A DNA stretch of 64,000 bases from positions 868,001 to 932,000 of the forward strand of contig NZ_AP019810.1 of NCBI RefSeq assembly GCF_013394305.1, given 5' to 3'. The translations under genes and the position numbers were made by a program. The stretch is from Enterococcus mundtii (lineage in GTDB: Bacteria > Bacillota > Bacilli > Lactobacillales > Enterococcaceae). The notes beneath the pieces were generated by a model. That model did no database searches, was not told where the DNA came from, and was given only the letters and a program-made list of their open reading frames with translations. The stretch's first letter is position 1; every line of letters starts with the position of its first letter. Below are positions 1 to 64,000 of this stretch, piece after piece.

Positions 1-136
1 TGTTTAACTACATTTACTATATCACTATTACATTCGTTATGCAACCCTTTTCATGGTTTTTATTTTTTCAAAAGGAGAAGAACTTTTAGCATTTTGTAAC
101 ACTGAATCCAATATACATGCGATGAGAGTAACAAAA

Positions 137-300
137 AAGGAGTGGGACATTCGTTCACCTCCCCCACCTATAACCGAATAAACGGCGGGAACAGAAGTAA
201 CCTCTTCGGAAATAAGGGTCTCCCTGAGAAAATATAGAAAACTATTTTCTCAGGGAGACCCTTATTACTTGGAGCTGAACGGCTTTTTCACAACCTCTAA
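137..300. repeat. intergenic repeat, copy A, with long perfect hairpin
   Basis: The left part (about 137-200) is nearly identical to 3973-4040. The right part contains a perfect inverted repeat (about 212-270) with AATAAGGG/CCCTTATT outer arms, followed by GGAGCTGAAC and TCACAACCTCT. The same flanks, with a different stem sequence, recur at 14029-14157. No coding potential seen; it may work as a bidirectional terminator. The rest of 1-420 holds no gene I can support. Confidence 0.7.
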
Positions 301-340
301 TAAACGGTGATCGAAAAACTGATTTTCATCACTAAGCTAA

Positions 341-377
341 AAAATTGTAAAATATGAGAAGCTATTTTTCAATTTTC
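341..377 (-). terminator. terminator downstream of sortase
   Basis: On the minus strand AAAATTG and CAATTTT arms close a hairpin followed by TTTT, just past the sortase stop. It lies in a degenerate tail of the intergenic repeat (CACAACCTCTT at about 406-417). Confidence 0.5.
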
Positions 378-419
378 TATCTTACTGCTCAGATCAAAAC
401 GTTTTTCTCACAACCTCTT

Positions 420-1133
420 CTAAAACGTTCTCGTTGGCATGTCAAAGGCGTTTTTCATTTCTTGGGTGGCTTCTTTCATTGGTGTGATACTTTCGAGTTC
501 TCCTTGGACGACTAGGCGTGTAATGGCATCCATATCACCACAAGTGATCAAGGTGATCAATTCTTTTCCTTCTTCGATGTTCAATAATTCTGTTGCTGAA
601 GGGTCGACTTTTTCTTTGAATGTCGCTTTATACGTGTAGACGTTTTCCAAATCGACGATATAGATTTTATCCCCTAAGTTTAGATTTTCTAATGGAGTAA
701 AAAGTAATTCCGGATTGTTGGCACGATGACTTGCTAAGGCATAGTTGCCTTTCCCCATTTCTTGATTTGGGTCTAACGTTCCGGCACCGTACAATAAGTT
801 TGCATTATCTAACCCTCTAAAAATCGGCAAATTGATCGAGACGGATGGGACGGCGATACTTCCAATGACTGGTAGATCTGGTCGATTCAATTGGGCTCTT
901 AACACCGCTTCTGAACTCATTGATTCAACTGAATCAAAGTCAAAGTTTGCCTCTTTTTGATTATTTTTGACAATATCATCACGAGTCACATTAGAGATAG
1001 CGTACGCATCTCCTGTATTTTTAACAAAAAAATCTTTGATCTGTTCATTAAAGATCAAGGCTAATCCTACTAATAATAGTAGAAACAATAGGAAATTGAC
1101 CAGCCACTTTTTGACTCTTCCTTTTTTTTTCAT
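420..1133 (-). CDS. srtA: class A-type sortase
   Basis: Membrane-anchored transpeptidase that joins LPXTG surface proteins to the cell wall. One N-terminal membrane segment follows a basic start (MKKKGRVKKW). The catalytic set is visible: His in LASHRANN, Cys in TLITCGD and a downstream Arg (ITRLVVQGEL). I chose the ATG at 1133 over a GTG 18 nt upstream because an AAGGTGG ribosome site sits in front of the ATG; this gives 237 aa, normal for the family. It follows the MazG-like gene by 28 nt, probably in one transcript. Whether it is the housekeeping SrtA or a dedicated enzyme cannot be settled here. Confidence 0.85.
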   Translation of the reverse strand: MKKKGRVKKWLVNFLLFLLLLVGLALIFNEQIKDFFVKNTGDAYAISNVTRDDIVKNNQKEANFDFDSVESMSSEAVLRAQLNRPDLPVIGSIAVPSVSINLPIFRGLDNANLLYGAGTLDPNQEMGKGNYALASHRANNPELLFTPLENLNLGDKIYIVDLENVYTYKATFKEKVDPSATELLNIEEGKELITLITCGDMDAITRLVVQGELESITPMKEATQEMKNAFDMPTRTF

Positions 1134-1161
1134 GTATCTTCCACCTTCCACGCTTATCTTC

Positions 1162-1494
1162 CTATGATAATTCTGTATATTTTTCTTTGTTGTTTTTACT
1201 TTTTTCTACTGGGTATTTCTGATTGTTTTTTTCTAATTTTTCTTCAATGATCGTATCGATATCTAAATTTAGATTGTCGGCCATCATATAAGAGTATATC
1301 AACACATCTGCTAGTTCTTCTTTGATTCGTTCAAGCTGAGTGGTTGTCACTTCTTCTGGTTGCTTCCATTGGAATAACTCTAATAATTCTGAGGCTTCTA
1401 AAGAAATCGAAATTGCTAAATCTTTTTCATTATGAAATTGCCGCCAATTGCGATCATCTCTAAATTGATTGATTTTTTCCATGCTTTTTTCCAT
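1162..1494 (-). CDS. MazG-like nucleotide pyrophosphohydrolase
   Basis: A 110-aa all-alpha NTP pyrophosphatase of the MazG/RS21-C6 type, which hydrolyses (d)NTPs to monophosphates, possibly for house-cleaning. The metal-binding acidic motifs EASELLELFQW and EELADVLIYSY are intact, as is the C-terminal KYPVEKSK element common in this group. Start ATG at 1494 is preceded by AGGAGAAG. It is the first gene of a short operon with the downstream sortase. Exact substrate unknown. Confidence 0.8.
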   Translation of the reverse strand: MEKSMEKINQFRDDRNWRQFHNEKDLAISISLEASELLELFQWKQPEEVTTTQLERIKEELADVLIYSYMMADNLNLDIDTIIEEKLEKNNQKYPVEKSKNNKEKYTELS

Positions 1495-1699
1495 TGATCT
1501 TCTCCTAATTTTAAATCAAGTTACATTAATCATACCATGTTTAACGAAAAAATAGTTTAGACTTATTTTAATAATCTGTTCTATTTTTCAGAAAAAAGAA
1601 ATATCTTATCGCCGGTTTTAAATCAAAGAAAAGGTTCATTTACGTCTCATCCACGCTAAGTTCACCGTTTGGATTGGTTGGTCGGTGCTTTATGTAAAA

Positions 1700-1760
1700 C
1701 TGGGGCTGTGACATTCGTCTTCTCCAACTTAGAACAAACGCTTCTGTCACAGCCTCAATT
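1700..1760 (-). terminator. terminator, probably bidirectional
   Basis: GGCTGTGACA (1704-1713) pairs with TGTCACAGCC (1745-1754). The minus-strand reading ends the MFS transcript and finishes in CCAGTTTTAC. The arms resemble the GTGACATTCG / TCACAACCTC ends of the intergenic repeat family. Confidence 0.6.
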
Positions 1761-1795
1761 TAATCATATGTTAGAATATCACTTTGATCCATTTA

Positions 1796-2989
1796 CTATT
1801 GTTGTAAACTTGTTTTCAGATCTCTTACGCCTGATAAAGTCATCAAGACGAGTAAACTGATTAAATAAATTCCACTCAGAAATAGAATAACAGCCGTCAA
1901 ACTATAATGGTCCATTAGAAAGCCGATCACGATCGATGAAAAACCACCTACTGCTCGTCCTAGGTTCATGATAAAGTTATTCGCCGTGGCACGGATCTCT
2001 GTTGGATACAAACTACTGATGATCGCTCCATAACCACCATACATTCCGTTGATGAAGTAACCTACGACTACTGCTGCAGCAACTAAACTCCATTGACTGT
2101 GTGCAAGTACGAGTAAAAAGACAGACAAAGAGGAGCAAATCAGAAACAAACCAAATGCGAGGGTTGGACCAACTTTATCCATGATGATCCCAAACGTCAT
2201 CATCCCTAATGACATCCCCAAAATCGTGCTGATCATCCATAAAGAGGAACCCGATACTGATAGACCTAATTGTGCTTGCATGATTGAAGGCAACCAATTC
2301 ATCAAGCCGAAATAACCAGCAATCTGTACAGTAACCATCAGACTAAGACCTGTCGTTTGCCATGCCATGTGTTTCGTTTGGAACAAATGACTAAGCTTTG
2401 TCTTTTTCCCAGTTTCTTTTGTTTCTTCAAATGCCTCTGGTTCTTTTAGCCCTCTTCGAATAAACAAAACCATCAAGACCGGCAAGACACCGATGACATA
2501 AAGCATTTTCCAGCCAAACAAAGGAATGATCACTGCTGCTAAGATGGCGGCCAAAGCTGCACCAACTTGTGCGCCGATTGCAGCGACAGAAGATGCACGA
2601 CCAATTTGTTTCTTTGAAAAGCTTTCAGAAATCAAAGACATACATGCGCCGTATTCCCCGCCAGCGCCGATTCCTGCGATAAAACGAAACAGATAAACAA
2701 GATAAATATTCGAAGCAAAATACATGAGTAAAGAAGCAATCGAGAATAAAATGACGGTTTGCGAAAATACTTTGACTCGCCCATATTTATCCGCCATCAA
2801 TCCAAAAAAAATACCTCCAACGAGCATCCCTAAATTAGTGATCGTTGCAATCAACCCTGCTTGCGTTCCACTAATATTAAAAGTTGCGATCATTGAAGAT
2901 AATGAAAAAGCTAAAAACATAATATCCATATTTTCTAAAGCAATACCCGCCGATGTTGATAATAATACCTTTCGTTGATACTTCGTCAT
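1796..2989 (-). CDS. MFS transporter, sugar/organic acid type
   Basis: A 397-aa protein with about 12 hydrophobic segments. The major-facilitator signature GLMADKYGRVKV lies between segments 2 and 3 and RFIAGIGAGGEYG around segment 4, the pattern of the metabolite:H+ symporter branch. Start ATG at 2989 follows GGGGAAG. It is divergent from nanE across a 240-bp intergenic region, so uptake of an amino sugar such as N-acetylmannosamine or sialic acid is a reasonable guess from context only. No substrate motif is recognisable. Confidence 0.7.
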   Translation of the reverse strand: MTKYQRKVLLSTSAGIALENMDIMFLAFSLSSMIATFNISGTQAGLIATITNLGMLVGGIFFGLMADKYGRVKVFSQTVILFSIASLLMYFASNIYLVYLFRFIAGIGAGGEYGACMSLISESFSKKQIGRASSVAAIGAQVGAALAAILAAVIIPLFGWKMLYVIGVLPVLMVLFIRRGLKEPEAFEETKETGKKTKLSHLFQTKHMAWQTTGLSLMVTVQIAGYFGLMNWLPSIMQAQLGLSVSGSSLWMISTILGMSLGMMTFGIIMDKVGPTLAFGLFLICSSLSVFLLVLAHSQWSLVAAAVVVGYFINGMYGGYGAIISSLYPTEIRATANNFIMNLGRAVGGFSSIVIGFLMDHYSLTAVILFLSGIYLISLLVLMTLSGVRDLKTSLQQ

Positions 2990-3229
2990 TTTTCTTCCCC
3001 TTTTCTTTAAATCACCCTAAATTGTTAAAATCATATCCAAAATCCAAGAAAAAATCAAGAACTTTTTCAGTATATGCGAAAAAATTTTGATCCTTCTTTT
3101 GTAAACGAATGATTTTTCCAATGGAAGGTGCTGTGAATAAAGCCCTTTCTCTTTACACGCATGAAAGCGGATGCTATATTTCTTGGTAGAAATTGCTTAC
3201 TATTGTTTTCAGATTGGAGTTTTTGACAA

Positions 3230-3919
3230 ATGGACAAACAAGAATTTTTAGAACAAATCAGTCATGGATTGATCGTTTCTTGCCAAGCATTACCTGGCGA
3301 AGTTTTTTATTCAGAAGAAGGTGGCTTGATGCCTTATTTTGCACTAGCTGCAAAGAAAGCTGGCGCAGTCGGTATTCGGGCAAATTCAGTCAGAGATATT
3401 TTAGAGATCAAAGAGAAAGTTGATTTACCGATGATCGGTATCATCAAACGGGACTATCCACCTGAAAAACCGTTTATCACTGCAACGATGAAAGAAGTGG
3501 ATGAATTAGTCGCCACTGGCGTAGAAGTGATTGCACTTGATTGTACCCTGCGTAAACGACACGATGGCTTATCGATCAACGCATTCATTGAACAAATCAA
3601 AACGAAATATCCTCATCAATTATTCATGGCAGATATTGCGACCTTTGAAGAAGGAATCAATGCTTATAAAGCCGGGATCGATTTTGTCGGGACGACATTA
3701 AGCGGCTATACCGAAGAAAGTGAAGAAACAGAAGGGCCTGATGTGCAGTTGATCAAACGCCTTCTTGAAGCAGATGTGTGCGTGATTGCAGAAGGAAAGA
3801 TCCACACGCCCCAACAAGCCAAGGAAATCCAAGCGTTAGGTGTAGCTGGTATCGTGGTTGGGGGCGCCATTACCCGCCCACAAGAGATCACGCAACGATT
3901 TGTTGCTGCGTTAGATTGA
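3230..3919 (+). CDS. nanE: N-acetylmannosamine-6-phosphate 2-epimerase
   Basis: Converts ManNAc-6-P to GlcNAc-6-P in sialic acid/amino sugar catabolism, in the cytoplasm. The TIM-barrel protein (229 aa, normal length) shows [16 protein letters not shown] at the N-terminus, the catalytic-lysine region [18 protein letters not shown], and the phosphate loop [10 protein letters not shown] near the C-terminus. Start ATG at 3230 is preceded by GGAG. No nanA/nanK is adjacent, so its substrate may come from elsewhere or from the divergent transporter. Confidence 0.92.
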
Positions 3920-3972
3920 CAACACTTGAAAACAAAAAAACCACTGTCTTGAAGTAACGGTTCACACTGATC

Positions 3973-4040
3973 AGGGAATGGGACATTCGTTCACCTCCCC
4001 CACCTATAACCGAATAAACGGCGGGAACAGAAGTACCCTC
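3973..4040. repeat. intergenic repeat, copy B (left part only)
   Basis: About 65 bp are nearly identical to 137-203: GGGACATTCGTTCACC, then ACCTATAACCGAATAAACGG, then GGGAACAGAAGTA. The hairpin part of copies A and C is absent or diverged here. Confidence 0.8.
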
Positions 4041-4119
4041 TTATTATTAAAGTGCCCCTTCTTGAACTCCGTTTATTCCATTCTAGACAGTAATGGCGTA
4101 CTAGATACTTTTTACCTAC

Positions 4120-4180
4120 ACAAAAAACGGTCTTTCAACACGTGCAAGGATGATCGCACGAATGGAAAGACCGTCTTTTC
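4120..4180 (-). terminator. terminator of the phosphonate/PHP operon
   Basis: ACGGTCTTTC (4127-4136) pairs with GAAAGACCGT (4165-4174), with an inner CGTGC/GCACG pair. The minus-strand side ends in CCGTTTTTTG, the plus side in CGTCTTTTC, so it may serve both converging transcripts. Confidence 0.75.
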
Positions 4181-4223
4181 AGCCAGGGGGCTAAATAAAA
4201 TATAGGATAAAAAAGAAAAAAAT

Positions 4224-5060
4224 TTAGTTGGCTTTCATATGTGCATCGAGTAATAACTCGTCAGGAAATTCACGAACATTAGCCATGGCACACTCACCAA
4301 AATAATCTGGCCCGTTCTTCCCTTTAAAATCAGATCCTCCAAAACAGTGGATATTGAAACGATCAACTAATTCCTGTACTTTTCGTTGATCTTTCAAACT
4401 ATGTTCTGGATGATATTTTTCGATACCATCAATACCAAACGAAGCCAGTTCAGGGATCAACTCGAAACTGTCGAGCTTTCCCGGATGGGCAACGACGGAC
4501 ATCCCGCCGCCGATCTTGATTGCTTGGATCACTTCGTAGACATCGATCATCTCTGCCTCTTCTTGACCAAAATCATTATATTTGAATAATTTACGGTAAA
4601 GATGTCCATCAATCGATGTATCGTATCCTGCTTTGATCAACGCAGACATGATGTGTTGTTTGTAAAGAGCGGTCGCCTGTTTCGCAAACTGTCTTACTTG
4701 CTCTTCTTTGATACGAAATCCTTCAGTTTGGATACGTCTCAACTGACGTAAGGTATTTCTTGTTCGCGCCGCACGCAACGGTTCACATAACTGTTCGATA
4801 TACTGATAATTCAGTAAATTATACCCCAAGATATGTACCTGTTGCCGGCGTTTGAAATCATAAGCGGTCACTTCGATGCCTTCAATAAAATTGATTGGGG
4901 AAGGAGCGAAGACCTGTCTTATGTGAGCTAATCCCGCCGAGGTATCTTGATCTACGACGGACAGGATATTCATGTGATGATTCAATGCTAATTTGAGTAG
5001 TTCTTCTGGTGAACTGCTACCATCTGAAAAGTAACTATGGACATGCAAATCTGCTTTCAC
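4224..5060 (-). CDS. PHP-domain phosphoesterase
   Basis: A 278-aa protein of the PHP superfamily (TrpH-like), metal-dependent phosphoester hydrolases. The N-terminal HVHSYFSDGSSSPEE motif is intact and EGIEVTAYD supplies the metal-ligand Glu. Two sites depart from the usual pattern: VDQDT instead of (T/S)DHDT, and GSDFKG instead of GSDFHG. GTG start at 5060 with GGAG upstream. It is the last gene after a phosphonate-type ABC transporter, and PHP enzymes are known that open cyclic ribose phosphates made by C-P lyase, so a role in phosphonate or phosphate-ester use is an inference from context. Confidence 0.7.
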   Translation of the reverse strand: MKADLHVHSYFSDGSSSPEELLKLALNHHMNILSVVDQDTSAGLAHIRQVFAPSPINFIEGIEVTAYDFKRRQQVHILGYNLLNYQYIEQLCEPLRAARTRNTLRQLRRIQTEGFRIKEEQVRQFAKQATALYKQHIMSALIKAGYDTSIDGHLYRKLFKYNDFGQEEAEMIDVYEVIQAIKIGGGMSVVAHPGKLDSFELIPELASFGIDGIEKYHPEHSLKDQRKVQELVDRFNIHCFGGSDFKGKNGPDYFGECAMANVREFPDELLLDAHMKAN

Positions 5061-5102
5061 TCGACGTTCTCCTCTCCTTTTTTCCAGTCAATTTCATCTC
5101 AA

Positions 5103-5993
5103 TCAAGCGTGAATGATATATTTTTTTCGTAGTCTGATCGCCACGACTTCTAAGATCGCAACTACTGCTAAAATCATATACACTAATACGCCGATCTCAT
5201 GAAAATCAAAATAAAAACTACTTGTCATCGCAAGTTGGAACCCTAAACCACCCGCTCCTGCGGCGGCACCTACGGCAATCGCATTAGTAAAGTTGATCTC
5301 AAAACGAATGAACAACCAAGAAAGCAAAGCGGTCATACAAGAAGGTAAAATTGCTTGGAACACCACCTGCCACCAACTTGCCCCACATGCACGCAATGCT
5401 TCGATCACACCAGAATCGATTTCTTCAATACTCTCAGAAAAGACCTTTGTGAGGTAAGCAATCGTGTGAAAAGACATGCCAATGATTGCCGCATTCGCAC
5501 CCAATCCAATCAAGATCGAGAAAATCATGACCCACAAGATCGTTGGCACCGCACGGATGAAGGACATCACTGTTCGGATCGCGTTTGATGGGCCTGAATG
5601 GCTGATATTTCTTGCTGTAAATAACGCCATCAAGAAGGCTGTCACACCTCCAAGCAATGTGGTGATCACCGCCAAACCTACCGTCATACCTAAAGCTTGG
5701 AGCAATGTCTCAAAAGAAAAACGTCCAGAGAGTCTTGGCTGGAGAAAAATCCGTTGCAAGTCTGTAAAAAATTGTCGCGTCGCATCCAGCAATACAACCT
5801 CGCCATAATCCATCGTGAGTAAGGTGTAGATCGATATACTAGTCAGTAGCGTAAACAAGACCCAAGGGACGATCCGATAGGTTTTCCACACGCGAATACG
5901 GATTTTCTTTTTAGCATTTCGTCTGATTTTTGTCGGTTGGGCTAAGACGGTTTCTGTCACCGCTAATTCAAGTTCACTTTGTCGTTGGACCAT
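5103..5993 (-). CDS. phnE: phosphonate-type ABC transporter permease 2
   Basis: Integral membrane subunit (296 aa) with about six hydrophobic segments. The ABC-permease EAA-type loop ALRACGASWWQVVFQAILP is clear. A longer cytoplasmic N-terminus than its partner precedes the first segment. It starts 1 nt after the upstream permease stop, consistent with translational coupling. Two PhnE-type permeases in one operon are common in Firmicutes. Confidence 0.85.
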   Translation of the reverse strand: MVQRQSELELAVTETVLAQPTKIRRNAKKKIRIRVWKTYRIVPWVLFTLLTSISIYTLLTMDYGEVVLLDATRQFFTDLQRIFLQPRLSGRFSFETLLQALGMTVGLAVITTLLGGVTAFLMALFTARNISHSGPSNAIRTVMSFIRAVPTILWVMIFSILIGLGANAAIIGMSFHTIAYLTKVFSESIEEIDSGVIEALRACGASWWQVVFQAILPSCMTALLSWLFIRFEINFTNAIAVGAAAGAGGLGFQLAMTSSFYFDFHEIGVLVYMILAVVAILEVVAIRLRKKYIIHA

Positions 5994-5994
5994 A

Positions 5995-6792
5995 TCAATG
6001 AATCATCCTCCTAATTTTATTGGACGAAAGTTCCAGTGCGATCACGATGACAACGATCGTCAAGATGACCATTCCTGCCATATCGTAGCGAAATTTCTTA
6101 TAATAGAGGTCAAATAGAAAACCGATCCCCGTTCCGGTCAATATGCCGACCAATGTTGCATCACGGATGTTGTTTTCGATCATGAACAATATCCAACTGA
6201 TCAGCTGACCAAAGACCATCGGTAAGACGCCTTGAAAAATGATCGCAAAGTAAGAAGCACCAGTCGCCGTCATCGCTTCTGTGATACTTCCTGCCACTTC
6301 ATCGATCGTTTCCATAAACGAGCGTGTCAAGTAACCGTACGTTGTAAAGGTGATGGCTAAATAACCAGTAAATTCATTTTGTTTGAAACTCAACAGTAGG
6401 ACCATTGCCCAAACCACGATCGGGATATTTCTAAAAAAACTAGCAAAGACCCGTGCCACTGTTTTTGTTCCCTTATTCAGGCCAGTTGTCTCTGAACCAA
6501 TGATTGCCGTGATCAATGAAAATACTGTGGCAGTCATCGTTGCTGTGATCGACAACAAAACCGTCTCAAGTAATTTAGATAAGATCAATGGCAAGGATTG
6601 GATCGAATTTTCCGTTGGGATAAAATTGGTGAACAACCAGACAAAACTCTGGGGAATCGCCGCAATAGCTGCACCAAATTGAAAGCCAACAAATTGTGAA
6701 AAGGCAACGTACACGACAACAAAGCTAAAGAGTGTCACAAATAAAAACTGCTTCTTTTTACGAAAGAGATCTTGATTCAGTTTTTTATCCAT
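5995..6792 (-). CDS. phnE: phosphonate-type ABC transporter permease 1
   Basis: A 265-aa membrane protein with about six hydrophobic segments and the ABC coupling loop AMTATGASYFAIIFQGVLP. The start ATG at 6792 is preceded by GGGAGG. It lies 11 nt downstream of the ATPase gene and presumably forms a heterodimer with the next permease. Confidence 0.85.
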   Translation of the reverse strand: MDKKLNQDLFRKKKQFLFVTLFSFVVVYVAFSQFVGFQFGAAIAAIPQSFVWLFTNFIPTENSIQSLPLILSKLLETVLLSITATMTATVFSLITAIIGSETTGLNKGTKTVARVFASFFRNIPIVVWAMVLLLSFKQNEFTGYLAITFTTYGYLTRSFMETIDEVAGSITEAMTATGASYFAIIFQGVLPMVFGQLISWILFMIENNIRDATLVGILTGTGIGFLFDLYYKKFRYDMAGMVILTIVVIVIALELSSNKIRRMIH

Positions 6793-6803
6793 CCAAGCCC
6801 TCC

Positions 6804-7556
6804 CTATACTAACAATTCATCAGACTGATAAATCTGATTGATTTGATTTGTTGTCAGTTCATCTGGGTTCCCAGAGAACACGACATTGCCACTGTTTACG
6901 CCAATGATCCGATCGGAATAATCGATCGCAACCTCTACTTGGTGAAGATTCACTAGACAAGCGATATCTAATTCTTTCGTCACTTGCCGTAAGTAATCCA
7001 TAACGACTTTCGAAGATTTGGGGTCTAAAGATGCAATCGGTTCGTCACATAAGATCAACGCAGGACGTTGCATCAACGCTCGAGCAATCCCGACACGTTG
7101 TTTTTGTCCACCACTCAATTCATCACAACGTGTGTAAGCAAACTCTGATAATCCGACTTTTTCTAACAAATCGAAGGCTTCCTGTTTTTCCTCTTCATTG
7201 TAGACACCAATCGAGCCTTTCACGGCAGACTTGTATCCAAGTCTACCGTGAAGGACATTCTCAACAGCTGTGAGGCGACTGACTAAATTATAATGCTGGA
7301 AAATCATACCGATTCTTCTTCTTTTTAAGCGCAAAGACTTCTTCTTTAGACGTTGCATGTCCTCATCTTCAAAGAAGACAGCCCCTTCATTGGCAGAAAT
7401 CAACTGATTGATACAACGTAGAATCGTGGATTTTCCTGCCCCAGATGGTCCGATGATCGAAACAAATTCTCCTTTTTCTAGTTGAAAGGAAATGTCCTTT
7501 AACGCTTGTTTCCCGTTACTATAGGTTTTTGAAATCGAGTCTACTTGTAATAGCAT
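6804..7556 (-). CDS. phnC: phosphonate-type ABC transporter ATPase
   Basis: A 250-aa ABC ATPase that energises uptake. Walker A GPSGAGKST, the Q-loop region MIFQHYNLV, signature LSGGQKQRVGIARAL, Walker B ALILCDEPIASLDP and the switch His (NLHQVE) are all present. RRIGMIFQHYNLVSRLTAVENVLHGRLG is typical of the PhnC group (quoted here in two parts: RRIGMIFQ and LTAVENVLHGRLG). AAAGGACG precedes the start. Substrate could be phosphonate, phosphite or a phosphate ester. Confidence 0.88.
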   Translation of the reverse strand: MLLQVDSISKTYSNGKQALKDISFQLEKGEFVSIIGPSGAGKSTILRCINQLISANEGAVFFEDEDMQRLKKKSLRLKRRRIGMIFQHYNLVSRLTAVENVLHGRLGYKSAVKGSIGVYNEEEKQEAFDLLEKVGLSEFAYTRCDELSGGQKQRVGIARALMQRPALILCDEPIASLDPKSSKVVMDYLRQVTKELDIACLVNLHQVEVAIDYSDRIIGVNSGNVVFSGNPDELTTNQINQIYQSDELLV

Positions 7557-7568
7557 GGCTCGTCCTTT

Positions 7569-8597
7569 CTACTTCGAGCGAAGTGGGTCATAGAAACTAT
7601 CAGTGACTTCTACAAATTGTTCATCGGCTTCTTTCTGATATAGACCCACAGATTCTGAGTCTTTTGGTGAAAAGATCGCTTCATTATTCGTCACTTCTTC
7701 ACTCATCATGGCTTGAGTGATTTTATCGACTGTTTCTTCATCCAGATTATCTTTGTTGACAACAAATGGTCCATTTAACACTGGGATCGAATGGATCACA
7801 CGGACTTTTTCGCCTCTGACTGTATCAAATGGTGCCTCTGCATCAGCTTTTACTTGGTAAACGACACCAGCTTTGTTTTCTTCCCCCTCCACGACATCAA
7901 AATATTGAGCCATGTTCATAAATGCTGCTGCATCCGCATCTCCCTTAAGCAAGTTAACGGCAGAGCCTTGATGGGAACCTCCGAAAAGTACTTTGTTGAA
8001 GAAATCGCCATCGATGATCAATTCATCCGAACTACCAAGTCCAAACTGATCAACGATTGCTTGACTTGGTACTCTAAACCCAGAAGTCGAAGAATTAGAG
8101 ACAAAGGAAAACGCTTTGCCTTCGATCGGTTCCAACGTATAGGCATCACCCTCTTGATACTCCGCTGTATCTTCTTCATTGACGACAATAAAACTGTAAT
8201 AGACGGCATCTTCCAGAGTGCCACTTGCACCCGAATTTGTTAAAATCGCTTGAACATTTTCGTTTTTTCTATTTGCTTCAATATAGCCATCGGGCCCCAT
8301 ATATGCCAAATCTACTTGTCCGTTGGCAATGGATTCGATCACGATATTATAGTCCGTACTTATGACGATTTCGACGTCTCTACCTGTTGCTTCTGATACG
8401 ATCGATTGGATTTCATTTCTTGATTGTTCAAATTCACTTGCTGATTCATTGGGATAAAAAGCAATCTTGATTGGCTCAGAAGAATGTTGACTTTCGCCAT
8501 CCGCTTGAGCATTAGAATTACACCCAGCTAATAAAAATAAACCGGTCATGAAAAACATCGCACTAATAAGTTTCAATCGTCTTTTATTCCAAAACAT
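7569..8597 (-). CDS. phnD: phosphonate-type ABC substrate-binding lipoprotein
   Basis: Extracytoplasmic receptor anchored by lipidation: the signal peptide ends in the lipobox LLAGC. The mature part begins IKIAFYPNES and contains DLAYMGPDGY and VVNKDNLDEET, typical of PhnD/PtxB-type proteins. I place the start at the ATG at 8597 (342 aa), where AGGGAG lies about 10 nt upstream; an ATG 42 nt further upstream has no ribosome site. First gene of the operon phnD-phnC-phnE-phnE-PHP. The 250 bp upstream hold no other gene. Confidence 0.88.
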   Translation of the reverse strand: MFWNKRRLKLISAMFFMTGLFLLAGCNSNAQADGESQHSSEPIKIAFYPNESASEFEQSRNEIQSIVSEATGRDVEIVISTDYNIVIESIANGQVDLAYMGPDGYIEANRKNENVQAILTNSGASGTLEDAVYYSFIVVNEEDTAEYQEGDAYTLEPIEGKAFSFVSNSSTSGFRVPSQAIVDQFGLGSSDELIIDGDFFNKVLFGGSHQGSAVNLLKGDADAAAFMNMAQYFDVVEGEENKAGVVYQVKADAEAPFDTVRGEKVRVIHSIPVLNGPFVVNKDNLDEETVDKITQAMMSEEVTNNEAIFSPKDSESVGLYQKEADEQFVEVTDSFYDPLRSK

Positions 8598-8829
8598 GTG
8601 TGGTAAGCTCCCTTGTTTTTTATTTGGTACATCTTCCATTTTATGGACTCAATGTAAATTTCTAATGGACTTCGCGATAGGAGTAGATGAAGATTGTAAA
8701 TCATTTGTAAAACAAGGGTTCTTTTCTTTGATCAACCAACACCTTGGTACATCTGCGTCTTTTTTTGAAATAAATGAAAACCATAAAAAATCCTCTTAAC
8801 AAATTCATCCAATGTTTACAAAAAAACGC

Positions 8830-8882
8830 AAAAAATAAAGGATGACTCGGTTGATTTGTTTCATCATCGAGTCACCCTTTTC
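8830..8882 (-). terminator. terminator of the lipid kinase gene
   Basis: On the minus strand GGGTGACTCG pairs with CGAGTCATCC (8840-8877), followed by TTTATTTTTTG. Confidence 0.8.
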
Positions 8883-8946
8883 TATTTTTATCTTTCATAT
8901 TCGTGGTTTTAGGTAGTTGGTCTAGTTGATTTTGTTTAATTTGATT

Positions 8947-9831
8947 CTAACAATAAACGGATAGATGAGACGGTAATACTTCGATCGTTACTGGAAGTTT
9001 TGTTCCTTCATCTCCATCGATATTTGTTGCCAGTTCTTCTTCGTCCACTAAAGAAATCACTAGTTTTTCTGCGGTCTGATACGCAAGATTCTCCGTTGTC
9101 GCATCGACCCCTTTGATCAAATCAGGCACTGCTTTTAAGGTATCAAAAAATGAGCGGTCTTTTAAATATACAAAATGAAGCTTGCCATCATTGATTTCTG
9201 CCTCTGGTAAGAGCGTCTCAAAACCACCGACTGAGTTTGTCAAACCAATCAGCAGTGTGCTACTTTCGATTTCTTCCTCTACGCCATCAGCTTCCACACG
9301 GAACGTATAGGATTGGGTATTCGTCAGTTGTTTGAAGCCAGAAATAAAATAAGCCATCTTTCCTAGTTTGGTTTTCTTTTCAGGATCAACGTCATTGATC
9401 GCTTCTGGAATCGTTCCAATGGCAACGACGTTCATAAAGTATTGATCATTGATTTTCCCGATATCTAACGGTTTCGTGTGGTCGATCGAGAATTGTTGGA
9501 TGGCTTCTTCTGGATCAATCGGCATATTCAATGCTCGGGCTAGATCATTGACCGTTCCTAAAGGAAAGAAGCCAAAATTTGGTCGTTCCTCTTGCTCTGC
9601 GAGACCGCTGATTGCCTCATTGACTGTTCCATCACCGCCCATCGCAAAGACACTATCGACTTTTTCCAACGCCCCTTCACGAGCAAAATTTGTTGCATCG
9701 CCACTTTTTTCAGTGTGCAAGACTTGGACTTCCTCAAAAATGGTACGCAATTTATTTTCTGCCATTTCTTCATATTCTTTTGCTTTTTCTCCTCCAGAAC
9801 TAGGGTTAACGATCAACAACGCTTTTTTCAT
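8947..9831 (-). CDS. diacylglycerol/lipid kinase family protein
   Basis: Soluble or membrane-associated lipid kinase (DagK/YegS family) that phosphorylates diacylglycerol or related lipids. The nucleotide-binding motif AMGGDGTVNEAISG and the FPLGTVNDLARAL motif are intact, and the N-terminus LLIVNPSSGGEKA is typical. The open frame runs further upstream, but that part is hydrophobic nonsense over a terminator; the ATG at 9831 has GGAAG upstream and gives 294 aa, the family length. Stand-alone gene between two terminators. Confidence 0.85.
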   Translation of the reverse strand: MKKALLIVNPSSGGEKAKEYEEMAENKLRTIFEEVQVLHTEKSGDATNFAREGALEKVDSVFAMGGDGTVNEAISGLAEQEERPNFGFFPLGTVNDLARALNMPIDPEEAIQQFSIDHTKPLDIGKINDQYFMNVVAIGTIPEAINDVDPEKKTKLGKMAYFISGFKQLTNTQSYTFRVEADGVEEEIESSTLLIGLTNSVGGFETLLPEAEINDGKLHFVYLKDRSFFDTLKAVPDLIKGVDATTENLAYQTAEKLVISLVDEEELATNIDGDEGTKLPVTIEVLPSHLSVYC

Positions 9832-9917
9832 CCGATTTCTTCCTTTCTTGTTTGTTCTTTCTCTTACAATAACATAAAACAAGAAAATTCTAAGGAATGA
9901 TGCTATTGGGAAAAGCA

Positions 9918-9960
9918 ACAAAAAAGCGGTAAATCCTGAATCAACAGAATTTACCACTTC
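9918..9960 (-). terminator. terminator of the eut operon
   Basis: GTGGTAAAT and ATTTACCGC arms (9926-9957) are followed on the minus strand by TTTTTTGTTG. Located about 260 bp past the eutQ stop. Confidence 0.75.
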
Positions 9961-10029
9961 ACTTTTCAGATCATTTATGCGACAAAAAATACTGCCGCTT
10001 CAAAACATGCCACTTGACTCATTAAACCT

Positions 10030-10215
10030 AAACTATTCAGAAGCACCGGTTATTCGGCTTTAGTGCATTCTAGACCTTCTTCCGCACTCTCATGTAACGA
10101 TACTTGAAATAAAAAATAGCCACTCACTTAAATTGATTATTTGCACCTATTCATTGTTACCTGAGATCATGAAGCCCGACCAGCCATAAAACCAAATAAC
10201 CGGTACTTCCGAAAT
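10030..10215. repeat. degenerate intergenic repeat with distant inverted arms
   Basis: GAAGCACCGGTTATT (about 10037) and AATAACCGGTACTTC (about 10195) are inverted copies 150 bp apart. The sequence recalls the AAACGG...CAGAAGTA and CATTCTAGAC parts of the repeat family seen at 137, 3973 and 14029. No gene seen in 9961-10222. Confidence 0.45.
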
Positions 10216-10222
10216 ACTTTGT

Positions 10223-10666
10223 TTATTGCGATTGCCAATCGGCTGGATAAGTGACATAGATAAAGCGTGCTTCACCAGTTACTGAGAACTGGATACTCGT
10301 ACTTTTCGGGATCAAGATCAATTCGCCAGCTTTTGCAGAGACTTTGCGTCCATCGATCAATACATCTAACTGACCAGAAATCACATAATCGATTTCATCA
10401 TATTCTAACGTCCAATCAAAAGTCGTATCGGTCATTTCCATAATGCCACAACCTAGACGTGGGCTTTCTTGTAATGAAAAAAGATCTTTTGTATACACAC
10501 GGTCAGCAGGGTTACCTGTATCAAGGCGATCTTCCTCAGAAACAGTCATTTCTGCTAGTCTAATGGAAGCAACACCACTAGGATCGACCTGTTTTGCCGG
10601 CATCAATTTTTCCATCACTAATTGTCGTACTAAGTTTTCGATCATTTGACGATCTAATTCTGCCAT
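10223..10666 (-). CDS. eutQ: ethanolamine utilization cupin EutQ
   Basis: Cupin-fold protein needed for ethanolamine use; the Salmonella homologue has acetate kinase activity. The C-terminal half carries the cupin strands (DEIDYVISGQLDVLIDGR, AGELILIPKSTSIQF); the N-terminus is a short helical region. ATG at 10666 chosen over an upstream GTG because GGAG is 10 nt before it. Last gene of the eut operon, 13 nt after eutH. Confidence 0.9.
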   Translation of the reverse strand: MAELDRQMIENLVRQLVMEKLMPAKQVDPSGVASIRLAEMTVSEEDRLDTGNPADRVYTKDLFSLQESPRLGCGIMEMTDTTFDWTLEYDEIDYVISGQLDVLIDGRKVSAKAGELILIPKSTSIQFSVTGEARFIYVTYPADWQSQ

Positions 10667-10679
10667 TTTCGCCACGCTC

Positions 10680-11819
10680 CTATTCTACGATCGTTTGCTC
10701 TTTCGTTGTTGTTTGCTCACTTACGGTTACTTCTTTTTCTTTTCCTAATAAACGATTGGCCATGAATACTGCGACAAAGATTGCAGTGATCCCACCAACG
10801 ATTTTTCCAACCATCATCGGGAAAATCATTTCTTTCGCCACGCCCGCAGTAAAGCCTAAATGATCACCTAAAATAAATGAAGCAGAAACTGCAAATGCTA
10901 CATTGATGATTTTTCCACGACGGTCCATATCTTTTAACATTTGGAACATTGGGATATTGTTTGCTAAAGTAGCCACCATGCCGGCAGCTGCAATTTCATT
11001 CATACCTAAAACTTTTCCTAATTTCATCAATGGTTTGTTGAACACTCGTGTGATGACAGCTACTAAACAGAATGCGCCAGCCAATGTCAACGCAATGTCA
11101 CCCACTACTTCGATACCTTCTGTCACCGGAGCAATTCCTGGAATCAATGTGATGTCAACTAATTGTTGGATTGCACCAATGACCAAGCCAGCAATTGCGA
11201 CGATTACTACACCTTTACCAAAGACATTGAATCCTTTGATCATCCCTTGTGGCGCTAACCATAGACCAACGATGATCAAAGCAGCCACGATCACGATCGG
11301 CAATAAGTTTGGTAAGATCATACTCATTGGCATACCAGCGACTAAGCCACCTGCTAACAAACCTAATGGAATCGTAATGATCCCGCTCAGCACACCTGTT
11401 GCTAAGTATTGTTGATCTTCTTTTTCAATGATCCCTAAGGCAACGGGAATCGTGAAAACTAATGTTGGGCCCATCATTGCACCTAGAATCGCACCGGCAA
11501 ACAAGCCAGCTTGTGGATCATGTGCCATTTGTTGTGCTAAGGCGAAGCCACCCATATCGTTTGCTAACAAAGTCGTCGCAAACATCGAAGGATCCGCACC
11601 TAAGAATTCATACACAGGTACAACGATTGGGCTAAGAACTGTTGCAAGAACAGGTGCTAATGTGATGATCCCGACCATTGACAAAGCTAATGAACCCATC
11701 GCCATCAAGCCTTCTTCAAATTGTTCCCCTAAACCTAATTTGTTCCCGATACATTTATCGATCCCGCCGATAACTATAAAAAGAACCATGATATACATAA
11801 TGATTTCATTGATACTCAT
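10680..11819 (-). CDS. eutH: ethanolamine permease EutH
   Basis: Polytopic membrane protein (379 aa, about 10-11 hydrophobic segments) proposed to facilitate ethanolamine entry, important when the substrate is protonated at low pH. The family-typical N-terminus (IGGIDKCIGNKLGLGEQFEEG) and the conserved ANDMGGFALAQQMA segment are present. Start follows AAAGGAG. It sits between eutN and eutQ. Confidence 0.93.
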   Translation of the reverse strand: MSINEIIMYIMVLFIVIGGIDKCIGNKLGLGEQFEEGLMAMGSLALSMVGIITLAPVLATVLSPIVVPVYEFLGADPSMFATTLLANDMGGFALAQQMAHDPQAGLFAGAILGAMMGPTLVFTIPVALGIIEKEDQQYLATGVLSGIITIPLGLLAGGLVAGMPMSMILPNLLPIVIVAALIIVGLWLAPQGMIKGFNVFGKGVVIVAIAGLVIGAIQQLVDITLIPGIAPVTEGIEVVGDIALTLAGAFCLVAVITRVFNKPLMKLGKVLGMNEIAAAGMVATLANNIPMFQMLKDMDRRGKIINVAFAVSASFILGDHLGFTAGVAKEMIFPMMVGKIVGGITAIFVAVFMANRLLGKEKEVTVSEQTTTKEQTIVE

Positions 11820-11831
11820 CGTAAATCTCCT

Positions 11832-12092
11832 TTATTCTTCAATTGAATCAATCACACCGACAATCATTGCATCAATGGGTGTATCTGGATCACCAGCTGA
11901 AATTCTGGCTGCTTGTCCTTTGCTGATCAATACCTTGTCACCAACTCCGGCACCGGCATTGTCTGCTGCGACAATAAATCCGATTTTTGTTTCTTTCTCG
12001 TCTAGTACATCGACCATCAGTAGTTTCCAACCATTTAGTTTTTCATCTTTTCTGGTCGACCATAGACTTCCAGTCACTTCACCTAATAGCAT
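11832..12092 (-). CDS. eutN: microcompartment vertex protein EutN
   Basis: An 86-aa BMV (EutN/CcmL) protein that forms the pentameric vertices of the ethanolamine microcompartment. It shows the family features: N-terminal GEVTGSLWSTRK, central DVLDEKETKIGF, AADNAGAGVGDKVLIS and C-terminal VGVIDSIE. Start ATG at 12092 follows GGAGGGATC. Confidence 0.92.
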   Translation of the reverse strand: MLLGEVTGSLWSTRKDEKLNGWKLLMVDVLDEKETKIGFIVAADNAGAGVGDKVLISKGQAARISAGDPDTPIDAMIVGVIDSIEE

Positions 12093-12105
12093 CTGTGATC
12101 CCTCC

Positions 12106-12714
12106 TCATTTGAATAAACGATTTCTTAGCGCATACTCCTCTGCTAAAGGTGTCAACCGTTCCTGATTCATTAAATCTATTCCATTTGTTTGTTGTAGTC
12201 GCTGGATCAATTGCTTCTCTGTGATATACTTTCGCTTTGGCAACTCATTTGCTAACACCTTTTTTCGGCAAGCCGCTAAAAATGAGTCATAGCTTGCATT
12301 TTCTTCTTCGAAAAAATACATCCCATAACGTTGGCATTGCACTGTTGATTCAGTGATTTTCTTTTTCAGGTGGTACTTCATTTTGTTTGGACTGTTCACT
12401 GACTCTGTTTGCAGAACCAAGACAGGCTTTCCTGCGAACAAAAAAGAAAGGATACTCGCCGTTTTACGATCAATCGGTAGCAACTGAGCAATCGCGGCCA
12501 ATTGAGGAAAACTGACATGTTGGACGACTAAGCCATCGCTTTTCGTTGGATCTTGCGTTTCTATCCAATCGACCATCGATCGTTCAGCGAATAACGTTGT
12601 AGGATAACTTGCTTTTTCGTCCATCCATGCTAACTGATAGTCAGCTGCGGGCAATCGGTTCATCAGCATTTCGGTGACTTGCTGAATGACTTTTTCAATC
12701 TCCGTTACCTTCAC
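12106..12714 (-). CDS. eut-operon conserved protein of unknown function
   Basis: A 202-aa cytoplasmic protein between pduL and eutN. It shows no catalytic motif I can name; the most hydrophobic stretch is KTASILSFLFAGKPVLVLQ. A protein of this size and position is conserved in gram-positive eut operons and is annotated only as an ethanolamine utilization protein. GTG start at 12714 with GGAGGGGATTTC in front. A flavoprotein-like fold is possible but not shown. Confidence 0.6.
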   Translation of the reverse strand: MKVTEIEKVIQQVTEMLMNRLPAADYQLAWMDEKASYPTTLFAERSMVDWIETQDPTKSDGLVVQHVSFPQLAAIAQLLPIDRKTASILSFLFAGKPVLVLQTESVNSPNKMKYHLKKKITESTVQCQRYGMYFFEEENASYDSFLAACRKKVLANELPKRKYITEKQLIQRLQQTNGIDLMNQERLTPLAEEYALRNRLFK

Positions 12715-12726
12715 GAAATCCCCTCC

Positions 12727-13359
12727 CTATTTACAAATGTAACCACGATCTCCTTTGTTCAAGCCACACGCATTTGCTTCATCGTAATCAATGTGCATAT
12801 ACGTCGCAAAATCTGGACTGACACGGACAACCACATCATCAAAGATCAGCGGACGACTTGCTTCCACACGTACTTTCACCGTTTGACCATTCACTACTTG
12901 GTTTTTGTTTGCATCTTCTGGCGTCATATGGACATGGCGCTTTGCCACGATCAACCCTTTATCTAATTGAACAGCTGATTCACCGTTCATCAAGACCACA
13001 CTTGGTGTTCCTTCGATTTTGCCGCTTTCTCTGACAGGCACGCGACTGCCTAAAATACGTGTATCCGTCATCGAAACTTCGACTTGTGACTCCGCACGTT
13101 CTGGGCCTAAAATAACCACATTTTGGAATAAGCCTTTGGGACCTGCGACAGTGATCCGCTCTTTGCAGACATACTGACCTGGTTGGGACAATTCTTTTAC
13201 TTTGGTCAATTGGTATCCTGGACCAAATAATGCGTCGATATCTTTGCGACTCAAATGCACGTGTCTTCCTGAAGCTTCTACTTCGAAAGAATGTTGTTGT
13301 GACTGGATACGTTGTACCACTTCATTGATAATTTCATTTAAATGATCCAATCGGTTCAT
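12727..13359 (-). CDS. pduL: phosphate propanoyl/acetyltransferase PduL
   Basis: Converts acetyl-CoA and phosphate to acetyl-P inside or near the microcompartment, recycling CoA; it replaces the EutD enzyme of enterobacteria. Both halves of the PduL double beta-barrel carry the zinc-ligand motif: SGRHVHLSRKDIDALFG and VAKRHVHMTPEDA. An N-terminal amphipathic helix (HLNEIINEVVQRIQS) may be an encapsulation signal. The annotated ATG touches its GTAGGAG ribosome site, so the TTG at 13350, nine bases from it, may be the true start. Confidence 0.9.
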   Translation of the reverse strand: MNRLDHLNEIINEVVQRIQSQQHSFEVEASGRHVHLSRKDIDALFGPGYQLTKVKELSQPGQYVCKERITVAGPKGLFQNVVILGPERAESQVEVSMTDTRILGSRVPVRESGKIEGTPSVVLMNGESAVQLDKGLIVAKRHVHMTPEDANKNQVVNGQTVKVRVEASRPLIFDDVVVRVSPDFATYMHIDYDEANACGLNKGDRGYICK

Positions 13360-13362
13360 CTC

Positions 13363-13938
13363 CTACTCATTTTTCGGCAGTTGAATCATACGTTGCAATT
13401 CTTCTGCCCATAACATAAAAATAGCTAAATCTGTCGGAAATTCTTCTAACAATTGACTGATTTTCTCTATTTGATACTCGATCTCATTGATTGAATAGCG
13501 CAAGGTTCTTTTTTGCAAGGAGGAACGATACATCATTCCTGAAAGTCGTTTTGGATGAGTTGAGAGCTTTTCCCCATCCAATCGACTAAAGCTTACTAAC
13601 CAATCTTGCTGATACTCTAAATACAACCAACCTTCGGCATAAATATCGTTTTCTTCCAATAAATGAAAGAAGAGTAGATTTTTCAGTTTTTTTATTTCTA
13701 AACAGATTTTTCGTCGCACACTGGGCATCAACGATTCTTGTTCAAACATAGGTTGCTTAGGTTTCTCCATTGGAGAAGAAACGAGGTTTTCTCGCATAAG
13801 CGGAATATGATGCTCACGTAAATAGCTAGAAGCTGCGGGAGTCAAAAGACAATCCTTTGGCACAACGAAAGTGATTCCTGTTTGTATTTCTTTTTTCCGA
13901 AACATGTGCCGTAACTGGTCTTCTGTAATCACACTCAT
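13363..13938 (-). CDS. EutT N-terminal-like protein of unknown activity
   Basis: A 191-aa protein whose first 60 residues (ITEDQLRHMF, FVVPKDCLLTPAASSYL, HHIPLM) match the start of enterobacterial EutT adenosyltransferase. The middle lacks the Cys-rich metal site known from that enzyme; the rest is helical (EIEYQIEKISQLLEEF) and could be a reduced adenosyltransferase domain. ATG at 13938 chosen because GGAGAGCGTCCT precedes it. A true PduO-type enzyme is encoded at the operon start, so this one may have another role. Confidence 0.55.
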   Translation of the reverse strand: MSVITEDQLRHMFRKKEIQTGITFVVPKDCLLTPAASSYLREHHIPLMRENLVSSPMEKPKQPMFEQESLMPSVRRKICLEIKKLKNLLFFHLLEENDIYAEGWLYLEYQQDWLVSFSRLDGEKLSTHPKRLSGMMYRSSLQKRTLRYSINEIEYQIEKISQLLEEFPTDLAIFMLWAEELQRMIQLPKNE

Positions 13939-14028
13939 AGGACGCTCTCCTTTCTCCAATGGATTATTTCCAAGCATTGATCTCGTCTTGGAAACAAGCC
14001 TATAACAATAATATCCACTTTACTTCCA

Positions 14029-14157
14029 CAACATAGATAAACGGCATTCCAGAAGCAACTCCTTCAAAAATAAGGGCGAAAAGCCAAAAATATGAGAAAA
14101 TATTTTCGGCTTTTCGCCCTTATTTCTCGGAGCTGAACCCTTCTGTCACAACCTCTT
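14029..14157. repeat. intergenic repeat, copy C, inside the eut operon
   Basis: Shares flanks with copy A (AACGGC..CAGAAG, AATAAGGG, CCCTTATT, GGAGCTGAAC, TCACAACCTCT). The central stem is a different but again perfect inverted repeat: AAATAAGGGCGAAAAGCC pairs with GGCTTTTCGCCCTTATTT (about 14070-14126). It separates eutM from the distal eut genes. Confidence 0.75.
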
Positions 14158-14185
14158 GTTTCATTTTAGATGTCTATAACGATGA

Positions 14186-14470
14186 TTATTCAGCCACTTT
14201 TGGTAAAATCGCATCTACTTCAGTGTGAGGACGTGGGATCACGTGTACAGATAATAATTCGCCAACACGTTCAGCTGCTGCTGCACCTGCATCTGTTGCT
14301 GCTTTTACAGCCCCAACATCACCACGAACCATGATTGTTACTAAGCCGCCACCTACTTGTTCTTTGCCGATCAATGTTACGTTTGCTGCTTTCACCATTG
14401 CATCTGCTGCTTCAACAGCACCTACTAATCCACGAGTTTCGATCATTCCTAAAGCGTTTGTACTTGACAT
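14186..14470 (-). CDS. eutM: microcompartment shell protein EutM
   Basis: A 94-aa BMC-domain hexamer protein forming the facets of the ethanolamine shell. Typical elements: [52 protein letters not shown] and the C-terminal HVIPRPH. Strong ribosome site TAGGAGG before ATG at 14470. It follows eutE with a 48-nt gap. Confidence 0.95.
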
Positions 14471-14518
14471 TATAATTTCCTCCTATTGTGTGTGTTTTCA
14501 ATTAATATATATTACATA

Positions 14519-15991
14519 TTATTGTAATCGAGCTAATACTTGGGCAACGAGTGTATCGATCAACTCATCTTTGTTGCCCCCTTGGTTGTTTGTTTCTTGG
14601 ACTGGCATTTGAGCGCCAGCGCCAAATTCTTGACGGATGTCCGCTAGATCAGTGACACCGTAAGCGACACGACGAACATTGAATAGGTTTTCTACTCCGA
14701 TATTGTCAGATGTAGAACTTCCACCAACGGCGCCACACCCTAGTGTCAACGCTGGAACTAAGCCAGTTGAAGCCCCGATTCCGCCTAATGAACCTGCGGT
14801 GTTGATCAACAGACGAGAAACTGGTTTTCTTAAGCCAAATTCACGGACGACTTCTTTGTTTTCAGTATGGATACACATTGTGTGTCCTGCACCTTCACCT
14901 TTTAAGATTTCTACCGATAGATCACAAGCTTCTTGCCAGTTTTCTACCGTGTAAAAAGCAATGATCGGTGCTAATTTTTCTCTTGAGAATGGATACTTGA
15001 TGCCAACGTTGCTTTCTTCTGCCACGATCAGACGACGATCAAATGGAATATTCAACCCAACTAATGAAGCGATATGACGAACCGAACGTCCAACGATTTG
15101 TGGGTTCATCGTGCCGTTAGGTCGTAAGATAAAGCGAGACAATTTATCTGCTTCGTCTGGACTCAAGAAGTAAGCACCTTGTTTGATCAATTCAGCTTTG
15201 ACTGCTTCACGATTGACTTTTTCCACGATGATCGACTGTTCTGATGCACAGATCGTTCCATTATCAAATGTTTTAGAATCCATGATCCGTTTCACCGCCA
15301 TTGGGATCAATGCGCTACGTTCAATATATGCTGGACCATTGCCTGGGCCTACGCCGATCGCCGGTGTTCCTGAAGAATACGCAGCTTTGACCATCGCATT
15401 GCCACCAGTGGCTAAGATCAAGTTTGTATCTTTGTGGGTCATCAATTCTTTTGTTGCTTGCATCGTTGGTGTCGTGATCACTGAAACACTCTCTTTTGGT
15501 CCATCCGCAGATTCGATCGCTGAACGAATGATCTCCACTGTCGCTTGGATCGATTGTAATGCGTTTGGATGTGGGGAGAAGACGATACTATTCGCAGCTT
15601 TCAATGCGATCAATGCTTTGTAGATCACTGTTGAAGTTGGGTTTGTCGATGGGATCAACCCAGCAACTACGCCAACAGGTACGGCAATCTCCGTTACCTT
15701 TTTCTGTGGGTCTTCATTGATGACACCCACTGTTTTCGTATGTTTGAATTCTTCATAAACGATTTTTGAAGCAAAAGCATTTTTGATGATTTTGTCTTCA
15801 TAGATGCCGAAGCCAGTTTCTTCATTCGCCATTTTCGCTAGACGTTCACGTTGTGCAAATGTAGCGTCTGAAACGGCTTTGACGATTTGATCAATCTGCG
15901 TTTGCGAAAATGTTTCTAATACTTTTTGCGCCTTTTTTGCAGCTTCGATCAAATCACGGGTTTCTTGGATCGAGCGTAAATCTTTATCCAC
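14519..15991 (-). CDS. eutE: CoA-acylating acetaldehyde dehydrogenase EutE
   Basis: Oxidises acetaldehyde to acetyl-CoA with NAD+ in the microcompartment lumen. The catalytic Cys lies in NGTICASEQS; the N-terminal domain has IPSTNPTSTVIYKA and the nucleotide site ATGGNAMVKAAYSSG. The C-terminal tail ends in a short amphipathic helix (ELIDTLVAQVLARL), a possible encapsulation peptide. GTG start at 15991 with AGGAG nine bases upstream; overlaps the previous gene by 8 nt. Confidence 0.95.
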   Translation of the reverse strand: MDKDLRSIQETRDLIEAAKKAQKVLETFSQTQIDQIVKAVSDATFAQRERLAKMANEETGFGIYEDKIIKNAFASKIVYEEFKHTKTVGVINEDPQKKVTEIAVPVGVVAGLIPSTNPTSTVIYKALIALKAANSIVFSPHPNALQSIQATVEIIRSAIESADGPKESVSVITTPTMQATKELMTHKDTNLILATGGNAMVKAAYSSGTPAIGVGPGNGPAYIERSALIPMAVKRIMDSKTFDNGTICASEQSIIVEKVNREAVKAELIKQGAYFLSPDEADKLSRFILRPNGTMNPQIVGRSVRHIASLVGLNIPFDRRLIVAEESNVGIKYPFSREKLAPIIAFYTVENWQEACDLSVEILKGEGAGHTMCIHTENKEVVREFGLRKPVSRLLINTAGSLGGIGASTGLVPALTLGCGAVGGSSTSDNIGVENLFNVRRVAYGVTDLADIRQEFGAGAQMPVQETNNQGGNKDELIDTLVAQVLARLQ

Positions 15992-16487
15992 GATGGGTCA
16001 CTCCTTTAATTTCTGCCATGATCGCCTCTACTAATGATTGTTTGCTTGCAGATTTGATTTCTGATGGTTTTAAATGTTTCACATTCAATTTGTAAGCTTC
16101 TTTTCGTAGCTCTGCGACACGTTTTGCTTGTAACTCCGCACGACGATCGTTTGTTTCACTGATCTGGGTGGCTTCAACCTTCGTTTCGACTTTCGTCGGC
16201 TCGGCTGGTTCTTCTGTTTTCGGTTGTTGAAAAAGGATGTGCGTCTGTTCATCCACCCGTGAAATCACATGATGTGAGATCAGACAGTTCAACGCCTTCG
16301 CTACGACGACCCCTGCATCGACTGCTGCATTCACAGCAGCAACATCACCACTTAGTTGGACAGTGGTTAGTCCACCTTTGATGATCTCCGCATTCAACAA
16401 GGTCACATCTGCGGATTTCAACGCAGCATCGCTGACACTGACAGCGCCTAAAAATCCGCGAACTTCGATCATTCCAATCGCATTCAT
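15984..16487 (-). CDS. BMC shell protein with C-terminal extension (EutK-like)
   Basis: Residues 1-90 form a BMC domain (IGMIEVRGFLGAVSVSDAAL, LISHHVISR). A charged linker follows (EEPAEPTKVETKVEAT), then about 45 residues, ELRKEAYKLNVKHLKPSEIK with SASKQSLVEAIM, which resemble the small SAP/Rho-N helical fold. E. coli EutK likewise carries a C-terminal nucleic-acid-binding-like domain, though of a different kind. The ATG at 16487 has GGGAG at good distance, unlike the GTG 9 nt upstream. Confidence 0.8.
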   Translation of the reverse strand: MNAIGMIEVRGFLGAVSVSDAALKSADVTLLNAEIIKGGLTTVQLSGDVAAVNAAVDAGVVVAKALNCLISHHVISRVDEQTHILFQQPKTEEPAEPTKVETKVEATQISETNDRRAELQAKRVAELRKEAYKLNVKHLKPSEIKSASKQSLVEAIMAEIKGVTHRG

Positions 16488-16500
16488 TCGTGACACTCCC

Positions 16501-17154
16501 TTAGTAGCTCAACGGATTTTCTGCAATCCGTTGAACGACCTGTTCAAAAGCTGTACAAGCTGCTTTACATGCTGATTGACTACCCGTTAAAAGCGCCCCA
16601 CCAAAGTTTGTTTCAGATGGTGGTCCAAAGAAACTGCAGATTTCAACATCCGCCGCTTTCAATGCTGCATCTAGTGCAACCATCGCTTCTAAAGGTGGCG
16701 CGATCAAGTAAGCAATTGCTTCGCCTTCACGAATGTTCGCTTCTTTTGATAAGTATCTTCCAGAACGAGAAACCACATGGGCAAAGTACACGATGCTGTC
16801 ATCGTCATTTGCACTGATAAAGCTTGCTTCTTGTTCAATGACTTGTGTCACGACAGATAGTCCACTGGTGATCTCAGCCGGACTTGGTCCAGCAATGATC
16901 CCAATCACTTCACCCGCAAGTTTCGTAGAGGCATTCGCCGCTCCTGCATACATACTTTTTGCATAAACAACTTCTACTTCCGCTGCCTTTGTTGCTTCAT
17001 CTAAAGCCACATAAGTCACATCATCACAATCTGATGTCACGATACCTAATGAGCGCATCCCTGGTGTCAACCCAAATTGCTCCGCTAATGCAGCATCTAC
17101 ATTAGGAATGACTTGAACACTTAAGACGTTTGCGCCTAAACGATCATTTTTCAT
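16501..17154 (-). CDS. eutL: microcompartment shell protein EutL
   Basis: Tandem-BMC trimer protein (217 aa) with a gated central pore, thought to pass larger cofactors. N-terminal LGANVLSVQVIPNVD and the second-half motifs FGPPSETNFGGALLTG and SACKAACTAF are typical. Start ATG follows GGAGGAG. Located between eutC and the EutK-like gene. Confidence 0.95.
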   Translation of the reverse strand: MKNDRLGANVLSVQVIPNVDAALAEQFGLTPGMRSLGIVTSDCDDVTYVALDEATKAAEVEVVYAKSMYAGAANASTKLAGEVIGIIAGPSPAEITSGLSVVTQVIEQEASFISANDDDSIVYFAHVVSRSGRYLSKEANIREGEAIAYLIAPPLEAMVALDAALKAADVEICSFFGPPSETNFGGALLTGSQSACKAACTAFEQVVQRIAENPLSY

Positions 17155-17168
17155 TGATGTTTCTCCTC

Positions 17169-18074
17169 CTATTCGGCTTCTTTCAACTCAATACCAGATT
17201 TTTTCTTATCTAACATTTTCTTGATCAATTCCGCAATATATGCACCGGCCTCGACCGCTGGTGTCCCACCTTTATGGATGTTTGAGATCACTGTACGACG
17301 AGCTTCTGGCATTCCGACAGTTGGACGGTAAGCAACATACGCACTCATCGATTCTGCTGTTACAAGCCCAGGACGTTCACCAACTAATAAACAAACGACC
17401 TCTGCATCGGTGATTTCGCCGATTTGATCCATTGATGGTACACGACAATATTTTACGAATACGACTTGATCAAAATCTAAGCCATACATTTTCAAGCCTT
17501 GTTTGATTGCTGGTAGTACTTCTTTGATATTTGCTCCGATAGCCGCAGAACTTAATCCGTCCCCAACAACGATCTGTACTTTGGCTTTTGCGGTCGTTTG
17601 TTGTTTGATTTTTGTGCTATTTTCTTCGTCAAATTGACGACCAAAATCTGGACGAGTCAAGTATTCGTCTTTTGTTTTACAAATCGTTTGTGTTGAAATG
17701 AAGCCCATTTCCTCAACCAATTGCGGATCAACATCAGAGAATACGGCATCTTGTGCTGCTGCATGGTCCGCACGGAAACGTAAGGTAGAATCAGTCATAT
17801 AGCGAGTGCCTGTACGTCCCACTCCGATACGAGCAGGTGTAAATGCCTTCATACGCAAGTATCCTGTTTCGTCTTTTGCATCTTTGACCAAAAGCTGTTT
17901 CCGCAGATCTAACTCTGTGATGTCATCGATCATCCCTTCTTCTACTACTGGCATGGTTGTTGTCATCGTATTTGTTGTTGCGGCTGGTGCTTTCGGTTGT
18001 TCTATTGTTTTTTCACCGGCTACCATTTCACTTAGCATGGAAGTGATCATTTCTTTCAATTGTTGTTCGTTCAT
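17169..18074 (-). CDS. eutC: ethanolamine ammonia-lyase small subunit
   Basis: Light chain of the adenosylcobalamin-dependent lyase that converts ethanolamine to acetaldehyde and ammonia. Recognised by [55 protein letters not shown] and the C-terminal [19 protein letters not shown]. The N-terminal helix ([16 protein letters not shown]) is a candidate targeting peptide, followed by a Pro/Thr-rich linker. ATG at 18074 (301 aa) preferred over a GTG at the eutB stop. Confidence 0.95.
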
Positions 18075-18092
18075 TTTTTTCTTGCACCCCAC

Positions 18093-19457
18093 TTATTTGA
18101 TAAATACTGAAGCATCGCCGGCTAGGCTTGTTAATTTCCCATTTTCCATCAAGCCCATTTTCTCCATCCAACCTTCAAATTCTTTAATTGGACGTAAACC
18201 GAACAATTCACGGACTGTTGCTGTTTCATGGAAACCTGTCGTTTGGTAGTTCAACATCACATCATCCCCATGAGGAATCCCCATAATATACGTACACCCG
18301 GCTGATGTTAGTAACACAGCTAAGTTTTCCATATCATTTTGATCTGCTTTCATGTGGTTTGTATAACATACGTCACAACCCATTGATAAACCTGTTAGTT
18401 TACCCATGAAGTGATCTTCTAAGCCTGCACGAATGACTTGTTTTGAATCATACAAGTATTCTGGTCCAATAAAGCCGACAACAGTATTCACAAGGAATGG
18501 ATCAAATTTCTTCGCTAATCCATAGCAACGTGCTTCCATCGTTACTTGGTCTGCACCAAAATGAGCTTCAGATGATAACTCAGAACCTTGACCAGTTTCA
18601 AAATACATCACGTTCGGTCCAGCTGCTTGGCCATTGCTCAATGCTAATGCTTGCGCTTCAGCTAACATATCCGCATTCAAACCAAACGCAGTGTTTCCTT
18701 TTTCTGATCCAGCAATGGATTGGAAAACTAAACCAGTCGGTGCGCCTTGACGCATGGCTTCCATCTGGGTCGTCACGTGAGCCAAGACACAGGTTTGTGT
18801 TGGAATCTCCCATTCGCTACGAAATTCTTCAAATTTATCTAAACAACGTTTCACGCTTTCTGTCGAATCATCCACTGGATTCAATCCGATCAGTGCATCG
18901 CCGGCCCCGTACGATAATCCTTCCATTACAGAAGCCATGATTCCGTCTACGTCATCTGTTGGATGATTTGGTTGTAGACGATTGGAGAAAGTACCTGCGC
19001 GACCGATTGTTGTGTTGGCTGTTTTTTCAATGTGGATTTTTTTTGCGCCTACGATCAAGTCCATATTTGACATCAATTTGCAGACTGCCGCAATCATTTC
19101 CGCAGTCAATCCATGAGAGATATATTTGATTTCAAAATCTCCTGTTTTGTCTGAAAGGATATATTCTCTTAATTCGGCAACTGTCCAATGTTTGATCATG
19201 CCGAAAATACGCATGTTGACTTGGTCGATGATGATACGTGTGACTTCATCTTCCTCATAATCAACCACTGGATTGTTGAATAAATCGTTTAAAGTCAGAT
19301 GAGATAGCACGACTTTGGCTGCCACTCGTTCTTCCGCAGAAGTTGCTGCCACACCCGCTAATTTATCTCCTGATTTTTCTTCATTTGCTTTAGCCAATAC
19401 TTCTTTGACTGAAGAAAATTGATAGGTTTTGCCAAATAATTTTGTTTTTAAAATCAT
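18093..19457 (-). CDS. eutB: ethanolamine ammonia-lyase large subunit
   Basis: Catalytic TIM-barrel subunit (454 aa, standard length) that binds ethanolamine and the corrin ring with EutC. Conserved blocks include SHGLTAEMIAAVCKLMSN, GLSYGAGDALIGLNPVDDS, YFETGQGSELSSEAH and MGCDVCYTNHMKADQND. Start ATG follows AGGGAGCG. It lies 16 nt after eutA. Confidence 0.97.
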   Translation of the reverse strand: MILKTKLFGKTYQFSSVKEVLAKANEEKSGDKLAGVAATSAEERVAAKVVLSHLTLNDLFNNPVVDYEEDEVTRIIIDQVNMRIFGMIKHWTVAELREYILSDKTGDFEIKYISHGLTAEMIAAVCKLMSNMDLIVGAKKIHIEKTANTTIGRAGTFSNRLQPNHPTDDVDGIMASVMEGLSYGAGDALIGLNPVDDSTESVKRCLDKFEEFRSEWEIPTQTCVLAHVTTQMEAMRQGAPTGLVFQSIAGSEKGNTAFGLNADMLAEAQALALSNGQAAGPNVMYFETGQGSELSSEAHFGADQVTMEARCYGLAKKFDPFLVNTVVGFIGPEYLYDSKQVIRAGLEDHFMGKLTGLSMGCDVCYTNHMKADQNDMENLAVLLTSAGCTYIMGIPHGDDVMLNYQTTGFHETATVRELFGLRPIKEFEGWMEKMGLMENGKLTSLAGDASVFIK

Positions 19458-19473
19458 TTTTCTTGTCGCTCCC

Positions 19474-20898
19474 TTAATTAAATACTAATGTTTTGACAAC
19501 TACCGGTAACACTGCACCTTCGGCAACAGGTTGACCAATATCGATATAATCCCCATTTTCTACTTTGACGGAATCAATGCAGATGAACGGATAATTCCCC
19601 GGTAAATACGCATATAATGCATGACCTAATGCTTTTGCCATGTCCTCGTCCACCATGATGACTAGTGGGATATTTTCATTGATCAAGGCAGATAACCCCC
19701 GAACGATGCCTTTCCCATATCGTTGGACGTCTGCGAATGTCGGATTCACGAGCCCCTTCATCGCTAAAGCGATTTGCGGTGTTTCTTCCAAACGATGCCA
19801 AGCCAGCTTTTCATTGATTCGCTCACCCATTGCTTCCGCAGGCAAGGACTCATCTTCTTGGGAAACTTTCAAGATCGGAATATTTTTGATTGGCAGGATC
19901 TGCTCATGATAAGCGATCGTACTGCCACTAATATCAGCGGTATGGGAACCTGCACCGACCACCGTTGCCCGAATCGTTTCATTACTTTGTAAGACTTCTT
20001 TTTCAACAAAAATTTGCGATTTTCGTAAAGCCGTACCTAATAACAGACCGATATCCCCATACTTGAATATATCTGTCACTTCTTCGATCAAGCAATCCGC
20101 TACGCCACCAGAAAAAGTGACGATTGGTAGTTCGCCATCTAGCCGTAATCCTCGGTTCGTAATGAATAACTCATAAAAGGGACTTCGTTCTCCGATACCC
20201 ACACTATTCGCCAAAACTTTTACTAACTCATCGATCACTGGTTGGATGGCAGTAACAGAAGCTTTTGTTCCAACTTTCAAGGGTAATCTCAACTGCTCGA
20301 CCATTTCTGTGATCTTTGGTGAAATATACGAAATATTCCCTGCTTGGTCGACCTTGATCAACCGACCACCGATATCAAAACAGGCGGTATCATCGATTTC
20401 CCCATCGGTGAAGACGACTAAATTACTCGTGCCGCCGCCGATATCGATGTTGACGACCGAAGCATGACGCTTTGTCGAATACTCTTGCGCGCCTGCCCCT
20501 TTTCCGGCAATGATACTTTCAAGATCTGGGCCAGCTGTCGCGACCACGAAATCTCCAGCAAAGCCACTCAGTGCTTGTAATACTTTGCTCGCATTGGCTT
20601 TACGAGCTGTTTCACCGGTGATGATCACCGCACCCATTTGGATTTGCTGCTTTTCTATCCCTGCTTGGTGATATTGTCGGGAAACAAACGCTTTGATTGC
20701 TTCATCATCAATCATTGTCTGATTGATCAAAGGAGTGAAGATGATTTCACTACGGTAGATCACTTCCTTATCTGAGATCGTGATCCGAGGAACAGAAAAC
20801 GCAGAGGCGAAATTTTCGATCGTCAACTCAGATAAAACAAGCTGAGTCGTCGAGGTACCTAAATCGATCCCTACAGTAAGAATTTTTTCTTTTGCCAT
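19474..20898 (-). CDS. eutA: ethanolamine ammonia-lyase reactivating factor EutA
   Basis: Actin/Hsp70-fold ATPase that removes damaged cobalamin from EutBC. Phosphate-1 motif VGIDLGTSTTQLVLSEL, phosphate-2 NIDIGGGTSNLVVF and the adenosine motif VTFSGGVADCL are visible. The ATG at 20898 (474 aa) has AAAGGAG; the open frame extends upstream into the leader terminator and that part is not translated. Confidence 0.95.
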   Translation of the reverse strand: MAKEKILTVGIDLGTSTTQLVLSELTIENFASAFSVPRITISDKEVIYRSEIIFTPLINQTMIDDEAIKAFVSRQYHQAGIEKQQIQMGAVIITGETARKANASKVLQALSGFAGDFVVATAGPDLESIIAGKGAGAQEYSTKRHASVVNIDIGGGTSNLVVFTDGEIDDTACFDIGGRLIKVDQAGNISYISPKITEMVEQLRLPLKVGTKASVTAIQPVIDELVKVLANSVGIGERSPFYELFITNRGLRLDGELPIVTFSGGVADCLIEEVTDIFKYGDIGLLLGTALRKSQIFVEKEVLQSNETIRATVVGAGSHTADISGSTIAYHEQILPIKNIPILKVSQEDESLPAEAMGERINEKLAWHRLEETPQIALAMKGLVNPTFADVQRYGKGIVRGLSALINENIPLVIMVDEDMAKALGHALYAYLPGNYPFICIDSVKVENGDYIDIGQPVAEGAVLPVVVKTLVFN

Positions 20899-20925
20899 CT
20901 TTTTTCTCCTTTCTGCAAACAAAAA

Positions 20926-21004
20926 ATGCTTAAAGACAGCCTAGAATCTCTTCTACGCATCTTTAAGCATCGTTGCTTTTTCACCGAACAACATCTTTGG
21001 TGTT
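20926..21004 (-). promoter_or_regulatory. EutV antitermination leader of eutA
   Basis: Minus strand: hairpin P1 (20987-21004) has loop AAAGAT on an AACACC/GTTGTT stem with one mismatch, inside the eutW 3' end. P2 (20965-20978) has loop AACGAT on AAGC/GCTT. Both loops fit the ANTAR rule A at 1, G at 4. P2 overlaps the 5' arm of the terminator ATGCTTAAAGA...TCTTTAAGCAT (20926-20970) ending in T6. Confidence 0.85.
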
Positions 21005-22408
21005 CTGTTCAAAATAGAAACAAGTTTTTGTTCCTTTATTGGATGATTCAATTTTTACTTTTCCTTTTAGCTTATCTTTGATATAGCTATTCACGATCAT
21101 CAAACCTAAACTGGTCTCTTTGTTTCGGTTGATATCGTAGCCATTGCCATTATCTGTGACAGTGATCGTAATGACTCTATTTTCGATTTCCCCGCTGACT
21201 TCAACTACGCCATTTTGATCTGCCTCAAAGGCATGATCAAAGATATTTTGGAGTAATTCGTTAACGACTAAGGAAATGGAAACCATTTGATCGCTAGAAA
21301 CAGTGATCGTCGGATCAACGGTTAGATTCAATCGCACTTTCTCCGGATTGAAAATATGCCGGAAATTGTACATCACTGCCTCAAGCATTTGTCGCAAGGA
21401 AACATTATCTTCCACTTGCTTCGACAATAATTCATGTGTCATCGCGATCGCCATGATCCGGTTCACACTTTCTTTTAGTACTTTACTAGCCTCTTTGCTA
21501 GTGGTACGGCGTGCTTGGATCCTCAATAACGAAACGACGGACTGTAAATTATTTTTGACACGGTGATGGATCTCGCGGATCGCCACCGATTTTGAGACGA
21601 TTTCATCTTCTTTCTTTTTCACTTCTGTATTATCTTGAATAATCATTGCTACTCTCGATCCTGCATCAATCCAAACTTTTCGAATATTAAAGTAATAATT
21701 TAAATACGCTGTCTCTAATTCGATCAACCGATTTTCGGTCTGATCGTTCATCTGATAAAGAACATATTCGAACGTTGTATAATCAAGGGAGAGATTGTCA
21801 TAGTGTAAATCGTTGATCATTTCGCGATAGCCTAGTTTTCGGTATAATTCTTTGGCCCGATGATTTGCTAAGACCAAATTTCCTGTGGTCGTATCAAAAA
21901 TCAAGACCGCTTCGGCTAACTGGTCCATGATTAGAGGATCAACTGTCGATTCGATTGCTATTGTCCCTTGCTCGTTTGACTGTAATTCTTGTCGTTCAAC
22001 TGCCCCAATCGGTTGCTCGACTCCCTCTTCTACGATGATCACACCAATTGTTCGTTGTTCATTACGAATCGGAAAAATGTTTTGTTTGATCAAGCGATTC
22101 TCTTGCGTGACTGCTAACAAACCAATGCTATTCAAGCTTGTTTCCATGGTCCGTAAAACGCCAGGTTCATTTTTTAATAACGCTTCTTTTCCGACAACTT
22201 CATGTTTATATAATGAGGGAATATATTTTGGCTTTTTGTGATAGACAACTAATGCTTCTTTCGTCATTTCATTAAAAACATCGATGAACACATCTGCCAT
22301 CTCATAATGCTTAGACTCTGCTAAATAAGCACTCGTCCGACAAAGCTCTTGGATATCTGACTGGGTTAAGTTGGTATAACGCTGACATAATGTATTGATC
22401 CGTTCCAT
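20981..22408 (-). CDS. eutW: ethanolamine-sensing histidine kinase EutW
   Basis: Cytosolic sensor kinase (475 aa) that phosphorylates EutV when ethanolamine is present. The N-terminal half is the sensor region with a PAS-like part (VLIFDTTTGNLVLANHRAKEL). The phospho-acceptor helix is of the HisKA_2 type, REIHHRVKNNLQSVVSLLRI, followed by the N-box VNELLQNIFDHAF and G-box VTDNGNGYD. ATG overlaps the eutV stop. The end of the gene carries the P1 hairpin of the eutA leader. Confidence 0.93.
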   Translation of the reverse strand: MERINTLCQRYTNLTQSDIQELCRTSAYLAESKHYEMADVFIDVFNEMTKEALVVYHKKPKYIPSLYKHEVVGKEALLKNEPGVLRTMETSLNSIGLLAVTQENRLIKQNIFPIRNEQRTIGVIIVEEGVEQPIGAVERQELQSNEQGTIAIESTVDPLIMDQLAEAVLIFDTTTGNLVLANHRAKELYRKLGYREMINDLHYDNLSLDYTTFEYVLYQMNDQTENRLIELETAYLNYYFNIRKVWIDAGSRVAMIIQDNTEVKKKEDEIVSKSVAIREIHHRVKNNLQSVVSLLRIQARRTTSKEASKVLKESVNRIMAIAMTHELLSKQVEDNVSLRQMLEAVMYNFRHIFNPEKVRLNLTVDPTITVSSDQMVSISLVVNELLQNIFDHAFEADQNGVVEVSGEIENRVITITVTDNGNGYDINRNKETSLGLMIVNSYIKDKLKGKVKIESSNKGTKTCFYFEQNTKDVVR

Positions 22409-22986
22409 TATTCATCATCCATAATAATCAATTCTGCGATGTCACTCATCCGTGCGCGTTTGTTCATACTTAATGCGCGCAACATCTGATAAGCTTCTTC
22501 TTCAGAAATATTATTTTCTTTTGCTAAGATCCCTTTTGCCTTCTCTATAACTTTTCGTTCTTCCAATTTCAACTGTAGTTTATCGATCTGCTGCAGCAAG
22601 TTTTGGGTTTCTTTTCCTCTAGCGATCCCCATTTCAATGGTCGGGATCAATGATTTTGCATCTAATGGTTTTACCAGATAACCGATTGCTCCTAATTTCT
22701 TCGCTTTCTCCGTATTCTCATGATCACTGTAAGCAGAAAGAAACACGATACTCCCTGCTAACTGATCTTGGATGATTTTTTTACCGGATTTTAGACCATC
22801 TAAAATCGGCATTTGGATATCCATCAATACGAGATCCGGCTTGTTCTCTTTACAAACTTCGATTGCTTCAAATCCATCTGCGGCTTCCCCAACAACTTCA
22901 TAACCAGCTTCCAGTAGAATATCTCGAGTGTCCAATCGTGTGATTGGTTCATCGTCTACTATCACAATTCTGCCCTTCATATTCAA
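22408..22986 (-). CDS. eutV: ANTAR response regulator EutV
   Basis: RNA-binding antiterminator. The receiver domain (residues 1-120) has VDDEP, phospho-acceptor Asp in LVLMDIQMP, and the conserved Lys in YLVKPLD. A coiled linker leads to the ANTAR domain (KAKGILAKENNISEEEAYQML). The phosphorylated dimer binds paired hexaloop hairpins in the four eut leaders found here. Start is either TTG at 22986 (10 nt from GGGGGAG) or the ATG two codons later. Confidence 0.95.
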   Translation of the reverse strand: MNMKGRIVIVDDEPITRLDTRDILLEAGYEVVGEAADGFEAIEVCKENKPDLVLMDIQMPILDGLKSGKKIIQDQLAGSIVFLSAYSDHENTEKAKKLGAIGYLVKPLDAKSLIPTIEMGIARGKETQNLLQQIDKLQLKLEERKVIEKAKGILAKENNISEEEAYQMLRALSMNKRARMSDIAELIIMDDE

Positions 22987-23006
22987 TACGCTTTGTCTCC
23001 CCCGAA

Positions 23007-23354
23007 CTAAGTTCTTGTAATTTCACACGTCACAGAGAATTGCAAAATCTGTTTGAGTCCATCCAATACAGCATGTAATGCTGCTTCAACAGAACTCACG
23101 TCGCCAGAAATAACTACTGAACCAGAGAAACGATCGATAAAACCAATGGTAATGTCGCCACTTTTCGTTGCAATATCCACAGCGATGATTGCGGCTTCAC
23201 TTGGCGTGATCGTCAAAATCCCTAACGCATTGCTTGTGCCTGCCGGTAATCCTAATTTTGTATAGACTTCCTTGTCGGGACTCGCAATGATGTGGGCTAA
23301 AGTGACTTGTTTTCCTGGGACGTATTCTTGGATCATTCGTTGTTTTTCTTCCAA
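23007..23354 (-). CDS. eutS: microcompartment shell protein EutS
   Basis: A 115-aa BMC protein of the bent-hexamer EutS type. Marks: [35 protein letters not shown] and [23 protein letters not shown] start at 23354 with GGAG ten bases upstream. Preceded by its own EutV-controlled terminator; 20 nt before eutV. Confidence 0.93.
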
Positions 23355-23380
23355 ACAAGACTCGCTCCTTCATTTTAAGC

Positions 23381-23477
23381 AATAAAAAATCCTCAATAAT
23401 AAGCCATAAAGTGTTCACTTTACGCTTGTTATTAAGGGCCCCATTGCTCTTAAATTTTGAAGCACTCCGTTGTGCTC
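23381..23477 (-). promoter_or_regulatory. EutV antitermination leader of eutS
   Basis: Minus strand: P1 (23462-23477) AGCAC-AACGGA-GTGCT; P2 (23432-23453) TTAAGAGC-AATGGG-GCCCTTAA with one mismatch. Both loops have A1 and G4. The 3' arm of P2 (CCCTTAATAAC) overlaps the terminator stem CTTAATAACAAGCG...CTTATTATTGAGG (23391-23437), which ends in ATTTTTTATT. Confidence 0.9.
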
Positions 23478-23513
23478 ATTCATTATATGTTAACCTTTTC
23501 ACGATGTCAATCT

Positions 23514-24638
23514 TTATAAAATGGCTTTTAATATTGCTCTAACGCCTTTTTCATCTGCCTTACGAGGATTCGTTCTCGTGCAACCATCTGCTAAGGAAGA
23601 GGTGGTAATTGCTTCTTCTTGTACTAATACTTCTTTTGAAGACAAGCCGTATTCACTCAACGTCGCTGGCATCTCTAATTTTTCTCGCAGCTGTTTGATC
23701 ATACGAATCAAATTCTGCACACCTAAACGAGGATTTTTCGTTTGCGTATTGCTTATGCAGTTTGCTAATGCCGCATATCGTTCAGCCACTTTGATTTCAG
23801 TCACTTGACCATTTTCTAAACCACTATTGTAAGCAATCACTTCTGGCAGTAAGATCCCATTGATCCGTCCATGTGGCACATGTAAACGAGCGCCAGCAGC
23901 ATGAGCGATTCCATGATTCAACCCTAATGAAGTTGAATTGAACGCCATCCCTGCCATACAAGAGGCTAAGTGCATTTGCTCTCTTGCTTCTTTGTCTTGC
24001 CCATTTTTGTAGGCTCGCTCTAAATATTCGAAAACTAAAGCAACCACTTTCTCACATAAGGCATCTGCTACCCCATTTGCTTCTGTAGAAACGTAGGATT
24101 CAATCACATGGGTCAGCACATCCATTCCCGTATCGGCAGTGATTTTTGGTGGGACACTCATGACTAGTCCAGTGTCTAATATCGCTATATCCGGTTGGAT
24201 CTCTTCTGTTACTAAAGGGATCTTCAACCCCAATTCACTGATCGTGATCACTGAGAAGTTTGTCACCTCAGACCCTGTCCCACTGGTGGTTGGGATTGCA
24301 ATAAATTGGGCAGTCAAGAGATCCATTGTCTTTTGCCCAAAATATTTCATTGCTTTCGCTGCATCGATGGCTGAACCGCCACCGATTGCTACGATGACTT
24401 CACTTTGAAATCTTTCCATTTCTTTGATTCCTGAAACGATTTTATCAAGTGGTGGATCAGGAACAATATCACTAAATACGTGATACTGATTTAAATAAGT
24501 CATGACTTTTTCTACCAGACCATTTTCTACCATAAAGGGATCAGTAACGATGAAAACACGCTTATCTTTGACACTCTCAAGACTTTGTAACGCATCTTCT
24601 CCCACAATGATCTGTGTCGAGAATTGTATACTTTCCAC
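23514..24638 (-). CDS. eutG: iron-type alcohol dehydrogenase EutG
   Basis: Reduces acetaldehyde to ethanol, regenerating NAD+ in the microcompartment. Iron-ADH family: GGGSAIDAAKAM for NAD binding, PTTSGTGSEVTNFSV, and metal-ligand His residues in LTHVIESYVS and LNHGIAHAAGARLHVPHG. The open frame begins 63 nt upstream, but that part lies over the leader terminator. The GTG at 24638 is seven bases from AAGGAGG; an ATG at 24644 touches it. The protein is then about 374 aa. Confidence 0.92.
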   Translation of the reverse strand: MESIQFSTQIIVGEDALQSLESVKDKRVFIVTDPFMVENGLVEKVMTYLNQYHVFSDIVPDPPLDKIVSGIKEMERFQSEVIVAIGGGSAIDAAKAMKYFGQKTMDLLTAQFIAIPTTSGTGSEVTNFSVITISELGLKIPLVTEEIQPDIAILDTGLVMSVPPKITADTGMDVLTHVIESYVSTEANGVADALCEKVVALVFEYLERAYKNGQDKEAREQMHLASCMAGMAFNSTSLGLNHGIAHAAGARLHVPHGRINGILLPEVIAYNSGLENGQVTEIKVAERYAALANCISNTQTKNPRLGVQNLIRMIKQLREKLEMPATLSEYGLSSKEVLVQEEAITTSSLADGCTRTNPRKADEKGVRAILKAIL

Positions 24639-24655
24639 GAACATTCCTCCTTGAA

Positions 24656-24750
24656 ACCAAAATAAAAGAGCCTTCAAACCAATGGAAATCACAAGATCCA
24701 TTTGTCTGAAGCCCCTTTGCTTCTTTTACAATCCATACAACAGTGTATGG
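24656..24750 (-). promoter_or_regulatory. EutV antitermination leader of eutG
   Basis: Minus strand: P1 (24733-24750) CCATAC-ACTGTT-GTATGG; P2 (24708-24723) GAAGC-AAAGGG-GCTTC. P2 overlaps the 5' arm of a long terminator, GGGGCTTCAGACAAATGGA with TCCATTGGTTTGAAGGCTC (24668-24714), followed by TTTTATTTT. Confidence 0.92.
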
Positions 24751-24949
24751 TGTCTATTCTGTAATTATTAATCAACACATGCGCTGGGAATCAGCAGTAC
24801 GCCATTGTACTTGAAATCTCTTTCCCCATTGAAAGACCAGCCCAATATTCCCATACACATCATCGTGCTATGTGTGGGATTGAATCAAATATTCTTGGGC
24901 TGACTTTCAAAAAACGTCATTTTTTTAGCAACACCCTGTTTTGCCTCGA

Positions 24950-25062
24950 AACAGTTTGCCCAATAATGAAAAATAAGAAAAGACCTGACTTAAAAGCTCG
25001 AACGCTTTATCACAGTGGCGGGACCGTGCCAGCATCTCACTGGCTTCCATTCGTATCTCTCA
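24950..25062 (-). promoter_or_regulatory. adenosylcobalamin riboswitch (EutX-type)
   Basis: Minus strand shows GCTGGCACGGTCCCGCCACT, the conserved cobalamin riboswitch core, then AAGTCAGGTC, a B12-box form. In E. faecalis and Listeria such a riboswitch sits in a small RNA upstream of eutG and decides whether the EutV-binding hairpins are transcribed and sequester EutV. The order riboswitch, hairpins, eutG is the same here. A further large hairpin (24838-24902, AGCCCAA/TTGGGCT) follows. Confidence 0.88.
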
Positions 25063-25086
25063 TAAACATTTGATTAATCTAACAGC

Positions 25087-25116
25087 ACTTTACCACACTG
25101 TTTGTGAAAAATCAAA
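25087..25116 (-). promoter_or_regulatory. predicted promoter of the eutG riboswitch RNA
   Basis: Minus strand: TTTGAT at 25111-25116 and TAAAGT at 25087-25092, spacer 18. It is placed just after the eutT-type gene stop (25123) and just before the riboswitch. Confidence 0.5.
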
Positions 25117-25122
25117 CACTTT

Positions 25123-25704
25123 TTATAAACCTTCTTCTTTTATCTTATGGAAGACCTTCTCTCCTCTTGTATAAAAAACATCCTCTTGCCCCATTTGCAC
25201 ATTCATATAACGCGCCAACGCATAAAAATAGTCAGACAAGCGATTCACAAACACGATCACTTCAGGATTGATCGCCGCAGTCGCACTTAAACGGACGATA
25301 TGTCGTTCCCCGCGACGAGCAATTGTTCGCGCCACATGGACCATGCTCGCTCCTTGACAGCCCCCTGGTAAAATAAATCGTTCGATATCCGGCGATTGCT
25401 GTGTATAAAAATCAATCCGTTCTTCCAACCAAGTAACGCTCTCTTGTTGGACTTTCAGCGGTCGTCCATCTTCCAAGACCGTTGATAAATCAGTCCCTAC
25501 ATCGAATAAAAGTTGTTGTAGTTCTTCCAATTCTTTCTTAAAAACCTCTTGTTCTTTTGACAATTGACTGATCGTATAGCCCAACCATGAGTTCAATTCA
25601 TCGATCGTTCCATAACTTTCCACACGATCTGAATCTTTCGATACACTATGACCGCCAACTAATTTTGTCATTCCCTTGTCGCCTGTTTTTGTGTAGATTT
25701 TCAT
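25123..25704 (-). CDS. eutT: PduO-type ATP:cob(I)alamin adenosyltransferase
   Basis: Makes adenosylcobalamin for the lyase. PduO fold: ATP loop IYTKTGDKGMTKLVGG at the N-terminus, SYGTIDELNSWLG, ERFILPGGCQGASMVHVART and the catalytic RRGERH motif. Length 193 aa is normal. ATGA overlap with the end of eutP shows coupling. In gram-positive eut operons this gene is called eutT although it is unrelated in fold to enterobacterial EutT. Confidence 0.92.
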   Translation of the reverse strand: MKIYTKTGDKGMTKLVGGHSVSKDSDRVESYGTIDELNSWLGYTISQLSKEQEVFKKELEELQQLLFDVGTDLSTVLEDGRPLKVQQESVTWLEERIDFYTQQSPDIERFILPGGCQGASMVHVARTIARRGERHIVRLSATAAINPEVIVFVNRLSDYFYALARYMNVQMGQEDVFYTRGEKVFHKIKEEGL

Positions 25705-26138
25705 GATTCTCCTCCTAAGTACTCAATCAATTCTGCTAGTCCCGTTTTTTCGACTGATGAGACTTCAAACAGCTTCGTTGCTCCAGCTGCAAGCAATTGT
25801 TCACGTACACGCGTCAACTCTTTCTCGTCTTTCACTAGATCAACTTTGGTCATGATCCCGATGACTTCTTTTGGAAAGATGTGGCCAAATCCTGGTGAAA
25901 AAATCTGTTCTTGGTCTAACGCACTTTGCACCAAACCAATGACATCTGCTTCTGCTGCTGTTACAGTCAAAGCAGCGTAGTATTGGCGATGTAGAATAAA
26001 TTCCCCTGGTGTATCGATCATCTCAGGATGAAATTCTACCGCTTGGGTCTTATCATAAACGATCGCTTCTCCTCGCAAGGCTTGACAAAGAGTGGTCTTT
26101 CCACAGCCAATCGCACCCATTAAAATGATTCTCCTCAT
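25701..26138 (-). CDS. eutP: EutP GTPase/kinase-like protein
   Basis: Small P-loop protein (145 aa). Walker A is GAIGCGKTTL and a GTPase-like switch is IDTPGEFILH, with MTKVDL as the NKxD equivalent. The Salmonella homologue shows acetate kinase activity; otherwise the role is unclear. Start ATG follows GGAGGAGAGG. First gene of the operon, behind a near-consensus promoter and an EutV leader. Confidence 0.9.
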   Translation of the reverse strand: MRRIILMGAIGCGKTTLCQALRGEAIVYDKTQAVEFHPEMIDTPGEFILHRQYYAALTVTAAEADVIGLVQSALDQEQIFSPGFGHIFPKEVIGIMTKVDLVKDEKELTRVREQLLAAGATKLFEVSSVEKTGLAELIEYLGGES

Positions 26139-26153
26139 TTACCTCTCCTCCAT

Positions 26154-26233
26154 AAAAAAAGCCTAAAAAAGCAGAAAAAGCTCTACTTTTTTAGGCGTCA
26201 TTGCCGTATTCATACGCACACATCGTTGTGTGC
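26154..26233 (-). promoter_or_regulatory. EutV antitermination leader of eutP
   Basis: Minus strand: P1 (26216-26233) GCACAC-AACGAT-GTGTGC, P2 (26194-26205) GGC-AATGAC-GCC. Both loops have A1 and G4. P2 shares GCC with the terminator GCCTAAAAAAGTAG...CTTTTTTAGGC (26161-26196), followed by T7. Confidence 0.9.
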
Positions 26234-26244
26234 TTCTTTTCACT

Positions 26245-26274
26245 AGTGTAATCGCTTCTTTCAAGTTTGTCAAA
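26245..26274 (-). promoter_or_regulatory. eut operon promoter
   Basis: Minus strand: perfect -35 TTGACA (26269-26274, read as TTGACA), 17-base spacer, -10 TACACT (26245-26250). The expected transcript start near 26238 lies a few bases before the P1 hairpin, so almost all control must be by antitermination. Confidence 0.8.
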
Positions 26275-26450
26275 ATAAATCTTAGCATCTAACTATGTGA
26301 ATAGTAAAATCCCTCACACTTATATTAAAATTTGAAGTTAACTTCAGATAGTCTATAAAATTGTGATTACTGATAGAAATCACAACACAAAGCAAATTGC
26401 CGCTATACCAATTGTATATATTGTTAATTAGTTGCTTGAACAATAGTAAT

Positions 26451-26508
26451 AAAAAAAGGACCTCCACTTTCACTTTTTAGAATATATCTAAAATGAAAGT
26501 AGGGTCCA
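26451..26508 (-). terminator. terminator
   Basis: Minus strand GGACCCTACTTTCATTTTAG pairs with CTAAAAAGTGAAAGTGGAGG and the following TCC; T7 follows. It ends any transcript from the pseudogene fragment at 26526 and isolates the eut promoter. The stretch 26275-26450 holds nothing I can name. Confidence 0.75.
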
Positions 26509-26525
26509 TTTAATCACTTAAATTT

Positions 26526-26726
26526 CTAACGCACGATCGAGCGTGACATCATCGCGATCGTATAACGGTTTCCACGGATCGCACGGCTCATCGCCATGAT
26601 ATTTTCTACCGGAGCGATTCCCGAGTAGCCGGCATCCCCGATATGTTGGATATCCACACCACAAATTTTATTTTGGATCGCAATTTGTTTGATCGTGTCT
26701 GAATCGGATGATTCTTGGCTCATACC
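26526..26726 (-). pseudogene. C-terminal fragment of a TIM-barrel-like protein (probably DUF7916)
   Basis: About 66 codons remain, with GMSQESSDSDTIKQIAIQNK, HIGDAGYSGIAPVENIM and AIRGNRYT. From memory these match the conserved C-terminus of a family found beside PTS and GntR genes (DUF7916). The N-terminal two thirds and any ribosome site are missing, so it is a deletion remnant. It ends at a divergent regulator fragment. Confidence 0.55.
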
Positions 26727-26752
26727 AATTACATTTGAAATTGAACTGTTCA

Positions 26753-26950
26753 AAAAAAGAAATTTCTGTTGAGAATATCACCCCTTCGATCGCACAATAT
26801 TTAGATTTAGGAAAACATAACAAAAACATCTTTGTTGTTAGGAACTGGGCATATTTGACTGATTATACCCACTTTCAATACACAGAAAGTTGGCATCAAG
26901 TCGATTCATTCAAATTCGTTTTGTTGGCTGATCGGCCGATGAATCACTAA
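26753..26950 (+). pseudogene. C-terminal fragment of a GntR/UTRA regulator
   Basis: About 65 codons in frame to a stop at 26950 read as the end of a UTRA ligand-binding domain: ITPSIAQYLDLGK, IFVVRNWAYL and YTESWHQVDSFKFVLLA. The HTH domain is gone. It is divergent from the neighbouring remnant, as expected if an internal deletion fused a regulator and its target gene. Confidence 0.6.
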
Positions 26951-26967
26951 TTGAGTCAAATAAAAAT

Positions 26968-27003
26968 GCCATTGGAAGAGAGAACTCTTCCAATGGCATT
27001 TTT
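26968..27003. terminator. bidirectional terminator
   Basis: AATGCCATTGGAAGA pairs with TCTTCCAATGGCATT around GAGAAC, with A5 on the left and T6 on the right. Confidence 0.9.
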
Positions 27004-27016
27004 TCATTATCACTAA

Positions 27017-28489
27017 TTAAAACAAAACAGTTGCTGGATCAATCAATTGCGCTTGAGCTAAGCTGTTGTCACGACTGATCTCAAAATGCAGATGGCTGCC
27101 TGTACTATTACCAGTAGAACCGACAAACCCAATGATTTGTCCTTGTTCAACTTCATCATCAACTTTCACAACGTATTCTTGTTGATGAGCATAAAGCGCT
27201 GTTGTGCCATCTTCATGTTCAATGGCAACATAATTTCCCCATGAAGGATGGAATTCTGCTTTGATCACAGTACCCGCTTTACTAGCATAGATTGGCTCCC
27301 CTTGAGGTGCCGCAAAATCTAATCCACGGTGGAATTCACCACCACGAGGACCAAATGGGCTAGAAATCGTATAATTTCTTAATGGCACGATATATCCTTC
27401 TTTATTCACTTCAGGTCCGGCAACTTCTTTGTCATATTGTTCTAAATCATAAGTTTCGATCAGACCATTTAGTTTTTCGTTATATCTTGTATCTGTTGCG
27501 TAACGGCCTGTTAAAAATTCTGTTGCTTCTTTATAAGTTTCTGCATTGGATTTCCAAGCACCTGAATAGAACTCACTATTTCCAGTCAATCCTTCAGTCA
27601 TTAATTTAGCATAGTCTTCAAGACTTTCTTCATAGTTGGCATATTTTCTGAATGTTGCTTGGATCGTATACAATGTACCATCACCAGCATCTTCTTGTGT
27701 GGCAAAAGTCACACCATTGCCCTCATGTGTACCTTTGATCCCAAAAAGATTGTAGTTAGGGGCTTGCGCCAACTGGCTTTGTCCACTAGCTGATTCTAAA
27801 ATCGCTTGGGCGATCATCACTGATGCGTATAAATCATGTTCTTGCCCGATTTCTCGAGAAGATTCACCGATTTTGCGAATGAAGCTCTCAACTGATTCAT
27901 CTTTTTCAAAATGGATCGATCCTTCATCCGTTTCTTGACTTGATGGTACAAGATCTTGAATCGGTGTAGTTGCAGAAGGTTGACGTACCTCTTGAGCAAC
28001 TGGCGCTGCAGGAGCAGGCGTTGGTGCCACAGGTGCAGCTGGTTGTGTCGGCTGACTCGGCTGTGGTGTAGTTGGTTGTGTTTCTCCAGTAGAACCGCCA
28101 GTTGATGGTGGCGTTGGTTTTTGTGGCTGACTCGGCTGTGTTGGCTCTGTCGGCTTCGTCGGTTCTGTTGGTTTTGTCGGCTCCGTTGGTTTTGTTTCCT
28201 CCGGTGTGCTTGGCTCTGTCGGTTCTGAAGTATCAGGTGTGGTTGGTTCACTTGAATCACCAGTAGACGGTGGCGTTGATTCTTCTGTACCATCTGTTGT
28301 TGTATCTGTTGTGTTATCTTCACCTGTGATATCAGACGAATCCGTCGTTGTTTCTGTTTGGGCTTCCGCTGTTACTGGTTGGTCCGCAGAAAAAACTTGT
28401 TCATCTGCTAATACTTGTAAAGGCGTAGTTAGTAACATTTGTGAAAGAAATACAAATGAAACTAATTTATACGTAGACTTTTTTTTCAA
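27017..28489 (-). CDS. secreted peptidoglycan hydrolase, glucosaminidase plus M23
   Basis: A 490-aa exported enzyme. A signal peptide (to about residue 28, PLQVLADEQ) is followed by a long Thr/Glu/Pro-rich linker with PTEPTKPTEPTKPTEP repeats (about 45-185). A glucosaminidase domain (about 215-345; SVMIAQAILESASGQSQLA, NYNLFGIKG) cuts glycan strands. An M23 domain (about 375-490) has the zinc motifs HRGLDFA and HLHFE and should cut peptide stems. TTG start with AAGGATG upstream. Likely a cell-separation or remodelling enzyme. Confidence 0.88.
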   Translation of the reverse strand: MKKKSTYKLVSFVFLSQMLLTTPLQVLADEQVFSADQPVTAEAQTETTTDSSDITGEDNTTDTTTDGTEESTPPSTGDSSEPTTPDTSEPTEPSTPEETKPTEPTKPTEPTKPTEPTQPSQPQKPTPPSTGGSTGETQPTTPQPSQPTQPAAPVAPTPAPAAPVAQEVRQPSATTPIQDLVPSSQETDEGSIHFEKDESVESFIRKIGESSREIGQEHDLYASVMIAQAILESASGQSQLAQAPNYNLFGIKGTHEGNGVTFATQEDAGDGTLYTIQATFRKYANYEESLEDYAKLMTEGLTGNSEFYSGAWKSNAETYKEATEFLTGRYATDTRYNEKLNGLIETYDLEQYDKEVAGPEVNKEGYIVPLRNYTISSPFGPRGGEFHRGLDFAAPQGEPIYASKAGTVIKAEFHPSWGNYVAIEHEDGTTALYAHQQEYVVKVDDEVEQGQIIGFVGSTGNSTGSHLHFEISRDNSLAQAQLIDPATVLF

Positions 28490-28810
28490 TTTTCTTACAT
28501 CCTTTTCTTTAGTTATTTTTAAGATACATGTTAGTTATGAATTTTTTGTTAAAAAAATAATAATTTTTATAAAGTAATAACAATTATTTATCTCATATTA
28601 ATGCTTCGTTCCACTACTAATAACAAACGTTAAGTGAAAATATCTAGCGAACACTGAGATAATACGACAGACTTTTACTTTATTATAATTCATTTTAACA
28701 GGAATAAGAAGAGTTAAGCAGTCCATATTTTTTCATCATTAAGAGCAAAATTTGAACTTGACATTGATTTTTCCCCATTTTTTTTACCGAGTAATATCAA
28801 ATAATCTATA

Positions 28811-28852
28811 AAAAAAGCCCTCCAAATATTGCTATTCAACTATTTGGAGGAC
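28811..28852 (-). terminator. terminator after the LPXTG gene remnant
   Basis: CCTCCAAATA (28819-28828) pairs with TATTTGGAGG (28841-28850); the minus strand continues GCTTTTTTT. The rest of 28490-28958 is intergenic with no gene seen. Confidence 0.8.
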
Positions 28853-28958
28853 AGTCTCTGCTAAATTGATATCGAAAAAAAGATAGAATAACCAATCCTA
28901 TTAGTGAAGTTTACTACAAATTAAATACAGTTTGATTATTCAGTTTTTTTACGTCCAG

Positions 28959-29290
28959 TCAAATCATTGTTTCCTTTTTTACTGCAACGATTAGTACAAC
29001 TACTACTAAGACACCTCCTAGAGCGATTCGCATATAAAAAACAGATTTTCCCGTTTTAGGAAGAAATGATTCTCTTAAACCATTTTTCTTTGGAGCGGAT
29101 CTTCTTGGCTATGGTTGATTAGGAAACTCTTTTTCTGGTGTGGCTTCGTTATTCACTTTGACTTTAACGATGCTTAAACAAACTTTTATATCATTGATTT
29201 TTCCATATTCGGCGATGATCGTTCTATCTTTATAAATTTGACTTGGCAGCTGTGGGGCGTCGTTTTCACTTGTCAATCTATCTTCAATAA
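28959..29290 (-). pseudogene. 3' remnant of an LPXTG cell-wall-anchored protein
   Basis: Minus-strand translation gives an extracellular-type segment (SENDAPQLPSQIYKDRTIIA, EATPEKEF), an in-frame TAG (29109-29111), then ESFLPKTGKSVFYMRIALGG and a hydrophobic VLVVVVLIVAV with a basic tail. LPKTG is a sortase signal. A one-base slip near the end truncates the tail. The remnant starts within 10 bp of the ADP-ribosylglycohydrolase stop codon, so the upstream island probably replaced the rest of this gene. Confidence 0.75.
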
Positions 29291-29298
29291 TTCATCGT

Positions 29299-30870
29299 CT
29301 ATTCAAAATAATATCTGTAAACTTTTTCTACAAACAAACGTATCTCTTTTTTATATGAGCATTTTTTTCTAACTTCATTTTCTATTTGCTCTACATCTAA
29401 TTCTCCAAAAATATCTAAAGGTTTATTTCGAAGCATACGTATGGTTTCACTTAGTAAAGAGGTAAACTTTTCTAGAGTAATTCTTTGAGGTAAAGTATTT
29501 TGTAGTTCGATTATTTGTTCTGGTGAAAGTTCCAAATCAAAGAGTTCACTTCTCCTTAACTCAGTGTCCTCATTTTTAAAGACAGGTTTTTGTAACTTAC
29601 AGTAAAATGTTTGACTCTCTTCATTTTTTAATACAAAGACTTCTTTATTTTTCTGTGACCTTATAGGGTATTTATCTACAACTGTTAGATTGTCAAAAGG
29701 ACCTAGCTTTACAGACTTTTTCTTTCTATCATTTCCATGTAGTTCTTTTATCAAATTTTTTGATTCAGAAAAATTCCACATATCTCTTCTTTCGGGAATG
29801 GTTGCTTCCGGTATCGTTTTAGCCAACTGAGTGATATACTCAACATCTTGAACACCCAACCATTCTGATTTGATCCATCGTGTGCCATGGATTGCTCCTA
29901 ATAAACCACCTGTTGCTGCCGCATTTGTATCCGTGTCACTCCCTTCAAAAAAAGCGATCTCTAACAATCCATTCTGTGGATCTATAGAGAATTTAGATAC
30001 GATATAGATCGCTGTCAAACAAGTAACGACTCCTGAACCTTTCACTTTCGGATTATTGCAGTCTAATTTCGATAACGTCTCAGATGTTTGATCAAATAAT
30101 CCATTTGCTAACGTTTCTTTTATTAATGTTAATCCATCAAATAACTCTTCTCCCGTCTGTTCCCACAGTTTTTGATAATTTATACCTATAGAAAATGAAG
30201 CATTCAACCAATCATTGATATTATTAGGTACAGGAAACTTAGACCATTCTTCTTTTTTATTAATGAGATAGTCAACTAATTCCCCATATTTCATTTGTTT
30301 GTTGTTGGTAATCAGATACTCCGCAGCTTTTCCATAGACTAACGCACTCAAAATAGCTCTAGGATGTCCATGGGTAGATATTCCATTCAAAAATATTTTT
30401 TGATTCATTTCTTCACTACTTATATTTTTCTCATAAGCATGCGAAATGACCCTCATGACTACACCATTTCCACCCGCTTCAAAATAGGATTGGATGGCAC
30501 TCTTATTTTGCTTCCACGGTGGTTTGCCATTCGACCATGAACGAGCAGCGCGCTTCGTAGCTCCTCCTCCTCCACGTTCATAAAGCAACCACGAAGGTAA
30601 TTCGCTTCTTCCAAAATAAGATAGAAAATTACGATAGTTTAACGCCCTCGCAGTCGCTAGCGTCAGTTGGGTATCATCACTGTAACTTCCTTTTTGTATG
30701 ATTTCTTCTGTATAGGTGTGACCATAACCCGAACGTCTTACCCATTTTTGAAAATCTGTACTCCTAGCAGATTTATTTTTTGTTTGACTTCTTTCTTGTG
30801 GCCATCCCATGGCATCACCGATTGCAACCCCTAATAAAGATCCCAGATATTTATCTTCTATTGAGTTCAT
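29299..30870 (-). CDS. ADP-ribosylglycohydrolase with C-terminal extension
   Basis: A 523-aa protein. Residues 1-380 are an ADP-ribosyl-glycohydrolase (ARH/DraG) domain that removes ADP-ribose from modified targets; Mg-site motifs are GDAMGWPQE (18-26), SDDTQL (64-69), GNGVVMR (134-140), THGHP (166-170) and EGSDTDTNAA (309-318). About 140 further residues (Lys/Glu-rich, ELFDLELSPEQIIELQNTLP) are not part of the usual fold and could bind the neighbouring transferase. ATG at 30870 follows AGGAG. It is 10 nt after the DarT-like gene, suggesting the antitoxin or reversal partner. Confidence 0.8.
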   Translation of the reverse strand: MNSIEDKYLGSLLGVAIGDAMGWPQERSQTKNKSARSTDFQKWVRRSGYGHTYTEEIIQKGSYSDDTQLTLATARALNYRNFLSYFGRSELPSWLLYERGGGGATKRAARSWSNGKPPWKQNKSAIQSYFEAGGNGVVMRVISHAYEKNISSEEMNQKIFLNGISTHGHPRAILSALVYGKAAEYLITNNKQMKYGELVDYLINKKEEWSKFPVPNNINDWLNASFSIGINYQKLWEQTGEELFDGLTLIKETLANGLFDQTSETLSKLDCNNPKVKGSGVVTCLTAIYIVSKFSIDPQNGLLEIAFFEGSDTDTNAAATGGLLGAIHGTRWIKSEWLGVQDVEYITQLAKTIPEATIPERRDMWNFSESKNLIKELHGNDRKKKSVKLGPFDNLTVVDKYPIRSQKNKEVFVLKNEESQTFYCKLQKPVFKNEDTELRRSELFDLELSPEQIIELQNTLPQRITLEKFTSLLSETIRMLRNKPLDIFGELDVEQIENEVRKKCSYKKEIRLFVEKVYRYYFE

Positions 30871-30880
30871 CCTCTCACTC

Positions 30881-31555
30881 CTATTCCATATAAAGACTTT
30901 CTTCAGGGATATCACCGGCTCTTAATTTATTCGCCAAATTTTTGTCATACATATCTGCACAAGTAAAAATTTTAATTGTGGATAGATCACATTGAGCAAT
31001 TTCAAGACGATTCAATTCTTTCTTCGCTTGTGCTTGGTCTCTAAATACAATTCCTTTAATATTTGTCTTTGAGATCGAATGTCTTATTAGCACCTCCGCT
31101 TGATTATCAGTAGGTGAGCAGATCAACATATTCTTTGTTCTGTTCAATTCCATCTTCCCTACTGATCTAGACTTATACAGACTCTTGAAACTCGATAGAC
31201 CACTCCTTATGAGTTTCCCACTTTCTGTAGCAGCATTACATGGACAAAAAAGAGTTTGATCATTAATGACACTAGGAGAAATCAACAAAATAGAGAATTC
31301 TTTAAATAAATCAAGCCTATTCCTCTTCTCTAACTCATATAAATAATAGACATTAGGGTATTCGATTGAACAACAAATATAATCTTCTTTACCATCAATT
31401 CTATTTAGATCATTTTTTTCCAGATCTTCTTTGATAAAATTGTTCGCAAGGATCTTACCATCTCTATCCAATATCTTGGGCAAATTTTTGGACTTAGTAA
31501 AATGGCACAAACGAGTAATTTTTCTCTCACTAATATATGATTCATACTCATTCAT
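30881..31555 (-). CDS. DarT-like ADP-ribosyltransferase
   Basis: A 224-aa protein of the DarT/DUF4433 type, whose best-known members ADP-ribosylate thymidine in single-stranded DNA. The N-terminal NAD-site motif RLCHFTKSKNLPKIL (15-29), the CCSIEYPN strand (61-68) and the candidate catalytic Glu154 in NQAEVLIRHSI are visible. The ATG overlaps the helicase stop by 8 nt (ATGAATGA). Sequence is diverged from classic DarT, which is paired with the macrodomain antitoxin DarG; here the partner is an ARH-type enzyme. Confidence 0.7.
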   Translation of the reverse strand: MNEYESYISERKITRLCHFTKSKNLPKILDRDGKILANNFIKEDLEKNDLNRIDGKEDYICCSIEYPNVYYLYELEKRNRLDLFKEFSILLISPSVINDQTLFCPCNAATESGKLIRSGLSSFKSLYKSRSVGKMELNRTKNMLICSPTDNQAEVLIRHSISKTNIKGIVFRDQAQAKKELNRLEIAQCDLSTIKIFTCADMYDKNLANKLRAGDIPEESLYME

Positions 31556-32951
31556 AACCGTTCCTCAAATCATATAAACTTGTATCCTCTGGCAATAGTT
31601 CAGTTAATTTGTCCACATACGTAATTATTACTCCAGATTTTGCCCGCGTCACACTTACATAGATCAATTTGACAAATTTTACTAGCGCGTCTTGTTTGCT
31701 ACCATATTTAGCTATTTCCTCTTCTGTAGGCATATATCGATCACTCATAAATGGTAAGAAAACTAAATCAAATTCTAATCCTTTAGCAGAATGATAAGTT
31801 CCGATGTGCAAGTTGTCAGTATTCTTCCATTTACCCATGTCTTTTTTTAATATTGTATGCTCAATTCCTTTTTCAGCAAAAATAGACGCTATTAAATTGA
31901 CATCTTCTCTCGTTTTGACTAGCACTGCTTTGGTTCTTGATACATCCGAGTTGTCTACTAAACCCATCAAAGATTCTATTTCCTCTTTTTTGTCTCTACA
32001 TTTTATTACAAGAGGATTTGGACCAACCACATCTGGAACAATGGAGTCGATTTTATCATTCTCATCAATTTCAAAAAAGGGTAATTCCGAAATTGCTTTC
32101 GCTAACTTTCCGACTCCTGATTTGTTTCGATAGTTTTTTTCCAATTTCCAAATCTTGACATTATTTAGTCCCGCAGAACGCCATGAAATCCTACTTCCAT
32201 AAATTTGTTGATTCTCATCACCAAAGAAATTGATACTACCATCTTTCGATACTAGCATACTCAAAGACTTCAACATCATTGGCGAAAAGTCTTGACCTTC
32301 GTCAACAAGTATATATTTATATCGCTTTTCCGTATCATCTCTTTGCGCTTCTTCAAACACCGCTGTAGCTATACTATCCCAATCATATAAATAGCCTCTT
32401 TTATTCCTTAGATCTACATATTGTTGGTAGACTTCGTAAAAATAGATTCTGTTTTTCCTTAAAATCCGAGCATCCCGTCTTCCAGTTCGTTCAATTTTAA
32501 TATACGTCTCTTGATCCATTATTCCCATTTTTTGTATCCATTCAATTTCATCGATAAAAATATCCATATGTCGTTCTAACGTATTCTCATCAGGATATTT
32601 ATTTTTCACTTTATCTAGCGCCTCTGCAATAAGTTTATTTTTTGATTGTAAGATGGCGTTTGTCTCCATTTTACCTCTTGAATTCAGATACCCTCGTGCC
32701 AACTTATGATAGTTTTGAATCAATAAATTTTTGGGAGAATCTTCTAATATAAACTCCATATATTTAATAAGTGTCCTATTATATGTAAGTATAAGGACTA
32801 TATCATCAGGGTAATTTTTTGCCATATTTATCGCCCTAACTAAAGCAATAGTTGTCTTTCCGCTTCCTGCCGTACCTAAAACAACAATATTATCTTCATC
32901 AGAAAGATATAGTACATCCACTTGTTTTCCTTCAGGTTTTGGTAATCCCAT
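31548..32951 (-). CDS. UvrD/Rep-like SF1 helicase
   Basis: A short superfamily 1 helicase (467 aa). Motif I GTAGSGKTTIAL (about 32-43), Walker B ILVDEGQDFSP, motif III FGDENQQIYGSRI, motif IV-type NYRNKSG, motif V TYHSAKGLEFDLVFLP and motif VI YVSVTRAKSGVIITY are complete. The 1B/2B insertions of UvrD are much reduced, as in defence-associated helicases. Start ATG at 32951 with GGAGG seven bases upstream. First gene of a tightly overlapping operon with a DarT-like transferase and an ADP-ribosylglycohydrolase. Confidence 0.85.
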   Translation of the reverse strand: MGLPKPEGKQVDVLYLSDEDNIVVLGTAGSGKTTIALVRAINMAKNYPDDIVLILTYNRTLIKYMEFILEDSPKNLLIQNYHKLARGYLNSRGKMETNAILQSKNKLIAEALDKVKNKYPDENTLERHMDIFIDEIEWIQKMGIMDQETYIKIERTGRRDARILRKNRIYFYEVYQQYVDLRNKRGYLYDWDSIATAVFEEAQRDDTEKRYKYILVDEGQDFSPMMLKSLSMLVSKDGSINFFGDENQQIYGSRISWRSAGLNNVKIWKLEKNYRNKSGVGKLAKAISELPFFEIDENDKIDSIVPDVVGPNPLVIKCRDKKEEIESLMGLVDNSDVSRTKAVLVKTREDVNLIASIFAEKGIEHTILKKDMGKWKNTDNLHIGTYHSAKGLEFDLVFLPFMSDRYMPTEEEIAKYGSKQDALVKFVKLIYVSVTRAKSGVIITYVDKLTELLPEDTSLYDLRNGYE

Positions 32952-33063
32952 AAAATAACCTCCACTATTTTATTTATCCAGATATCTCCCCCACGAAGAA
33001 AAGCGCTTACGAAAATTTATTGATTTGTCCCGGAACCTCCTTTATCAATTATTTTATATTATC

Positions 33064-33093
33064 ATTATATACACTGAATTGTTAAACCGTAAA
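33064..33093 (-). promoter_or_regulatory. promoter of the helicase-DarT-ARH operon
   Basis: Minus strand: TTTACG (33088-33093), 18-base spacer, perfect TATAAT (33064-33069). The leader to the ATG is about 100 nt and holds an AAGCGCTT palindrome (33000-33007) resembling the core of a CcpA site, and an AGGAGG (about 33034) not followed by a start codon. Confidence 0.6.
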
Positions 33094-33200
33094 GTTATAA
33101 TCTGTATTTAAAATAACTTTTATTTTTTAATAAGAAGAGAGGTTATGAAAAAATTATTCCGCGACTTCTCTTAAGCAACATTATTTGATCAAAAATAAAA

Positions 33201-33239
33201 GAATCGATTTAAGCATATTTCATGCTTAAATCGATTCTC
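33201..33239 (-). terminator. terminator
   Basis: GAATCGATTTAAGCAT pairs with ATGCTTAAATCGATTC; the minus strand continues TTTTATTTTTTG. It follows the RhuM-like pseudogene and shields the helicase promoter region. Confidence 0.75.
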
Positions 33240-33251
33240 GATGAAATTATT

Positions 33252-33585
33252 TCAATTAAAACTAACCAAACGTACTGTGTCCGGAAATATAACAAACTGA
33301 AGAATTGTTAAATCACATAACTGTTTATCTTTTTGAGGATGTTTATATAAGGTGGTCGCCTTTTTTACTAACCTTCCACCCTCTTTTTGAACTGTTTCCA
33401 TTTTGGAAATAGTTCGATCTTCTATCAATTCACTAGAATTAAATATATTTTTCAGATGTTTACTAATTGCCGGAATGCCAACATCAAAAGCTTCGAAATC
33501 GTCTTTTGTGTTGCCCAAATGGTCTCAGCTTGACCATTTCTTCACTGTATTCATACATCAAAAAATTGGATTTCATCCAACTTGA
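33252..33585 (-). pseudogene. frameshifted RhuM-family gene
   Basis: Three frames together read like the N-terminal part of a RhuM (virulence/DNA-binding) protein: MKSNFLMYEYSEEMVKL, then WATQKTISKL, then FDVGIPAISKHLKNIFNSSE and TISKMETVQKEGGRLVKKA. RhuM proteins normally continue for about 200 more residues, so the gene is both frameshifted and truncated. Such genes are common in restriction and defence loci. Confidence 0.65.
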
Positions 33586-33815
33586 TTTATTCTCCCTTCT
33601 TGATTCCATCTGTATTTTATTAAGATAGTTGCTAAAATTGTCACGATACTTGATTCATATCATATGTAACTCGAATGAACATTGTTCTTATTTGGCAACT
33701 CCCCAAAAATATTGTGTTCAACTGATTTATTTGTGTTATAGCAAAAAATCGTGTTACTAATATATACGCCAAATATTGCCATGAAATTATAGTAGGTATT
33801 ATTATTTACAGAAAA

Positions 33816-33849
33816 AACTAAGACTTTGTTCAAAGTCTTAGTTTTTTAG
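33816..33849. terminator. bidirectional terminator
   Basis: AAAACTAAGACTTTG pairs with CAAAGTCTTAGTTTT with a two-base loop, T6 on the right. It follows the GIY-YIG/helicase gene on the minus strand. The remaining 33586-33908 is AT-rich without a gene. Confidence 0.8.
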
Positions 33850-33908
33850 ATTTCAAGAGTATTTATTTATATAATAAAATGACTGGGTGTATACAACACA
33901 CGATATAA

Positions 33909-35573
33909 TTATAATCCAATACGTTGTTTAAATATTTTTTCTACATCTTTATCTTCAAAATATACTCGACATCCATCAATTCCTCTTGTAAGAAGTACGT
34001 AATATATATTCAAAATATATTCAGTTAATTCAGATAAAGAAAATTCTTTTTTTAGAGGTGTCCCACCACTATCCTTATAATTACTAGGTACTGCCATTAT
34101 TTGATTATCTATTACCGTGATATCATTTCCTATAATTACTCCAGAATAATTCAGATCATATCCTTGAATTGAATGTATAGATCCAATTTCTTTTTGTGAA
34201 TTAGGTTTTTTTATCCAATCTTCATAAGTGGAGTTCCATCTTCTATTAATACCGTCTATTTCCCAATCATAAGGTAACTCATATAATTTTTTTCCTTTGT
34301 TAGACTTTTTATTTATATTAGATTTCCATTCTCTACAGTATCCAGCTATTACTCTATTAGTTGTTTCAGGATAGGCATGAGAGTGAAGCTCTACATACTC
34401 GATAACTTCATTAAAATTATCCGCGATGCCAAAGTAGTCATTTTTGAATACATCTAAATTAAAATTTTTATCTTCACTTAATTGTAGAGCATACAAAATC
34501 CCTTTTAAATAGTCTTCTCCTGAAAAATTACCATCACCACTAATTCTAAATTGTTGTGATAAAGTTAATTTTTTATAATTAATAGTTAATTTTCGAATTT
34601 CAGAAGGAGTAATATTTTGCGGTTTAATTCCTTGATAGGAATCGTATAACAAAACCAACCCCTCAGTTATTTCTTCTAAGAGTGTAATTTCATCATCATC
34701 TTTATTAAGGTGCCTTCTTGAATTAGGATGACCCTTTGTATAGTATTTTTTTAACTTGTGTGCTTCATCAACAATTATGATATCAAATTTTTCTTTGTTT
34801 TTCTTAGCATCTGTTATCAACTGTGAACTAGTCTTAACAAATAATCTATTATTCAAGTTTATAGATTTAAAAATTAAATTAAACTGTTTTCTTAAATTCC
34901 CAGTTGTAACAACACCAATCTTTAAATTAGGGTTATTTATTGCTAGGGAAAAAGCTAAATTTGTAAATAATACAGACTTACCTGAACCCGCGGGTGCTTC
35001 GACTATAAATTTTCCTGAAGGATCAGTTTCAATTTCATCAATAATTTCTTTTTGCTTTACGGATAGTTGTTTAAATGGAGAATATTTAAATAACAAACTT
35101 TCTCTCAATTTATTTATATTTTTATTTTTGGATAAACCTAGCTCAAATAATTCATTTTTCCATAATCTATAAAATACACTAGAACGAATTTCCTCTTTAT
35201 TTTTATAAACTAATTTTGTTTGTCCATTATTGCCATTTGCCAAAACAAAATTAGTTTCATCAGATTCAGCGACCATATAATTAAGTAGTAAGGATTCCAA
35301 ATCTAATACAGCCGATTTATGAAATAGGTTAGAATAGATAACTAGACATTCAGTATACTCACGATAATCAGTTTTAGGTTCTTTTTCAGCTAAATGCTCT
35401 CTATGTCTATTATTAAAGCAACTAGTTTCACCAACATAAATTATTTTTCTTTCTAGATTATAATATATATACGTAACTGGATTATTATTTAATATATCAT
35501 TTTCTATTTTTGATAGATTATTCGATATCCATCCATTGTTTAACTGTAGTTTTAAAACTCGATAATACGACAT
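33909..35573 (-). CDS. GIY-YIG nuclease fused to DUF2075-type helicase
   Basis: A 554-aa two-domain protein. Residues 30-100 form a GIY-YIG nuclease (TYIYYNLERKIIYVGETS, then NRHREHL; candidate metal Glu in LDLESLLLNY). Residues 170-554 are a P-loop helicase of the DUF2075/SF1 type: Walker A VEAPAGSGKS (191-200), Walker B IIIVDEAHKL, and the late motifs IGSIHSIQGYD and YVLLTRGIDG. The ATG at 35573 follows GGGGAG. The gene is clearly more AT-rich than its core neighbours. Likely a single-gene nucleic-acid defence factor; that role is inferred. Confidence 0.78.
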   Translation of the reverse strand: MSYYRVLKLQLNNGWISNNLSKIENDILNNNPVTYIYYNLERKIIYVGETSCFNNRHREHLAEKEPKTDYREYTECLVIYSNLFHKSAVLDLESLLLNYMVAESDETNFVLANGNNGQTKLVYKNKEEIRSSVFYRLWKNELFELGLSKNKNINKLRESLLFKYSPFKQLSVKQKEIIDEIETDPSGKFIVEAPAGSGKSVLFTNLAFSLAINNPNLKIGVVTTGNLRKQFNLIFKSINLNNRLFVKTSSQLITDAKKNKEKFDIIIVDEAHKLKKYYTKGHPNSRRHLNKDDDEITLLEEITEGLVLLYDSYQGIKPQNITPSEIRKLTINYKKLTLSQQFRISGDGNFSGEDYLKGILYALQLSEDKNFNLDVFKNDYFGIADNFNEVIEYVELHSHAYPETTNRVIAGYCREWKSNINKKSNKGKKLYELPYDWEIDGINRRWNSTYEDWIKKPNSQKEIGSIHSIQGYDLNYSGVIIGNDITVIDNQIMAVPSNYKDSGGTPLKKEFSLSELTEYILNIYYVLLTRGIDGCRVYFEDKDVEKIFKQRIGL

Positions 35574-35879
35574 ATTTCTCCCCATAAATTTTTACTTATT
35601 TCTTGTATTTATTATAACATAAAACAATTTATTGTTTTTCATGTTATTGTCGTAATTATCTGTCTATAACTATCACTTATTTCGTTATTAATAGTGTTTT
35701 TTATTTAAATATAAGCTACTATTATTATTTAGAATATATGATTTAATGTAATAATTTGTATTTTTTTAATTATAGCCATTAAGATATCAAAATAAAGTAT
35801 CTATCTTTTTTTGTTGAACAAATATTTCTCTTTATTCTTTGTGTTAGTTAAATTCAAAATCGCTTTATCTTAGTCGACA

Positions 35880-35915
35880 AAAAACTCCGAAACCTCAAAT
35901 AAGTCTCAGAGTTAA
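35880..35915 (-). terminator. terminator of the corrinoid/iron transport operon
   Basis: Minus strand AACTCTGAGAC pairs imperfectly with GTTTCGGAGTT, followed by TTTTTTG. The upstream stretch 35574-35880 is very AT-rich and holds no gene. Confidence 0.65.
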
Positions 35916-35918
35916 TTA

Positions 35919-36713
35919 CTATTTCTCTATTTGCGATGCTCCTTCCCCCAACTTCTCCCATATCTCACTCTGCTCCTGAAAATGCTTCACTAGATCCACC
36001 TCAAAGATATCTTTGAGCAATTTTCTCGAAACTGTTTCCAGAAATGGACCTTGCTTGATGACTTGGCCTGTTTTCATGAACAAGACTTGGTCGCTTAAAG
36101 AGAGGGCTAAACGGATGTCGTGGAAGACTCCGATGATTGTTTTGTCTTGGTTTTTGCCCCAGTCTTTTAAATAGCCGATGAGTTCGAGCTGGTGCTTGAT
36201 ATCGAGATGATTATTGGGTTCGTCTAGTAATAAGATATCTGGGTCTTGGGCTAATACTTTGGCTAAGAAGACACGTTGCTTTTGACCTCCGGAAAGTTGG
36301 TTGACGGGGTGGTCTTTCAGCTCTAATAAATTAGTCAGTGCTAGGCACTCCATGACTTTTTCGCGGTCTTCTGCTGTGGTGACTGACCATAGTCCTTGTT
36401 TGATGTGCGTATAGCGGCCCATCATGACAGTTTCATAGACGGTGTAGTCAAAGGCAATGGTTGAAAACTGGCTGAGTAAGGCGACTTTGCGTGCGGCTTC
36501 CTTGCGTTTCATCGTGCGGACTTCTTTTCCATCGATCGTGATCGATCCTTCGTAGGAAAGGATGCCCGCAATTGATTTTAATACGGTCGTCTTGCCACAG
36601 CCGTTAGGTCCTAGGATACATAGGTTCTCACCTTTGTTCAGCTCGAAGGAAACTTCTTTGATGATTTTTACTGAGCCATAGCCAGCTGTGACTTGCGATA
36701 GCTTCAAGGTCAT
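35919..36713 (-). CDS. btuD: cobalamin/iron-siderophore ABC transporter ATPase
   Basis: ABC ATPase of the FecE/BtuD type (264 aa). Walker A LGPNGCGKTT, Q-loop ALLSQFS, signature NQLSGGQKQRVFLAK, Walker B ILLLDEPNNHLD (Asn where Thr is usual) and switch GVFHDIRLAL. ATG at 36713 chosen, seven bases after GGAGG. Last gene of the riboswitch-controlled operon, so cobalamin is the likely substrate. Confidence 0.85.
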   Translation of the reverse strand: MTLKLSQVTAGYGSVKIIKEVSFELNKGENLCILGPNGCGKTTVLKSIAGILSYEGSITIDGKEVRTMKRKEAARKVALLSQFSTIAFDYTVYETVMMGRYTHIKQGLWSVTTAEDREKVMECLALTNLLELKDHPVNQLSGGQKQRVFLAKVLAQDPDILLLDEPNNHLDIKHQLELIGYLKDWGKNQDKTIIGVFHDIRLALSLSDQVLFMKTGQVIKQGPFLETVSRKLLKDIFEVDLVKHFQEQSEIWEKLGEGASQIEK

Positions 36714-36726
36714 CACTTTTCCTCCT

Positions 36727-37251
36727 TTAGCGGTAATTTCTGCTGACAAAAGGAATTTCCGTTACGTCGTCTTCTTGGTTGAATTTCATCGCGATCATGA
36801 AGAAGTAACCCGACAATAAATTGAAAAAGTCTAGCAAGCCTGAATCGACTTTTTTACCTTGATAAAGATGGCGATACAGCAAACGAACGATTACTTTACA
36901 ATCGACACGTAAAATATGAGCTAATGCACCTCGTTCACTTCCTTGAGGTAAGAAGAATGGTCCACTTTGGTTTGTTCTTTCTGCATTCAATTCATCGACA
37001 CGACTCTTTAACCAGTCGACTTCTTCTTGCGTGATCGTCATTTTTGTACGCACGCACGCATTTGCATGGTAAACCAATTCACCGATTTTTTCTAACTCCT
37101 TGTAAAAAGGAGAATCTTCACACTTTGCGCGTAGTAACCCGATTTCTGAAGATAAGCGATCGGTGTGTAATTCATAATCGCAACGTAAATCATCTGCATC
37201 GTCTGCTAAAAATGGATAAGCCTCATAAGGACTTCGATAAATATCTTTCAT
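36727..37251 (-). CDS. divergent PduO-like protein in the transport operon
   Basis: A 174-aa four-helix-type protein. The C-terminal half retains the outline of PduO adenosyltransferases (DELNAERTNQSGPFFLPQGS, RGALAHILRVDCKVIVRLL), but the N-terminal KTGD ATP loop is absent and the catalytic RRxER is replaced by VIVRLLYR. It may bind corrinoid without being an active adenosyltransferase. Start ATG at 37251 uses AAAGTGAG overlapping the permease stop. A classic PduO-type enzyme is encoded in the eut operon. Confidence 0.6.
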   Translation of the reverse strand: MKDIYRSPYEAYPFLADDADDLRCDYELHTDRLSSEIGLLRAKCEDSPFYKELEKIGELVYHANACVRTKMTITQEEVDWLKSRVDELNAERTNQSGPFFLPQGSERGALAHILRVDCKVIVRLLYRHLYQGKKVDSGLLDFFNLLSGYFFMIAMKFNQEDDVTEIPFVSRNYR

Positions 37252-37264
37252 AATTGTAAAACAC

Positions 37265-38263
37265 TCACTTTCGTTTGAAATAAACATAGGCAAAAAAGGG
37301 CGCACCAATCAATGCTGTGACAGCGCCTATTGGTATTTCTTGGGGAGATAATAGCGTTCGTGAAATCGTATCGCCGACGACCATCATGCTGCCACCTAAC
37401 AGTGCTGCTCCTGGAATGACCCAACGATGACTGGCACCGAAGTAACGTCGGATGACATGGGGGGCAATCAAATCAACAAATCCGATCACGCCGACAAATG
37501 AAACCGCACTTCCTGCAAGTAAAGCCGCAAGAACCATCACCCATAGCTTGATCGTTCGAACATCTACACCAGAGATTAACGCCTCTTCTTCACCTAAAGA
37601 TAACACATCTAAACTTCTAGCAGAGAACCAAAGAGCGATTGTTCCAAATAGTAAGATAGGTAAAAAGATATGGATTTTTGCCCACGTGCTTCCTGAAAAG
37701 CTACCCATTTGCCAGAAGACTAATTGCTGCAAATGATCTTTGAACAATGCCGTGACGATCGTCAACATTGCGCCCACAAATAAGGTCATAACCATTCCCA
37801 CTAAAATAACTGTTTGGTTCGATAATTGCTGATCCAATCTTTGACTCATCGCCAAAACAATAAACACAGTTGCTAAACCAAAAATAAAGCCTGTCAGAGG
37901 TAATGTGAAATTCGGGAACAACGGTAAAGTGATTCCTGAAACAATGATCAACGCAGCGCCAAGTGATGCCCCTGATGACACACCTAGCGTATAAGCAGAA
38001 GCCAACGGATTACCTAATAAGGATTGCATGACCGTTCCACTAACAGCCAAAGCAGCTCCTACAAGAAACGCCAAAACCACTCTCGGCAGGCGAACCTGCC
38101 AAAGAATGGTGACGATCGTTTCATCTAGCTGTTTGTCTCCTCTTGAAAATAATGCTTGGATCAAGGTATCAAAAGGAATGGATACACTCCCGATTTTGAT
38201 CCCAAAGAATACCACGATGATACTTAAGACCACTGCTATCAGCAACCGACTTTGTTTATTCAT
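37265..38263 (-). CDS. btuC: cobalamin/iron-siderophore ABC transporter permease
   Basis: FecCD-family permease (332 aa, about 9-10 hydrophobic segments). Family motifs: LPRVVLAFLVGAALAVSGTV, LLGNPLASAYTLGVSSGAS, FVGVIGFVDLIAPHVIRRYF and GGSMMVVGDTISRTLLSPQE. Start ATG at 38263 overlaps the stop of the binding-protein gene (ATGAATAA). Confidence 0.88.
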   Translation of the reverse strand: MNKQSRLLIAVVLSIIVVFFGIKIGSVSIPFDTLIQALFSRGDKQLDETIVTILWQVRLPRVVLAFLVGAALAVSGTVMQSLLGNPLASAYTLGVSSGASLGAALIIVSGITLPLFPNFTLPLTGFIFGLATVFIVLAMSQRLDQQLSNQTVILVGMVMTLFVGAMLTIVTALFKDHLQQLVFWQMGSFSGSTWAKIHIFLPILLFGTIALWFSARSLDVLSLGEEEALISGVDVRTIKLWVMVLAALLAGSAVSFVGVIGFVDLIAPHVIRRYFGASHRWVIPGAALLGGSMMVVGDTISRTLLSPQEIPIGAVTALIGAPFFAYVYFKRK

Positions 38264-39227
38264 TTTCCAACGATTGGTATTCATCAGGGTAGATTGCTAA
38301 TGCCATTTCTTTTAAGGCTTTTGTCATATGGTGGTTTGGTAAAGAGCTCGCAGCGTTATCGATATAGAATACTGCTTCATTTTTCACCGCAGGAACGTCT
38401 TTCCAGCTTCCACGATCTAAGATTTCTTGCACTGCATCATCCAAGTAATTTACGTTCGTCAAAATTACATCTGGCTTACTAGCAATCGCTGCTTCTTCTG
38501 TTACTGGAATCCAGCTTTCTTGATCTGCTAAAACATTTTCTGCACCTACAAGTTCGATCATTTCATTCAAGTAAACGCCTTTACCAAAGCTATAGATTTC
38601 AGGTAATGCGCTAATCTCAAACAATACTTTTTTCTTATCCGTAATCGTTTCACCAATTTCTTTGATTTCATCGATCTCTTTGTTCATTGTATCGACTAAT
38701 TCTTGTCCTTTTTCATGCTCTTGTAAAGTATCCGCGATAAATTGGACATCTAAAGCAATATCTTCAATGGTATTACTTGTTGGAATGTTCACGACAGTAA
38801 TTCCTGCATCTTTTACTTGTGACCAAACATTTTCAGAGCCATGCAGACTAATATCTGAAACATAGATCACTTGTGGGTTCAATGAAATCAATGTTTCTGC
38901 ATCCACAGCCATCATATCAATTTGTGGCAACTCATCAATATCTTTTGTCATTGCTGGGCTTTGTGTGTCAACCGCTACTAATTGATCTTTACGTCCTAGA
39001 TCATCGATCACTTGTGTAACTGAAGGAACTAAAGAAACCATTTTATCCACTTCTTCAGGAATCTCGATTTCTTCACCGCCACGATCTTTCGTCGGCAAAG
39101 CAACTTCTGAAGCTGTCGTTGTTTCTGCTGTTTCGCTTGTTTCGTTGTTATTATTTGAGCAAGCACTCAACCCAAAGACTACACTCAATCCCAATACAGC
39201 AACTAATTTCGATAATTTTTTCATCAT
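38256..39227 (-). CDS. btuF: cobalamin/iron-siderophore binding lipoprotein
   Basis: Cluster A-2-type substrate-binding protein (about 323 aa). Signal peptide with lipobox GLSAC, then a Thr/Glu-rich tether (ETSETAETTTASE). The two lobes include KMVSLVPSVTQVIDDLG, LISLNPQVIYVSD and KPDVILTNVNYLDDAVQEIL. Start ambiguous between ATG at 39227 (after GTGGGAAAAG) and 39251. It lies directly behind a cobalamin riboswitch, which supports B12 rather than iron as ligand. Confidence 0.85.
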   Translation of the reverse strand: MMKKLSKLVAVLGLSVVFGLSACSNNNNETSETAETTTASEVALPTKDRGGEEIEIPEEVDKMVSLVPSVTQVIDDLGRKDQLVAVDTQSPAMTKDIDELPQIDMMAVDAETLISLNPQVIYVSDISLHGSENVWSQVKDAGITVVNIPTSNTIEDIALDVQFIADTLQEHEKGQELVDTMNKEIDEIKEIGETITDKKKVLFEISALPEIYSFGKGVYLNEMIELVGAENVLADQESWIPVTEEAAIASKPDVILTNVNYLDDAVQEILDRGSWKDVPAVKNEAVFYIDNAASSLPNHHMTKALKEMALAIYPDEYQSLENE

Positions 39228-39427
39228 CTTTTCCCACTTTCTTTGACTCATTTTTACTTTTCCCAGTGATTACTTTTTTACGATAACCCTTTCATTTCCA
39301 TTTTCTTATCAAACAACTTTTTTTAAAAGTAAATAAAAACTACCTTTCCTTTTACAGGAGAAGACAGTTTGATTGATCACACAAAAAAACGCTTGATCTT
39401 TCTCCTACAAAAGAACATGATTGCCGT

Positions 39428-39562
39428 TAAACCGGTCTCCTGACTTGGCTTCCATTTACTCCCAACCCTTCCAGAATTATCTGTGGTCCTATTGGTTTCA
39501 TCCACCTTACAGTAGGTAGGTCTGTAGAGGACTTTCACCTCTTTCCCTGACATCTAATCGAC
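39428..39562 (-). promoter_or_regulatory. cobalamin riboswitch
   Basis: Minus strand: GGTGAAAGTCCTCTACAGAC at the 5' side, a hairpin region, and the B12 box AAGTCAGGAGACCGGTTTAA at the 3' side. Placed about 200 nt before the binding-protein start, where AdoCbl or other cobalamin would repress the uptake operon. The mechanism (terminator or start-site block) is not clear from the sequence. Confidence 0.88.
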
Positions 39563-40202
39563 TATTTTATTTTAAATTCACTTTTATTCACTCATTTATC
39601 TCTTGGAAATTTTAGCTCTATCAACAAAAGTATCTCCGCCAATACTTTAACATATGGATTTCATAAAAGATAGACGAAAATCAAGCGAAAAGAGCTACAA
39701 AATACATGAATTTCAACAAAAATATATTATTTTCTGTTTTTTAAAATGGTATTCATTTATACTATAAAAACTGACGACACTGTATCATTCGTTGATTTAT
39801 CTAACGTTTTTTATTTTAATAAAACAAAGCTATTGATAGTCATTCCTATCATGTAAGTGTAAGGTAAAAGGACAAGAATTTGCTAAAAACCATGCAAAAA
39901 TTTCCTATGTTATTCATTAGAAAAAAGAATAGATTTATCAGATTAAGGCGATTCATTTTAATAATAAAGTCAAAGATTACATTGAGATAGATGCCGAGAT
40001 CCAAGTTTTGGGCTATCTTTTCTACCTGCCATAATTATTATCCAGTACTAACCAATCGACTTCACTTTGTATCATTTACCAGTTTGGCATTATACTCAAA
40101 TAATTTCTAAAATAAGTCTACAGGCTGATGGATCGATTCTCCTTCTATGAGATTATTAACTTTACTAATTACCCATTAACTTAAGGAAAGAAGGCGGAAA
40201 AT
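39563..40202. other. AT-rich intergenic region
   Basis: About 640 bp between the riboswitch and the VanZ-like gene. I see no ORF with a ribosome site, no RNA gene and no repeat shared with other parts of the window. Promoters of both divergent transcripts must lie here. Confidence 0.4.
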
Positions 40203-40838
40203 ATGACGCAACAAATCGGGTTCTGGGAATCCATAGTAGATATCTTGACTTTAAAACCAGTATTCTTGATAGGTCTACTGATTTTGGCAAGTTTTTTATT
40301 CTGGCTCACTAGAAAAAATAAAGATTCCTCTAAATTGATAAACATTCTATCAGCACTTTTACTATTTTATTATATGAGTTTCACATTCTTCAATGTGTTC
40401 GGTGTTCCTACGCTTCGTGAGTTGAATAGGATCAGTGGATTTGGTGAGAGTATTTTCAATCCGAATATCAATCTTATCCCTTTTATAGATGGAATAAATG
40501 CAGGTTATATTCTTAATATTCTTTGCTTTATACCCATCGGGTTCTTGTGTCCGTTAATTAGCAACAAATATAGAAAATTCAGTTATTCTCTTTTACTTGG
40601 ATTTGGTACCTCATTGTTGATTGAAATAAGCCAACTATTTACGATAGCTAGAGCAACAGACATTGACGATTTAATTTCAAATGTACTAGGAATGATTCTA
40701 GGTTATTTTCTGATTGAGGTCATCTTAAGAATGATCAATCATTCGTCAAACAAAATCCTTGATAAAACGTATGGTTTTTCATGGATGATTCCTGTATTGG
40801 TCGTTTTTATTGCTTTCGCTAATACATTTTTTAGTTAA
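40203..40838 (+). CDS. VanZ-like membrane protein
   Basis: A 211-aa protein with five to six membrane segments. The VanZ signature is present: NINLIPFIDGINAGYILNIL, FIPIGFLCPLI, LLIEISQLF and TDIDDLISNVLGMILGYFL. VanZ-family proteins are linked to low-level teicoplanin tolerance and other envelope functions; function here unknown. Start ATG at 40203 with GGCGG upstream; single-gene transcript ending at a strong terminator. Confidence 0.85.
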   Translation: MTQQIGFWESIVDILTLKPVFLIGLLILASFLFWLTRKNKDSSKLINILSALLLFYYMSFTFFNVFGVPTLRELNRISGFGESIFNPNINLIPFIDGINAGYILNILCFIPIGFLCPLISNKYRKFSYSLLLGFGTSLLIEISQLFTIARATDIDDLISNVLGMILGYFLIEVILRMINHSSNKILDKTYGFSWMIPVLVVFIAFANTFFS

Positions 40839-40930
40839 TACGCAAGAAACAGGAAAACATATCGCCGTCACTTAAATGTTTTGACGTCAGTTGTCCTCTC
40901 GTTGTATTAGAAATACCACCTCTATGAAAA

Positions 40931-40985
40931 AGGCTAGACCCCTAAAGAATGAACGAACATTTCTTTAGAGGCTTCTAGCTTTTTA
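40931..40985. terminator. bidirectional terminator
   Basis: AAGGCTAGA...CTAAAGAA pairs with TTCTTTAG...TCTAGCTT; plus side TTTTTATC, minus side CCTTTTTC. Confidence 0.75.
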
Positions 40986-41105
<120 letters not shown>

Positions 41106-41114
41106 CTACACTTA

Positions 41115-41318
41115 TTACTGTTTTTTTTGAATGGTCGGTTGTTTTCTTCTTTTTCTTATTTCTTCACTATCTTCCAGAGAAAAAACGGATTTTTGTATTT
41201 TCTCTGTTTCTTTTAAAGTTCTTTGGATTTGTAAAGTTTGGTCTTCTTCAGGTAAATCAACATTATTTAAAATTTCACTATCATGATAAAAGTTTGGTAA
41301 ATTTATAAATTCTGGCAT
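41115..41318 (-). CDS. small charged protein, unknown
   Basis: A 67-aa hydrophilic protein rich in Glu, Gln and Lys (DLPEEDQTLQIQRTLKETEK). A GGGAGAG ribosome site precedes the ATG, which overlaps the end of the HD-domain pseudogene by 16 nt. It stops 10 bp from the GH1 remnant, so its natural C-terminus may be lost. No family recognised. Confidence 0.45.
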   Translation of the reverse strand: MPEFINLPNFYHDSEILNNVDLPEEDQTLQIQRTLKETEKIQKSVFSLEDSEEIRKRRKQPTIQKKQ

Positions 41319-41923
41319 ATATCTCTCCCGTCCTCTCCTTTACTAACTGCCTTAGACAATGATTCATGTGCTTCTTTTAGCCATGGATGAACAACTTTGA
41401 CGCCTTGATCCAATAGATATTTAATATAATACAATGCAGCACTTTCTAAAGAACAGTCAAGTGCTGATAATAAACCGTCTAGATACGGAGGAATTCCATC
41501 TTGATCCCAACTTATTTTATCTGCAATGAACACAACTAAGTCTAGTTGAGAATATCTCCCCCTTAAAGTTGTATGACACTCAATTGCAGATAATATCTCA
41601 TTGTCAGTGATATCAAAAATCTTTTCTGCCATTCTTTTTGAAATCTTCTGGTGAATGATCATTGGAAATACCAACTCTTCTTGATTTAGTTCTATCCCCA
41701 TTTCTTTTGCTATAGTAATTCTACGATTGTTTGGATAAATTGCGGATATATCGTGTAAATAACCCGCTATTTTGGCTTTTTCGCCATTGATATTGTAATT
41801 TACAGCAAGTTTCTACGCACAATCACCGACTGATATACAATGTTCATAAGTTTTTATATGATCATGTTCTTCAAGAAAACGATAAACATCATCTCTTAAT
41901 GCCAAACTATTCACTATTGTCAT
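41303..41923 (-). pseudogene. HD-domain hydrolase (YqeK-like) interrupted by a TAG
   Basis: The frame from ATG 41923 (GGAGG upstream) reads a 206-residue HD phosphohydrolase: KTYEHCISVGDCA, then TAG at 41813-41815, then KLAVNYNINGEKAKIAGYLH with DIS (the HD motif), and IECHTTLRGRYSQLDLVVFI with ADKISWDQDG. The reading frame is otherwise intact, so a single nonsense change inactivates or splits it. A start at the internal ATG (41701) would miss the HD motif. Confidence 0.75.
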
Positions 41924-41983
41924 TTTTTCCTCCATTTACTTACTATGTGTATTTTCAAATGAATTATTTACTACTTATGGTTA

Positions 41984-42168
41984 TTAGAAAAATCGAGCCT
42001 TACATAGAAGAAATATACATAGAGAATTAGATATTTTATACTCTACTTTTAAATATATTCTTAATTTTTCTTCTGCTTTAACAATTATCTCGGTCTTACC
42101 TAAATACTGGATTTCTTTGCCAAAGATTTGCTTTATGTAATTTAATTCCACTTCATCATTTTTCTTGA
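41984..42168 (-). pseudogene. decayed ORF, unknown
   Basis: The minus strand codes about 60 residues (NDEVELNYIKQIFGKEIQYL, IIVKAEEKLRIYLKVEY) in a frame without start or ribosome site. A neighbouring frame (KFIVSFSKYEVITHL) joins to it upstream, suggesting a frameshifted gene of the toxin/immunity locus. No family recognised. Confidence 0.3.
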
Positions 42169-42268
42169 TAAGTGTGTAATAACTTCATATTTAGAAAAAG
42201 AAACGATAAATTTTAATCGCTTCTTTTCAGTATTGGATTTGGATCTTAAAATAAAATTGTATATCCTT

Positions 42269-42674
42269 TTATTTATTTTGTTGTAAAAAGGCTTCTAAAA
42301 TATGCTTTACCGACAAACTGGCATTTTTTAATAAACTTTCTGCTTTTTTTATTGTTGCTACATTGGAAATAATCATGGTTTTATATGGTTCTCTATCGAA
42401 TGAACGCAACGAATCTAAAGCATATTCAGCAACCTCAGCATTATCGTTTACTAGCTCTAACAACAAGTTGAAGCCATTCATACCAGTATCCTCTTCAATA
42501 GAATAAGCTAATCTAATTTTATATCTATCATTCTTTTTTTACAGATTGCATTAACGCTCTCCAATCGCTCTCAGTAAAATTTCCTAGTAATTCTTCAGTA
42601 TAGATACATCCATCATCATACCAAGAATCCTCTGAACTATCTTCAGATAATATTTTATCTAACTCATCATACAT
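42269..42674 (-). pseudogene. putative immunity gene with frameshift at an A7 run
   Basis: From ATG 42674 (AGGAGTG upstream) the frame reads MYDELDKILSEDSSEDSWYD and ALMQSVKKE then stops; one frame over, KNDRYKIRLAYSIEEDTGMN continues to EAFLQQNK at 42269. The joint is a run of seven A (about 42534-42540). With six A the product is a 134-aa acidic helical protein, as expected for an immunity protein paired with the toxin tail just upstream. Confidence 0.6.
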
Positions 42675-42691
42675 ATTTTAACACTCCTTAT

Positions 42692-42828
42692 TTACTAAAT
42701 CCTATAGGAGGAGGTCCATTAACTGTTCCAGTAGGATAAGCACTAATTATTTTAGCTCCTTGTTTTATTACATCAATTTTGACGCCACAAATAATACTTC
42801 CATGCCATGTAGCACCATCACTAGTTAA
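42692..42828 (-). pseudogene. displaced EndoU toxin C-terminus, tail 2
   Basis: An open frame without start reads DGATWHGSIICGVKIDVIKQ and IISAYPTGTVNGPPP before its stop at 42692. The WHG and AYPTG strands are like the end of EndoU-type nuclease toxins. It lies just before a putative immunity gene, the usual layout of an orphan toxin cassette used for recombination. Confidence 0.5.
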
Positions 42829-42907
42829 CTAGATTGCTATTACCAATAGTCTTTGAACTTTCAATGATTTTCGTATCAATGCAGCTCTCTGGAAATGCTG
42901 TACTGGT
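42821..42907 (-). pseudogene. displaced toxin C-terminus, tail 1
   Basis: A frame reading IKIKTSTAFPESCIDTK and IGNSNLVN ends at TAG 42821-42823. IKT..TAFP parallels the VIKTDGNIGTIFP end of the intact toxin upstream. It starts immediately after the intact immunity gene and overlaps tail 2. Confidence 0.4.
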
Positions 42908-42914
42908 TTTTATT

Positions 42915-43226
42915 TTAATTTTTTATGTAACTTTCAGCATCAGAAATAAAAAAGGTTAGCTTCAAATCAGGATATTTTTTATCAAGTTCCCTTAAACAAG
43001 AGATGAATCTTTTACTTTGTAATTTTTCAGAAACATCAGCAAAAACTGAGCTAATCAATAATAAGTCTTCCTTAGAACAATTTTTCAAATAATTAATTGT
43101 TTTATCTTCACTCATAGATAATATAGTGGTTAATTCTGTCCAACTTTTTTCAAGTCCAAAGTCGTCTTCTTCATGTAAACTTCTTCGTTCTTCTAAGTTT
43201 TTATTTATTTGATTAAATATATCCAT
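42915..43226 (-). CDS. putative immunity protein for the LXG-EndoU toxin
   Basis: A 103-aa acidic, helical, cytosolic protein (LEKSWTELTTILSMSEDKTI, KEDLLLISSVFADVSEKL). It lies 25 nt downstream of the toxin gene with AAAGGAG before the ATG. No family name can be assigned from sequence; the call rests on position, size and charge. Confidence 0.6.
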   Translation of the reverse strand: MDIFNQINKNLEERRSLHEEDDFGLEKSWTELTTILSMSEDKTINYLKNCSKEDLLLISSVFADVSEKLQSKRFISCLRELDKKYPDLKLTFFISDAESYIKN

Positions 43227-43251
43227 AATTTTTTCTCCTTTAAATAGTTAT

Positions 43252-44661
43252 TTATGGTTGTTTCGTGCCATCTGGAAAAATGGTTCCAATATTCCCATCA
43301 GTTTTTATTACACCCACTCGTACACCATTATAATCCCCAAAAATAACATCCCCATTTTGAGCACCTACAAAATTTGATTGGTTAGCAATATGCTGTGCTG
43401 CACGTTTTATCTCTTTATTTGTCCAATTTTCAGGAAACCAAGATTGACCTGTGCCTATACGTTTCGACGGTGTCTTGTGGTGTGGTACATTTCCAGCTCT
43501 GACACCATTAGAGTAAGTTTTTTCAATGTTTACTTCAAACCCATTTTCCTTTAGAAAGTCAATGTTAGCTTGGCCATGTCCCCCACCCTTCATTTTGGAA
43601 ACTTTTCCTGTGGAAGGATTAACAGTAAAATCTCCGACATCAGCATGTTTCAAACTTTGTTCCGGAATTTCAAGTTTAAAGACTGTAGCTCCTCCCTCTT
43701 TCTCACTAAACGACTTTTTATTGACACTCCCAACATCATCGATGCCATCTAATCTCGAAGCACCTTTATTTCCATAATACGCCCCCATCACTGTGTCGCC
43801 AATATTCGTAAATGTTCCTGACCATGCAGCGTACTTGAATTTATTCGCTTCTTCTTGGCTGATTTTCTTTCCTGTGTAGGGATTGATTCTTATATTCGCA
43901 CAACCAAGTGTTTTGCGATTGATTTCTTCTAGACTATCTGTTTCTTTGATTAACTCAATCTCTTGATCGCCTGATTCAATAACCAAAGATACGTCTTTTT
44001 TTATTTTCTCAAAATAACTTTTATTTGTACCTTTTGGTAATGAGTATGAGCCATCACTTTTGATTGTCGTATTATTTAATATCAATACACCTTGCATCGC
44101 TATCTTCAACTCATTTAGACTATTAGCAAATAAACCACTTGTTTGTGTATTGAAATCCTGTAGTTTTCTTAGTTGATTTTGTAAATGATCGATAGCTTGT
44201 TGAAAGCTATCAGTCATTCGCTGCAAATCTCTTTCAACATTCAACAAGGTATCTAGTACACTTGCGATTGGGTTCAGTGTCGTTTGTAATCGGACGAAAA
44301 ATAAGGTCTTGTCTACTGAGTTTTTCATTGTACGTGTGACTTGTATCTGTTGATTTAACTTATCTTCATTCAATTCGCCTTCACTTGCCACTATTTTATC
44401 GGCATTTTGGTATTTTTTCAATTCTTGTTCAATCTGTTCAATGGCATTTGTTGTGCGGGTGATCGTTGGAATGATCAAATCCGCAAACAAGCCTTTGCCT
44501 GCTGTATACGCCGCACCAGATAATTGCTTGCCATCTACTGCTGAGACAACTTTTTGACTACCCGATTTCAATTGACTTACAGTTTCTTTACCACTTTCTA
44601 AATTACTTTTAAGCGCAGACATAAAGTCTGAAGATTCACTACTGACATAAATCAATCCCAT
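43252..44661 (-). CDS. LXG-domain polymorphic toxin with EndoU nuclease
   Basis: A 469-aa effector expected to leave by the type VIIb secretion system. Residues 1-200 form the helical LXG domain (SSDFMSALKSNLESGKETVS, RMTDSFQQAIDHLQNQLRKL). A middle region has NPYTGKKISQEEANKFKYAA and GTFTNIGDTVMGAYYG. The last 110 residues are an EndoU RNase (GGGHGQANIDFLKENG, RAGNVPHHKTPSKR, GQSWFPENWTNKEIKRAA, TIFPDG). Its ATG overlaps the upstream partner gene by 10 nt. No T7SS machinery is in the window. Confidence 0.85.
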   Translation of the reverse strand: MGLIYVSSESSDFMSALKSNLESGKETVSQLKSGSQKVVSAVDGKQLSGAAYTAGKGLFADLIIPTITRTTNAIEQIEQELKKYQNADKIVASEGELNEDKLNQQIQVTRTMKNSVDKTLFFVRLQTTLNPIASVLDTLLNVERDLQRMTDSFQQAIDHLQNQLRKLQDFNTQTSGLFANSLNELKIAMQGVLILNNTTIKSDGSYSLPKGTNKSYFEKIKKDVSLVIESGDQEIELIKETDSLEEINRKTLGCANIRINPYTGKKISQEEANKFKYAAWSGTFTNIGDTVMGAYYGNKGASRLDGIDDVGSVNKKSFSEKEGGATVFKLEIPEQSLKHADVGDFTVNPSTGKVSKMKGGGHGQANIDFLKENGFEVNIEKTYSNGVRAGNVPHHKTPSKRIGTGQSWFPENWTNKEIKRAAQHIANQSNFVGAQNGDVIFGDYNGVRVGVIKTDGNIGTIFPDGTKQP

Positions 44662-44999
44662 GAGAGGTTTCTCCTTTGCGCCTGTAATTCTTCTCGTTCC
44701 GTTTCTAATTTCTGAATGGCTTTATTATATGTATGATTTAATTCCTCATTGGCTTGTCTTAACTGACGTTGAAAAATATGTTGTTTTGTTTCATTATTTT
44801 TATGTAACCACTGTGTTGAGGTATAACCTCGTTGCAATGCCTCATGGTTTGATTCAGCTAATTGTTGAAAACCTCTTTGAAGTACATCTTGCAACTGAAG
44901 CAGTTTTTCTTCTAATACACGTTTTTCATTCGATAATTTTTCTTGATGTTTTTCTACTTTGACAATTTCTTGTTGATTTTTTAGCATTTCATCATTCAT
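44652..44999 (-). CDS. LXG-associated helical partner (Lap-like, DUF3958-type)
   Basis: A 115-aa protein, almost entirely predicted coiled coil (EIVKVEKHQEKLSNEKRVLE, KAIQKLETEREELQAQRRN). LXG toxins need one or two such small proteins encoded just upstream to form an export-competent complex. GGAGG precedes the ATG. The usual second, WXG-like partner is not found in 45000-45240. Confidence 0.7.
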   Translation of the reverse strand: MNDEMLKNQQEIVKVEKHQEKLSNEKRVLEEKLLQLQDVLQRGFQQLAESNHEALQRGYTSTQWLHKNNETKQHIFQRQLRQANEELNHTYNKAIQKLETEREELQAQRRNLSWD

Positions 45000-45249
45000 T
45001 TACTTACCTCCATTCAATCTCATACATTTGATTTGAACCTTCCTAGAAGTAATGATTTTTACCGCTTTAGAGAACATTTCGTTACTTCCAAGATATAAAT
45101 CGTATCACTATCGACCTTTGCAAAGAAAGCGCATTCTACGTAAAGCTTACCAAATATACAAATCGAAAAACGAAAAATCTCATAAAATATAGTTTTGATA
45201 TCATAATCGTTCAATTCGTTGTAATTGTTCTTTAAAGTAGAAAAAAATG

Positions 45250-45840
45250 CAAAAGAAAAAGGCTTACGCCCTTTACCAAAAAACTATGCGGAGTGTCTCT
45301 CTCTACGCCATGCGATTGCAATGTTGTTCAGTCACACATTCTACAATACCGTACCAGTCGGAGCGACCACTGGCATATTGTAGCTTTACGAGATGTGGTC
45401 AGGCATGACAGCCTACAAATTCCACAAGGGCATTCGGTATATTTTGATTATGATTAGTATCAACATATACCGTCTTCTGCTACTCTCACGCGTTTCTTGT
45501 CTTATAGATTATTTCTAATCACTTCACGGCGAAGGACTTCTTTGGATGTTTCCATCAGTGTGAAATGCCAATCCCTTAGCAAATCTCTTTACGGGGAGGC
45601 TAAGTCTTATCAACTTAGCTTTCTATTGTCGTCCCGACAAGTTCGCTACCTTACATTTGGTCACACTTTGCACACGTTCTTTGCGCTCCAATGCTTTTAC
45701 ACTGGCTTTCCTCTTGTTACCAAGAATAATCACTTGATACGCAACAGTATCCCATTACGACATCAACAATGACTGATTCCCAAACGTTCCTTGACGAGTT
45801 GCTTAAACTCTCATACACAAGGTTCTGCATTAGTTTTTTG
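45250..45840 (-). ncRNA. candidate large structured RNA
   Basis: About 590 nt without a convincing gene but with many strong hairpins: TACAATA..CCAGT/ACTGG..TATTGTA (45341-45381), CGGTATAT/ATATACCG (45434-45471), GCTAAGT/ACTTAGC (45598-45619), TTGTCG/CGACAA (45626-45640), GTGG..AGGC/GCCT..CCAC (45391-45423), GATAC/GTATC (about 45735-45750). The minus strand ends in a short GC hairpin and CCTTTTTCTTTT (45250-45275). Size and style recall the ornate RNAs ROOL and GOLLD of Firmicutes and their phages; the class is not proven. Promoter unclear. Confidence 0.55.
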
Positions 45841-45978
45841 ATAAAAAGAATAAACCTTTTAACATTTTTTTAATGATCATTATTTCATATATTTAGCTGA
45901 CCTCAACGATATCATTCTTTCTCAACTTTATCATGAGTTAGAAAAATTTTCGTTCCTTAAATTTAAAAAAAAGAAAAA

Positions 45979-46020
45979 AAGTGGGACAGTCATCAGATAT
46001 TCTCTGATGATTGTCCCACA
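45979..46020 (-). terminator. strong hairpin terminator
   Basis: GTGGGACAGTCATCA pairs with TGATGATTGTCCCAC; the minus strand ends in TTTTTTCTTTTTTTT. The transcript it serves is not apparent; 46021-46330 holds no gene. A direct repeat TTTGTGGCAAA x2 lies at about 46234-46256. Confidence 0.75.
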
Positions 46021-46336
46021 CTATTTTACTTGATTGAACGCATCAGCAGTTCTTATTGACAAAGAGACCGCATAATTCATTTACTTAACCCACAGACCCT
46101 TCCATCTCATAACTAAATATATATAGGTAATGTCAATTGATTTCAATTTAATAAAAGTCCCTATTTAACAGTAGTTTTTATGCCAAAACAGAAAATACGT
46201 TCCCCTTGATTTACTTACTTTTATATTTTTTTGTGGCAAATTTGTGGCAAAAATAATGTTATTGATTTCATTTTAAGTCACTATGACTACATGCCTTTGC
46301 CGTAGTCAAGAAACATTGGTGGCTGTTTTAGTCCAC

Positions 46337-46391
46337 AAAAAACACCCGCTCGAAAAGAGCGGGTTGTGAAAAAGCAATGTTGTTAGGTGAT
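46337..46391 (-). ncRNA. par-like antisense RNA, copy 1
   Basis: Minus strand: -35 TTGAAT (46421-46426), 17-base spacer, -10 TAATCT (46398-46403), then about 55 nt ending at ACCCGCTC/GAGCGGGT hairpin (46344-46364) and T6. Same design as four other cassettes in 49.9-51.6 kb. No toxin gene is recognisable to its left, so it is an orphan. Confidence 0.6.
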
Positions 46392-46694
46392 ACAATAAGA
46401 TTACTATCATTTTAATTATTATTCAACTGTTTTGGTTTTCAGTGGTTGTATCTATTTTTTAAAAGACAATCACTCTGAAAAGTAGCTATCTCATTGAAAA
46501 CTAAGACCTTCGAGATAAGTAAATTGTCTTAAGCTATAACAATTCTAGTGACTCTCAAATGAAGCTTTCCAATCATACAGACCTCTTTATCTTTTAATTC
46601 CTTACGAAAATGTAATGAATAAATCGGACAAAAAAATGGTTAGAAAAAAATTTTTTATAGATAATTAAATGTATCAAAATTAGGAGGTATTTAT

Positions 46695-47069
46695 ATGCCA
46701 ATACTCAAATCTGCTAATCCTTTAAAAGCAATCTCTTTATTAGTAATCGGTGCTCTTGGCACAGCTATATCGGTATTGCACATCACTTGTATCTATATCT
46801 TTCATATGGGTGTTGCAGATCCGAACATCCCTCTGTTTGGATCTTTTGAAAAATTTGCTTCTGCTACTTCATCTATCCTTCACATTTCTTCCGACAATCT
46901 TTATTTATCATCTCTCTCGTTATTTATCATTTTTTCAATTATTGGATTATTTTTCAATATCTTCACTAATAATAATAAATTGATTTCCATTTGGATTTTA
47001 GGAATAAATTTACTTTTTTCTCTCCCTACACTCTTTTATTTCTTCGTTGCATGGGGGATGAATCAGTAA
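46695..47069 (+). CDS. small four-helix membrane protein A
   Basis: A 124-aa protein with about four membrane segments (ISLLVIGALGTAISVLHITC, FIIFSIIGLFFNIF, LISIWILGINLLFSLPTLFY). A paralogue is at 49193-49558; both share a VGxxxPxxP segment after segment 1 and LNLxFSLP near the end. AGGAGGTATTTAT precedes the ATG. It lies 47 nt before the D-serine ammonia-lyase gene. Family not recognised. Confidence 0.65.
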   Translation: MPILKSANPLKAISLLVIGALGTAISVLHITCIYIFHMGVADPNIPLFGSFEKFASATSSILHISSDNLYLSSLSLFIIFSIIGLFFNIFTNNNKLISIWILGINLLFSLPTLFYFFVAWGMNQ

Positions 47070-47116
47070 TTCTTCCATTGTTAGCACAAATTAAGAAATA
47101 GAAAGAGGGTTCCAAA

Positions 47117-48409
47117 ATGACTAATAAAACAGATCGTTTATTAAGAGCATTGCAATCATATCAAGAAGTGTGCTGGATAAATCCAAATTTTGGAGAAAGA
47201 AAAACTTCATGTTTTACCCTAAATGATGTGATAGACGCTTCTAAACGGCTACAAAGGTTTGCTCCATACATTGCTAAAGTTTTTCCTGAGACTAAAGCTA
47301 CTGGTGGTATCATCGAGTCAGAATTAGTTGAGATTCCTAACATGTTGGATAAAATAAAAGAAAAAGAACATTTCGAAACAAACAGTAAACTATATTTTAA
47401 ATGTGACAATAATCTCCCTGTATCTGGTTCAATTAAAGCCAGAGGTGGAATCTATGAAGTTTTGACGTTTGCTGAAAAAGTTGCGCTGGATTCTGGAAAA
47501 CTAACAATTGATAGTAATTATGCTATTCTAGCAAATGATGAATTCAAAAATATTTTTTCTAATTATTCAATCGCTGTGGGTTCTACAGGGAATTTAGGTC
47601 TTAGTGTCGGAATCATGGGAGCAAAGTTAGGGTTTCAGACGACTGTCCACATGTCTAATGAAGCAAAAAGCTGGAAAAAGCGTTTGTTGAGAGAAATAGG
47701 CGTTGTTGTCAAAGAGTACGAAGGTGATTTTAGCAAAGCTGTAGCTTTAGGGCGAGCAGAAACAGTAAACAAATTCCACAGTTATTTCATCGATGATGAA
47801 GCTTCAAAAGATTTATTTCTAGGATACTCTGTAGCTGCACTGAGACTACAAACTCAATTAAAAGAAAAAAATATTGAAGTATCTGAAGATCATCCTCTAT
47901 ATGTCCATCTTCCTTGTGGTGTAGGTGGTAGTCCAGGTGGAATTGCCTTTGGATTGTCCTGCATTTTTGGTGATGCTGTAAAAATATTTTTTGTAGAACC
48001 TACTCACGCTCCGTCAATGTTACTTGGCCTGTACACAGGATTACACGACAAAATTTCAGTGCAAGATATTGCAATCGATGGTAAGACAGCTGCTGATGGA
48101 TTAGCCGTCGGGCGCCCCTCACATTTAGTCGGCAAGATCATAGAACCGATTTTATATGCTACTTCTACTGTTCAAGATGAAAGATTATATCAATATCTAA
48201 CATTGCTTGCGGATAGTGAAAACATCTATGTGGAACCTTCATCCGCCGCTGGGATTGCATCATTTGTGAATATAAATCGAGCATTCGCATTGAAAAAAAC
48301 TTGGATAAAGTCTGACACACACATAATTTGGGGAACGGGTGGTAATATGGTTCCAGAAGAAGAAATGGCTCAATATTACAAAAAAGGATTGTCTTTACTT
48401 AATTTCTAA
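47117..48409 (+). CDS. dsdA: D-serine ammonia-lyase
   Basis: PLP enzyme that converts D-serine to pyruvate and ammonia. The PLP-lysine motif SGSIKARGGIYE, the phosphate-binding loop GSTGNLGLSVG, LPCGVGGSPGGIAFGL and the C-terminal WGTGGNMVPEEEM identify the DsdA family; 430 aa is normal length. Start ATG with GAGGG upstream. It may detoxify or use host D-serine. No dsdC/dsdX-like gene is adjacent; a strong terminator follows. Confidence 0.9.
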   Translation: MTNKTDRLLRALQSYQEVCWINPNFGERKTSCFTLNDVIDASKRLQRFAPYIAKVFPETKATGGIIESELVEIPNMLDKIKEKEHFETNSKLYFKCDNNLPVSGSIKARGGIYEVLTFAEKVALDSGKLTIDSNYAILANDEFKNIFSNYSIAVGSTGNLGLSVGIMGAKLGFQTTVHMSNEAKSWKKRLLREIGVVVKEYEGDFSKAVALGRAETVNKFHSYFIDDEASKDLFLGYSVAALRLQTQLKEKNIEVSEDHPLYVHLPCGVGGSPGGIAFGLSCIFGDAVKIFFVEPTHAPSMLLGLYTGLHDKISVQDIAIDGKTAADGLAVGRPSHLVGKIIEPILYATSTVQDERLYQYLTLLADSENIYVEPSSAAGIASFVNINRAFALKKTWIKSDTHIIWGTGGNMVPEEEMAQYYKKGLSLLNF

Positions 48410-48452
48410 TTATGTAACAATAACAGCAAGTTCAAGTCATTAATCTCGCTAA

Positions 48453-48499
48453 AAGAACATCGATAACAAAAATACTCAGTTATCGATGTTCTTTTTTTT
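48453..48499 (+). terminator. terminator of dsdA
   Basis: AAGAACATCGATAAC pairs with GTTATCGATGTTCTT followed by T6. Confidence 0.9.
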
Positions 48500-48534
48500 G
48501 GCAATGCTGGGTTACTAGATCATCGCAGGCTAAT

Positions 48535-48867
48535 CTAGCTTACATTTGCTAGATTATTATGATTTGATTCTTTGTTCGTAATATTTGGTTTTTTTCTATT
48601 TTGAGAATTGCTTTCATTTTTTGGTTTTACTTTTTGGCTCTTCTTTTCTTTACTATCACTTGACTGTTTATTCTCCTGTTCATTTCTCTTGTTATTAGAT
48701 TTTTCTTTTTTCTTAGTACCATTTGTGTCACTACTTTGTTTTTTTCTTGGGATCTGTTGTGATTGCTTTGGCGAATGGCTCTTTGGCTTTTCTGACACTT
48801 TAGGACCACACGCTGCAAAACTAACTGTCGCTAAAATTCCTAAACATGCTAATAAAAATTTCTTCAT
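48535..48867 (-). CDS. small basic lipoprotein
   Basis: A 110-aa lipoprotein: signal peptide MKKFLLACLGILATVSFAAC with a Cys lipobox, then an extended Lys/Asn/Ser/Gln-rich tail (KKKEKSNNKRNEQENKQSSD) without a fold signature. ATG at 48867 chosen (AGGAGTGGTCA upstream) over an earlier ATG. Function unknown; such tails often interact with wall polymers. Confidence 0.7.
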   Translation of the reverse strand: MKKFLLACLGILATVSFAACGPKVSEKPKSHSPKQSQQIPRKKQSSDTNGTKKKEKSNNKRNEQENKQSSDSKEKKSQKVKPKNESNSQNRKKPNITNKESNHNNLANVS

Positions 48868-49192
48868 ATTGACCACTCCTATTATTTTTTTTTGGTACAC
48901 TTAGAGTGTATAAAAAAGAATAAATTAAACGATGCCTATTTGCTTAAACCATTAATAAGAAACGCTTACATTACTGTCACATTACTTTTTAAACATCCAT
49001 AGATATGTTTAAATAATTAAGAATATTTCTATTTAGCACTTTGCAGAAGTAAACAAATTCATCTCTTTACAAAATATGAACTTTTTATGAAATTTTTTTG
49101 TTTTAAATAGTTTCGCTAAATTTAGTTTTTTTGCTATCCGAAATGATTCATTAGCTCTAAACTTTTATAAAGAAAATTAGGAGGTTATTGTA

Positions 49193-49558
49193 TTGAACGC
49201 TAATCGATTAAATACTTCGTCTACACCGATCATCTTATTTTTTATCAGCGGATTAGGTACACTGTTTTCTTTTTTCAATCTAGCTGATTTTCTAGTTTTT
49301 AATGTAGGAATATTGGAACCGTCAATGCCAATACATGTTTATAACTTTTATCATATCTTATCAGTATATGCTGCTAAACTTTTATTTTTTTCAGCCAATC
49401 AAATATATTTGGTTCTAATTGTTCTTACAATCACGCTTCCAGTTGTTATGCTCTTAATAAATATTAAACAAAATAACTTGAAATCAGATTCAATATTTTT
49501 ACTCCTATTAAATCTAATTTTTTCACTTCCAATCATTTATCTACTATTTTTTCTTTAA
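49193..49558 (+). CDS. small four-helix membrane protein B
   Basis: A 121-aa paralogue of the protein at 46695: segment 1 FFISGLGTLFSFFNLADFLV, then VGILEPSMP, and C-terminal LLNLIFSLPIIYLLFFL. TTG start with AGGAGG eight bases upstream. It has no lyase gene next to it and is followed by the antisense-RNA cassette region. The 325 bp upstream hold only promoter-like AT-rich sequence. Confidence 0.6.
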   Translation: MNANRLNTSSTPIILFFISGLGTLFSFFNLADFLVFNVGILEPSMPIHVYNFYHILSVYAAKLLFFSANQIYLVLIVLTITLPVVMLLINIKQNNLKSDSIFLLLLNLIFSLPIIYLLFFL

Positions 49559-49753
49559 ATGAATGGTCAATTTCCGTTGACAACTATGAGTGAGAAAGCT
49601 AATCCAAAATATACGTATAGTCAAATGGACATTATATATTCTGTAAAACTAACTATATTATTATAGTAAAAAGACCCACTCCGCAGAGTAGGCAATTAAA
49701 AAAAACGTATGGTTAGAATTGTATAATTCCTTTGTTGTCTAAATTACGTATGT

Positions 49754-49927
49754 TATAATTAGTAAAGAGAGTATCGATATGCACGCTATAGACTTCCCCA
49801 AAAGTTCTAGCTATCGATACTCTCTTTTCATAATCACGCCTACAGCTAGTTTAAGGTTAACCTAATGATAATGCAAGCGTTTTGCTAGATTATGAAACAT
49901 AAAAAAGACCCACTCCGAAAAGTGGGC
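49754..49927 (+). ncRNA. par-like RNA I with decayed toxin ORF, copy 2
   Basis: -10 TATAAT at 49754-49759; the RNA would begin with hairpin AAAGAGAGTATCGAT (49763) / ATCGATACTCTCTTTT (49812). A 28-codon ORF (49779-49865) reads MHAIDFPKSSSYRY then SLFIITPTASLRLT; the second half vaguely matches the membrane core of Fst-type toxins. It ends at the bidirectional terminator 49908-49927. A homologous copy is at 51363-51548. An unpaired terminator of the same type lies at 49672-49692. Confidence 0.45.
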
Positions 49928-49961
49928 AAATGATAATATCCTAATCAATGGTTTCAAGGAC
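49901..49961 (-). ncRNA. par-like antisense RNA, copy 2
   Basis: -35 TTGAAA (49991-49996), 17-base spacer, -10 TAATCT (49968-49973); about 60 nt to the GCCCACTT/ACTCCG...GTGGGTC hairpin (49908-49927) and T6. Convergent with the RNA I-like unit to its left, exactly as in par loci. Confidence 0.6.
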
Positions 49962-50125
49962 ACTTTTAGATTACTATGATTTTATTTATTTTTCAAGTCA
50001 TGTGGTTTTTTTGTCGCTTGTTCTCTTATAATGGTTAGGTGCCGATTGAAGATTTGAGCGAGTTACTACAATCGATTAAAAAACAAAAATTCCCTGTCTA
50101 ACTAAGGACACGACTTCTAGTGTTT

Positions 50126-50272
50126 TTATTTTTTTGTTCTTTGCTTACTACGCTGATTACTTTTCTTCACTGCTTTTGCAGCAACAACGCTTGATAACAA
50201 ACCGTCACCCATTACTTTATCTGTAGCTTTTTTTGCAACTTTATATTTCACTGCCGATTTTAGAATACTCAA
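50126..50272 (-). CDS. small basic protein, 48 aa
   Basis: TTG start at 50272 with GAGGAGG upstream. The product MSILKSAVKYKVAKKATDKV ... LLSSVVAAKAVKKSNQ is highly basic and partly amphipathic. No family recognised; the strong ribosome site and clean frame support a real gene. It could act at a membrane or on nucleic acid. Confidence 0.55.
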   Translation of the reverse strand: MSILKSAVKYKVAKKATDKVMGDGLLSSVVAAKAVKKSNQRSKQRTKK

Positions 50273-50385
50273 TAGCACGCACCTCCTCTTATACATTCAA
50301 ATAATATGATAGATTTAAGAATTTTATATGAAATTTGAGATAATTTAACCATAAGTTGTAAAATATTGTTATATTATTATTTGAA

Positions 50386-50589
50386 GTGATTTTTATTTTC
50401 TTGATTTTTATTCTATACTTTTTAAGTTTCACGATGTTTATAACCGGTTGGATAATTCATCAGAAAAAACTTGATGTTGATCAATCGAATTGGAGCATAT
50501 TCATGATATGTTGTATCCTATTTTCGCTATTAGTACTAGGCGTTGCAATCATGGGTACTTGGATAATGCCTGCTCTTCCTTATATTTAA
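50386..50589 (+). CDS. small two-helix membrane protein
   Basis: A 67-aa frame with two hydrophobic segments (FLIFILYFLSFTMFITGWII and FMICCILFSLLVLGVAIMG) joined by a charged loop. No ribosome site precedes the GTG, so start and reality are uncertain. Confidence 0.4.
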   Translation: MIFIFLIFILYFLSFTMFITGWIIHQKKLDVDQSNWSIFMICCILFSLLVLGVAIMGTWIMPALPYI

Positions 50590-50736
50590 CACTCTTCACA
50601 CATTGACAATGACTATTCGGAAGTATTGTTTTTATTTATTGTTCAAGTCATGTGCTTTGGAATTTATAACAGATCTGCTCGTTCTATATAATGCGATAAA
50701 TAAAGATTGAGGATCTGGACGAATTGCTACAATTGA

Positions 50737-50776
50737 TAAAAAAACTCAGCCAAGAATGGTTGACTGAGTTTTTTAC
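50737..50776 (-). terminator. terminator of the tRNA-like gene
   Basis: AACTCAG (50743-50749) pairs with CTGAGTT (50764-50770) with an inner CCA/TGG pair; the minus strand ends in TTTTTT. Confidence 0.75.
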
Positions 50777-50778
50777 TA

Positions 50779-50856
50779 TGTACCCTGTAGGACTCGAACC
50801 TACGACCGGACGGTTAATAACTCGCCATATGCTCTGCCTAACTGAGCTAAGGGTAC
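50779..50856 (-). tRNA. tRNA-like gene with enlarged anticodon loop
   Basis: 78 nt. Acceptor GTACCCT/AGGGTAC, D-arm GCTC-AGTTAGGCA-GAGC, T-arm GTAGG-TTCGAGT-CCTAC and variable CGGTC are perfect. The anticodon arm is ATGG/CCGT around an 11-nt loop CGAGTTATTAA instead of 7; the identity cannot be read safely (GTT, Asn, is one option). No CCA is encoded. It has its own terminator. Either a phage-type tRNA with a four-base insertion or a decaying gene. Confidence 0.6.
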
Positions 50857-51124
50857 AAATTATTGTCAAAAGGGTCGTCAGAACTATTATCTGGTAGATA
50901 GTTTATTTATTATGGTAACAATCTTCTTGTCACTATGACTTAAATATATATAATCGTAAATATAAATAATGAAATAGTTATAGCTAAATTGTATCGAACA
51001 ATTTTTGTTATTGTCAATGTTACAGATTATTCCTTAATTTAAATTTACAAACACTTACACATTCTTCATTCTTATTACATCTCAATAGTAGTAAGAACCA
51101 AACGCGAGTTCATGTAGATATAAT

Positions 51125-51188
51125 AAAAAAACACCCACTCATATAAGAGCGGGCAGCCTCAGGATAAAGAATCTTCTGAATGTGGATA
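51125..51188 (-). ncRNA. par-like antisense RNA, copy 3
   Basis: -35 TTGAAT (51217-51222), 17-base spacer, -10 TAAAGT (51194-51199), ending at CCCGCTCTTATATGAGTGGG (51133-51153) and T7. No toxin unit recognisable to its left. Confidence 0.55.
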
Positions 51189-51242
51189 CTTAAACTTTAC
51201 TATCATTTTAATTTAGATTCAAATAATATGTTCGTTTATGTA

Positions 51243-51291
51243 CCCCGCTCCAAAGAGAGGGATGTAAAAAAAGCAATGTTGTTAGGATGAT
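51243..51291 (-). ncRNA. par-like antisense RNA, copy 4 (degenerate terminator)
   Basis: -35 TTGAAT (51321-51326), 17-base spacer, -10 TAATCT (51298-51303). The hairpin CCCTCTC/GAGCGGGG (51243-51261) is imperfect and lacks the T run. The body (GCAATGTTGTTAGG.TGATAC) is nearly identical to copy 1. Confidence 0.5.
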
Positions 51292-51362
51292 ACAATAAGA
51301 TTACTATTGTTTAATCTATTATTCAACTGATATAATCATTTTGCTGTCTAAAATACGTATGA

Positions 51363-51548
51363 TATAATTATTAAAGAGAGTATCGATATGCACGCTATAG
51401 ACTTCCCCAAAAGTTTTTAGTTATTGATACTCTCTTTTATAATGGCACCTATGGATATTTTAAGGCTAACCTAAATTTATTGCAAGCATTTTGTTTTTAT
51501 GTTTTTTCAGATTTTCCCATAAAAAAGACCCACTCCGGAGAGTGGGCT
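51363..51548 (+). ncRNA. par-like RNA I, copy 5
   Basis: Clear homologue of 49754-49927: TATAAT, the AAAGAGAGTATCGATATG hairpin (51372-51436), GCACGCTATAGACTTCCCCA, and ATTTTAAGGCTAACCTAA. The short ORF is broken by TAG after MHAIDFPKVF or a one-base deletion. Ends at GACCCACTC/GAGTGGGC. Confidence 0.45.
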
Positions 51549-51577
51549 TGGAAAAATAAATCATAAGTATCTAGGAC
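51520..51577 (-). ncRNA. par-like antisense RNA, copy 5
   Basis: -35 TTGAAC (51607-51612), 17-base spacer, -10 TAGTTT (51584-51589); ends at the hairpin 51528-51548 and T6. Convergent with the RNA I copy to its left. Confidence 0.55.
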
Positions 51578-51973
51578 AACTTTAAACTACTATAACTCTA
51601 TCCGTTGTTCAAGCCGTGTGCTTGAGGCGGTTAGATAAACACTTGTTCTTTTATTATTAGCTAGGCTATGGTAGAAAATCCAGGTGAGTTGATATAGTTA
51701 ATTGAAGAACTTAAAACATGATATTTCCTAACGATTCTCTCCCAAATATAAAATACTATACTTAATCATATCGTAATCTACATAAAAATCATCATATATC
51801 TTAAAATTAGTGAGTGTTCTGACTTATAGCTAACCATTTGGTTAATTAAAATCTCCCTCTTCTCAAAGGTGAGTGAGAGGGGGCGCAATAAAATTTTGCC
51901 ATATCTTTTAAATTATACACCGAAATAGCAGTTATTGAAAATTGATTATTTCGTATGATTAAGAATAAATCGG

Positions 51974-52016
51974 TTCGACATCAAGATGAACAAACATTAT
52001 AATGTAAGCGTACCCA
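51974..52016 (+). promoter_or_regulatory. LPMO promoter with CcpA (cre) site
   Basis: TTCGAC (51974-51979), 18-base spacer, perfect TATAAT (51998-52003). TGTAAGCGTACCCA (52003-52016) matches the cre consensus TGWAARCGYTWNCA at all but two positions and covers the start site, so carbon catabolite repression of the chitin enzyme is predicted. Confidence 0.65.
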
Positions 52017-52036
52017 AATATTAAGGAGGTTTTTAT

Positions 52037-52681
52037 ATGTTTTCAAAGAAATCTGTTTTTGTTGCCGCTTGTCTCAGTCTCGTTTGTTCAGTTGTATTTT
52101 TTGCCTTCCCTAAAGAATCACATGCTCATGGATACGTAAGTACACCAATTAGTCGAGGATATCAAGGTCAATTGCATAATAGAGAATGGGGGTGGACCGC
52201 AGCTCATCGAGTTTATGGTAATGTCATTTCAAATCCTCAGTCTCTAGAATATCGGAAAGGCTTCCCTGAAGCTGGACCTAGGGATGGAAGAATTGCTTCT
52301 GCGGAGGGAGGTTTAGGTCAGATTAATGATTTTGTTTTAGACGAGCAAGGCGCAGATCGTTGGACAAAGCAGCCAGTAAAAACGGGTAACTTAGATTTAA
52401 CATGGACATATACAGCGCTTCACCGTACAACAAAGTGGCACTATTATATTACAAAACCGGATTGGAATCCAGATACACCACTTAACCGAGCAGCATTTGA
52501 AAAAATTGCTGAAGTATCTCATGATGGATCATTACCAGTTAGAGGCGAAACTCATAACATTACAATTCCAGAAGACCGAATTGGTTATCACATCATCTTG
52601 GCTGTTTGGGATATTGCGGATACCCAAAACGCTTTTTATAATGTGATTGATGCAAATATTACACCAGGGTTAGGCATCTAA
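52037..52681 (+). CDS. AA10 lytic polysaccharide monooxygenase
   Basis: Secreted copper enzyme that oxidatively cleaves chitin. A signal peptide (residues 1-30, ending SHAHGYV) exposes the N-terminal His of the copper brace after cleavage before HGYVSTPISRG. Conserved EWGWTAAHR (second His), WHYYITKPDWNP and the late axial region DTQNAFYNVID are present. Single-domain, 214 aa, like the E. faecalis CBM33A enzyme. AGGAGG precedes the ATG; a terminator follows at 52737. Confidence 0.92.
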   Translation: MFSKKSVFVAACLSLVCSVVFFAFPKESHAHGYVSTPISRGYQGQLHNREWGWTAAHRVYGNVISNPQSLEYRKGFPEAGPRDGRIASAEGGLGQINDFVLDEQGADRWTKQPVKTGNLDLTWTYTALHRTTKWHYYITKPDWNPDTPLNRAAFEKIAEVSHDGSLPVRGETHNITIPEDRIGYHIILAVWDIADTQNAFYNVIDANITPGLGI

Positions 52682-52736
52682 TTTATTCGTCCAAATTAAT
52701 CCAAGCGATTCTCATTTGAAGAACAATTATAACAAA

Positions 52737-52775
52737 AGACCCTCTTACTCGAATCTGAGTAAGAAGGTTTTTATT
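52737..52775 (+). terminator. terminator of the LPMO gene
   Basis: ACCCTCTTACTC pairs with GAGTAAGAAGGT followed by TTTTATT. Confidence 0.75.
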
Positions 52776-52879
52776 ATTCTTTACAAATCGATACAGTTAT
52801 TTGTAAGTATTAGAGAAATTTTGTTTTTTTCTGATACAACAATTTATAGACATGATTAAAATGATTGAGAGGTATCCAA

Positions 52880-53722
52880 ATGTCAGTAAATACTTATCAG
52901 CAAAAAGAAAAATCTCTCTTAAACGACATAGCTCGTTTGGAAAGAAATTTGGCAAACGAGCAAAAAAATATTACTACTTGCGAAAAAAAGATTGTTTCAA
53001 ACCAATCAATTATTGCTCGTTCTAAAAATGCTTCAACCATTCGAACTAAGCAACGTACAATTGAAATAGAGACTAGAAAGCTTGTTCAAATTAAAAAGAA
53101 AATTGCAGACCTCTCTTCAAAGTTAGCAAGAAAGAGAAAAGAATTAGGTGATAATCAAATTAAACTTACCAAAGCAACACAGACAGAAAATGGTAAATTG
53201 CAAAAAAAATTACAAAACTCTTACGGAGAACAACTCAAAACAATGCGGCAATTACAGCAAGAAGAGATTAAAGTCATTCATTCGGATGTCTTAAATGACC
53301 CTTCTCTTTCTGATAAAGAGTATGATGTTTTTATCTCTTATGCTTCCGAAGATTCAAATTATGTTGATAAATTGGAATCAGCCTTTAATGATGCTGGATT
53401 TTCAATATGGCAAGATAGAAGAAGTATTGGCTGGGGAAACTCAATAAGACAATCGATTGATAATGGATTAATTAAATCAAAATTTGGCCTAGTTGTCATT
53501 TCTTCAGACTACATCCAAAAATATTGGACTAACTACGAATTAGATGGAATCTTAAGCAAAGAAAGTTCTACGGGTCGTCAAATGATTTTACCGCTTTGGC
53601 ATAACGTTACTAAAGATGAGGTTGATTCAAAAAGCCCTTCCCTTTCTAATAGATTAGCTTTAGATACCAGACTTAACACTATAAGCGATATTATTGAATC
53701 ATTTAAAAATTTAATCGAATAA
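52880..53722 (+). CDS. coiled-coil TIR-domain protein
   Basis: A 280-aa protein. Residues 5-130 are a long coiled coil (NDIARLERNLANEQKNITTC, IETRKLVQIKKKIADLSSKL). Residues 148-280 are a TIR domain: YDVFISYASEDSNYVDKL, GFSIWQDRRSIGWGNSI, VVISSDYIQKYWTNYELDGI with the candidate NADase Glu at about 220. ATG at 52880 follows GAGAGG. Opposite strand to the prophage genes and next to the lysis end, the usual place of an accessory (moron) gene. An anti-phage NAD+-depleting role is plausible but not shown. Confidence 0.82.
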   Translation: MSVNTYQQKEKSLLNDIARLERNLANEQKNITTCEKKIVSNQSIIARSKNASTIRTKQRTIEIETRKLVQIKKKIADLSSKLARKRKELGDNQIKLTKATQTENGKLQKKLQNSYGEQLKTMRQLQQEEIKVIHSDVLNDPSLSDKEYDVFISYASEDSNYVDKLESAFNDAGFSIWQDRRSIGWGNSIRQSIDNGLIKSKFGLVVISSDYIQKYWTNYELDGILSKESSTGRQMILPLWHNVTKDEVDSKSPSLSNRLALDTRLNTISDIIESFKNLIE

Positions 53723-53947
53723 ACCTAACTTATATAGCAAATCAACTAATCTGTAAAAATCATAAGAGCCTTTGCTATTCACTCCAACGTAGGGAAGCGG
53801 GTTAAGTCCTTTTTTTTCTGCAGCTTTTACCGACTCTAACGACCACGCCGGCTCATTACTAAGCAGAAGTTTCATTAATAAATTTTGATTAAACTCTAAC
53901 CGTTTGATTTTATTTTCCAGCATATCTATTTTTAATCTCTCGTCCAA
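53711..53947 (-). CDS. small phage protein, unknown
   Basis: A 78-aa protein starting with a short coiled coil (IDMLENKIKRLEFNQNLLMK) and ending SLESVKAAEKKGLNPLPYVG. TTG start at 53947 with GGAG ten bases upstream. Overlaps the TIR gene by 12 bp tail to tail. Similar small helix-turn-helix-like proteins are found at prophage ends; function unknown. Confidence 0.55.
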   Translation of the reverse strand: MDERLKIDMLENKIKRLEFNQNLLMKLLLSNEPAWSLESVKAAEKKGLNPLPYVGVNSKGSYDFYRLVDLLYKLGLFD

Positions 53948-53977
53948 AATAAATCATCTCCATCTCTTTATGTATTT

Positions 53978-54000
53978 TGCCCTACTCTCGTAGGGCTATT
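53978..54000 (+). terminator. terminator
   Basis: GCCCTAC-TCTC-GTAGGGC followed on the plus strand by TATTTTTT. It probably ends transcription from the TIR gene before the prophage. Confidence 0.7.
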
Positions 54001-54002
54001 TT

Positions 54003-54896
54003 TTATCGCTTAGGAATCGTCAAAACATACTCAGGGAATCGAATGTCGACTGTTTGTCCATTGATCGTATTTCCATTCGGATCGTTTGTTCGTCGTAACA
54101 TCGGAAAGACTCTTTTCCCTGCAAATTTTCGGATATCTAGTGTGCCATCCAAACCAAATCGCAGGCCACTAGGTAATCCATATGCTGCATTCACATCATC
54201 TCTGATAATACCGGCTGATTTACAACGTCCAATTTCGACATTCGGATTGTCGGCATCCATCCAGAAGACATATCCCTGATTTAAATACGCTGCACCATTT
54301 TGCGGAACCAACCATCCAGCAATCCGGAATGTACCTAGTCGTAACTCGTTGAACACTTCTAACTTACCTACATAGTTCCCACTCGTTTTTGGTGGGCTCA
54401 CTAAAATAATTTGATCATGCGTTAAGTTATTCCCAGATCGTAATCGTTCACGAACCGTATTCATATTGATACCTGGACAGATATTCGAGGCATGGCCGCT
54501 GAATTCGTTATGCCCTAGTACATCGTTGACGGATAAACCAAAACGTTGCATAGCCGCCTTTGCTCGTTCTTCAAATGCTTTTTCTTGTTCAGCTGTAAAT
54601 GAGCCATTGCCAACAAGGCAAATGTGGTAAGTTGGTGTATTATGTCCACTTATACCATTTGTCACATCATTATCGAAGTAGCACCATTGTACGGTACCAT
54701 CTCGTAAAATGATTTCATGATAGCCACCTGTTCCCCAGCCTAATGTGCCATTCCAATGGTTCTGAAACGCCCAAACGTCTCCGGTTGTTGTTGCAGAATG
54801 GTGACGAGCAATTTTAGTTACTTGAGAAACATTTCTTTTGGCATTGGTTGGTCCTAAAATTCTTGAATCGCCTCTTAAATCTTGGATTTTTGTCAT
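54003..54896 (-). CDS. phage endolysin, N-acetylmuramoyl-L-alanine amidase
   Basis: Amidase_2/PGRP-type lysin (about 298 aa). Zinc ligands and active site: ARHHSATTTG, LGHNEFSGHASNICPG; substrate groove TGGYHEIILRDGTVQW. The C-terminal half (ELRLGTFRIAGWLVPQNGAA onwards) is a wall-binding region of a type common in Enterococcus and Lactobacillus phages. ATG at 54896 follows AGGAGG. Last gene of the lysis module. Confidence 0.9.
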   Translation of the reverse strand: MTKIQDLRGDSRILGPTNAKRNVSQVTKIARHHSATTTGDVWAFQNHWNGTLGWGTGGYHEIILRDGTVQWCYFDNDVTNGISGHNTPTYHICLVGNGSFTAEQEKAFEERAKAAMQRFGLSVNDVLGHNEFSGHASNICPGINMNTVRERLRSGNNLTHDQIILVSPPKTSGNYVGKLEVFNELRLGTFRIAGWLVPQNGAAYLNQGYVFWMDADNPNVEIGRCKSAGIIRDDVNAAYGLPSGLRFGLDGTLDIRKFAGKRVFPMLRRTNDPNGNTINGQTVDIRFPEYVLTIPKR

Positions 54897-54964
54897 AATC
54901 AATTCCTCCTAATTTTTTATATAAAAAAACAGCCCTTTGGCTGTGTTTTTCCTTTGCTAATTTG

Positions 54965-55222
54965 TCATTCTTCCGACTGAATAACACTGTTTCCTAAATC
55001 AAATAATCCACCAGCGGCTAATCCTGAAACAGCTCCGGCCCATGCGTAAATCGCTAAATCTTGTGGTGCTAGGGTCACTGCGTATAAAACACCTAACAAA
55101 ATACCCGCAATCACATTGATCACGGGCAAGAGTTTGTAATCCTTCATTTGTGTTTTAATTAACCCTGTGACACCGACGACTAGTGGTGTAATAATACTTG
55201 CAGCAGCTAAGATTTCTGTCAT
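54965..55222 (-). CDS. phage holin
   Basis: An 85-aa protein with two to three hydrophobic segments (EILAAASIITPLVVGVTGLI, LPVINVIAGILLGVLYAV, AWAGAVSGLAAGGLFDL). A start at 55222 with GGGGAG is preferred; the open frame upstream overlaps the XhlA-like gene. Forms the membrane lesions that release the endolysin encoded next. Confidence 0.82.
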   Translation of the reverse strand: MTEILAAASIITPLVVGVTGLIKTQMKDYKLLPVINVIAGILLGVLYAVTLAPQDLAIYAWAGAVSGLAAGGLFDLGNSVIQSEE

Positions 55223-55223
55223 T

Positions 55224-55457
55224 TTATTTTCTCCCCTTTCCAATTTGTTTAAAAATAGATCTGATTTGTTCTTCAATAATTGAAAGCCGATTGCCATAGT
55301 CAATCTGACTTTTTTCTACCCGAATGATCGTCTTTTCTAATTTTCCTAACGTGTGATCAAGTTTCGTGAACATCGCATAAAATTTCGCCACACCTACGAT
55401 CAATGTGCCGCCGAGTGTTATGATCGCTATCCACTCCCCGATAGTAATTCCTTCCAT
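55224..55457 (-). CDS. XhlA-like hemolysin/holin accessory protein
   Basis: A 77-aa protein with one N-terminal membrane segment (WIAIITLGGTLIVGVAKFY) and a C-terminal coiled coil (LGKLEKTIIRVEKSQID). This design matches XhlA-type proteins that act with a holin. It directly precedes the holin gene. Confidence 0.7.
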   Translation of the reverse strand: MEGITIGEWIAIITLGGTLIVGVAKFYAMFTKLDHTLGKLEKTIIRVEKSQIDYGNRLSIIEEQIRSIFKQIGKGRK

Positions 55458-55467
55458 AAGTCACCGC

Positions 55468-55596
55468 CTATTCTACTTCTCTCAGTAGTTTTTTTAATTG
55501 TTTTTCAGAAATTGCTAACGGCACAAACATTCGGACTTGTTCGGCAGTGAAAAAACCTTGGCGATACATTCGTTCAATTTGTTCATAACTAAACAT
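55468..55596 (-). CDS. XkdX-family phage protein
   Basis: A 42-aa protein, MFSYEQIERMYRQGFFTAEQ...LKKLLREVE, with AAGGAGG before the ATG. The size, the Y..G..T.EQV pattern and the place between the tail fibre genes and the holin fit the XkdX family (structural, function unknown). Confidence 0.75.
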   Translation of the reverse strand: MFSYEQIERMYRQGFFTAEQVRMFVPLAISEKQLKKLLREVE

Positions 55597-55936
55597 CTTG
55601 GAGCGCCTCCTTTACTTCGGCCAACTGATTGGCAAGTTGGATATCATTCATCATGAGTGTGGCATTCAGTTGTCCCATCTGTTGAATCTGTTCACCTTTA
55701 CATTCATCTTGCTTTTTTAATTCTTCATACAAACATTCAAGATTTTCCAATTTTTCACGAAGTGTTGCGTTTTCTAATTCTTGCCAACGGTTTTCTGTCG
55801 GAATAAAAAACTGATCTGCTAATTCAATTCCTTTTAATGGTGGGACATCTGTATACGGAACAGATATCACACTATCGTCCAAGACTTTCCCAACATACTT
55901 CCCGCCTGTTCGTCCATACTGCCAAATTGATTTCAT
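55589..55936 (-). CDS. phage tail-associated coiled-coil protein
   Basis: A 115-aa protein: a short N-terminal beta part (IWQYGRTGGKYVGKV, VPYTDVPPLKGIELADQ) and a C-terminal coiled coil (LENLECLYEELKKQDECKGE). Found downstream of BppU genes; may link the tail tip. It overlaps the XkdX gene by 8 nt. Confidence 0.55.
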   Translation of the reverse strand: MKSIWQYGRTGGKYVGKVLDDSVISVPYTDVPPLKGIELADQFFIPTENRWQELENATLREKLENLECLYEELKKQDECKGEQIQQMGQLNATLMMNDIQLANQLAEVKEALQDV

Positions 55937-55948
55937 ATTTTCCTCCTT

Positions 55949-58135
55949 TTATGTTACCAAAACTTCTTTGATATACACTTGATCAACACCCCAATTATTC
56001 ACTGAAGCAGTGGTAAAATTAGTTTCTGTCACAAGCGTGACATGTTCTCCAGCATTAAACTTTCTTACACAAAACCAGCCAACATCATTGCGCCAATTCA
56101 ATGAACCAGCGATACCAGCTACACGCCAGTCGCTCGCTCCGTTTACACGCATCCCAAGATAAGCATGGTAACTGTCATCGTTCGTTTGACAGGTAAATTT
56201 ACCGACAAATTGGAGCGCACAGTTTTTTAGAATCGTTAAAGTTTTATTATCTTCAGATAGTGTAAATAAATCATTCGTTTTTGATCGCTCATTATCATAA
56301 GCATACGGATTACCCCAATTTAAAACAGTGCCATTCGAAACAGGTACTCCTACTAATCTTCCACCAATTAAGGATATTCCAAACTTTTCAGTTGATATAC
56401 GTTCACCTTCAATATAAGGATGGTCACAAAAATCCTTTGTTCCTTCAATAGACTGTGGCTCTGTCAGACTTACTTTGTCGTTCAATCTTTTTTCAGTGTA
56501 CTCAGGTGTAACATCCCAGCTATAGTCGTATAGATTATTACTGTCTTTCAAACCTTCACCAAAGTACTTGTAGAATGCGATTGGTGGTGTTGCCGTATCT
56601 CCTTTTTCTATTTTTATCCAATCAATTCTGACAGCCCCTGTTGTTCCAGAAGGCATCTGATATATCCTTAGGTTACTTGGTGAGGCACTACCTGTTAGGT
56701 TATCCGCTGTTGGTGTAAAAGTAATTCTCCAAGTATCTGCTACGCCCTCTACTGGTAACATATCATCTATCCTACATCTACTCTCTTGACCTGTAATGTA
56801 TACTCTAAATGATTGTGTGGTAGGTTTCGTACCTTTCAATGTTAACGTATAGGGTTGTCCTACAATAAAGTTTTCTGTCATATCCTTAGCGTAAAAAAGC
56901 CAAGCATTAGATGAGTATGGGAAGGGTTGTTCCTTATTACCCAAATTAGCATTCAATGGTACTTTTGAAATCTGATAAGGTGCAATTAATAGATTAGGTT
57001 GATGCGGTGTAGCATCTGCACCTTCTTCTATTTTTAGCTTTCTTATTTTAAGTGTTCCTGTTGGGATTGTCGTGTTACTTACCGTTTGCCAAGTAAAATA
57101 TAATACTTTAGGCTCACGGCCTTGATAATCTATAGTCGAAGTCCCTTTCACCGTAACCCATGTATTTCTAGGCACATCACGTGGTAATCGTGAAGTTTGT
57201 ATAAGAACTTGTCCACCATCTGTATAAGCATAGTTAGCAAAAACTTGTGTAACATCCCCTGTATAATCAGCCCCCACATACATTTCGCAACTCATCGTAT
57301 ACTGTGTTTTATCCTTTAAGTACACACTTGTTTCCGGGTTAGTATTCCATTTGACTAATCTTCCACTACCGTCCATTACAACGGTATATTCACCGTTTTC
57401 ATATGTTACCGCACCACCGTCTCCCCATTTAAATGTATCTGAGTCAGTCATAGCTAGGTTAGGATTCCCTGAATAGTCGAAATTACCAAAATCAATGCTG
57501 TTTGAGTACATCCGTTTTAGATTACCTAGCTCGTTGATTTGTTGCTCAGTTTGATTAATTTTTTCATCCAGCATTTTTACTTTTTCTTCCAAACTAACCG
57601 ATTGGTCATTTGCTCGAGCAAATAGTTTTTCAATCTCCTGTTTGGTTGAATCCGTCAATTCTTCGACTTGCTGGGCAAACCAATTAAACCCATTGAAGTA
57701 ATAGGCATCAATTTCATTTGTCGTTTCTTCCAAAGGACTACGATGGATCCTGAACCTAAATCGTCCAGCAGTATCAAGGGACTGTTGATTTGGAAAGTTT
57801 ACATAAACAGAACCCTCTACAACTCCCTGATACCCTAAAATATTCTCTTCTAATACAACATGCACATGACCATTGACCGGATCATCTACCACAGCTAAAT
57901 AATCATGTCTCGCTAGCCCATCCTCGGCCGTCTCCAAAGGAAACGTTAATCGAATTGGAATAAGTGTTCCTTTCGGGATAGAAAAAGCCACTCCTTCATT
58001 TTTTAAAAAGAAGTCGATTTTTGCCGTTCCACGGTCATGAGAATAAAAGGTGGTCCCGTTGTCAATGATAGCTTGTTGGACCGTATCAATAACAATGGGT
58101 TTGTTTGCCACCTTAAAAAACTGATTTTCTTCCAT
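55949..58135 (-). CDS. baseplate upper protein / receptor-binding tail protein
   Basis: A 728-aa phage protein. The N-terminal 150 residues match the BppU (DUF2479) domain (IDTVQQAIIDNGTTFYSHDR, TAKIDFFLKNEGV). A coiled coil follows (ITQ-type repeats, KVKMLDEKINQTEQQINELG), then two carbohydrate-binding-like beta regions (LKDKTQYTMSCEMYVGADYT; KDMTENFIVGQPYTLTLKG) and a C-terminal host-binding head. Starts at the stop of the beta-helix gene. Confidence 0.75.
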   Translation of the reverse strand: MEENQFFKVANKPIVIDTVQQAIIDNGTTFYSHDRGTAKIDFFLKNEGVAFSIPKGTLIPIRLTFPLETAEDGLARHDYLAVVDDPVNGHVHVVLEENILGYQGVVEGSVYVNFPNQQSLDTAGRFRFRIHRSPLEETTNEIDAYYFNGFNWFAQQVEELTDSTKQEIEKLFARANDQSVSLEEKVKMLDEKINQTEQQINELGNLKRMYSNSIDFGNFDYSGNPNLAMTDSDTFKWGDGGAVTYENGEYTVVMDGSGRLVKWNTNPETSVYLKDKTQYTMSCEMYVGADYTGDVTQVFANYAYTDGGQVLIQTSRLPRDVPRNTWVTVKGTSTIDYQGREPKVLYFTWQTVSNTTIPTGTLKIRKLKIEEGADATPHQPNLLIAPYQISKVPLNANLGNKEQPFPYSSNAWLFYAKDMTENFIVGQPYTLTLKGTKPTTQSFRVYITGQESRCRIDDMLPVEGVADTWRITFTPTADNLTGSASPSNLRIYQMPSGTTGAVRIDWIKIEKGDTATPPIAFYKYFGEGLKDSNNLYDYSWDVTPEYTEKRLNDKVSLTEPQSIEGTKDFCDHPYIEGERISTEKFGISLIGGRLVGVPVSNGTVLNWGNPYAYDNERSKTNDLFTLSEDNKTLTILKNCALQFVGKFTCQTNDDSYHAYLGMRVNGASDWRVAGIAGSLNWRNDVGWFCVRKFNAGEHVTLVTETNFTTASVNNWGVDQVYIKEVLVT

Positions 58136-59182
58136 TTACAACACCGTCCCTTTAGTTACAATCAGTCCGACACCTGCAGTTTGAGTCGCTGTACTAGCAA
58201 AACCAGAAGGCGTGGTTCCTCGTAAAGTCGCTGAGTCACAACGAAAACCTACGGTATTTCCAGAACCCGAAATATCTCCCACGTTAATTTCTGCCATAAG
58301 TCGTGAATGAATCGCAAGCGCTTGGTTCACAAAAGTAGTTCGTCCATAAACATTCATCTTCGAGGCCCCGCCACAGTAAAGCGCATTATAAGATGCTTGT
58401 TGGGTAGACTCCCCAAATTTACAAGAAGCGATCGCCATATAACCGCCTTGCTCATTCATGATCCCATATCTTCTGCCTTGGAAAATAGGAGCATTCGCAG
58501 TATCCACTATTTGAATACCTAAAATTTGAAAATAGCCACTACAGAAGAAAAAGCCAATACTTCTGACTTTTACAGGCAAATCACGAGTAGCTGGAGCTAA
58601 CGTTTCTTGACTTTGAATGGTGCGAATAACCAATGTACTCCCCTGAATATTCGCTAATCGGACATCTTCTAAATACACCCCGTCTTCTACCCAGATAGTA
58701 ATCGAAGAAAGATTTAAAAGTGGAATCATATTGACGGCCATTTGGATGGTTTGAAAAGGCCGTTCCTCTGATCCAACTCCTGTCCGATCATCCCCTCGTG
58801 TAGCAGAAACGTAGATGTTTAATGTTGCTGCACTAGGTGAAAACAGTTGTTGAATGACTTCGTTAATCTGTTCGACTGAAGCCCCTTGATTGGCTAATTG
58901 AAATTTTAGCTCACGTATTCGCCTAGCAACACCTTGTTCTCCGCTTAATAATCGATCGTTTAAGGTTGGGTGTGCCGTACCCTCATGATCCACTCGTGCA
59001 TCTACCACTTCAGTTGGTGAATTTCCTCCGACACTAAGGACTAGATTAGAAATACGTTGGTTGGTGGCACGCTGTTGTGTATGGATTGAGTCGACTTCTT
59101 GTTTTGTTTCACGGACATTATGGTTAAATAGTTTCTTCCATTCACTTGAAATCCGATTACTGATTAATTCTTTTAAATTCAT
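58136..59182 (-). CDS. phage tail protein with parallel beta-helix
   Basis: A 348-aa protein. The first 110 residues are helical (ISNRISSEWKKLFNHNVRET), attaching it to the tail. The rest has pectate-lyase-like beta-helix signs: NIYVSATRGDDRTGVGSEER, PFQTIQMAVNMIP, ITIWVEDGVYLEDVRLANIQ. Possibly a depolymerase or a structural spike. ATG overlaps the stop of the preceding gene. Confidence 0.7.
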   Translation of the reverse strand: MNLKELISNRISSEWKKLFNHNVRETKQEVDSIHTQQRATNQRISNLVLSVGGNSPTEVVDARVDHEGTAHPTLNDRLLSGEQGVARRIRELKFQLANQGASVEQINEVIQQLFSPSAATLNIYVSATRGDDRTGVGSEERPFQTIQMAVNMIPLLNLSSITIWVEDGVYLEDVRLANIQGSTLVIRTIQSQETLAPATRDLPVKVRSIGFFFCSGYFQILGIQIVDTANAPIFQGRRYGIMNEQGGYMAIASCKFGESTQQASYNALYCGGASKMNVYGRTTFVNQALAIHSRLMAEINVGDISGSGNTVGFRCDSATLRGTTPSGFASTATQTAGVGLIVTKGTVL

Positions 59183-60210
59183 TACACCACTCCTTTCTGT
59201 CGTAATTGAACCAATAGTTTCGTCATTGTTTTTTTAGTGTTCGAGAGAACCACTTCAGGTGGTTTCTTCGGTACTAAGGGAAATGTTTTAAGCCCAACTA
59301 CTTGGATATACGTAGAAATTCCCATCGGCTCGTAAATAAAGGGAACATGATCGCCTTTTTGTATTGGCGTCTTCCACTTCAACTTAACAACACCTGAAAT
59401 ATTTGGTGTATCTTGTAGTTCATTTCTTAAGCGTTCCATCATACTTTCCTGATGATGATAGCGTTCATCTCGAACAGGATCTTGAATTCGAATCCCCCAT
59501 TTTGCCGATTCTTGACTGGTAAGTGTGACTGGAGGAAAAACATAATCACTCTCCCGAGGATTATCTGTTTCCACACCTTCTTTTAATGCGCCAAATCCAC
59601 GAATCTGGGTTTTTAAGTTGTACGTGTCGATATCGAATGTCACTTCATCCGTATTATGCTTAAATCGAATCGGCTCATGGACTTTTTTTCCAAACGCATC
59701 TGCAGACATAAAGCGTAAATGTTTATTATCCGGAACAACAACTAAACGAAAGTCCTGTAGGACTTCATTGATCAACCGTAAATAATTCGCATCTCCAAAG
59801 TTTTCCTTATCGGTTGCTGGAAACCCACCGCTTAACTGCCAAGTAAAACCACGAGCACCTGTTCCTAGTATGTGCATCAAGAGTTGCATCGGGGTTCGCC
59901 GACCCGTAATTTTATTGTATTGATACCCGTGTTGAATCGTGTAATAGACATGTGTCGCCACTACTCTTTTATACACCGCTTCTCCAACTGCCGACTCTTG
60001 CATTTCTTTGATGACAAATTGTTGGCCTTGAAAGATGACAGAAGACTCGTAAGTCACTAAATCATACACAACACTATTTCGAACTGTTTTTCGAATAACA
60101 AAACCGACTTCCCACGTTTCGTTCATTTGCCAGTTTTCATAAAAAGACCCCTGATCGTAATCGGTCAGGAGTTCTTCTTGTGTTTCTTCATAATTTCGAA
60201 TCGTTAACAT
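59182..60210 (-). CDS. tail-associated baseplate hub protein (Tal-like)
   Basis: A 342-aa protein of the Siphovirus Tal/gp27-like hub type: N-terminal LTIRNYEETQEELLTDYDQG, SSVIFQGQQFVIKEMQ, TPMQLLMHILGTGARGFTW and the central FKHNTDEVTFDIDTYNLKTQ. No peptidase domain follows, so it is the short form; the enzymatic part may be provided by the next genes. 8 nt after Dit. Confidence 0.7.
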   Translation of the reverse strand: MLTIRNYEETQEELLTDYDQGSFYENWQMNETWEVGFVIRKTVRNSVVYDLVTYESSVIFQGQQFVIKEMQESAVGEAVYKRVVATHVYYTIQHGYQYNKITGRRTPMQLLMHILGTGARGFTWQLSGGFPATDKENFGDANYLRLINEVLQDFRLVVVPDNKHLRFMSADAFGKKVHEPIRFKHNTDEVTFDIDTYNLKTQIRGFGALKEGVETDNPRESDYVFPPVTLTSQESAKWGIRIQDPVRDERYHHQESMMERLRNELQDTPNISGVVKLKWKTPIQKGDHVPFIYEPMGISTYIQVVGLKTFPLVPKKPPEVVLSNTKKTMTKLLVQLRQKGVV

Positions 60211-60218
60211 TGGTTCAC

Positions 60219-61058
60219 CTACTTATAAAGAAATCGGAAATCCCATTCGGATTTCACACGACTGATATTTTGTAATTCAATGTGATTTTCGCCGGGTGCT
60301 AATGTAATCACTCCATGGTTCGTATCAATACCGCAAGAGACCCCATTTTTACGCGGATAGACACTTTCTAGCACTAAAGATTCTCCGTAGCGACGATGCA
60401 GTGGCGGGTAATAAATAAAACGATCACCGGTGGTTCGATTGAACAAGATAAACTCTCCGTCTGATTCCCCTTCGATTCGAATCGTTAAGTCATGTTCTCT
60501 GGGATCAATCGTGAAATCTCCCCCGTTAAAAATAGTAAACCGACTCGTTTCATGGGTATATTGATACTCTTCTGCCACTAAACCTTGTGAAAATTGCCAG
60601 TCCTCTTCTAAGTCAAAGTTAGACTGAGTACTTGCGATTGATTCGGAGCTCCCAGGGAACACCGTGAAAGAAAGGGCGAACATTCCTTTTTGAGGCATGA
60701 TTTTTTGTACTTCCCAGGGCTCCGGAACAACTCTAAATCGTTTCCCAGGCTCTCCAGAATAGCAAATGTAGTAAGGATCCTCTCTGTAAAATAAACTTCT
60801 CATCTCGTTAACGACCAGTCGCCAATCGTACAGATTTCGCGAAGCCAATCGGAAAACCAAGAAGAATGGAAAGCTGTCGTAGGCAAAGTTAACCAGGCGA
60901 CTTCCATCGCTTCCTGAAAATTGTTCAAAATGATACACAGGCTCAGGAGAACCCGGGCCCACATCTGCAATCCTTATCCCTTCAAATAAAGCGTTGAAAT
61001 GGATAGTTCCTTCTTCACAGATTAAATAAATTTGTGTTTCATCATGCAAAACCCACAC
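60219..61058 (-). CDS. distal tail protein (Dit)
   Basis: A 279-aa tail hub protein. N-terminal belt half with FALSFTVFPGSSES-like and YDSFPFFLVFRLASRNLYDW features and a C-terminal galectin-like half (FTIDPREHDLTIRIEGES, ITLAPGENHIELQNISRVKS). It overlaps the tape-measure gene; the start is GTG at 61058 or TTG at 61049, the latter better spaced from AGGGGG. Confidence 0.78.
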   Translation of the reverse strand: MWVLHDETQIYLICEEGTIHFNALFEGIRIADVGPGSPEPVYHFEQFSGSDGSRLVNFAYDSFPFFLVFRLASRNLYDWRLVVNEMRSLFYREDPYYICYSGEPGKRFRVVPEPWEVQKIMPQKGMFALSFTVFPGSSESIASTQSNFDLEEDWQFSQGLVAEEYQYTHETSRFTIFNGGDFTIDPREHDLTIRIEGESDGEFILFNRTTGDRFIYYPPLHRRYGESLVLESVYPRKNGVSCGIDTNHGVITLAPGENHIELQNISRVKSEWDFRFLYK

Positions 61059-64000
61059 CCCCTGTGTATTGTCTTTTATACATTTGTCTTCCTAGAGATT
61101 GGTCAAAAGTACTGGAAATCTTCTCTCCATCTAGGATTGAGTTCACCTTGATTGGACGACTATTCAGCACCCGTGCCAACTCAGCCATATCTACTGATGA
61201 AGATTGGTGGACAATCGTTTGACTGATTTTTTCGTTGGAAAGCTCTCTCCACATACGTGCAGAACCTAAAGCAACTTCTGGCGTGGTAATTTTCAACATG
61301 CCCGCCGACAAGTTATCTATCTCTTGGTAAACAACTCCTGCATATTTTTCGATACCTGCGGCAACCCCCTCTGGAATCCACCGTCCAACCTCGTTCGCCA
61401 TGACTTTCGAAGGACTATTTATATCCAATGCGCTTTTCATGGTGGCGGCAACCTGATTGGCAATTCTATTTGCGGTTGCCAATACAGATGCTGTACCGGC
61501 ATTTAATCCAGCATTCAATCCAGCCATAGCATCACGACCCACTCCATTTAGCTGGTTAGGCAATCCTGAAAAAGCAGATACAACCGCCGAGCTAGTTCTT
61601 GATGCAGTTAAAATAGGTTGCCTTACAGATGAATTCATTCCACTATTTAATGAACTAATTGCGTTGCGACCTGTCATTTGCATCTGATTTGGCAACTGAT
61701 TGAAGGATTGTACAATCCTATTTGATATATTTCTGGAAGTTGCGACAACCCTGCTCGACTCTGCCATCATTCCAGAATTCAACCGACTCATAATATCTCG
61801 ACCAATCGATTGAAATTCACTTGGCGTATTAGTAAAGGTACGTATCAAATTGCTATTCAAAGCTTTCACAGTAGCTAATTGTACTTGCGATCCACTTTGG
61901 AAACTCATATTCATAGAATTCATACTATTGGAAGCTACCATAGGAAGCGCACTCAACGCGTTAGCTACATCAGGAACAACTTGATTAAAACTTACTGTCA
62001 TATTTTTGATACCAATGTCAGTTTGTTTTACCATTTGGTCAACCAACTTATTTACTTCCGCAACAACCACTGGACTAGTGGCTGCGATTCCCGTTGCAAG
62101 ACCTTCTCCCACTGCTTGTCCGTACTCAGCATAGATACCTTGGTTCATATGGCTAGATAGTTCATTATTTGGAGTGTCTGCGACAGCTTTAGCACTTTGT
62201 TGCACAGCCTCTTGACTGCTATCAATCCCTTGTGCTATCCCTCGACCTACCTCTGTTCCACTTTCCTTAGTTTTTTCTGTAGTCATCTCAGCTTGAATAG
62301 TATTTTCTGGTATCATTCCTATAGCTTTGGCTGCTAACTCAACATCAGCATTAGATTGATTAATTCCTTCACTTAATCCTTTACCTGTTTCTTTACCAGT
62401 CGGAATATAACGATTTGCTTGTATGGTTTCCTGAAACATTGTTTCTGGAGTTTGTGCTACTTCTTTAGAAGCTTCTTCTACTGAAGTAATATTATCTAAA
62501 ATTCCTTGCCCCAATTTTGTTGGTGGTGCTGTACCCATTGAGGCGTAGTCTGTTTGTTCTAGTTGAGGGCCCATAACTCTCTCTGACGTTTGAGCAACTT
62601 CCTTTGCTGCTTCCTCTACTTTGGCGGTTGCCTCTACCATCCCATCCCCAATTTCTTCGACAGGTTGACGTCCCCACTGTGCAAAGTCTCGCCCCTCTGT
62701 TCCTCTCCGTAAAGATGCCTCACTTTTTTCTGGAATTAATCCAAATTTTTCAGCAACAGTTTCCGTTTCTTCACCAACGATATTCCCCATACTCGCCATC
62801 GCTTGCTTCATCGTTGCATCCGCAGTCCCATTTAAATCACTAATGTGCTGTTGTGCTGTTTCTGGTAATTTACCTAATTCAAGATCTAAATTTTCAACAA
62901 ACCACGCCGATTGTTCAGCTGATATTTTTGGTAGGTCCTCCATATGAAGACCCATTTGTTCCAGCAGTTTTTTTGTATGTTCTCCACCTAACTCCGCTAA
63001 TGAACTAAGATTTAACCCCATCTCATCTACCATCTGTTGCGTTTGTAATGCACCTGCTGGACCTAATTTTTCAAGTTGCATAATAATGCCATCATCTACA
63101 CCGGCCTTCGCCAAAATGGCAACATTGGTAGACCACGTTCTCATAGCTTCAGCATTTTTTTGTAGATTTTCTTTCATTTGATCTAAGCTTATCGCTTCTT
63201 GTTGTTCAATCTGCTTAAAAGCATTCCCTGATTCTTCTACCAGCTTTTTGTACATGCTATTCATAGATTCCAAGGCAGCTTGTTGTGCATCAGATAGAAC
63301 ATTCCATGAAGTAATCATCTGAGAATTAGCTTCTGAGACTGTCTCTGCGACTGCTCGCCTTTTCTCTTGCTCCTCCGTGTACAATTGATTTCGTTCAGAT
63401 TGATTTTCAACAAGTAAACTTTGAAGTTCATCTTCCTTCTGAGACAGTCCTTCCAGCGATTCTTTAACCTTTTTCTTTCCATCCACGCCAGATTCTGAGG
63501 CTTCTTTCTCTAATCTCATACGTTCTTTGGCTACTTCAGTTAATGAGGATTCAATGTCTGCAGCTTCTTGATTCAACGTCTTTTGTCGTTCGGTTAGCCG
63601 ATTGACTTCTTCCATTCCTTTAGAAGCTTCAATCCGTTTGTTTATTTCTTCTGTGGTTGCATTAAGCAAGCCTGTTTCTTCGTCGTAAGAGAGATTTAGA
63701 CCAGTCACTGAATTATTCAGTTCATCAACTGTATCAGCCATCAATTTTTTATCCGCAGCCGATTTATCTTCAATTGCTGAAAGCCTTTGTAATTCAGCTG
63801 CTAGATCCTTGTTTCTTTCTGTATTCGACTCGATCACTTTAGCTTGTGATTCAAATTCTTTTGCACTGGACTGGGTTGACTTTCCGACATTATCTAGATC
63901 GTCTTTTAATCCATCTAATTCACTTGCTAATTCCTTAGTTTTTTTTCGAGCATCAAAGAAGTTCATTCCCATCTTGGTAGCTGCATATCCTGCTGCACCT
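61042..64000 (-). CDS. phage tail tape measure protein (partial)
   Basis: At least 980 residues; the frame stays open to the window edge beyond the methionine at 63972, so the N-terminus lies outside. Extended coiled coils (KELASELDGLKDDLDNVGKS, AEELQRLSAIEDKS-like) and many tandem phage TMP-type repeats such as GxGLATGIAATSP, IGRDIMSRLNSGMM, MTGRNAISSLNSGMN and VGRDAMAGLNAGLN, spaced about 40-45 residues. DINSPSKVMANEVGRWIPEG is a hallmark near the end. Its length sets tail length; low-hydrophobicity segments may cross the membrane on infection. Confidence 0.88.
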   Translation of the reverse strand, partial: GAAGYAATKMGMNFFDARKKTKELASELDGLKDDLDNVGKSTQSSAKEFESQAKVIESNTERNKDLAAELQRLSAIEDKSAADKKLMADTVDELNNSVTGLNLSYDEETGLLNATTEEINKRIEASKGMEEVNRLTERQKTLNQEAADIESSLTEVAKERMRLEKEASESGVDGKKKVKESLEGLSQKEDELQSLLVENQSERNQLYTEEQEKRRAVAETVSEANSQMITSWNVLSDAQQAALESMNSMYKKLVEESGNAFKQIEQQEAISLDQMKENLQKNAEAMRTWSTNVAILAKAGVDDGIIMQLEKLGPAGALQTQQMVDEMGLNLSSLAELGGEHTKKLLEQMGLHMEDLPKISAEQSAWFVENLDLELGKLPETAQQHISDLNGTADATMKQAMASMGNIVGEETETVAEKFGLIPEKSEASLRRGTEGRDFAQWGRQPVEEIGDGMVEATAKVEEAAKEVAQTSERVMGPQLEQTDYASMGTAPPTKLGQGILDNITSVEEASKEVAQTPETMFQETIQANRYIPTGKETGKGLSEGINQSNADVELAAKAIGMIPENTIQAEMTTEKTKESGTEVGRGIAQGIDSSQEAVQQSAKAVADTPNNELSSHMNQGIYAEYGQAVGEGLATGIAATSPVVVAEVNKLVDQMVKQTDIGIKNMTVSFNQVVPDVANALSALPMVASNSMNSMNMSFQSGSQVQLATVKALNSNLIRTFTNTPSEFQSIGRDIMSRLNSGMMAESSRVVATSRNISNRIVQSFNQLPNQMQMTGRNAISSLNSGMNSSVRQPILTASRTSSAVVSAFSGLPNQLNGVGRDAMAGLNAGLNAGTASVLATANRIANQVAATMKSALDINSPSKVMANEVGRWIPEGVAAGIEKYAGVVYQEIDNLSAGMLKITTPEVALGSARMWRELSNEKISQTIVHQSSSVDMAELARVLNSRPIKVNSILDGEKISSTFDQSLGRQMYKRQYTGGVGFA

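Follow-up and report, generated by a model that had tools for sequence, protein, structure and literature searches.

A helicase, DarT1-like transferase and ADP-ribosylhydrolase operon in Enterococcus mundtii, a putative third class of DarT toxin-antitoxin system

Organisation of the operon

The window, a stretch of 64,000 nucleotides from Enterococcus mundtii, carries at 32951–29299 on the minus strand an operon of three genes encoding, in this order, a UvrD/Rep-like SF1 helicase, a DarT1-like ADP-ribosyltransferase (DarT) and an ADP-ribosylhydrolase (ARH) (Table 1), and the coordinates first given for it are exact. Computation shows the family and fold of both DarT and ARH, the family of the helicase, the active-site residues, the packing and conservation of the trio, the mutual exclusivity of ARH and NADAR within a sample of loci, and the defence settings. 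The helicase and DarT genes share 8 bases. The ATG at 30870 is the more likely start of the ARH gene and leaves a gap of 10 bases to the DarT gene, and the alternative GTG at 30915 (29299–30915, 538 aa) would give a 35-base overlap; with either start the genes overlap or nearly touch, as the initial annotation had it. A single promoter common to all three genes is plausible from the sequence. One candidate precedes the helicase gene, promoter-like matches around the operon being no commoner than in shuffles (30 observed vs 39.3), and none of the terminator-like sites listed for the minus strand falls within the operon. The stem-loop further upstream would keep transcription from preceding genes out of the operon. 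The GC content is 27–35% over 28–37 kb of the window against 39–45% over 10–28 kb, and the AT-rich island described earlier is real in so far as the operon region is concerned, but 39–53 kb is AT-rich as well.

Table 1. Features of the operon in the window.
Feature	Position	Strand	Remarks
UvrD/Rep-like SF1 helicase, first gene	31548..32951	-	467 aa; Pfam, PADLOC resemblance, motifs
DarT1-like ADP-ribosyltransferase, second gene, predicted toxin	30881..31555	-	224 aa; Pfam, PDB sequence and fold match
ADP-ribosylhydrolase (ARH/DraG fold), third gene, predicted eraser and antitoxin	29299..30870	-	523 aa from ATG
ARH C-terminal extension	29299..29739	-	residues 378–523; beta module with 'GQT'-type motif, then helices
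Candidate operon promoter (TTTACG-18-TATAAT)	33064..33093	-	pattern match only, 10/12
Terminator-like stem-loop upstream of operon, 19 pairs, T-rich tail	33199..33239	-	scan

The helicase matches the Pfam families UvrD-helicase (1.2e-20) and UvrD_C (6e-17), and its translation contains GTAGSGKTT, DEGQD and YVSVTRAKSG, which we take to be SF1 motifs. Its best PADLOC resemblance is to GajB (3.9e-24), the UvrD-like defence helicase of Gabija, with other helicase models matching too, and there is a weak match, far under the cut-off, to the RNA polymerase motor HelD. The operon differs from Gabija in that a Pfam scan found no OLD-family nuclease (GajA) in its three proteins or at 33909–35585.

The predicted toxin and its predicted eraser

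The middle protein matches Pfam DarT (PF14487) at 5.1e-17 with 62.7 bits, against a gathering cut-off of 22.5, and scores 24.2 bits in PADLOC; its 16.8 bits with NCBIfam toxin_DarT (NF048013) lie under the 150-bit equivalog cut-off. Its predicted structure (pLDDT 95.2) has the DarT fold, with a Foldseek match to 8baq, the DarT1 of E. coli C7 (E 8.5e-13, TM 0.75/0.80), which it also matches by sequence (5.8e-13). By profile 8baq reaches 194.6 bits and DarT2-type chains 28.2 and 21.6, and the protein is DarT1-like. By alignment it carries H18, R52, D54, S63, N107, Q152 and E154, the last being the ART glutamate, aligned with E152 of C7 DarT1 (Ala in the crystallised mutant), so that the NAD fold with Glu154 noted at the outset is borne out. 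Equivalents of the DarT1 catalytic set R52, D54, N104 and E152, and of S63, are all present (R52, D54, N107, E154 and S63), and S63 occupies the position of the [H-Y-E] tyrosine of DarT2. N107 by itself is no guide to the base, as the Thermosipho DarT-DarG fusion (7omu) has Asn in that column.

DarT1 modifies guanine and not thymidine, according to the available part of PMC11543638, and by analogy guanine is the first expectation for the target base here. Thymidine, named in the initial annotation, is rejected as first-expected target on the profile scores and on S63. M71, which is essential in C7 DarT1, is Y71 in the window, the 44 aligned helicase-ARH rows having 27 Y, 9 M, 6 F and 2 L in this column, and E74 and L75 stand in place of K74 and Y75, which read guanine in C7. 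K74 is found in 14 of these rows and Y75 in none, and Y75 is present in only four of eight DarT-NADAR rows too. As all three C7 residues are changed in the window DarT, the modified base may differ from guanine. The changed guanine-reading residues would also suit a target in RNA instead of DNA, as would the HelD match and the modification of RNA by some other ARTs, for example CmdT (excerpt of PMC11618068), but the nearest solved relatives are DNA-modifying DarTs and an RNA target is improbable.

The third protein is an ARH/DraG-type enzyme both by family (Pfam ADP_ribosyl_GH, PF03747, 2.1e-37) and by fold, its model matching Tri1 (6drh), Lmo0067 (8za7), DraG, ARH1 and ARH3, and it has no PADLOC match. 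The di-metal site residues S64, D65, D66, D312 and D314 are present in all 53 aligned rows, in agreement with the intact active site claimed earlier. The C-terminal extension also exists, and at about 165 residues (358–523 in the ATG form) is slightly longer than the 140 proposed. The model shows strands at 387–427 and helices at 450–522; the 'GQT'-type motif reads SQT in the window ARH, and Q420 is found in 49 of the 53 aligned ARHs. No Pfam family at E ≤5 and no credible PDB sequence match was found for the extension.

ARH enzymes reportedly remove ADP-ribose from the phosphate ends of DNA and RNA, and the literature searched contained no report of an ARH removing base-linked ADP-ribose. In the portions of the papers available, SCO5809 and human ARH-like enzymes gave no removal from guanosine-ADP-ribosylated RNA (PMC11833690), and human ARH3 did not remove the mark from DarT-modified DNA (PMC9967889). 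The N2 amino group of guanine resembles the arginine guanidinium served by ARH1 and DraG, which might be a chemical reason for an ARH in this position.

Spread of the trio, choice of eraser and genomic settings

Helicase, DarT and ARH genes are found in the same order and strand at 54 of 87 loci from ten phyla, a proportion inflated by the sampling, which used a motif taken from DarT-ARH operons; near-copies are included. The three-gene order hence recurs in unrelated genomes, and the trio is a widespread bacterial three-gene unit. Both outcomes named at the outset as refuting the operon, a middle protein without structural kinship to DarT or ADP-ribosyltransferases and a gene order absent from other genomes, are thus contradicted. 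One gene is broken in four of the 54 (L051, L068, L075 and L090), and L019 appears to be another trio, truncated at the contig end with the helicase tail still visible. Taking the first possible codon as start, the helicase-DarT gap is at most 20 nt in 53 of the 54 and the DarT-ARH gap in 52, with a median of -4 for both, and DarT and ARH have the adjacent, closely packed genes of a toxin-antitoxin pair. It might be supposed that the window holds a DarTG1 pair of the usual kind beside genes that have nothing to do with it and that the trio is coincidental, as its DarT falls in the DarT1 branch, but ten phyla retain the order and packing, which already contradicts this, and with no NADAR match in the operon or the genome it is scarcely credible. 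Beyond the window, a sample from the same phylum gave DarT-ARH once and DarT-NADAR twice, and seven matches showed neither eraser within a short locus. A search of 50,697 phage records with a threshold of E 1e-5 gave no match to the window DarT, the window ARH or a DarT from a Salmonella plasmid.

Exactly one eraser adjoins DarT in 83 of the 87 loci, namely ARH in 59 and NADAR in 24, and never both; none is detected in L046, inside a contig, or in L048 and L059, where DarT lies near the contig start. Five loci have helicase-DarT-NADAR (L012 and its near-copy L014, L013, L017 and L055). Staphylococcaceae have NADAR in place of ARH behind related helicase-DarT pairs, and their helicases join those of the trio in a supported clade, and both trees place L055 (NADAR) and L058 (ARH) together as a pair. 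The genome of the window gave no match to NADAR-DarT1, NADAR or a macrodomain, and its single ARH is that of the operon. The best reading is that ARH takes the place of NADAR, the known DarT1 antitoxin. The earlier proposal that it replaces DarG thus holds as to an ARH standing in for a known partner, but that partner should be NADAR, the enzyme being DarT1-like.

Alternatively, the ARH might be an antitoxin mainly by binding DarT, for which its C-terminal module could be the surface, or the mark might be on a protein, for instance the helicase, and be removed from arginine or serine. The precedents DraG, ARH1, ARH3, Tri1 and Lmo0067 do serve protein-linked ADP-ribose or immunity to other ARTs. 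The transferases countered by Tri1 and Lmo0067 are effectors and not DarT. Like the trio, these two pair an ARH fold with an ADP-ribosyltransferase toxin (PDB titles), without a helicase. DraT and DraG, also a transferase and ARH pair, regulate nitrogenase via arginine (part of PMC9967889) and are not a defence locus. However, the DarT relatives of solved chemistry modify DNA bases (PMC11543638, in part), and NADAR, found in the ARH slot behind related helicase-DarT pairs, is a guanine-ADP-ribose hydrolase, making binding or a protein target unlikely.

Copies of the trio lie inside a BREX operon, in the cargo site of a P2-like prophage between replication gene A and the portal, and, in E. coli, 13 kb from RADAR rdrB. 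At the junction occupied by the window operon, related genomes carry Wadjet genes or else a DNA methyltransferase. A flank scan covered 46 DarT-ARH loci, each 8 kb or longer, and compared their 263 flanking ORFs of 130 aa or more with PADLOC and Pfam, the near-copies L011, L060, L061, L064 and L072 being left out by hand. Single ORFs match type I RM, Argonaute, Tmn and others, and among the families listed (the first 25 per batch) those of defence other than BREX have one ORF each, a descriptive count without matched control. The BREX matches may all stem from three cyanobacterial BREX loci. Many of the Pfam families listed are metabolic, and some copies are on plasmid-labelled records or mobile islands, both of which would suit an addiction module of plasmids or islands, or a DNA-repair module; the BREX insertion, the P2 cargo site and the alternation with Wadjet genes or a methyltransferase at one junction speak against this, and such a role is quite unlikely.

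Proposed function and relation to known systems

Few enzymes are known to attach ADP-ribose to DNA bases, and DarT toxins belong to these few. We propose, with a probability of roughly 65%, that the trio is an anti-phage toxin-antitoxin system in which DarT marks bases in ssDNA, ARH erases the mark and the helicase directs DarT. The DarT1-like enzyme, presumably toxic, would put ADP-ribose from NAD+ on the bases, guanine in the first place, and the di-metal site of ARH would strip it from the cell's own DNA, filling the place of NADAR or macrodomain DarG in known DarT systems. The helicase would deliver or restrict the transferase to ssDNA, most simply replication or recombination intermediates of phages. 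A third DarT antitoxin class with a helicase partner is the best reading of the trio; that its ARH removes base-linked ADP-ribose, and that the helicase gates the transferase, so that unwound phage DNA sets the system off or is the only place where it acts, we hold to be evenly balanced.

DarTG1 of E. coli C7 shares with the trio the DarT1-type transferase and its catalytic equivalents, the eraser gene directly downstream and a defence setting, but has NADAR instead of ARH, lacks the upstream helicase gene, and has the M71, K74 and Y75 that are replaced in the window. DarTG2 likewise has the DarT fold and, after the toxin, an ADP-ribose hydrolase extended at its C-terminus, but sequence kinship is weak (at most 28.2 bits), the trio has no macrodomain and another base is expected. 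CmdTAC is also a three-gene anti-phage system built on an ADP-ribosyltransferase, but it targets mRNA and its third gene is a chaperone, the words hydrolase and helicase being absent from the main text as far as available (PMC11618068). DarT genes have been linked with different hydrolases, citing de Souza and Aravind, where ARH may figure (PMC11543638, partial text). DarT antitoxins in the literature searched are macrodomains or NADARs, and there, preprints being outside its scope, no description of a UvrD-DarT-ARH operon was found; no model of PADLOC-DB 2.0.0 (2023) names the trio as one system and none in NCBIfam names a helicase-DarT-ARH system.

If the proposal is true, DarT has a third, unrelated antitoxin family with a standing helicase partner, so that the eraser would be a swappable module, and the ARH family would gain a DNA-base substrate beside phosphate-end marks. 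It also raises the question of what a helicase does for a DNA-marking toxin. Complete trios are found in 21 of 5,426 complete E. coli genomes, one E. coli copy having its DarT gene at L109:15399–16064, and the usual laboratory strains and phages will thus serve for a test of the whole system.

The operon and its transferase

The helicase-DarT-ARH trio of the window (G000:C1:868001-932000, within a genome of 3.30 Mb) is best placed among the DarT-type toxin systems. PADLOC-DB and NCBIfam gave no model naming such a system: the ADP-ribosylhydrolase (ARH) is without a PADLOC match, and the transferase reaches 24.2 bits there and 16.8 bits in NCBIfam, where the cut-off is 150. The DarT antitoxins described in the available parts of PMC11833690, PMC9503650 and PMC11543638 are macrodomain or NADAR proteins, and no description of the trio was found in the portions of the literature accessible to our searches. 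PMC11543638, in the part available, cites de Souza and Aravind for 'different hydrolases' with DarT, which leaves room for an earlier note.

Features of the operon, of its surroundings in the window and of loci elsewhere (L-numbers)
Feature	Position	Strand	Content
Helicase	31548-32951	-	First gene of the trio; Pfam UvrD, clear score
DarT-like transferase	30881-31555	-	Second gene; Pfam DarT, clear score
ARH	29299-30870 or 29299-30915	-	Third gene; Pfam ADP_ribosyl_GH, clear score
Junction border	26962-28489		Cell-wall hydrolase
Junction border	35941-36749		ABC-transporter gene
GIY-YIG/Schlafen gene	33909-35585	-	GIY-YIG nuclease domain fused to Schlafen-group-3-type helicase
Short remnant	33252-33518	-	
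LXG-type candidate	43252-44661	-	
TIR-like candidate	52865-53722	+	
Nostoc plasmid cassette (C052)	L091:9302-16050		DarT-ARH nested in BREX, different SF1-type helicase upstream
E. coli trio helicase	L109:14001-15398		
Methyltransferase locus	L107:3941-8371	-	DNA methyltransferase, 316-aa gene without Pfam match, divergent DarT (333 aa), ARH
Frame behind DarT	L004:2-1342	-	One open frame, NADAR-DarT1 and type I restriction specificity domains

By sequence the best solved relative of the transferase is the DarT1 of E. coli C7 (8baq, 5.8e-13), and a profile of 59 relatives gives this protein 194.6 bits, the Thermosipho DarT-DarG fusion 28.2 bits, and the Thermus and M. tuberculosis DarT 21.6 bits each. 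8baq is also the top Foldseek match of the AlphaFold model (pLDDT 95.2; E 8.5e-13, TM 0.75/0.80), the next seven matches being DarT2-type chains, and the DarT-like fold proposed in the initial annotation is thus borne out by the predicted structure. Compared with the C7 residues as given in the available part of PMC11543638, the transferase retains H18 (H17 in C7), F19 (F18), T20 (T19), R52, D54, S63, N107 (N104), Q152 (Q150) and E154 (E152), and has Y71 and L72 for M71 and F72. N107 is found in all 59 rows of the DarT alignment and R52 and D54 in 58 each; the constancy of E154 and Q152 is no independent evidence, since both belong to the search pattern for DarT loci. The guanine readers of C7 DarT1, K74 and Y75, are E74 and L75 in the window. 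Y75 is present in 0/44 helicase-ARH rows and 4/8 DarT-NADAR rows, and K74 in 14/44 and 5/8 respectively; the three Staphylococcaceae rows, which have a NADAR partner, likewise have neither, and with this pattern guanine would still be the first expectation for the base targeted.

Occurrence and packing of the trio

The first trios elsewhere were found by a search of plasmid records, in Shinella (a 4.6 Mb record labelled plasmid), Streptomyces and Rhodococcus, with a further one on a Salmonella plasmid record, and Nostoc has DarT-ARH with a different SF1-type helicase (AAA_11/AAA_12). A survey with an alignment of six trio-type DarTs gave 70 loci from genome contigs and 10 from viral contigs. 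Local profiles were used to classify 87 loci (L004-L090), a sample biased towards DarT-ARH by its query and containing near-copies (L011 of the window's locus, L014 of L012, and several Streptomyces), into helicase-DarT-ARH (54), DarT-ARH without a trio-type helicase (5), helicase-DarT-NADAR (5), DarT-NADAR (19), helicase-DarT at a contig end (1) and none of these (3). Among the five DarT-ARH loci L009, L047 and L053 belong to the cyanobacterial BREX type, L074 has no trio-type helicase, and L019 looks like a trio truncated by the contig start, with the helicase tail visible. The 54 trios cover ten phyla by record title (Bacillota, Pseudomonadota, Cyanobacteriota, Actinomycetota, Chloroflexota, Myxococcota, Bacteroidota, Thermodesulfobacteriota, Latescibacterota and Zixiibacteriota), several of them being metagenome bins, and the three-gene order is, as had been claimed, found in unrelated genomes, within this query-biased sample.

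The gap between helicase and DarT is at most 20 nt in 53 of the 54 trios and that between DarT and ARH in 52, both with a median of -4, where starts were set at the first possible codon and larger overlaps may therefore be overcalled; such tight packing speaks for balanced expression. One gene is broken in 4/54 trios, namely the helicase (split) in L068 and L075, DarT in L051, and the ARH past its catalytic part in L090; an intact DarT beside an ARH with a broken catalytic domain was not seen among this small number.

In E. coli 21 of 5,426 complete genomes carry the trio, all on the chromosome and with at least 99% identity across the full query length, and copies this close may represent one recent spread. 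DarT-like matches occur in 11 of 398 same-phylum genomes including the window's own, the other ten having DarT-ARH (one, G647), DarT-NADAR (two) or neither within a short locus (seven), and the window-type DarT is found in 2 of the 15 genus genomes listed, again including the window's. The trio is thus widespread but rare.

The eraser slot and a proposed mode of action

ARH and NADAR appear from these comparisons to occupy one slot, since they are mutually exclusive in the sample (together in 0/87 loci) and are swapped in both gene trees. In L012, L013 and L017 (Staphylococcus and Jeotgalicoccus) a NADAR-DarT1 gene directly follows helicase-DarT (E 1.4e-73 to 1.2e-44), and L014, a near-copy of L012, is assigned the same order by local profiles; in L055 the NADAR (1e-86) is on the strand opposite to helicase-DarT. 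The DarT tree (85 rows, with L011, L014 and L051 omitted and L009 and L047 trimmed) requires five eraser changes, its deep branches mostly not starred, and places the window in a 36-row fork (support 90) that also takes in most trios and the NADAR rows of Staphylococcaceae, the nearest rows by path being L013, L018, L017 and L012. The helicase tree (58 rows), which was flagged with a long-branch warning, groups the Staphylococcaceae helicases with trio helicases in a clade of 35 rows (support 100). L055 (NADAR) and L058 (ARH) are adjacent in the DarT and helicase trees (support 92 and 99). The window's genome, estimated to be 100% complete, yielded no match to NADAR-DarT1, to NADAR or to a macrodomain, and the trio ARH is its sole ARH.

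We propose that the DarT1-like enzyme would be a DNA-marking toxin and the ARH an eraser restraining it, and that the helicase, whose role is a guess, would bring DarT to unwound DNA or confine it there. The exchange with NADAR is the strongest argument that the ARH most likely acts on the product of DarT. It speaks against this that the ARH-type enzymes assayed so far, in the available parts of PMC11833690 and PMC9967889, left base-linked ADP-ribose in place, although activity on phosphate-end marks is reported for ARH3 and SCO5809 (PMC8385414 and PMC11833690, accessible parts). The trio ARHs, with their special C-terminal part, would thus either have acquired activity on bases, or work by binding or on a different linkage. 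The different SF1-type helicase in the same place in Nostoc suggests that helicase action, not one protein family, is what matters.

Genomic settings

In Nostoc sp. C052 helicase-DarT-ARH lies within a BREX operon, flanked by pglX and pglZ, and in L047 and L053 a PglZ-like gene follows DarT-ARH (in L053 by likeness to L009 only). The DarT of L009 and L047 bears a long N-terminal extension. The trio of L090, a P2-like prophage, is bordered by replication gene A and the portal gene, and in E. coli JNU the trio is next to integrases at ychF, 13 kb from RADAR rdrB. The E. coli trio helicase of L109 is named '3'-5' exonuclease' in RefSeq, probably a mislabel, since the Salmonella-plasmid copy (L010, DNA at least 99% identical) has UvrD-type Pfam matches. 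Neighbours of the Rhodococcus trio are a HigA-type antitoxin with a RelE/ParE toxin, a multiubiquitin/ThiF set and an Abi gene. In G647 a DNA methyltransferase gene is located upstream of a further, divergent DarT-ARH pair; the methyltransferase locus L107 may be a restriction system that contains its own DarT-ARH pair. The PADLOC matches listed for the flanks of 46 loci, a descriptive tally with no matched control loci, are BREX proteins, which may all stem from the three BREX loci, and a single ORF for each of type I RM, DrmD, HmaC, Tmn, PD-T4-6, LmuB and Argonaute. The frame behind DarT in L004 is a possible NADAR-HsdS fusion, and the trio ARHs of L005, L007, L021 and L081 have a C-terminal glyoxalase/VOC domain.

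The window's trio lies in a variable chromosomal junction (26962-36749) with cargo differing among four related genomes, 5 to 30 kb, namely 7.5 kb in the window, 5.4 kb in G058, 22 kb in G145 and 30 kb in G292. The G058 junction coincides in its coordinates with that of E. mundtii Pe161, which is 97.9% identical over 26962-33851. The G292 junction contains a PDC-S05 gene as well as a Wadjet set of JetA, JetB and JetC together with a JetD lying in two frames. In G145 the junction has a type II methyltransferase next to a gene weakly matching DpdB. Both junctions also contain sugar-metabolism and surface-protein-like genes; neither genome has a DarT match. The stretch 33851-35941 around the GIY-YIG/Schlafen gene is missing from the Pe161 junction (L011), which suggests that it was inserted separately, next to the trio. 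The short remnant resembles, by eye, part of a PDC-S05-type gene (L106:14302-15294) found at this junction in a related genome. Elsewhere in the window, and also by eye, one gene is TIR-domain-like in its C-terminal half, and another, with a small gene upstream, resembles an LXG-type polymorphic toxin.
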